Below, in pieces: positions 1-26,270 of a stretch of 26,270 nt of DNA. Made by a program: the position numbers and the translations under genes. Source of the stretch: an uncultured Bacteroidales bacterium (GTDB lineage: Bacteria > Bacteroidota > Bacteroidia > Bacteroidales > UBA932); the NCBI GenBank assembly GCA_927798505.1, contig CAKMNE010000002.1, positions 1 to 26,270 on the forward strand, in the 5' to 3' direction. The notes under the pieces were generated by a model. That model saw nothing but the letters and a program-made list of their open reading frames with translations, did no database searches and was not told the DNA's origin. Each line of letters starts with the position of its first letter. Position 1 is the stretch's first letter.

Positions 1-258
1 GCTGCCCTCCGAAACCTTCCGCTTCGCTCCATCCCGTCGCTCGTCCCTGCGTTCATGCCGGGTCTTAGCGACATACTGTCGCTCGCCCCGGCGCTTCACG
101 CAGTGCCTTCGCGCCACCCATTCACATGGCCATGGGCGGCCATGGGTTTCGCGAGGGCACAGCCTCCGCCTGCCTCACAGACCACTCTACCAACTCATCT
201 CAATAGGCACCTGCGGGAAGTGCCACAAAGAGGTGTCGGTTATTCACAAAGATTTGAT
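1..258. other. Intergenic region upstream of metF, no gene supported
   Basis: I see no credible gene here. Short open frames exist on both strands but have no recognisable protein motif. The stretch is C-rich and contains small repeats: GTCGCTCG occurs at 36-43 and 78-85, AGCGAC/GTCGCT form a 6-bp inverted repeat at 67-83, and GGCCATGGG occurs twice around 128-148. I see no riboswitch-like or tRNA structure that I could defend. The only functional signal I assign is the metF -7 box at its 3' edge. Confidence 0.5.
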
Positions 259-266
259 TATTTTTG
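259..266 (+). promoter_or_regulatory. Bacteroidetes-type -7 box of metF-metH
   Basis: TATTTTTG matches the Bacteroidetes sigma-ABfr -7 consensus TAnnTTTG exactly. Its last base is 6 nt before the metF ATG at 273, so transcription would begin at or very near the start codon and the mRNA would be almost or fully leaderless. I find no clear -33 TTTG about 20 nt upstream. The same box-to-ATG spacing occurs at luxS. Confidence 0.5.
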
Positions 267-272
267 CACTAT

Positions 273-1178
273 ATGAAAATCAGCGAGATACTTGGAGGCA
301 AGAAGCAGTTTATTTCCCTGGAGGTGGTGCCGCCGCAGAGGTCCATCGGCAGGGTGGAACTGCTGGATAGCATACGCCCCCTGATGGAGTTCAATCCTCC
401 ATATATCAATGTCACCAACCACCGGGACGAATTTGTCTATGAGCGGCAGGCAGATGGCACCTTCACCAGAAAGCTTGAACGCAAGCGCGTAAGCCAGACG
501 GCAGTGTGCGCCTCCATAATGGACGAATTCAAGGTTGAGGTGGTGCCCCATCTCATCTGTGCGGGGGTAACGAGGGAGCAGGTGAAGTATGAGTTATCCG
601 ATTTCCGCTATCTCGGAGTGGAGAACGTGATGGCCCTGCGCGGTGACTGTCTCGCTCAGGAAAAGCGTTTCACTCCCGAACCCGGGGGATATGCCTACGC
701 CTCCGAACTGGTGGCGGACATCAAGGATGACAGCCTCTGCATAGGCGTGGGAGCATATCCGGAAAAGCATTTCGAGGCTCCGAACATCGAGACCGACATC
801 GCCATGCTCAAGCGCAAGGTGGATGCCGGAGCCGATTTCGTCATAACCCAGATGTTCTTCGACAACGCCTTTTTCTACCGCTTTGTGGACATGGCCCGCC
901 AGGCCGGCATCAATGTTCCCATCATCCCGGGAATCAAACCCATATCCACTCCGAGGCAGCTCCATATGCTGCCTGAGGCCTTCTCCATCAACATCCCTCT
1001 CGAGCTCACCAGCGAACTTGAGGCGCACGCCCAGGACAAGGCCGCATGCTACAGAATCGGGCAGGAGTGGGCCACGATGCAGACCAAAGACCTTCTCGCA
1101 CACGGAGTTCCGGCCGTGCATTTCTACACTATGGGCAAGTCGGACAACATTATCGGAATCCTCAGGGAATGCTTCTAG
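273..1178 (+). CDS. metF: Methylenetetrahydrofolate reductase
   Basis: MetF is a cytosolic FAD enzyme that reduces 5,10-methylene-THF to 5-methyl-THF, the methyl donor for methionine synthase. The 301-residue product has normal family length. Visible landmarks are the N-terminal catalytic Glu in SLEVVPP, the FAD/folate motif ALRGD, GVGAYPEKH, and FVITQMFFD carrying the folate-contacting Gln; the TIM-barrel ends with HFYTMGKSD. I chose ATG 273 because it gives the typical start MKISEIL; an upstream in-frame TTG at 264 lies inside the -7 box. The stop overlaps metH by 10 bp, so the two are very probably translationally coupled, which fits because MetF supplies MetH directly. Confidence 0.95.
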   Translation: MKISEILGGKKQFISLEVVPPQRSIGRVELLDSIRPLMEFNPPYINVTNHRDEFVYERQADGTFTRKLERKRVSQTAVCASIMDEFKVEVVPHLICAGVTREQVKYELSDFRYLGVENVMALRGDCLAQEKRFTPEPGGYAYASELVADIKDDSLCIGVGAYPEKHFEAPNIETDIAMLKRKVDAGADFVITQMFFDNAFFYRFVDMARQAGINVPIIPGIKPISTPRQLHMLPEAFSINIPLELTSELEAHAQDKAACYRIGQEWATMQTKDLLAHGVPAVHFYTMGKSDNIIGILRECF

Positions 1179-4100
1179 ACTGCCCAGACCGCATACTGAT
1201 GCTCGACGGCGCGATGGGAACTGTGCTTCAGGCACGCTTCCCTGGCGCGTCCAATTTCGAGACTCTCAACCTTAGCGACCCCGACGCTATTCAGGCTGTT
1301 CATGAGGCCTATATTGCGGCGGGAGCCGACATAATCGAGACCAACAGCTTCGGCGCAAACCGCATCAGCCAGGAGGAATATGGGCTGCAGGACAAGGCGC
1401 GCGAAATGGCCCTGCAGGCCGCACGCATAGCCCGAAAAGCCGCCGACAAAGCAAAGCGCCGGGTACTGGTGGCCGGGAGCGTGGGGCCTACCGGCAAGTC
1501 GCTTTCCCTCGCCTCCGATGCGATGGACCCGGCCTACAGGAAATACGATTTCGACGACCTCGTGGAGGTGTACGGCGAGCAGATCGGCGCCCTTGCGGAA
1601 GGCGGGGTGGACCTGATCCTGCTCGAGACCTGCTTCGACGCGCTCAACGTGAAGGCGGCGATCTACGCCATGGACAAAATGGGGCTGGACCTGCCCCTGG
1701 CCGTATCCGTATCCGTGAGCGACCGCAGCGGCAGGACCCTGACGGGGCAGACCATAGAGGCGTTCTACCATAGCGTGGAACACGGCAGGCTATGGGCCTT
1801 CGGACTCAACTGCTCGCTGGGCGCGCAGGAGCTGACCCCTCTGGTCGAGGAACTCGCGGGCTTCGCCTCCTGCCGGGTCCTGTGCTACCCCAACGCCGGG
1901 CTTCCCAACGAGTTGGGGGAATATGACCAGACGCCCGCGCAGATGGCCGCGCAGATGCGCTCCATGGCCTCGCGGGGCATACTCAACATAGCCGGTGGCT
2001 GCTGCGGCACGACGCCGGAGCATATCGCCGCGATAGCGCGCGAAATCAGCGGATGCAAGCCTCGCGCCCTTCGCCCCGCTCCCGAGAACTTGCTGGTTCT
2101 CAGCGGCTTGGAGCCGGTCTATGTGGACAGGGAGCGCAGCAATTTCACCAATGTCGGAGAGCGTACCAATGTCGCCGGATCGCGCAAATTCGCGCGCCTG
2201 ATTGCCGCCGGGCAATATGACGAGGCGCTGCAGATTGCCGCCGGGCAGATCGAAGGCGGGGCGGGCATCATAGACGTGAATATGGACGACGCCATGCTGG
2301 ATTCAGCCGCGCAGATGCGCACTTTCCTGCGTCATATCTCCTCAGACCCGGCCGTGGCGAAGGCCGCGCTTATGGTGGATTCGTCGGATTGGGAGACGGT
2401 GCTGCAGGGCCTGAAGAACGCGCAGGGCAAGTGCATAGTCAACTCCATATCCCTCAAGGAGGGCGAGGAGGTCTTCCTGATGAAGGCCAGGGAAATACGG
2501 CGCCTGGGCGCGGCTATGATAGTGATGGCCTTCGACGAGCAGGGCCAGGCTACGGACTACGCGCGGAAGATAGAGATATGCGAGCGGGCCTACCGCCTGC
2601 TCACCCGGGAGGCCGGAGTGCTGCCGCGCGACATCATATTCGATGTCAACGTGCTCTCCGTGGGCACGGGCATTGAGGAGCACCGCCGCTACGGGGTGGA
2701 CTTCATCGAGGCGGTGCGCTGGATCAAGGCCAATCTCCCGGGAGCGCGCACGTCCGGGGGCATATCCAACCTCTCATTCGCCTTCCGCGGCAACAACGCG
2801 GTGAGGGAAGCGATGCATTCGGCCTTCCTCTACCATGCGATCGGGGCAGGGCTGGATATGGGAATTGTCAACCCCGGGATGCTTCAGGTTTACGGTGATA
2901 TAGAGCCGGATATGCTCGAAAAGGTCGAGGATGTGATTCTCGACAGGCGCGACGATGCGACCGAAAGGCTGATTGCCAAGGCCCGGGAGGTGCTGGAGGG
3001 CGCGACGGGTTCGGCGGGCGCGGGCTCTGGTTCGGACGCGACGGCTTCGGGCGCGGCGGGTGCGACGGCGGTACCGGCTCCGGCGAGGCTGTCGGCTTCG
3101 CTTGTGGCAGGCAATGCTTCGGCGCTGCGGGATGATGTGCTGGAGTGCCTTCAGATGCTGGGCAGCGCCGTGGCAGTGATCGAAGGGCCGCTGATGGACG
3201 GTATGCAGACCGTCGGGGACAATTTCGCCGCGGGGCGCATGTTCCTGCCGCAGGTGGTCAAGTCGGCGAAGCTGATGAGGGAGGCGATAGACGTGCTCTC
3301 GCCCTATATGGAGGCGGACTCGGAGAACGGCGCCGGCTCCAAGCCGAAATTTCTCATCGCCACGGTCAAGGGCGATGTGCACGACATAGGTAAGAATATT
3401 ACAGCTATAGTGCTGAGTTGCAACGGGTTCGACGTGACGGACCTGGGCGTTATGGTGCCTAAGGAGGAGATTCTTGGCAAGGCGGCCGAGCTCGGAGCCG
3501 ACGTGATAGGCGTGAGCGGGCTCATAACCCCATCCCTCTTCCAGATGGAGGAGCTGTGCCGGGAGATGAGTGCGCGCGGCCTCACGACCCCGCTTTTTGT
3601 CGGGGGAGCAACCGCTTCGGCGCTGCATACTGCAGTCAAGCTGGCTCCGCTCTATGATCATGTGTTCTATGGTCCGGACGCTTCCGCGAGCGCGGTTATG
3701 GCTAAGCGCTATATGATGGACCCTCAGGCCTTCGAGGAGGAGGAGCACCGCAAACAGCGGCAGCTCCGCGAGCTCGCCGGGGCTGGGGCTGCTGGCTTTG
3801 GTGGTTCGGGTGCGGCTGGTGGAGTTGGTGTGGCTGGCTCTGGTGCTGCGCGTGCTGCTGGGGTTGCGGCTAGTGGAGTTGGTGGTTTTGCGGATGAGTC
3901 GTACCTTAAGGGGCTGATGCCGCAATCCGTGCCGCTGACGCAACTCCCTCTGGACAAGGTGCTTGAGTTCTTCGATTGGAGGATGTTCTACGCCACCTGG
4001 GCCGTGAAGGAAGACGAATCCCTCAAGGCGGATGCCCTGAAGATGCTTGAGGATTTCAGCAGGAACGGGGGTCTGTCCATACGTGTTGCGACCAAGTTCT

Positions 4101-4747
4101 ACATGGGGCGGCGTGAGGGGGATGATATTGTATTGGAAGGCGGAAGGCGTTTGCCGATGCTGCGGCAGCGGGTCGGCAAGGGTTTGAGCCTTGCCGACTT
4201 CGTGGGCGCGGCGGCGCCGACTCCTTTCGGAGTCTTCGCCGCCAGCGTCCACACCTGCGGGGACCTGGCTGCCGACGGGCAGGGCGGTGCATATCGCCAG
4301 GTCCGCGCAGGCCGCTGCCACTGCTCCCAGTGCGAGGCCTCATACGAACCGATGCTCCTGCGCTCCGTCAAAGTCACTCTTGCAGAGGCCGTTTCCTGCT
4401 GGATTGACGCCCAACTCGAGAAACAACTTGCCGGTGCCGGCATCGAAGGGATGAAGATAGTCAAGCCTGCAGCAGGGTACGCAAGCTGTCCTGACCACAC
4501 ATTGAAGAAGGATATCATGGAGCTGATTCCGGACAGCGACGGTCTGGCTATCGAGTTTACAGAGAGCTACGCCATGATTCCGGACGCTTCCATCTGCGGC
4601 TTCATATTCATCCACCCTGAGGCCAGCTACCCGGAAATCCGTCACCTGGACAAGGCCACCCTCGATGACTACGCCCGCCGACGCGGCCTTGACGAAGAGC
4701 AGTGCCACCGCTTCCTGGGCTACCTGCTGGACGGTGAACTTGGTTAG
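1169..4747 (+). CDS. metH: Cobalamin-dependent methionine synthase
   Basis: MetH transfers a methyl group from 5-methyl-THF through cobalamin to homocysteine. The 1192-residue product has all modules in order. The homocysteine domain (about 1-320) carries the Zn ligands Cys215 (GLNC) and Cys278/279 (GGCCGTTP). The pterin-binding domain spans about 340-610. The cap and B12-binding domains (about 645-865) contain DVHDIG with the cobalt ligand His738. The AdoMet reactivation domain (about 915-1192) ends with TESYAMIPDAS-like motifs. The start at 1169 overlaps metF and gives the canonical MLLDCPDRILMLDGAMGT-type opening. Two features are unusual: the linkers at about residues 611-640 and 869-911 are almost pure Gly/Ala/Ser/Val, and the reactivation domain has a CHCSQC cluster. 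The frame is intact through both linkers, so I read it as functional. Confidence 0.96.
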   Translation: MLLDCPDRILMLDGAMGTVLQARFPGASNFETLNLSDPDAIQAVHEAYIAAGADIIETNSFGANRISQEEYGLQDKAREMALQAARIARKAADKAKRRVLVAGSVGPTGKSLSLASDAMDPAYRKYDFDDLVEVYGEQIGALAEGGVDLILLETCFDALNVKAAIYAMDKMGLDLPLAVSVSVSDRSGRTLTGQTIEAFYHSVEHGRLWAFGLNCSLGAQELTPLVEELAGFASCRVLCYPNAGLPNELGEYDQTPAQMAAQMRSMASRGILNIAGGCCGTTPEHIAAIAREISGCKPRALRPAPENLLVLSGLEPVYVDRERSNFTNVGERTNVAGSRKFARLIAAGQYDEALQIAAGQIEGGAGIIDVNMDDAMLDSAAQMRTFLRHISSDPAVAKAALMVDSSDWETVLQGLKNAQGKCIVNSISLKEGEEVFLMKAREIRRLGAAMIVMAFDEQGQATDYARKIEICERAYRLLTREAGVLPRDIIFDVNVLSVGTGIEEHRRYGVDFIEAVRWIKANLPGARTSGGISNLSFAFRGNNAVREAMHSAFLYHAIGAGLDMGIVNPGMLQVYGDIEPDMLEKVEDVILDRRDDATERLIAKAREVLEGATGSAGAGSGSDATASGAAGATAVPAPARLSASLVAGNASALRDDVLECLQMLGSAVAVIEGPLMDGMQTVGDNFAAGRMFLPQVVKSAKLMREAIDVLSPYMEADSENGAGSKPKFLIATVKGDVHDIGKNITAIVLSCNGFDVTDLGVMVPKEEILGKAAELGADVIGVSGLITPSLFQMEELCREMSARGLTTPLFVGGATASALHTAVKLAPLYDHVFYGPDASASAVMAKRYMMDPQAFEEEEHRKQRQLRELAGAGAAGFGGSGAAGGVGVAGSGAARAAGVAASGVGGFADESYLKGLMPQSVPLTQLPLDKVLEFFDWRMFYATWAVKEDESLKADALKMLEDFSRNGGLSIRVATKFYMGRREGDDIVLEGGRRLPMLRQRVGKGLSLADFVGAAAPTPFGVFAASVHTCGDLAADGQGGAYRQVRAGRCHCSQCEASYEPMLLRSVKVTLAEAVSCWIDAQLEKQLAGAGIEGMKIVKPAAGYASCPDHTLKKDIMELIPDSDGLAIEFTESYAMIPDASICGFIFIHPEASYPEIRHLDKATLDDYARRRGLDEEQCHRFLGYLLDGELG

Positions 4748-4761
4748 GGTGGATGGCAGCA

Positions 4762-4792
4762 TTGGTTTTGGGGTATATATTTAGTAATTTTG
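4762..4792 (+). promoter_or_regulatory. Probable luxS promoter (-33 and -7 boxes)
   Basis: The 51-bp metH-luxS gap contains TTGG at 4762-4765 and, after a 19-bp spacer, TAATTTTG at 4785-4792, a full match to the Bacteroidetes TAnnTTTG -7 element. The -7 box ends 6 nt before the luxS ATG, which predicts a leaderless or near-leaderless transcript. This suggests luxS can be expressed independently of metF-metH. Confidence 0.5.
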
Positions 4793-4798
4793 AGGTAT

Positions 4799-5278
4799 AT
4801 GCAAAAAATAGCAAGTTTTACAGTAGACCATCTCCGATTGAAACGCGGAATTTTCGTTTCGCGAAAGGACCGCGTGGGTTCGGAAGTCGTGACCACCTTT
4901 GATATCAGGATGAAGGAGCCCAACAGGGAGCCGGTGCTCCATCCGGATGCAATTCACACCATAGAGCACCTTGCCGCCACATTCCTGCGAAACCACAGCG
5001 AGTGGGGCGAAAGGATAATCTATTGGGGACCCATGGGCTGCCTCACCGGCAATTACCTCATCGTCAAGGGAGACCTGCAAAGTGCAGATATACTGCCGCT
5101 TATGCGCGAGACCTTCACATTCATCTCCCAGTTTGACGGCCCCGTCCCGGGTGCCTGTGCCCGTGACTGCGGCAATTACCTGATGATGAACCTCCCTATG
5201 GCCCGCCTCGAAGCCTCCCGCTATCTCCACGAAGTCCTCGACCACCCCACCGACGACAACCTCAATTATCCCCAGTAA
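4799..5278 (+). CDS. luxS: S-ribosylhomocysteine lyase (AI-2 synthase)
   Basis: LuxS cleaves S-ribosylhomocysteine to homocysteine and DPD, the autoinducer-2 precursor. It is a cytosolic homodimeric metalloenzyme. The 159-residue product is of normal length. It shows the metal-binding HTIEH motif (His53, Glu56, His57), catalytic Cys81 in GPMGCLTG, the third metal-ligand region in ARDCGNY, the substrate-contact stretch TFDIRMKEPN, and the SFTVDH/SRKD N-terminus. ATG 4799 is preferred over an in-frame TTG at 4790 that belongs to the promoter box. It sits directly after metH, and its product homocysteine is the MetH substrate, so the block is a local methyl cycle. Whether AI-2 signalling exists here cannot be told from sequence. 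Confidence 0.97.
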   Translation: MQKIASFTVDHLRLKRGIFVSRKDRVGSEVVTTFDIRMKEPNREPVLHPDAIHTIEHLAATFLRNHSEWGERIIYWGPMGCLTGNYLIVKGDLQSADILPLMRETFTFISQFDGPVPGACARDCGNYLMMNLPMARLEASRYLHEVLDHPTDDNLNYPQ

Positions 5279-5303
5279 CGGTGACCCCTCAACAGCGATC
5301 CCG

Positions 5304-5339
5304 TCTGCGCACTTTGGTGACTCCTTCTGCGCACTTTGG
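5304..5339 (+). repeat. 14-bp direct repeat
   Basis: TCTGCGCACTTTGG occurs at 5304-5317 and again at 5326-5339, a 22-bp period. The core GCACTTT reappears at 5491-5497 and 5555-5561, each time shortly upstream of one of the palindromes in the same intergenic region. It looks like part of a longer decayed repeat unit. Confidence 0.6.
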
Positions 5340-5363
5340 ACAACCCTGCTAGACCCTCCCGAG

Positions 5364-5590
5364 TTTTCCCGACGTGTAACGTTAGGAAATCCCCGACCGT
5401 CTTTTGGGCTTTCTGAGGTACTTCACAGTCACTGTTTGCCGCTTCGGGTTTTCCTAATGTGTCACATCAGGATGAAAAACGGCCTTCCACGCACTTTTAG
5501 CTCCCGATGTGTCACATTAGGAAATTGCCAATATGCCTTCCAGGCCCTTCTGTGGCACTTTCTATTTTTCCTGATCTGTCACATCAGGAA
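5364..5590. repeat. Cluster of four imperfect palindromes
   Basis: Four copies of a palindrome related to CCTAATGTGTCACATTAGG lie at 5364-5389, 5449-5472, 5501-5524 and 5565-5590, with centres near 5377, 5462, 5512 and 5579. Each is a 9-bp half, a central T, and a 9-bp half with mismatches, usually flanked by TTTT on the left and AAA on the right. The spacing is irregular (85, 50 and 67 bp). They could be repetitive extragenic palindromes or operator sites; the flanking A/T runs mean they could also act as weak bidirectional terminators after luxS. Confidence 0.6.
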
Positions 5591-5605
5591 TAGTTTTTTG
5601 CGAAT

Positions 5606-5647
5606 AGTAAGTCAGGTACCCCAAAATTACATCTGATTTTCTGTAAG
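5606..5647. repeat. Hairpin repeat, copy A (degenerate)
   Basis: GTCAGGTACCCCAAAA at 5611-5626 followed by CTGATTTT at 5633-5640 and the tail CTGTAAG at 5641-5647. It is related to copy B (5777-5817) and copy C (26121-26162) but has a poorer stem, so it is probably a decayed copy. The A to B distance is 170 bp in the same orientation. Confidence 0.55.
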
Positions 5648-5776
5648 AAATTGTATATCAAGTGGTTAATGTTTGTGGCTTGTGGTGAGCCCAACCTTGA
5701 CTGCTTGTGGGGAGGAGCAATTGCTGACTTCCAAAAGTTGAGTAAAACGTAAGTACCTGTAATACAGATAGTTATG

Positions 5777-5810
5777 AAAAATCAGGTACCCCAAAAGGAT
5801 ACCTGATTTA
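5777..5810 (-). terminator. Probable intrinsic terminator of the minus-strand surface operon (hairpin repeat copy B)
   Basis: Read on the minus strand, AAATCAGGTATCC pairs with GGGGTACCTGATTT around a TTTT loop, with a single bulge and one G-T pair, and is followed by TTTTT. It lies 37 bp beyond the stop of the last gene of the operon. Reading the other way it also has a T-rich exit, so it may act bidirectionally. Copy C ends the plus-strand operon in the equivalent orientation, which supports a terminator role. Confidence 0.6.
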
Positions 5811-5847
5811 CTGTAAGTGTTTGTGAGTCAATGCCTGCCGCTAAGCG

Positions 5848-7254
5848 TTAGTTGTTGCGGATGCAGCGGACGTGGCAGGCGTTGGTGATGTTGTTGTAGC
5901 CCACAACGATTGTTGTAGAAGCGGCGACGTTGCTGATCATAAATGCGTAGTTCTGTTTTGCTGACCTGCCGGTGCTGAGGTGGAAATAATCCATTGAGTT
6001 CATCCCGGCAAACTCGGCTACACCGCTGACGTTCATCACCCTGTTGCCGTAGCTGGCCTCTGCATTGACATAGCTGTAAGGCTGGAAGTTGATGCCGTCC
6101 TGGTTGATTTCAGCAAGATTGCAGCGTGCATCGGTGGCGTTGTAGTATGGTGCATTCACGTCAGTGAGGGTCTTGTCATTGCATTTTCCGATAAGGGCGA
6201 TACCCTCGGCAGCTGTAGGAATATGCCATCCGTCAGGGCAGATTCCCTGATTGTTCTCAACATCGACATTCAGAGCCCATTCAGGAGCAGTTCCTCCGAA
6301 TGCAACGTCATCTGAGTAGAACAAACCCTGGGCCTTGATTACAGCCTCATCCATAGAACCCGCGACATTTTTATCACCGCTGGTAACGCAAGGAGCGTAA
6401 ATTCCGGTCTTTTCGGAGAAGTCGAGAGGGGCAATGGATGCTCCTTCCGGAACATAGTGCAGATTCTCTGCGAACCAGGCCCTTCCGTCAGCCATAATGA
6501 CGGTCTTGTAGTTGTAACCGCCATAGTTGAGATAACCGCGGGTGCATTTGATTGGCTTGCTTGAGGTGTAGGTGGTACCATCCTTCTTGACTACAATTAC
6601 CTGCAGAAGTCCGGTATCGCCGGCGGCGGCTCCTGTGTTCTTTACAAGCACTGATTTGCAGTCACTTGCAATGACAGCTTCCCAAGAAGAAGCGGCTGCT
6701 TTGGTAACCACGCTGCCATTCACTACGGTTGCGCACACGCTTACAGGCTCTTCGAAATCAGGAATCACAACAGGAACAGTTGCCTGCTCGGCAATCAGAA
6801 TCACATCCTCTGCGTCCCCAATCACAATCTTCACTGCCATGGGGAGCACGAAGGTGGTCTGCGCCTCGTCGTTCAGCACGACGGTGACATGCTCTGCAGT
6901 AACAGTGACACTCTTGAAGAACGAATCGCCATCAGCACCCGGAGCACCATCAGCACCCGGAGCGCCATCAGCACCGTCCTTGCCCGGAGCACCATCAGCA
7001 CCGTCCTTGCCGTTTACCAACTCGATGCTCTTTCCGTTGGTGAACACAATCTTGTAACCGTTCTCAATCTCTTCAACTGCTTCGACGGCATATTTTCCGT
7101 CGACAGCGGCCTGAAGCTGCGCGATGGCAGCCTCAATCTTCTCAGTCTTCTCCTCGAGGGCGGAAACCCTTACCTCAAGATCATTGACCTTCTGGCATCC
7201 TGCACTCAAAACCACGAGTGCAAGGCCCAATCCTACAAAACTAATTCTCTTCAT
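5848..7254 (-). CDS. FISUMP-domain lipoprotein with coiled coil and collagen-like repeat
   Basis: This 468-residue predicted lipoprotein has a signal peptide ending in LSAGC with lipidated Cys20. Residues about 24-60 form a coiled coil. With the following GYKIVFTNGKSIELVNG this resembles the DUF4988/PL29-lyase N-terminal module common on Bacteroidetes surface proteins. Residues 82-108 are nine uninterrupted Gly-X-Y triplets built from GKD, GAD and GAP. A beta-rich middle follows. From about 240 to the end is a FISUMP domain (Fibrobacter succinogenes major paralogous family, TIGR02145), with GRAWFAENLHYVPEG and QGICPDGWHIPT as its hallmarks. It is the last gene of the operon, 11 bp after its FISUMP neighbour. 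I infer a surface-displayed stalk (coiled coil plus collagen-like rod) carrying a FISUMP head; FISUMP has no established biochemical role. Confidence 0.85.
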   Translation of the reverse strand: MKRISFVGLGLALVVLSAGCQKVNDLEVRVSALEEKTEKIEAAIAQLQAAVDGKYAVEAVEEIENGYKIVFTNGKSIELVNGKDGADGAPGKDGADGAPGADGAPGADGDSFFKSVTVTAEHVTVVLNDEAQTTFVLPMAVKIVIGDAEDVILIAEQATVPVVIPDFEEPVSVCATVVNGSVVTKAAASSWEAVIASDCKSVLVKNTGAAAGDTGLLQVIVVKKDGTTYTSSKPIKCTRGYLNYGGYNYKTVIMADGRAWFAENLHYVPEGASIAPLDFSEKTGIYAPCVTSGDKNVAGSMDEAVIKAQGLFYSDDVAFGGTAPEWALNVDVENNQGICPDGWHIPTAAEGIALIGKCNDKTLTDVNAPYYNATDARCNLAEINQDGINFQPYSYVNAEASYGNRVMNVSGVAEFAGMNSMDYFHLSTGRSAKQNYAFMISNVAASTTIVVGYNNITNACHVRCIRNN

Positions 7255-7265
7255 AATATTTTGAT

Positions 7266-8837
7266 TTAAAGATTTTTAACACATCTTAACTGTAATCCTG
7301 AATTATACGCTGAATAAGACAGGCTCAATCTTCCCTTGGAATAGGTCTCGGTAAAGGTGGTCATTCCCGTGAACATCTGGAAGACTCCGCTCGAAGTGAT
7401 GGTATTCGAGCTGGAAGTCATAAGGTAGTTCACAGACGGTTTTCCGAGGCATTCCTCCACAGTGCATTTTGGAGAGGCGCAAACGTTAGTGAGGTATTTG
7501 CCGTTCACCACAGTTCCGCTCTGCACGAAATTGAATCCCATCTCATTGGCCTTCACTATGGTAGCATAGTTGAGGGTCTGGTCCCAGAACAGGGCGCTGT
7601 CATCCGTGACAGGCCCGCTCTCGCCGCCGTCGATATGCTTGTTGGAATAGCCGAACAGTTCCATGTACTCCGCACGGGTAGGCACGTGCCAGCCCTTCGG
7701 GCAAATGCCCTGAGCCCCTTCGAAAGAGTTGTAATTATCTGCTGTAAAGGCAGTTCCGAACACGGCCTCATAGCTGTAAAGATAGCCTAGAGCCTTGATG
7801 GACTCCTCGTCCGAAAGTGCTGTGGCGACAGTCCCGTCAGTAGAATACGGATACCAGACAGAACCCTCGGCAGGAGCGGCCACGGCGCTCATTCCCTCAG
7901 GCAGATAGGCCATAGGCTCCGTCATCCACTTCCTTCCCCCGAACACGCCGGTGGTGTAGGTCTTGCCGCGGTACTTGATGCAGCCCTCCAGCTCCTCGGC
8001 CTCACTCTCGTCAACCACTGTTCCGATCAGGCTGCCGCCGTCCTCCCAATTCTCGATTTCGCCTGCGAAGCTGGCTTTCATCATATCCGGAAGTATCTCA
8101 ATGCCAACCCCATAGGTGTAGCCGGAAAGCAGCTCGGCCTCGCCTGTTCCGGTGAGAAGGGTAGCCCCGTCAACTGCCACTCCGATTTCGAAGGAACCGC
8201 TCTGAGGCGCAATGATCACCCTGTACTTGCGCCCTTCCTCAATGGTCTCGGCCTTGATGTCAACAGGCGCGGCGCTCTCATCGGCAGCAACCGACAGCGA
8301 ACCGTCAGAAGCCTTAATCACTTTAACGGACGGCCTTACGCCCTTCACCACAACATCGCCTACCTGGACTCCCGGGTTGTCTATGCTGATGACAATCTGC
8401 ACCATCTGGTGGCGGAACACTGTCAGCAGAGCATCTCCCTGAGGGAATACATTTTCCTTGAAGGCGAACATAAGGTCGGAAGCGCCGGCTCCCGCGCTCT
8501 GGTCCGTTGCAACGCTGAAGCTCTGCGGCACCCCACCCTCAATGTAAGGGTAGTAAGCGGAAACGGTGCAGCTCTGCCCACCGTCGGCGTACCATTTGAG
8601 AGAGGATGAGAACACCCTGTCGGAATAGCTCAGGCAGGCATTGTCCGCATACAGGCTTCCGTCTGAGCGGATTATGCTCAGACCTATCATATCCCCCTCC
8701 TCGAAATTGGTGGAAGTCGCTTTAGAGATAATAGGTTCAAGTCTGATCACAGCGCCATCTGCCGGTGGCAGGGGAGTTTCCCTGTTGCAGGCCAGCAGTG
8801 CAAGGGCTGCGAAAATGATTAATCCATGCTTTTTCAT
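7266..8837 (-). CDS. Fimbrillin-like / FISUMP fusion lipoprotein
   Basis: This 523-residue predicted lipoprotein has signal peptide MKKHGLIIFAALALLAC with lipidated Cys17. Residues about 30-270 resemble the fimbrillin/Mfa-like family: ISKATSTNFEEGDMIG, YYPY, SDLMFA and the FRHQMVQIVISI segment are typical of that fold. From about 285 onward lies a FISUMP domain with the motifs GRKWMTEPMAYLPEG, LGYLYSYEAVFG and QGICPKGWHVPTRAEY. It starts 6 bp after the DUF6850 gene and precedes a second FISUMP lipoprotein. I infer a surface adhesin-like or ligand-binding protein. Whether the fimbrillin part can polymerise by strand exchange is unknown; the fused C-terminal domain argues for a tip or anchored role rather than a fimbrial shaft. 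Confidence 0.8.
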   Translation of the reverse strand: MKKHGLIIFAALALLACNRETPLPPADGAVIRLEPIISKATSTNFEEGDMIGLSIIRSDGSLYADNACLSYSDRVFSSSLKWYADGGQSCTVSAYYPYIEGGVPQSFSVATDQSAGAGASDLMFAFKENVFPQGDALLTVFRHQMVQIVISIDNPGVQVGDVVVKGVRPSVKVIKASDGSLSVAADESAAPVDIKAETIEEGRKYRVIIAPQSGSFEIGVAVDGATLLTGTGEAELLSGYTYGVGIEILPDMMKASFAGEIENWEDGGSLIGTVVDESEAEELEGCIKYRGKTYTTGVFGGRKWMTEPMAYLPEGMSAVAAPAEGSVWYPYSTDGTVATALSDEESIKALGYLYSYEAVFGTAFTADNYNSFEGAQGICPKGWHVPTRAEYMELFGYSNKHIDGGESGPVTDDSALFWDQTLNYATIVKANEMGFNFVQSGTVVNGKYLTNVCASPKCTVEECLGKPSVNYLMTSSSNTITSSGVFQMFTGMTTFTETYSKGRLSLSYSAYNSGLQLRCVKNL

Positions 8838-8843
8838 ATCGTA

Positions 8844-10367
8844 TCAAAAATCTAATCCTACTGTAATTGATGCGCCTGCGCGTGTCCTTCCGTCAAGCAC
8901 TTCGCAAGGACCAAGGCCAAGCAGGGCCTCGGCATCCAGCCCAAGGAACCAGGACTTGCCGCCCGGATACCACCTGGCCTGCAGTCCGCCCTTTGCCTTA
9001 GGCATGCAAAGGTATTCGTAAATCTGTGCAAAACCCTGCTCGTAGCGCAGCGGCAGCCCGTCCACCTGCACCTCGCTCAGCTGCGACTCCCGCTCATCAA
9101 GGCTGCCGAGCGAAGCCCCCAGCCAGAGTTCCAGCTCCAGGCTGCCCAGGTGGTAGCGTCCTGAAACGCGAGTGTCCAGAAGCTCCGTCTGCTGCCATTT
9201 CAGATATGGATACACCAGCGAAGAGAGCGAGCGCTGGATCTCACAGCGGGCTTCGGCTCTGAAGGTAAACACCTGACTATCATACTGATAGGACGGAGAA
9301 AGCAGCAGGCGCCGCCTTTCCAGAATCCGGTTGGAACCATAGGTCTTCACGGTGGTGATGCCGCCCTCCGAAATCTTGTCCAGCACGCTTTCGCTGTTGG
9401 TCTGCGCGCTACCTGTAAGCGAGAGCCTGAGGCTGTGCGCACCCATCCTGCATCCTAGTCGCAGGGCGAGTTCATCGCTTGGGAATGTGTACCATATGAA
9501 CTCCTTCTCTCCGGCTACGCCCCTTTTGTGGCGGTACTGCAGGGAAGCGAAGGCCTTATCCTTCCATCCCGCCTCCAAGGCAGCCCCGAAGCTGTTTTCG
9601 CTCATCGGAAGGCTGTTCACTCCCGGCTCCGCCAAATGCACGCCGCTGCCGGTCCAAAGCTCGCTGACTCCATACATCTGCCCCTTGTCCAGGAAGGCCT
9701 GCAGGTAGCCCTGCGTCAGGCCGATCTGGTCGGCGCTTATGGTTTCGGCCGCCCTGCCAAGCAGAGCATCCGCTTCGACAGATAAACCGCCGCTGTGCCA
9801 CATCATTCCGGCGGCGCATTCCAAGTCCAGGCGGTAATTCAGATGTCGCAGGTCCTTGCGTTTGGAATAGTTGCGGGAGTTCATAGTGAATCGTCCTCCA
9901 AGCCTCCAGCTTTCGTCCAGATCCACGCTTATGCCTCCGTCCACCAGGTAGCTCTGAAGCGTCTTGCGGCCCGGGGTGAACTCCCACACCTCGATGGGGA
10001 AGTAGCCGGGTTCTATGGACATGGGCCCGCACATCCCCTCGCCCTGCCTCTGTTCGAAGGCGAAGGCTCCGGTCATAGAGAAGCGGTCCAGATGCCTTAT
10101 GGCCCGGGTCTGTGCTCCCGCTGTCCAAAGCGACGGCGCCGCCCAAGCCTCTTTCAGTCCGCCCTGCTCCCAGCCCGTGTACAGTGAGGCTTCGGCGGCG
10201 CCGACACTTCCCATCCTTATGCCGTTGACTCCGACCCCGTCATTCCACAGGTTGTCGAGCAGCACCCTCTCGTAGCGGGACTGCGCCTTGATTTCCCCTG
10301 CGAAGCACAGGAGGGTCACGATCAAGCTAATCGTGCAGAGACTGTGTTTCGCGTTCATAGAAATCAT
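8844..10367 (-). CDS. DUF6850-family outer-membrane beta-barrel protein
   Basis: This 507-residue predicted outer-membrane protein has a signal peptide ending at about IKA|QS. The mature part has alternating hydrophobic and polar strands rich in aromatic residues, and the chain ends in GLDF, a C-terminal aromatic typical of a BAM signal. The N-terminal stretch with LWNDGVGVNGIRMGSVGAAEASLYTGWEQG matches my memory of the DUF6850 family, found downstream of DUF4876 and TonB-receptor genes in Bacteroidetes. The start overlaps the end of the DUF4876 gene; ATG 10358 (MNAKHS) is an equally plausible start. Function is unknown. It could be an accessory porin or a partner of the receptor and lipoproteins in the same operon. 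Confidence 0.75.
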   Translation of the reverse strand: MISMNAKHSLCTISLIVTLLCFAGEIKAQSRYERVLLDNLWNDGVGVNGIRMGSVGAAEASLYTGWEQGGLKEAWAAPSLWTAGAQTRAIRHLDRFSMTGAFAFEQRQGEGMCGPMSIEPGYFPIEVWEFTPGRKTLQSYLVDGGISVDLDESWRLGGRFTMNSRNYSKRKDLRHLNYRLDLECAAGMMWHSGGLSVEADALLGRAAETISADQIGLTQGYLQAFLDKGQMYGVSELWTGSGVHLAEPGVNSLPMSENSFGAALEAGWKDKAFASLQYRHKRGVAGEKEFIWYTFPSDELALRLGCRMGAHSLRLSLTGSAQTNSESVLDKISEGGITTVKTYGSNRILERRRLLLSPSYQYDSQVFTFRAEARCEIQRSLSSLVYPYLKWQQTELLDTRVSGRYHLGSLELELWLGASLGSLDERESQLSEVQVDGLPLRYEQGFAQIYEYLCMPKAKGGLQARWYPGGKSWFLGLDAEALLGLGPCEVLDGRTRAGASITVGLDF

Positions 10368-11517
10368 TGCTTGAATTATTCGTGTCAGAGAGTATTTCGT
10401 AGCCTGCTGCCTCGCTCGCGGCCTCGTCTCGAGAGCGCATCAGAGTGTGGCAGAGGAAAGAATTCTGAAGGCTCACATAGCCGGCATCCAGCTCCGGAAT
10501 CAGGCGCTTTGCGTTGGCCGATGATGATCCGGAAAAAACCTCCACGGCATCTATAACATCCTCGTAAGGGATGGCTGTAACCTTGTCCACCGTGCTTCCC
10601 GGCACCTGGCGCACATCCGGCTCGCCCCTCAGCCTGAACAGCAGGGCGGTAGGGGAGTTTATGGAGAAGGTGTAGGCATTGGCAATGCCGGTCTTCACAA
10701 CCACATCCATATACCTTGCCGGGTCAATCTTGTCCCCAGGCACAGGATGGTAGGTGGTGTTGGTGAAATATGTATTGTTGTAGCAGACGAAGTAGCCCTC
10801 CTTGTTGAGGTTGACCGACTGAGGGTATCTTGCGCTATGGTCTATCGCGCCCTTGAGCACCAGCACCGCATCCTCTCCGGGCTGTAGAGGAAAACTGCCG
10901 CCGTCCCCCGGGAAGCGCCATACGCACTGGGCTATAGGCGCGAACTCAGGGTAGGTGACATTGCCTTCCCCGTCCCTGGAGATGAAAGGATTGGTAGCCA
11001 TGGCATTGTAGGGCAGCAGGGTGCCGAAGCACAGGCTGTCCAGGTACTGGACTTCGTAGTGGTTGTTGTGAAGAATGATGTACTGGTCATTCTGATAGGT
11101 GCCTTCCTCCGGGGTTTTCAGGCAGCCGCCGCAATAGATTTCCTTGATGACTATGGTGCCGGCCTTGGATCTTTTGAGCTGAATGCTCGCTGCAGTGACG
11201 CCCCGGCTGACAATCACCTTGTCGGCCGTGCCGTTGAACACATCAGCGTCCCGGCGCTCCGAAACGCTAAGCCTGTACACCCCGCTGCTGAGCTGCAGCA
11301 CAGCCTTGCCCTCTGAGCCGCTCACCGCGCTGTAGCAGTGCCCGAGGTTGATTTCCTCCGCCTTCACGGTCACTGCTCCTGCGGCCTCAAAGCCCTCCGG
11401 CCAGATGACACTCACCTCAAGCGTGCAGAGAGAAGCCTGGAAAGGGTTTTGCTCCAGGGAAAGGCATCCGCAGAGCATCAGGGAGGCAAGAGCCAGATAT
11501 GCAAGCATTCTTCTCAT
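10327..11517 (-). CDS. DUF4876-family lipoprotein
   Basis: This 396-residue predicted lipoprotein has a signal peptide with lipobox LCGC and lipidated Cys18. Residues about 30-105 look like a carboxypeptidase-regulatory/transthyretin-like beta sandwich (TLEVSVIWPEGFEAAGAVTVKAE, then SSGVYRLSVSE). The rest begins with GTIVIKEIYCGGC, then a segment with YIILHNNHYEVQYLDSLCFG that I recognise as typical of DUF4876. The ATG at 11517 forms an ATGA overlap with the stop of the TonB-dependent receptor, so the two are coupled; upstream in-frame codons lie inside that receptor gene and lack a signal peptide. By position it is the likely surface lipoprotein partner of the receptor, analogous to SusD-type partners but of an unrelated family. 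No ligand is known to me. Confidence 0.82.
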   Translation of the reverse strand: MRRMLAYLALASLMLCGCLSLEQNPFQASLCTLEVSVIWPEGFEAAGAVTVKAEEINLGHCYSAVSGSEGKAVLQLSSGVYRLSVSERRDADVFNGTADKVIVSRGVTAASIQLKRSKAGTIVIKEIYCGGCLKTPEEGTYQNDQYIILHNNHYEVQYLDSLCFGTLLPYNAMATNPFISRDGEGNVTYPEFAPIAQCVWRFPGDGGSFPLQPGEDAVLVLKGAIDHSARYPQSVNLNKEGYFVCYNNTYFTNTTYHPVPGDKIDPARYMDVVVKTGIANAYTFSINSPTALLFRLRGEPDVRQVPGSTVDKVTAIPYEDVIDAVEVFSGSSSANAKRLIPELDAGYVSLQNSFLCHTLMRSRDEAASEAAGYEILSDTNNSSNDFYERETQSLHD

Positions 11518-14312
11518 AGTTTCAATCTGCAGCTGAGTCCGTAATAAAAGTCCGGGGTGAAAATGGCCCCCACTCCGGTTGCCCACGAAACCACATAGGG
11601 TCTCGAATAGGTGAAATTGTTTGCGAAGAAGGAGATGCTGACCTTGTCCCCGACTTCCTTTGTAATGCTGAGGTTGGCGCAGGCATAAGGGCCGTAGCCG
11701 TCCTGGTCGAAGGTGTAGATGTTGCCGGATTTCAAAATCAGGTTGCTGAAAGCCGGGTCCGAAGCCTGAGCCTGCGTGAAAGGATGCACATTGCCGTCCA
11801 CGTCCATATAGGAAACCGGATAGACATACCAGTAGCCGTCCTCGCTCCTTTGGGCGTAAGGCTGCCCGTCGGCAATGGAGATGTTCCTGCTCATCCTCAG
11901 CAGCGAGGCCTCCAGCCTCAGTGTGATGATGAGCCGAGCCTCTGGGATATGGGTGATTGCCGTGAGGTTGGCATCCAGATTATGGGTGATCTTTCCGTTC
12001 ATGACAGGTGCGGAGCTGCCTCCGTTGGCATACAGTCCTGCGTATTGGTAGGACTTGTCCGGCTCCGAACTGTGGGACCATCCGGTCTGGTAGTACCAGC
12101 AGAGCCTGTCATCGTGGGAGCTGGTGCCGCACCAGGAGGCGTCAAGCCTGAACTTGGTCCTCAGAGGCTTGATTTCCGGGAAGTCCGCGGTCAGCTCGAC
12201 ACCGGCCCTGCGCACCGGCTTGCCGTTTTCCTGGCGGGTGGTCTTTACAAAAGTCCTATCAATCACCTTGGTGTCCATCAGGGTCCATCCCTCATCCTCC
12301 GAGCCCCTGACATAGACTTCGCCCGTCTGGTTGTCCACCCTGATGTCGGTAAGGGCACCGGTGGTGAACCCGCTCGGCCTGGCGCTGATGCGGTAGGAGA
12401 AAGGAGAGTATGCGGTTCCCAGAGTGTATGGATTTTCGGTAATGTTGATATAGCCTACCAGAGAAACAGAGGTCTGTCCCAGACGGAAATCCATTCCCAG
12501 CTCGGAGTTGCTGCTACGCTGCCAGCGAAGATCCGGATTGTACTCCAGGGTGTATGGAATGGTGTAGTACACATATTCCGAACTGCCCTCGTAGGAATAG
12601 CCGAAGGTCTGGATGTCCCTGTACTCCTGCTGAGGGTAGAGTATGTAGAAAGAAGGCAGTTTTTCGGATATGCCCCATCCTCCCCTGACGGAGAAGTTGT
12701 CGGAAAGCTCCAGCTTTGCGTTGAAGCGCGGGGACAGGCTGCTGACATTCCTGTAGGACGAGCCTTTCACCAGCACGTTTTCCTGCCTCAGTCCGAAGGA
12801 AACGCTCAGTTTGCTCCTGCCTATGGGGACAAGGGCCTCTTCTTCGGCGTAGAGGGAGAAGTTGTGCATAAAAGGATAATCGCTGTATGGCCTCGGCCTG
12901 TAGCCGTGGTCGGCGAGTGCAGGGTCCAGGTAATATTCTCCCTGCCCCGTGTTGCCGTTGGCCTTCCACTGCGCACCGGCTTTGAACTTGCTCTTCACGG
13001 CTCCGAAATTTCGGTTGAGGCTGTATTTCAGGGAGGCTGCAAGGTCCAGTTCCTTGGAGTCAGTAATCAAGTCCGAGTAGTAGAGCACGGGGCGTTTGAC
13101 GGCCAGACTGTAGCCCTGCTGCTCGTAGTGCACCGCGGGCTGGTTGGAGGAGAAGGAGTTGTATTTATGAACCTGCGAGAGGTCGTCTTCGAACGAAAGG
13201 GAAGCCTCCGCCTTCAGGGAGGTGATCCATGGCTTGCCAAGCATCCAGGATATGGAGGAATTGGCACGCAGGGCATTCGCCCTGGCCTTGTTGAATGCGC
13301 CCGTAAAGGCATCCGGATCATCTTCCGTATTCATTCCTCCTATGTTTGCGGAAAGCCCGCCCTCGAAACGCAGGTTGTGGGCGAAATTGTTGCTGTAAGT
13401 CATCGAAAGCCCCCTTCTGGTGTAGGACTCGTAAGGGCTGTACAGCTTTTTTGTGGCGCGGGCCCATTCGCCGCTGACATTCAGCACGCCCTCATCCCCA
13501 AGGCCGATTCCCTTGGAAACGGAAGTCTGCCAGGTCCTCGGGTTGACGGAAAAATTCACGTTCAGGGGAGTCTTGCCGTGGCGGGTGTGAATCCGCACCA
13601 TCCCGCTTCCCAGGTCGCCGTATTCGGCGCTCGGCACGCCGGTTATCACCTCCACCGACTCCACATTGTCAACGCTGATGCTGCGCGTGTCCACTCCTGC
13701 CATTTCCCCGAACCCGGCGTTGCTGCCAAGGCGCACGCCGTCCACCTCCACGGCTGTGCCGAAAGCCGCATTGCCTGCCGTGCTGCCTCCCTGACGCAGG
13801 GAGAAGCTGGTAGCCGTCGTAAGGTCAGGATTTATGGTCTTGCCTCCCGGAAGCAGGGCTGAAACATCCGAAAGGGAGGACATCTGCAGATGGTTGAGCG
13901 CATCGCGCCCCAGGGTCGTGGTAGTGTTGAGGCCCGTCTTTGCCCTTTCTGCCGTCACCGTCACCTCTTCTATGGCAAGGGAACTGATTTTCAGGGAGAA
14001 ATCCAGCTTGAGGTCCCTGTCCTTGATCTCTATTTCCACGCTCTTGGAAACATAGCCCAGGCAATCCACTGTCAGCAGGTAGTGTCCTTTCGGAATATCG
14101 GTGAATATATAGACTCCTTCGGCATTGCTCATAGCCCAGATGGTGCCGTCGTCGATTTTCAGGGCAGCTCCCGGAATTGGGGCATCGCTGCCTTCCTCCA
14201 GTATGGAGCCGGTGATGTCAAATCCCGTAGCTGCAGCCGATATCGGAAGACCCGATATCAGTAGGGCGGCTATAGCGCCCGCAAGGACTTTTTTCAGCCG
14301 TTTTGTATCCAT
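11514..14312 (-). CDS. TonB-dependent receptor with N-terminal carboxypeptidase-regulatory-like domain
   Basis: This 932-residue outer-membrane receptor uses TonB energy to import a ligand. A signal peptide (MDTKRLKKVLAGAIAALLIS) is followed at about 30-110 by a carboxypeptidase-regulatory-like domain (FDITGSILEEGSDAPIPGA). Next come a TonB-box-like segment (IEEVTVTAERA), a plug domain at about 125-250 (AVEVDGVRLG, VESVEVITGVPSAEYGDLGSGMVRI), and a 22-strand type barrel to the C-terminus (GLSCRLKL). It is the first gene of the operon and lacks a SusD partner, so glycan import of the SusCD kind is not indicated. The pairing with DUF4876/DUF6850 and the divergent iron-sulfur/HMA protein makes a metal, metal chelate or redox-linked ligand a reasonable but unproven guess. 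Confidence 0.92.
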   Translation of the reverse strand: MDTKRLKKVLAGAIAALLISGLPISAAATGFDITGSILEEGSDAPIPGAALKIDDGTIWAMSNAEGVYIFTDIPKGHYLLTVDCLGYVSKSVEIEIKDRDLKLDFSLKISSLAIEEVTVTAERAKTGLNTTTTLGRDALNHLQMSSLSDVSALLPGGKTINPDLTTATSFSLRQGGSTAGNAAFGTAVEVDGVRLGSNAGFGEMAGVDTRSISVDNVESVEVITGVPSAEYGDLGSGMVRIHTRHGKTPLNVNFSVNPRTWQTSVSKGIGLGDEGVLNVSGEWARATKKLYSPYESYTRRGLSMTYSNNFAHNLRFEGGLSANIGGMNTEDDPDAFTGAFNKARANALRANSSISWMLGKPWITSLKAEASLSFEDDLSQVHKYNSFSSNQPAVHYEQQGYSLAVKRPVLYYSDLITDSKELDLAASLKYSLNRNFGAVKSKFKAGAQWKANGNTGQGEYYLDPALADHGYRPRPYSDYPFMHNFSLYAEEEALVPIGRSKLSVSFGLRQENVLVKGSSYRNVSSLSPRFNAKLELSDNFSVRGGWGISEKLPSFYILYPQQEYRDIQTFGYSYEGSSEYVYYTIPYTLEYNPDLRWQRSSNSELGMDFRLGQTSVSLVGYINITENPYTLGTAYSPFSYRISARPSGFTTGALTDIRVDNQTGEVYVRGSEDEGWTLMDTKVIDRTFVKTTRQENGKPVRRAGVELTADFPEIKPLRTKFRLDASWCGTSSHDDRLCWYYQTGWSHSSEPDKSYQYAGLYANGGSSAPVMNGKITHNLDANLTAITHIPEARLIITLRLEASLLRMSRNISIADGQPYAQRSEDGYWYVYPVSYMDVDGNVHPFTQAQASDPAFSNLILKSGNIYTFDQDGYGPYACANLSITKEVGDKVSISFFANNFTYSRPYVVSWATGVGAIFTPDFYYGLSCRLKL

Positions 14313-14333
14313 ACACTACAGAATTATGCCTTG

Positions 14334-14341
14334 CAAATATA
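14334..14341 (-). promoter_or_regulatory. -7 box of the minus-strand surface operon
   Basis: On the minus strand the sequence is TATATTTG, a full match to the Bacteroidetes TAnnTTTG element, ending 21 nt before the receptor ATG. A TTAG about 19 nt upstream (plus-strand 14362-14365) is a weak -33 candidate and falls on the -7 box of the divergent gene. No ribosome binding site is visible in the short leader. Confidence 0.5.
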
Positions 14342-14362
14342 TTATTTTCCGAAGAGAATCGC

Positions 14363-14370
14363 TAACTTTG
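14363..14370 (+). promoter_or_regulatory. -7 box of the plus-strand FeS-S46-uvrA operon
   Basis: TAACTTTG matches TAnnTTTG and ends 20 nt before the ATG at 14391. Its -33 region would fall at about 14338-14344, on the -7 box of the divergent operon, so the two promoters cannot easily be occupied at the same time. I see no clear -33 TTTG. Confidence 0.5.
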
Positions 14371-14390
14371 AAGGATTAAAATTTTACGTG

Positions 14391-16385
14391 ATGGCAAAGA
14401 TTAAAACCATACGCGCCAACTGGCCGAAGTACCTGCTCCAATGGGGAGTTCTTCTCGCAATCGTCGGATTCATAACACTCGCTGGCAGTGATCCTGAAAA
14501 GTACTGCCCAATGGGTGGATTGCAGGCTTTTGTCACCTTCCTGACCAGGGGCTCCCTGCCTTGCTCGATGAGCAGTCTGCAGATTATGATGGGTTTGGTG
14601 CTTGCCGCAGGGGTAATCCTTTTCAGCAAGCTTTTCTGTGCCTACATCTGCCCTATAGGCACAGTCGAGGACATGCTCACCAAAGCCAGGATGGCGATGG
14701 GCATCAAAGGCCTTGAGATTCGCCGCAAGAGTGTGCCTGACTACATCCTTCGCGCAGTCAAATACGCCCTGCTTTTCTGGATTTTCTACTCCACCGCAAC
14801 GGCCAGCGAGCTCTTCTGCAAGAACCTGGACCCATACTATGCCGTTGCAACCGGATTCAAGGGTGAGATCACCCTGTGGATGAGCCTTGTGAGCCTTGCC
14901 CTGGTGCTTCTGCCCGGCTTTTTCATCAAAAGATTCTGGTGCCGCTACATATGCCCTCTCGGGGCGCTTTCAAACGGCCTCAAGTTCTGGATTCCGCTGC
15001 TGGCCATGGGCCTGCTCTTCTGGGTGCTCTCGCTGCTGGGCGTAAGGATTGCCTGGCCTTGGTATCTGGGAGCCTTCTGTGTGGTGGGCTATGTGCTTGA
15101 AGTCATTGCCTATGCCACCAAGGTTCAGCCGCTTGCGGTGATCGTGGACCAGGACAGGTGCGGCCGCCACTGCATGTCCTGCCAGAAGGCCTGTCCATAT
15201 CACATCAATGTGCCTGCGGAAGGCCAGAGGCTGACCGCCGTGGATTGCATGCTCTGTGGGGAATGCGTCGCCGCCTGCCCGAGCAAGGCCCTCAGAATAG
15301 GCGTAAGCCCGAAGGGCAGGTCCAAGGCCGGAAAGTACCTGCCTGCGGTGCTCGCGGTGGCCCTTGCAGTGCTCGGAGCGGTGATAGGCAGCAGGTTCGA
15401 GCTTCCTACCATCAACGAGACTTTCGGAGTCGAGGAAGGGATGGAGCTCAAGACCATGAAGGTCGAAGGCCTCAAGTCGGTCAAGTGCTACGGCTCCTCA
15501 ATGGCCTTCAAAGCCAGGATGGAGAAGGTGCCGGGCGTGCACGGGGTGAAGACCTATGTGGGCACGCACAGCGTGGTGCTCAGCTACGACCCTAAGGTGA
15601 CCGACGAGGAGCGGATCATGGAGCAGATCTATGTTCCCGCACATTTCCGCATCTGGTCCCCGGACCCAAAGAAGCTGGACAGCCTGAAGTGCGTCACCAT
15701 ACGTACGGAGAAAATGTACGACAAACTGGACCTCAATTACCTCGGCCTGCAGATGCGGGGTACCGGCAAGAGCGTTTTCGGGCTTGAGAGCGAGTACGCA
15801 TGCCCTCTGATTGTGCGCGTCTATATGTCCCCGGACGAACAGCTCGACGAAAAGTGGTTCAAACAGATAGTGGAGATGAAGATGCTCTCCATGCCTGTGC
15901 ACGGCGGCGGTACCAAGGACACCCCTGTGGACTTCAAGTTCGTGCGCCTCGAAAAGGGAGAGAGCTATATCCCTGTGGCAGAGTATCTTGAGAAGATGTT
16001 CGACGGCTTCAAGGCGGAGTTCAACGGCCGTTACCCTCAGGGCGACAGCACCGTGGTGCGAAAGCGCAGCGAGGTCTATGCCAACGCCCCTCAGTACATC
16101 TACGAAATCGCCGACCAGAGCTACGAGAAGCCTATCATACGCAGGGCCCTGCCTTACCTGAGCAACCATCTCTCCAAGGAAGAGGGCGTAATCGGAGTGT
16201 ACCTTGCCCTGAACAGGGACCTCGTTCCTTCCATCCAGGTGCGCTATGCCGCTCCGATGACAGCCGACAGGCTTTGGGAACTGATGACTATGGACAAATG
16301 GACCATTACCTACAAGGCTGACGACGTGCGCGAGGAAGACGCAAGGCTCAAGTTCAGCACGGCGGGAAGCGTTTATAAATACTGA
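14391..16385 (+). CDS. NapH-like membrane polyferredoxin with HMA-like domain
   Basis: This 664-residue inner-membrane protein has several N-terminal transmembrane helices. It carries two membrane Cys motifs of the NapH/NosR/CcoG type, Cys83-AYI-Cys87-P and Cys184-RYI-Cys188-P. Two 4Fe-4S sites follow: Cys257/261/264/268 (C-x3-C-x2-C-x3-CP) and Cys286/289/292/296 (C-x2-C-x2-C-x3-CP). A further helix is at about 310-330. Residues about 360-405 resemble an HMA metal-binding fold (SVKCYGSSMAFKARMEKVPGV) but with only one Cys, at 366, instead of CxxC. The last 250 residues are unassigned. ATG 14391 is chosen because it follows the promoter and gives a sensible membrane N-terminus. I infer electron transfer linked to metal handling, from its own domains and from its divergence from a TonB-receptor operon; the substrate is unknown. 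Confidence 0.85.
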   Translation: MAKIKTIRANWPKYLLQWGVLLAIVGFITLAGSDPEKYCPMGGLQAFVTFLTRGSLPCSMSSLQIMMGLVLAAGVILFSKLFCAYICPIGTVEDMLTKARMAMGIKGLEIRRKSVPDYILRAVKYALLFWIFYSTATASELFCKNLDPYYAVATGFKGEITLWMSLVSLALVLLPGFFIKRFWCRYICPLGALSNGLKFWIPLLAMGLLFWVLSLLGVRIAWPWYLGAFCVVGYVLEVIAYATKVQPLAVIVDQDRCGRHCMSCQKACPYHINVPAEGQRLTAVDCMLCGECVAACPSKALRIGVSPKGRSKAGKYLPAVLAVALAVLGAVIGSRFELPTINETFGVEEGMELKTMKVEGLKSVKCYGSSMAFKARMEKVPGVHGVKTYVGTHSVVLSYDPKVTDEERIMEQIYVPAHFRIWSPDPKKLDSLKCVTIRTEKMYDKLDLNYLGLQMRGTGKSVFGLESEYACPLIVRVYMSPDEQLDEKWFKQIVEMKMLSMPVHGGGTKDTPVDFKFVRLEKGESYIPVAEYLEKMFDGFKAEFNGRYPQGDSTVVRKRSEVYANAPQYIYEIADQSYEKPIIRRALPYLSNHLSKEEGVIGVYLALNRDLVPSIQVRYAAPMTADRLWELMTMDKWTITYKADDVREEDARLKFSTAGSVYKY

Positions 16386-16389
16386 GCCT

Positions 16390-18384
16390 ATGGGAAATAA
16401 GAGATTATTCGCCATAGCGTTTCTGATTTGCCTGCCCCTCCTTGCGGGGGCGGACGAGGGCATGTGGATGGTTAATTCGCTCTCTGACCGGCTTGTGCGC
16501 AAGATGCAGCGCGCCGGGCTCCAGCTGGAGGGCAAGGATATATACAACGTGGAAGACGCTTCGCTGTGCGGAGCAGTAGTGTCCATGGACTTCGTCGGCA
16601 CCGGAAGCATGATTTCCTCGCAGGGCCTGCTGATTACCAACCACCACGTCGCCTATTCCGATGTGTTCTCGCTCAGCACCGCTGAGCACAATTACCTCGA
16701 AGACGGTTTCTGGGCCCGTTCCCGCGAAGAGGAAATAAGGATTCCGGGAAAGAAGGTGCAGTTTCTGGTGAGAATCACGGATGTCACCGATGAGGTCGAG
16801 CAGCTGAAAAAGCAGCTGAAGGAGCAGGGAATCAAAGCGGGTATGCGCAAACTCAGCCACCTGATAGAGAAGAAATACAGGGAGGAAACAGGCTGTGAGG
16901 CCTCACTGTCCTCAATGTGGGCCGGTTCCAAGTACTACCTTTCCCTCTACCGCGAGTACGACGACGTGCGTCTGGTTGCCGCGCCGCCGGTGAGCATAGC
17001 CGCCTTCGGCGGGGACATAGACAATTGGGAATGGCCTCAGTACAAGGGGGATTTCGCGCTTTACAGGGTCTATGGTCCTGACGGCAAGCCCATTACCCCT
17101 TCCGGGTGGCTGCCGATTGACGCTTCCGCCCTTGCCCCGGGGGATTTCACCTTCATTCTCGGTTATCCAGGAAGGACCGACAGATACTCTTCATCCTCCA
17201 AGGTGAATTATCTCACCACCCTCTCTCTGCCGATTTGCAACGAGGTGCGTGCAGACCAGATGGCAATAATGAAGAAATGGATGGACAGGGAAGAGTCAGT
17301 GCGTCTTCTTTATGCCAATAAATACTTTACCCTCAGCAATATACAGGAAAACCAGGAAGGTGAGGTGCAGTGCGTTGAGCGCTTCGGGGTGAGGGAACTC
17401 AAACGAAAGGACGAAAGGCATATGCACAGGGGACGCGACGGACGCCGCATGCGCTCCCTGAACGCCTCCATGGATTCCCTATACACTGCTCTCAGGGAGC
17501 CGGAACGCAATCGGATCTGGTATCGCGAGACTATAGTGCGGGGCAGCGGCCTCTCCCTGGTGGCGACCCGCCTCAAGAATGCGCGCAAGCCTCTGGACAT
17601 GGACAAGGAATATGCGGTGCTGGATATGAGAGTGGAAAAGGAACTCTTCGCCTACAGTGTGCGCAAATACTACGAAAATGTGGACAGCACCATGTGGGGA
17701 CCATACCAGAAGGAAGTGTTCTATGCCCACAGCCCAAACGGACTCACTGACTGGGATGCCCTTGTGGCAAGCCTGTGGACGGATTCTCAGATGAGCAAAA
17801 CTTCGCCAATCTACCTTTTCCTCACCGACCGCAGCATCCAGGATTTCAATGAAAAGGTTCAGGAGGTGTGCGGGGAGCACAATCTGGCAGAACTCAATGC
17901 CGAATACACCCGACAGACCTACCGTCACCGCGAGCGCAGGAAGGTGGATCAGTATCCGGATGCCAATTCCACCCTGCGCCTGACTTATGGCAAGATAGGC
18001 AGTTTCAGCCGTGACGGACAGACTCTCCCGTGGCAGACCTGCACAGACGGAATACTTGCAAAGGAAGACAGCTCTTCCTATGATTTCCGTCTGCATTCGG
18101 AATGGAGTGGGCTGCTCTCTTCGCTCCCGGCTCCGATTCCGGTAAATTTCATCACCGACAACGACATCACCGGTGGCAATTCCGGAAGTCCGGTGCTCAA
18201 CTGCCGGGGAGAACTGGTGGGACTCGCCTTCGACGGCAACAAGGAGTCCCTGGCCTCCGATGTGTATTGGGTGGACGGTTATACGAAGTGCATATGCGTG
18301 AATATCAGCTATGTACTGTGGATTCTCAAGGAATATGCGGGAATGGATTATCTCTTCCCTGAACTGGATGTCAGAAAAAAGTAG
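16390..18384 (+). CDS. S46-family dipeptidyl-peptidase, DPP7-like
   Basis: This 664-residue serine exopeptidase is expected in the periplasm or cell envelope, where it removes dipeptides from the N-termini of oligopeptides. It has a signal peptide of about 21 residues and all three triad regions: His86 in TNHHV, Asp in [17 protein letters not shown], and Ser598 in GGNSGSPV. Residue +18 from the Ser is Gly (LAFDGN), as in Porphyromonas DPP7, which prefers hydrophobic P1 residues, rather than Arg as in the acidic-specific DPP11. The usual Cys after TNHH is Val here. It is somewhat shorter than the roughly 710-residue family norm. It starts 4 bp after the polyferredoxin and its stop abuts the uvrA ATG. 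A role in peptide nutrition is likely; a link to its neighbours is not obvious. Confidence 0.92.
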
Positions 18385-21183
18385 ATGGGAGAGTGCATAT
18401 CGATAAAGAATGCGACCGTCAATAATCTCAAGCATGTTTCGGTCGAAATACCGCGAGGCAAAATCGTGGTGATTACCGGTGTGTCCGGTTCGGGCAAGTC
18501 TTCACTTGCCTTCGACACCCTGTTTGCGGAGGGGCAGAGGCGTTTTGCGCAAAGCCTGTCCTCCTATGCACGCCAGTTTCTCGGCAGGATGAGCAAGCCC
18601 GACGTGGAATCCATCGACGGCGTGCCTCCGGCAATTGCCATTGAGCAGAAGGTCAATGTGAAGAACCCCCGCTCCACAGTTGCCACGACTACTGAAATCT
18701 ACGACTATCTGCGTCTTGTCTATGCCCGCATAGGACGCACTTACAGCCCCGTTTCCGGAGAAGAAGTGCGTTGCGACACTGTCGGCGATGTGCTTGCCTT
18801 CCTGGAGGGCCTTGGCGGTGCAACTGCCCTGCTGCTGGCCCGACTGGACACGGGGCAGGACTGGGTAGCCACCCTGCTGTCCCTCAAGGAAAGAGGTTAC
18901 AGCCGCCTTTTCGGTGCAGGCCGGGTGATCAAAATAGATGAGGCCCTGCAGGGCGGAGAGCTGCCGCCGGACACCATGCTGCTGGTCGACCGCTTCGGCG
19001 AGCTCACCGACCGCACCCGCGTGCTGTCCTCCGTTTCGGATGCCTTCGAGGCCGGAGGGGGAGACCTTGCAGTCTTCGCGGACGGAAAGATGAAGCATTT
19101 CTGCAACCGCTTCGAAAGGGACGGAATAGTCTTCCGCAAGCCTGACGAATACCTTTTCAGCTTCAACAGCCCCCTGGGCGCCTGCCCGGTATGCGGAGGC
19201 CTCGGCAAAATCATAGGCATAAGCGAGGATCTCGTCGTCCCGGACAAGAGCAAAAGCATATATGACGGGGCGATAGCCTGCTGGCGCGGAGACAAGATGG
19301 GATGGTTCAAGGACCATATGATCGAGCTCGCGTCCAAATACGACATCGACATATTCACCCCTTACTGCAAGTTGGACGAGCGCACAAAGCGCCTGATCTG
19401 GGAAGGCGAAGCGCCTCGGGAAGGGGAGAGCTATGATTCTGACCCGCAGCGGCTCATAGGCATCAACGAATTCTTCCGCTTCGTGGAGACGCAGCGCTAC
19501 AAGATTCAGTACCGCTTCATGCTCAACCGCTTCAGCGGCCGTACCACCTGTTCCGCCTGCCAGGGCACCCGCCTTCGCAAGGAGGCAGGCTATGTGAAAG
19601 TGGCGGGCCTGACCATTTCCGAAGTGCTCGCGATGACTGTGGAGAAGGCGCACGACTTCCTTAGCAAGCTTTCCCTGAGCGAGAGTGAAATGCAGGTAAT
19701 CCGCGAACCTCTCGACGAGATGCTCAGCCGCCTGCAATGCATAGAGGAGGTGGGGCTGGGCTACCTGACCCTCAATCGTGCCTGCAACACCCTTTCGGGC
19801 GGCGAGAGCCAGCGCATCAACCTTGTTACCGCGCTCGGAAGCTCGCTCGTCGGCTCGATGTACATACTCGACGAGCCGTCCATTGGCCTGCATTCCCGCG
19901 ACACGGAGCGCCTCATCGGGGTGCTGCGCAAGCTGCGCGACCTGGGCAATACGGTTGTGGTCGTGGAGCATGATGAGGATATCATCAGGGCTGCCGACCT
20001 GCTTATCGACATGGGCCCGCGCGCCGGACTGAACGGAGGTGAAATAGTATTTCAAGGCGTTTATTCCCAAGGACTTGCGGAATCCGCTTTCGCACGCTCC
20101 CTCACCTTGCAGTATCTCAGCGGACGCAGACCGCGCTACACCAGGGAGCGCCGCAGCTGGACCTATGCAGTGGAAGTGAAGGGTGCAATGGAGCATAACC
20201 TCCGCTCCATCGATGTCAAATTCCCTCTCGGGGTGCTTACGGTGGTGAGCGGCGTGTCCGGCTCAGGCAAGTCAACCCTGGTCGGAGACATACTCTATCC
20301 TGCCCTTTACCGCCATATCAACGATGCCGGAGACCTGCCGGGCGCCTTCAAGGGACTGGCGGGCAATATTGACCGCATTTCCAGGGTGGAATATGTGGAC
20401 CAGAACCCTATAGGCAAGAGCTCCCGTTCCAACCCGGTCACCTATATGAAGGCCTATGACCTTATACGCAAGCTGCTTTCCGACCAGCAGTACGCCAAGG
20501 TCTGCGGCTTCGGGCCGTCCTTTTTCTCCTTCAATCAAGACGGGGGACGCTGTCCCGAGTGCCAGGGCGAAGGCGTAGTCAAAATTGAGATGCAGTTCAT
20601 GTCGGACGTGACCATGGTCTGCGAAGAGTGCCACGGCAAACGGTTCAAGCCTGAAATACTGGATGTGCGCTACCGCGGACGCAATGTGGATGAAATACTC
20701 TCGATGTCCGTAGCCGAGGCCATAGATTTCTTCAGTACGGCCCCTGAGCCAGAGGCCGCCCAGATTGTGGAGAAACTGCAACCGCTGGTGGATGTGGGTC
20801 TGGACTATCTCAAGCTCGCCCAGAGTTCCTCCACCCTGTCGGGCGGCGAGAGCCAGCGAATCAAGCTCGCCTACTTCCTGCAGATGAGCCGCGAAAGGGG
20901 CCGCAGGGAGAGGATACTGTTCATCTTCGACGAGCCTACCACCGGACTGCATTTCCATGATGTGGAGAAGCTGCTCAAAGCTTTCGACGCCCTGCTTGCA
21001 GGAGGACACAGCCTCGTAGTGGTGGAGCACAATATGGATGTGATCCGTGCCGCCGACTGGATTATAGAACTTGGCCCCGATGCGGGCGAGCGCGGCGGGG
21101 ACTTGGTTTTTGCCGGCACTCCGGAGCAGTTGCGGCAGGCCGATACCGTAACCGCAAGGTTTATGAATACAAAAGGCATATGA
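18385..21183 (+). CDS. uvrA: Excinuclease ABC subunit A
   Basis: UvrA is the damage-sensing ATPase of nucleotide excision repair and loads UvrB at lesions. The 932-residue product is full length. It has Walker A motifs at 32-40 (GVSGSGKSS) and 623-631 (GVSGSGKST), and ABC signatures LSGGESQRI at 470 and 818. The first zinc module has Cys267/270 and Cys389/392; the second has Cys723/726 and Cys746/749. The UvrB-interacting and insertion regions carry the Bacteroidetes-type sequence [22 protein letters not shown]. The ATG directly follows the S46 stop (TAGATG) and the stop overlaps the next gene (ATGA). No promoter or LexA-like box is visible in front, so expression appears tied to the envelope genes upstream, unless an internal promoter exists. 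Bacteroidales often carry more than one uvrA-like gene, so this may not be the only copy. Confidence 0.96.
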
Positions 21184-21884
21184 GTAATATAGCGATAATA
21201 ATTGCCGGCGGTGTGGGCTCCAGGATGGGGCATGACATCCCGAAACAGTTTATAGAAGTTGAAGGAAAGCCTGTTCTGCTCTACACCCTGGAGGGTTTCC
21301 AGAAGCATCCTATGGTTGATTCCATAGTGCTGGTATGCATTGACGGATGGCAGGAGGATGTGCGCAGGTGGTGTGCGGAGAGCGGCATAACCAAACTTCG
21401 GAAGATAGTAACCGGAGGCGCAAGCGGCCAGGAGTCCATCAGAAACGGAGTCTTCTCCCTCGAAGGGGAATGCTCCGATGACGATGTAATCATCATCCAC
21501 GACGGCATCAGACCTCTTGTGGATGCCTTTGTGTTGACCGATGTTATCGAAAAGTGCGTCCGCTGGGGCAATGCTGTGACCTCCCTGCCTTACAATGAGC
21601 AGATTTTCGTGGTGGATGATGAGATTTCCACGGTGAAGTACATTCCGCGTGAGACGCTCAGGCGCGTTTCCACTCCGCAGGCATATCTTTTCGGCAGGCT
21701 GGACAGCGCCTACCACGAGGCTTTCGAAAAGAAAATAGGCATATACGGTTCATCATACACCAACACAATGATGGTGGAGTTGGGGGAAAGGCTGTATTTT
21801 GCGGCCGGCTCCGACAAAAACGTGAAACTCACCACCCCTGATGACCTCGAATGGTTCAGAGCTTATCTGAGAAAGGCAAAATAA
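21180..21884 (+). CDS. IspD/TarI-family cytidylyltransferase
   Basis: This 234-residue nucleotidyltransferase should transfer CMP from CTP to a polyol phosphate, releasing PPi. The CTP-binding loop AGGVGSRMGHDIPKQF opens the protein; HDGIRPLV, PRETLRRVSTPQAY and NVKLTTPDDLEWF are the other family landmarks. True IspD usually reads HDAARP and has a DT(I/M)K motif that contacts methylerythritol phosphate. Here the equivalents are HDGIRP and PYNEQIF, so I prefer a TarI-like or other sugar-alcohol activating role over the MEP pathway, though ispD cannot be excluded. It overlaps uvrA by 4 bp and the epimerase by 1 bp (TAATG). Pairing with a nucleotide-sugar-type epimerase suggests a cell-surface polymer pathway. 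Confidence 0.85.
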   Translation: MSNIAIIIAGGVGSRMGHDIPKQFIEVEGKPVLLYTLEGFQKHPMVDSIVLVCIDGWQEDVRRWCAESGITKLRKIVTGGASGQESIRNGVFSLEGECSDDDVIIIHDGIRPLVDAFVLTDVIEKCVRWGNAVTSLPYNEQIFVVDDEISTVKYIPRETLRRVSTPQAYLFGRLDSAYHEAFEKKIGIYGSSYTNTMMVELGERLYFAAGSDKNVKLTTPDDLEWFRAYLRKAK

Positions 21885-22933
21885 TGGAAGCTTACACACA
21901 TCCCCTTTATATTCAAGATGTTGCGGCGGTTGCCGCACTCCCTCTCCCCTGGGAGAAGCTGGCAGGCCGGACTCTGCTCCTGAGCGGGGCTACCGGTCTT
22001 ATCGGAAGCTGCCTTGTGGATACTCTGATGCGGCGCAACATATCAAATGGCCTGAACTGCCGAATAGTGGCGCTCGGACGCAGCGGGGAGCGTGCCCGCA
22101 AGCGCTTTTCCCAGTACTGGGACAGCCCTCTTTTCACCTTTGCCGCCTGCGACATCAACGAGCCCCTCAGCCTCGGGCTTAAGGCGGATTATGTCCTTCA
22201 TCTTGCGAGCAACACCCATCCCCTGCAGTACGCCACCGATCCGGTAGGGACTATCATGACCAATATCCGGGGGCTTGGCAACATGCTTGAGTACGCCAGG
22301 GGTTGCGGCTCCGGGTTGCGCTTTGCATTCGCCTCATCCAACGAGGTTTACGGGGAGAACAGGGGAGATGTGGAGCTCTTCGATGAGCAGTACTGCGGCT
22401 ACATAGACTGCAACACCCTGCGCGCCGGCTATCCTGAGAGCAAGCGCTGCGGCGAGGCTCTGTGCCAGGCCTATGCCCGCCAGTGGGGGCTGGACGTGGT
22501 CATCCCGCGTTTCACCCGTTCCTTCGGGCCAACCCTGCTTCCTTCCGATACCAAGGCCCTTTCGCAGTTCCTGCGCAACGCGGTGGCAGGAGAGAATATA
22601 GTGCTGAAGAGCGAGGGACGGCAGTACTATTCGTACACCTATGTCGCAGATGCCGTTTCCGGCCTGCTGCACATACTTCTGCTCGGAGAGAGCGGCCATG
22701 CATACAATATCGCGGATGTGAGCTGCGATGTCACCCTTAGCGATCTCGCCTCTGCCATAGCCGGGATTTGCGGGACCGAGGTGGTCTTCGAACTGCCTTC
22801 GGCAGTGGAAGCGGCCGGCTTCAGCAAAGCCACCAAAGCCCGTCTGGATTCGTCCAGGCTCCGCGCCCTCGGCTGGAAACCCCTTTTTGACTTGCACACT
22901 GCACTTGTACACACCATTGAAGCACTCAGATAA
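21884..22933 (+). CDS. NAD-dependent epimerase/dehydratase (extended SDR)
   Basis: This 349-residue extended short-chain dehydrogenase resembles UDP-glucuronate decarboxylase and dTDP-glucose 4,6-dehydratase. The Rossmann motif GATGLIG is at 35-41, LHLASNTHP follows the fourth strand, SSNEVYG provides the Ser/Thr region, and the catalytic pair is Tyr183 and Lys187 (YPESK). TYVADAVSGLL and YNIAD are typical of nucleotide-sugar enzymes. The first 28 residues precede the Rossmann strand and are longer than usual. ATG 21884 overlaps the previous stop by one base, and the gene ends directly against the next ATG. I infer that it modifies a nucleotide-activated sugar or polyol, possibly the product of the upstream cytidylyltransferase. 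The exact substrate cannot be read from sequence. Confidence 0.85.
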   Translation: MEAYTHPLYIQDVAAVAALPLPWEKLAGRTLLLSGATGLIGSCLVDTLMRRNISNGLNCRIVALGRSGERARKRFSQYWDSPLFTFAACDINEPLSLGLKADYVLHLASNTHPLQYATDPVGTIMTNIRGLGNMLEYARGCGSGLRFAFASSNEVYGENRGDVELFDEQYCGYIDCNTLRAGYPESKRCGEALCQAYARQWGLDVVIPRFTRSFGPTLLPSDTKALSQFLRNAVAGENIVLKSEGRQYYSYTYVADAVSGLLHILLLGESGHAYNIADVSCDVTLSDLASAIAGICGTEVVFELPSAVEAAGFSKATKARLDSSRLRALGWKPLFDLHTALVHTIEALR

Positions 22934-25900
22934 ATGCCGGTAGATTACACTTCTCTGATGAGCCACAGAATTCGGAGGATTCTGCTTATCTGCAACAATT
23001 ACGACAGTTTTTCCCTGGAGGAGGACGGAAGAATTGAAACCCGCATCGCCCAGGACTATGCTGAGCTGAACCTGAGCAATCCGCCGTCCATAGTGAGAGT
23101 GGAATCCACCCTGGATGCGCTCCCTCTGATGGAAGCGGGGGAGAAGTTCGACCTTATACTGACTATGTACAATGTCGGGGAACTCGATCCTTTCGAGTTT
23201 TCCCACAAGGCCAAGGCCCTCGATGCCGAGGTGCCGATTGTGCTGCTATGTGGATTTGCCAAGGAGATTTTCCGCCGCATAGAGTCCAGCGACCTTTCCT
23301 GCATAGACCATGTTTTCTGCTGGAACAACTCCTCCGACCTGATTATCGCGATTATCAAACTGCTGGAGGACAGCGCCAACGCCGAGCACGACATACTCAG
23401 CTACGGAGTGCAGGCGATTCTGTTGGTTGAGGATTCGGTGCGCTATTATTCGACCTATCTTCCCGCCCTTTACAATCTGCTTCTGCATCAGAACAGCTCA
23501 GCCGTGCGCGATGCGCTCAACGAGCAACAGCAGATGGTGCGCAAGCGTTCCCGTCCGAAGATTCTGATGGCCAAGAACTACGACGATGCCATATCGCTCT
23601 ATGAGCGCTACAAGGAGAACCTGCTCGGAGTGATTTCGGATGTGGGCTTTGTGCTCCATCCCGGAGATGCCCGCAAGGATGAGAAAATCGATGCCGGAGT
23701 GGACCTGTGCAGGCATATCAAGGCTGACCGTCCGAAGATGCCTTTCCTTATGCAGTCTTCGCAGGAGAGCATGAAGCAGGTTGCTCGCGAGCTTAAGGTG
23801 GGCTTTCTTCTGAAGTCTTCCAAGACTCTGACCTATGAGCTGGGAGAGTACATAGAAAGGGAGTTCGGTTTCGGCGATTTCATCCTTACCGATCCCGATA
23901 CGGGGGCTGTGGTGGCAAAGGCCTCCGACCTGTGCGAGTTTGAAAAGGTGATGCAGACAATTCCTGACAAATGGTTCACTTTCTTTTCCGAAAGCAATTA
24001 CCTGTCAAAATGGCTTTTTGCCCGCGGCCTTTTCTCAATAGGCAAGGTGGTGCGCAAGTTCCAAATAGAGGATTTCTCCTCGGCTGAGGAACACCGGCGC
24101 ACTATAGTCAACCATATCCACGACTACCGCGTGCGGCAGGGCCTGGGTGTGGTTGCGAAGTTTTCCCCACAGACCTACAACGATGCAATCTGGTTTGCCA
24201 GTCTGGGCAACGGTTCCCTGGGAGGCAAGGCCCGCGGCCTGGCTTTCCTGAACAATATGCTCCAGAAATATAATCTGTACAATGAGTGGGAAGGGGTACG
24301 GGTGCTTGTGCCAAAGACTCTGGTCATTACCACCGAGTATTTCTCCCGTTTCATCAAGGAAAACGGTTTGAAGTATGTCATCAATTCGGAACTGGGAGAC
24401 AATGAGATTCTGTCCGAATTCGTGGCTTCCACTCTGCCGAAAGAACTGATAGATGCCTTGCGCATTTTCATACGCAACTGCCCGAAACCGCTTGCCATAC
24501 GATCTTCCTCCAAGCTGGAAGATTCTTATTATCAGCCTTTTGCCGGAGTGTATTCGACTTATATGATTCCTCATACCGAAAATGAGGACCAGCAGTTGAG
24601 GCTGCTGACCAAGGCTATCAAGAGTGTGTATGCGAGTGTGTATTTCGCTTCTTCGCGACGTTACATAGCCGCTGCCGCCGGTGTGGTTTCGGAGGAGAAG
24701 ATGGGAATCATAGTCCAGGAGATATGCGGAAGCAATCAACAGGGCTATTGGCTCCCGACCGTTTCCGGAGTGGCCCGCTCGGTGAATTTCTATCCAGTGG
24801 GATCCGAGAAGGCGGAGGATGGGGTTGTGAAGATTGCATACGGCCTCGGAAAGGCCGTTGTGGATGGGGAGCAGGTGCTGAGTTTCTCTCCGGCCAAGCC
24901 TAAGCATGCGCTGCAGACCTCCACTCCGCAAAACATTATGTCAGATACCCAGAATGTGGTGATGGCTCTGGACCTTCAGCCGGAGCGCTTCATTACTTCC
25001 GTGGATGACGGCGTGAATATTGCCCGTCTCGGGCTGACTGACTGTGCGTCTTTCCCGTCCTTCCGCAAGATAGTCTCAACCTGGGACAGGGAGAATATGA
25101 GGATGGTGGATTCGGCTTTCCCGGAGGGGCCGAAGTATATCACTTTCGCTTCAGTCCTGCGCTACGGCGCTTTCCCTCTGCCGAAGATAGTGAGCAGGCT
25201 TCTGGAGATTGCCAAAGCCGAGATGAAGTGCAATGTCGAGATTGAATTTGCCGTGGATATGGATGTCCCGGATGACAGCCCTGTGATTTTCAATGTGCTT
25301 CAGATTCGCCCCATCAGCACCGACACCCGCTATGCCGAAGTGGACTGGGACGCAATCGACAGGGAGTATAGCGGGGGTGTAGCTGCTTCTTCTTCTCCTT
25401 TTTTACTGTCATCAAATGCGTTGGGGCTGGGGTGGATTGACGGTGTGAAGGACATCGTCTACCTGAAGCCGGAAGCCTTCGATGTACTCAAGACTGCCGA
25501 AATGGCCTCCCAGATTACCGCCTTGAATGCGAAATTGCAGAGTGAAGGCAGGGGATATATGCTGATTGGCTTCGGTCGATGGGGCTCCAGCATATCTTCT
25601 CTCGGGGTTCCCGTGAAATGGAGTGACATATCCGAGGCCAGGGCCATAGTGGAGTGCTGTCTGGAGAACTTCCGTGTAGACCCGAGTCAGGGGACCCATT
25701 TCTTCCAGAATTTGACTTCTTTCAATGTGGGCTATGTGAACGTGGACCCGTGGGGACGCTCTTCCGACAAACTCGATTTCTCAGTGCTCGATGCCCTCCC
25801 GGCCCTCTGGGAATCCGAGTATATACGTCACGTCCGCCTTGACGAACCCCTCCGCCTCTGCATCGACGGCCACCGCAGCCGCGCCCTCGCCGCTCTGTAA
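22934..25900 (+). CDS. Dual receiver-like protein with PEP synthase/PPDK-type ATP-grasp domain
   Basis: This is a 988-residue soluble protein. Residues about 13-135 look like a degenerate receiver domain: the acidic pocket reads CNN and the phospho-acceptor strand reads LILTMYN, without Asp. Residues about 160-310 form a second receiver that keeps the key residues: Glu166/Asp167 (LVEDS), acceptor Asp236 (VISDVGF), Ser275 and Lys294. Residues about 425-800 are a PPDK/PEP synthase N-terminal ATP-grasp domain with GGKARGL (430-436), AIRSSSKLED with Arg523, and LQIRPI (Arg792). The swivelling phospho-His domain and the PEP-binding barrel are absent. The tail has the conserved GRWGSS and DPSQGTHFFQNL motifs shared with similar uncharacterised Bacteroidetes proteins. 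It directly abuts the epimerase stop (TAAATG). It probably uses ATP to phosphorylate or condense something under receiver control; the acceptor is unknown. Confidence 0.85.
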   Translation: MPVDYTSLMSHRIRRILLICNNYDSFSLEEDGRIETRIAQDYAELNLSNPPSIVRVESTLDALPLMEAGEKFDLILTMYNVGELDPFEFSHKAKALDAEVPIVLLCGFAKEIFRRIESSDLSCIDHVFCWNNSSDLIIAIIKLLEDSANAEHDILSYGVQAILLVEDSVRYYSTYLPALYNLLLHQNSSAVRDALNEQQQMVRKRSRPKILMAKNYDDAISLYERYKENLLGVISDVGFVLHPGDARKDEKIDAGVDLCRHIKADRPKMPFLMQSSQESMKQVARELKVGFLLKSSKTLTYELGEYIEREFGFGDFILTDPDTGAVVAKASDLCEFEKVMQTIPDKWFTFFSESNYLSKWLFARGLFSIGKVVRKFQIEDFSSAEEHRRTIVNHIHDYRVRQGLGVVAKFSPQTYNDAIWFASLGNGSLGGKARGLAFLNNMLQKYNLYNEWEGVRVLVPKTLVITTEYFSRFIKENGLKYVINSELGDNEILSEFVASTLPKELIDALRIFIRNCPKPLAIRSSSKLEDSYYQPFAGVYSTYMIPHTENEDQQLRLLTKAIKSVYASVYFASSRRYIAAAAGVVSEEKMGIIVQEICGSNQQGYWLPTVSGVARSVNFYPVGSEKAEDGVVKIAYGLGKAVVDGEQVLSFSPAKPKHALQTSTPQNIMSDTQNVVMALDLQPERFITSVDDGVNIARLGLTDCASFPSFRKIVSTWDRENMRMVDSAFPEGPKYITFASVLRYGAFPLPKIVSRLLEIAKAEMKCNVEIEFAVDMDVPDDSPVIFNVLQIRPISTDTRYAEVDWDAIDREYSGGVAASSSPFLLSSNALGLGWIDGVKDIVYLKPEAFDVLKTAEMASQITALNAKLQSEGRGYMLIGFGRWGSSISSLGVPVKWSDISEARAIVECCLENFRVDPSQGTHFFQNLTSFNVGYVNVDPWGRSSDKLDFSVLDALPALWESEYIRHVRLDEPLRLCIDGHRSRALAAL

Positions 25901-25901
25901 A

Positions 25902-26039
25902 CCCTCCCGGTGTACCCTCCCGGTGTACCCTTCCGGCGTACTCTCCAGGTGTGTCTCTGGTGTGCTCTCCTTGTGTGCCTCCGGTGTGTCCTCCCGGTGT
26001 GCCCTCCCGGTGTACTTTCCCAGTGTGCTCTCCGATGTG
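25902..26039 (+). repeat. 13-bp tandem repeat (minisatellite), about 11 units
   Basis: Units related to CCCTCCCGGTGTA run head to tail starting one base after the stop of the preceding gene. Units 1, 2 and 9 are identical (25902, 25915, 26002). Others diverge mainly at C/T positions, and a few are 11 or 12 bp. The conserved part is GGTGT followed by A or G. The plus strand is pyrimidine-rich. Neither a spacer pattern nor coding conservation is visible. Confidence 0.8.
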
Positions 26040-26122
26040 CGCATCTCCGGTTATTATCAACAGTATCCTAGTGTCTTTTGGGATGCTTAAATAATAACAA
26101 TCTGATACACAGTTACTTGCAG

Positions 26123-26156
26123 AAAATCAGGTACCCTTTTGGGACACCTGATTTTT
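26123..26156 (+). terminator. Probable intrinsic terminator of the plus operon (hairpin repeat copy C)
   Basis: AAAATCAGGT pairs with ACCTGATTTT, CCC pairs with GGG, and the loop is TTTT; a small internal loop lies between the two stem parts. The stem is followed by a T-tract and the shared tail CGTAAG. It lies about 220 bp beyond the last stop and is the same element, in the same orientation relative to transcription, as copy B after the minus-strand operon. Confidence 0.55.
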
Positions 26157-26157
26157 C

Positions 26158-26184
26158 GTAAGTAGTTGATATGTAACTACTTAC
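26158..26184. repeat. Perfect 10-bp inverted repeat
   Basis: GTAAGTAGTT at 26158-26167 and AACTACTTAC at 26175-26184 are exact inverted copies around a 7-nt loop. It begins within the tail of hairpin copy C. It could be a second stem of the same element or an operator for a gene beyond the window. Confidence 0.65.
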
Positions 26185-26270
26185 ATTTCACTCATCCTGT
26201 AAATAGTCATTGTTCAGTAAGCGTCTCCGCGATAACGTATCAGATGCAAAAAGAAAGCAGAGCTCGAGCC

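Follow-up and report, generated by a model that had tools for sequence, protein, structure and literature searches.

Several iron-responsive operons that encode a TonB-dependent receptor together with a DUF4876 protein have been described. In the available part of one study, iron depletion raised the expression of PG1019-22 of Porphyromonas gingivalis by 21- to 214-fold and that of BT3625-33 and BT1933-39 of B. thetaiotaomicron by 37- to 128-fold and 3.5- to 7.4-fold, respectively (PMC10434189); in another study, a DUF4876 gene was down under excess hemin (PMC10470040). The products given for BT3625-33 are receptor, DUF4876, fimbrillin, PepSY-TM, ABC, and DUF4857 proteins, and the open-licence literature yielded DUF4857 in this source only (PMC10434189). 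Two other kinds of system are close in outline. XusABC combines a TonB receptor, a surface lipoprotein, and an inner-membrane redox partner; as given in the accessible portion of its source, it has three components, of which XusB is a DUF4374 protein and XusC a PepSY protein (PMC13142918). Fus-type systems pair a receptor with an M16 protease (FusA/FusC and YddB/PqqL), their proteases include PqqL and FusC, and some of the clusters carry redox enzymes, according to the accessible sections of a survey of Proteobacteria (PMC6793856).

Here, we describe a locus from an uncultured Bacteroidales bacterium, contained in a window of 26,270 nucleotides (contig CAKMNE010000002.1, positions 1 to 26,270), in which a receptor operon of this type faces a polyferredoxin gene (PolyFd). 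The locus shares with BT3625-33 a TonB receptor, DUF4876 protein(s), a fimbrillin-type protein, and an inner-membrane partner, and with BT1933-39 and PG1019-22, both iron regulated, the combination of DUF4876 and TonB receptor. The ABC and DUF4857 genes of BT3625-33 are absent from the window cluster but are of a kind that adjoins PolyFd in other Bacteroidales, with DUF4857 present in the PolyFd/DUF6850 loci L249 and L254. The HEAT protein of BT1933-39 likewise has a counterpart in DUF6850 gene sets that lack PolyFd. In contrast, the products listed in the available part of PMC10434189 comprise PepSY-TM proteins for BT3625-33 and, for all three operons, no polyferredoxin and no S46 peptidase. 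The earlier note had proposed a candidate undescribed system; as DUF4876/receptor operons have already been reported to be iron regulated in that source, the system is not wholly undescribed. By analogy with these operons, the metal handled by the window cluster is likely iron.

Gene content of the locus

As the earlier note had it, a five-gene minus-strand operon (receptor, DUF4876, DUF6850, and two FISUMP proteins) lies opposite the plus-strand PolyFd gene, with 78 bp between them. The TonB-dependent receptor (932 aa; 11514..14312, minus strand) consists of CarboxypepD_reg, plug, and barrel domains (PF13715, PF07715, and PF00593). We rejected a SusCD nutrient pair, as the receptor scored 57 bits against the SusC/RagA profile (cutoff, 368) and no SusD was present among the 17 window ORFs scanned, which leaves the receptor without a SusD partner. 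A sequence search at E 1e-3, which a distant homology to FusA could escape, matched the receptor to no solved chain. The start of the DUF4876 gene (10327..11517, minus strand) overlaps the stop of the receptor gene (ATGA), and the two lie in one operon. The DUF4876 product is a putative surface lipoprotein (PF16215, E 3e-29; lipobox ...LMLCGC) with a solved relative, 4q1z (E 1e-21).

The DUF6850 protein (8844..10358, minus strand; PF21012, E 2.5e-18) carries a signal peptide and is predicted to be an outer-membrane beta-barrel. Its structure model (pLDDT 86) retrieved BtuB/AlgE-type barrels by Foldseek at E of about 1e-8, with a TM score of only about 0.4. The open-licence literature yielded no papers on DUF6850 and three on DUF4876. 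The operon also encodes two putative lipoproteins, one with fimbrillin-like (Mfa_like_1; PF13149, E 9e-27) and FISUMP (PF09603, E 9e-16) domains (7266..8837, minus strand) and one with DUF4988 (PF16378, E 7e-16), a short collagen-like stretch, and FISUMP (PF09603, E 2e-11) (5848..7254, minus strand); the collagen match is below threshold (22.9 bits; cutoff, 27.2). Neither a DUF4374 lipoprotein nor a PepSY protein, the types of partner found in XusABC, was detected in the Pfam scan of the window cluster.

PolyFd (14391..16385, plus strand) has seven predicted transmembrane helices, two NapH-like CxxxCP motifs, and a 2[4Fe-4S] ferredoxin domain (PF12801, among others). Like NapH and CcoG, PolyFd is a polytopic membrane protein that combines paired CxxxCP motifs with a 4Fe-4S ferredoxin domain, although it falls far under the cutoffs of both families: it matched the NapH/MauN family at E 9e-18 with 64.8 bits (NCBIfam cutoff, 213) and the CcoG profile weakly at E 1e-4 with 21 bits (cutoff, 317). 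It differs from both in a further stretch of about 330 residues C-terminal to the ferredoxin domain, which is predicted to be periplasmic, with counts of lysine plus arginine placing it outside, and which includes an HMA-fold domain in the structure model. The whole model retrieved no Foldseek match at E 1e-3; a second search, which covered mainly the HMA part, was informative for that part only. The nearest folds to the HMA part were copper chaperones and CopA/ATP7 domains. HMA likeness alone is nevertheless no pointer to copper, because the usual CxxC metal motif reads CxxS in PolyFd, with C366 as the single invariant cysteine. Among 68 homologues, the cysteine is invariant and the serine is conserved in at least 95%; both are invariant in a 77-row alignment.

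Four base pairs after PolyFd lies a gene for an S46 dipeptidyl-peptidase of the DPP7/DPP11 family with a signal peptide (16390..18384, plus strand; PF10459, E 2e-153, above the cutoff). It matched S46 structures at E 1e-68 to 3e-88 and contains the catalytic motifs of the family (NHH, DNWxWP, and a serine pattern) as NHH, DNWEWP, and GNSGSP. NHH and DNWxWP were present in 65/65 long members among its relatives, the serine pattern in only 50/65.

The intergenic region contains two Bacteroidetes-type -7 boxes (consensus, TAnnTTTG), one before the receptor operon (TATATTTG; 14334..14341, minus strand) and one before PolyFd (TAACTTTG; 14363..14370, plus strand). They are 29 bp apart from start to start, a spacing kept in 4 of 13 loci examined (the window, L061, L062, and L069), three of the four being close relatives. 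A scan of 14200-14500 revealed no sigma-70-type promoters or terminators, and no Rfam families or tRNAs were found across the window. We infer that the receptor operon and PolyFd are coregulated in the window organism.

Conservation of the neighborhood

We collected 72 PolyFd loci, 46 of which were fully flanked, with no less than 8 kb of sequence on each side. The full set of receptor, DUF4876, and DUF6850 accompanied PolyFd in 39/72 loci and in 29/46 of those fully flanked, with at least five gene orders represented. Within the family sample, DUF6850 occurred in 59/61 genomes with PolyFd and in 137/238 without it, as counted by eye from match lists (Fisher p 2e-10, a nominal value since the genomes are related). 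Outside the family, PolyFd and DUF6850 were located 4 to 10 kb apart on one contig in 6 of 25 PolyFd-positive genomes, representing six families; this amounts to 6 of the 8 genomes that have both. The linkage of the receptor operon and PolyFd is thus well supported. The earlier note would have treated the two as chance neighbors had related genomes kept them apart and had they responded to unrelated conditions; on the genomic side, with the full set in most fully flanked loci, they instead form a recurrent unit.

S46 was the most tightly linked partner, lying near PolyFd in 50/72 loci and within 1 kb in 46/72. M16 and C69 peptidases were near PolyFd in 28/72 and 10/72 loci, respectively, and at least one of the three kinds was called in 53/72. 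For the one related-locus M16 protein tested, the closest solved structures were 9ldy, PqqL (6e-64), and FusC (2e-44), and the HxxEH motif is present in 28/29 long M16 members. The extent proposed earlier, receptor operon plus PolyFd, stands but omits S46 and with it the protease theme. Among the scanned window proteins there was no M16 protease, so that the parallel between the window and Fus, with S46 in place of M16, rests on the M16 proteins of relatives. Section 6 of the Fus survey, as available, does not mention DUF4876- or DUF6850-type partners (PMC6793856).

Seventeen of the 25 PolyFd-positive genomes outside the family lacked a DUF6850 match at E 1e-10. In 16 of the 46 fully flanked loci, neither a receptor nor DUF4876 or DUF6850 was called near PolyFd, and in 19 of the 72 loci none of S46, M16, and C69 was called; therefore, PolyFd has other settings as well. 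Four kinds of protease were sought at the six loci of other families that combine PolyFd with DUF6850, and none was called in five of them; S46 and S9 adjoin PolyFd at one outside-family locus (L252).

Proposed function and alternative explanations

We propose, with a probability of about 0.45, that the window cluster is a protease-associated iron-scavenging import system with PolyFd as the inner-membrane reductase. Present in the gut bacterium Candidatus Cryptobacteroides and in its relatives, the cluster probably resembles known iron-piracy systems without being identical to them. For the identity of the cargo as protein or peptide, the electron path, the reduction of iron, and the role of each lipoprotein, we infer the following steps. 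The DUF4876 and FISUMP surface lipoproteins would pass a cargo that carries iron to the TonB receptor; this cargo is most likely a peptide or protein that binds iron, or else a chelate that is partly peptide. The DUF6850 barrel may aid outer-membrane assembly or export. In the periplasm, S46 (in relatives also M16 or C69) would break down the carrier. Electrons would enter PolyFd at the cytoplasmic 4Fe-4S clusters, cross the inner membrane, and reduce ferric iron, or an iron-sulfur center, bound on the periplasmic side at the Cys/HMA face, thereby freeing ferrous iron for uptake. The earlier suggestion of outer-membrane uptake combined with inner-membrane metal redox chemistry thus remains the best reading, with iron as the most likely metal, although the HMA domain, having CxxS, does not itself point to copper.

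A more specific version is tentative and, in our estimate, rather doubtful: the cluster would correspond, in Bacteroidales, to the ferredoxin-uptake (Fus) systems but have evolved on another receptor/lipoprotein chassis. It would import whole iron proteins or iron peptides (e.g., ferredoxins of plants or microbes in the guts of herbivores), digest them with S46, M16, or C69, and strip their iron through PolyFd. No description of a dedicated iron reductase of the PolyFd kind, with a periplasmic single-Cys HMA-fold part, was found in the papers retrieved. If PolyFd does reduce periplasmic iron, it could stand in for PepSY reductases in operons of comparable makeup. The cluster offers a testable role for the little-known families DUF4876, DUF6850, and PolyFd and suggests a parallel in Bacteroidales of the gut and rumen to the protease-associated iron piracy described in Proteobacteria.

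The cluster may instead import a siderophore, i.e., a small-molecule ferric chelate, in the manner of Xus or BT3625-33, with PolyFd replacing the PepSY inner-membrane reductase and the peptidases either unrelated or processing a peptidic siderophore. The composition and iron regulation of BT3625-33, as given in the available part of its source (PMC10434189), agree with this explanation, as do L249 and L254, where PolyFd lies with a receptor, DUF4876, DUF6850, and DUF4857 and where no protease of the four kinds looked for was called. We nonetheless regard it as unlikely, since S46 is the closest and commonest PolyFd neighbor in the window's family, where M16 and C69 occur as further or alternative peptidases.

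Import of peptides as food, with PolyFd giving reducing power (e.g., for cleaving disulfide bonds in the peptides taken up), would accommodate the S46, M16, and C69 peptidases, the invariant PolyFd cysteine on the predicted periplasmic side, and the PolyFd-negative DUF6850 sets, which contain S9 peptidases and HEAT proteins. This proposal is improbable, as it leaves the iron regulation of the homologous operons, reported in the accessible part of the source, unexplained. The HEAT partner was itself considered as a clan CD (gingipain-like) peptidase, which profile searches did not confirm; seven sequences have invariant His-Gly and Ala-Cys-x-Asn-Gly positions, presumably the clan CD motif, and one HEAT protein gave a sub-threshold C25 match.

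Copper import, with PolyFd akin to the cupric reductase CcoG and its HMA-fold part binding Cu(I), appears more improbable still. The resemblance of that part to copper chaperones and CopA/ATP7 domains and the weak CcoG match speak for it, and a TonB copper transporter family has reportedly been found in one study (PMC12914433). It is weakened by CxxS in place of CxxC and by haem-copper oxidase subunit I, which exceeded the cutoff in 0/61 genus genomes (three weak matches below it; controls, 8/14 positive); the homologous operons, moreover, respond to iron in what is available of their source.

Finally, chance adjacency of two unrelated operons is highly improbable: PolyFd does occur without DUF6850 and DUF6850 without PolyFd, but the repeated neighborhood, in differing orders and several families, contradicts it, with probabilities of 3e-29 for 29/46 and 2e-9 for 6/8 when chance rates of 4% and 2%, respectively, are assumed for a single locus and shared ancestry is ignored.

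Conservation of the receptor operon with the polyferredoxin

The general sense of the earlier note, which joined the minus-strand receptor operon and the polyferredoxin (PolyFd; 14391 to 16385, plus strand) in one system, proved good. Of the 46 loci in which PolyFd is flanked by 8 kb or more on each side, 29 carried the full set of TonB receptor, DUF4876, and DUF6850 genes and 30 carried any member; the operon and PolyFd therefore constitute a real unit, though none of the three genes was found at the other 16 loci. Across all 72 loci compared, the full set was present in 39 and any member in 44, with FISUMP proteins near PolyFd in 11.

These 72 loci comprised the window, regions from 54 of the 60 other PolyFd-positive genomes (G162, G252, G258, G259, G273, and G331 fall outside the set), and regions from 14 further genomes. 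Two loci each came from G090, G096, and G124, and four remote or partial PolyFd homologues (G036, G041, G043, and G072) were included. Where the ORF caller picked the other frame over PolyFd (L165, L217, and L224), the locus center was taken as the reference.

An initial search had given 37 loci, 13 of them with true PolyFd relatives (57 to 89% identity). The receptor, DUF4876, and DUF6850 lay within 10 kb of PolyFd in nine of these; L063, L064, and L073 stop near contig ends, and L067, which has full flanks, contained none of the three within 10 kb. In a sample of 299 genomes of the family, PolyFd was found in 61 (E value of 1e-30) and DUF6850 in 196 (E value of 1e-3). DUF6850 was present in 59/61 PolyFd-positive versus 137/238 PolyFd-negative genomes (Fisher p = 2e-10, a nominal value because the genomes are related, from lists matched by eye).

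Gene arrangement varied. The operons were divergent as in the window, divergent with the S46 dipeptidyl-peptidase gene between them, or convergent; elsewhere PolyFd lay on the same strand 3' of DUF6850, FISUMP, or M16 peptidase genes, or S46 was on the opposite strand. Two receptor types (∼60% and ∼35% identity to the window receptor) accompany PolyFd proteins of 57 to 62% identity. The predicted DUF6850 model (pLDDT of 86, pTM of 0.83) matched BtuB3, AlgE, and others by Foldseek at E values of ∼1e-8 with TM scores of only ∼0.4; thus, the model places DUF6850 among beta-barrels, with the class alone established.

Gene layout and the intergenic region

The draft genome holding the window is 64.6% complete, and the named close relatives of its proteins are from Candidatus Cryptobacteroides. 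By Pfam scan, metH, luxS, uvrA, and ispD surround the two divergent operons. Profile searches assigned the minus-strand genes to the TonB receptor, DUF4876, DUF6850, a Mfa_like_1-FISUMP protein, and a DUF4988-FISUMP protein. On the plus strand, PolyFd is followed 4 bp on by S46 and then, at zero gap, by uvrA. The 78-bp gap between the operons contains two facing −7 boxes of the Bacteroidetes type, 29 bp start to start. Over 13 loci of this divergent layout, the 29-bp spacing occurred in four (the window, L061, L062, and L069, the first three being close relatives); L068 has 44 bp, and the rest have other spacings or lack one box. Thus, a common control region is plausible in the window but is not universal among divergent loci.

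We also note a 988-aa protein (22934 to 25900) encoded immediately after an NAD-dependent epimerase gene. It has an ATP-binding domain of the pyruvate phosphate dikinase type and a response-regulator match below threshold.

Proteases adjacent to PolyFd

With neighbor families identified by Pfam scanning of one or two representatives per family, S46 was near PolyFd in 50/72 loci (within 1 kb in 46), M16 in 28, and C69 in 10; at least one of these peptidases occurred in 53. The S46 protein of the window, whose motifs are intact, aligned with DPP11 and related enzymes. Of 65 long S46 relatives, all have the His and Asp motifs and 50 have the serine pattern. The M16 protein of L166 matches 9ldy (1e-105), PqqL (6e-64), and FusC (2e-44) far above other M16 structures, and HxxEH is retained in 28 of 29 long M16 members.

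Probable target

In published data for other genera, iron depletion induced PG1019-22 of Porphyromonas gingivalis 20.8- to 214.5-fold and, in Bacteroides thetaiotaomicron, BT3625-33 36.7- to 128-fold and BT1933-39 3.5- to 7.4-fold (PMC10434189). A P. gingivalis DUF4876 gene fell in excess hemin (log2, −5.4; PMC10470040), and PG1019 and PG1020 are among the genes of altered expression in a transcriptome of strain FLL361 (PMC10101095). Two further papers describe PepSY proteins adjoining Xus receptors as likely reducers of ferric siderophores (PMC13142918) and Fus-type clusters that pair receptors with M16 proteases, some of which also encode redox enzymes that may release iron by reducing it (PMC6793856). 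On these parallels and the iron regulation in other genera, we favor iron as the probable target, PolyFd as a putative reductase, and a cargo that is probably treated by proteases. Copper as the target is disfavored by the CxxS in PolyFd and by COX1, over the cutoff in 0/61 genomes of the genus (three weak matches) and in 8/14 controls.

The earlier note held the joint function to be not established. The receptor/DUF4876 part belongs to an iron-regulated family already noticed; its combination with a polyferredoxin and S46, M16, or C69 proteases was not found in the literature text searched.

PolyFd beyond the family

Of 247 genomes sampled across the order, 28 have PolyFd (E value of 1e-40), 25 of them outside the family (33 to 40% identity), and 41 have DUF6850 (E value of 1e-10). 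Eight of the 25 contained both, and in six, from six families (G380, G417, G422, G501, G531, and G538), the two lay 4 to 10 kb apart on one contig. Twenty PolyFd regions outside the family were examined. In these six, PolyFd, the receptor, and DUF6850 share a strand; DUF4876 was called in five, the ORF caller having taken the opposite frame in L250. ORFs of ∼296, 222, and 408 aa accompany these genes in five of the six. Pfam scans of two regions identified an ABC ATPase and DUF4857 in L249 and DUF4857 in L254, families also found in the BT3625-33 iron-starvation operon. S46 and S9 peptidases adjoin PolyFd in the sixth region, L252; the search for four kinds of protease was negative in the other five. 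DUF6850 was called in none of the remaining 14 regions, several of which are cut by contig ends; thus, PolyFd is not exclusive to the receptor/DUF4876/DUF6850 system.

In L259 (4988 to 8956), PolyFd adjoins a 1,322-aa secreted PKD/SprB-type protein in place of the receptor, and ORFs of comparable size occupy that place in L261 and L262. PolyFd may thus have other roles as well. Directly 3' of PolyFd, L249 (4693 to 7092) and L254 (3749 to 6109) encode BNR/sortilin-like repeat proteins that carry a type IX secretion tail. Upstream of PolyFd in L249, from a distant Bacteroidales family, positions 589 to 2628 hold an ECF sigma factor (1063 to 1644) and small ORFs lacking Pfam matches; this region may regulate the cluster there.

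DUF6850 loci without PolyFd

Twenty DUF6850 loci from PolyFd-negative genomes were hand-picked from the match list. S46 or M16 was called in none of these, an S9-type peptidase in 7, and a HEAT protein of ∼730 aa in 18, with up to four per locus. L269, a further DUF6850 locus outside the family, encodes two; L246, L243, and L230 are other examples of loci with such HEAT-repeat proteins. In DUF6850 systems, they may serve as a new protease partner. Their assignment as C25-like peptidases is a weak lead, with one sub-threshold C25 match among them; His-Gly and Ala-Cys-x-Asn-Gly are invariant in seven aligned sequences.
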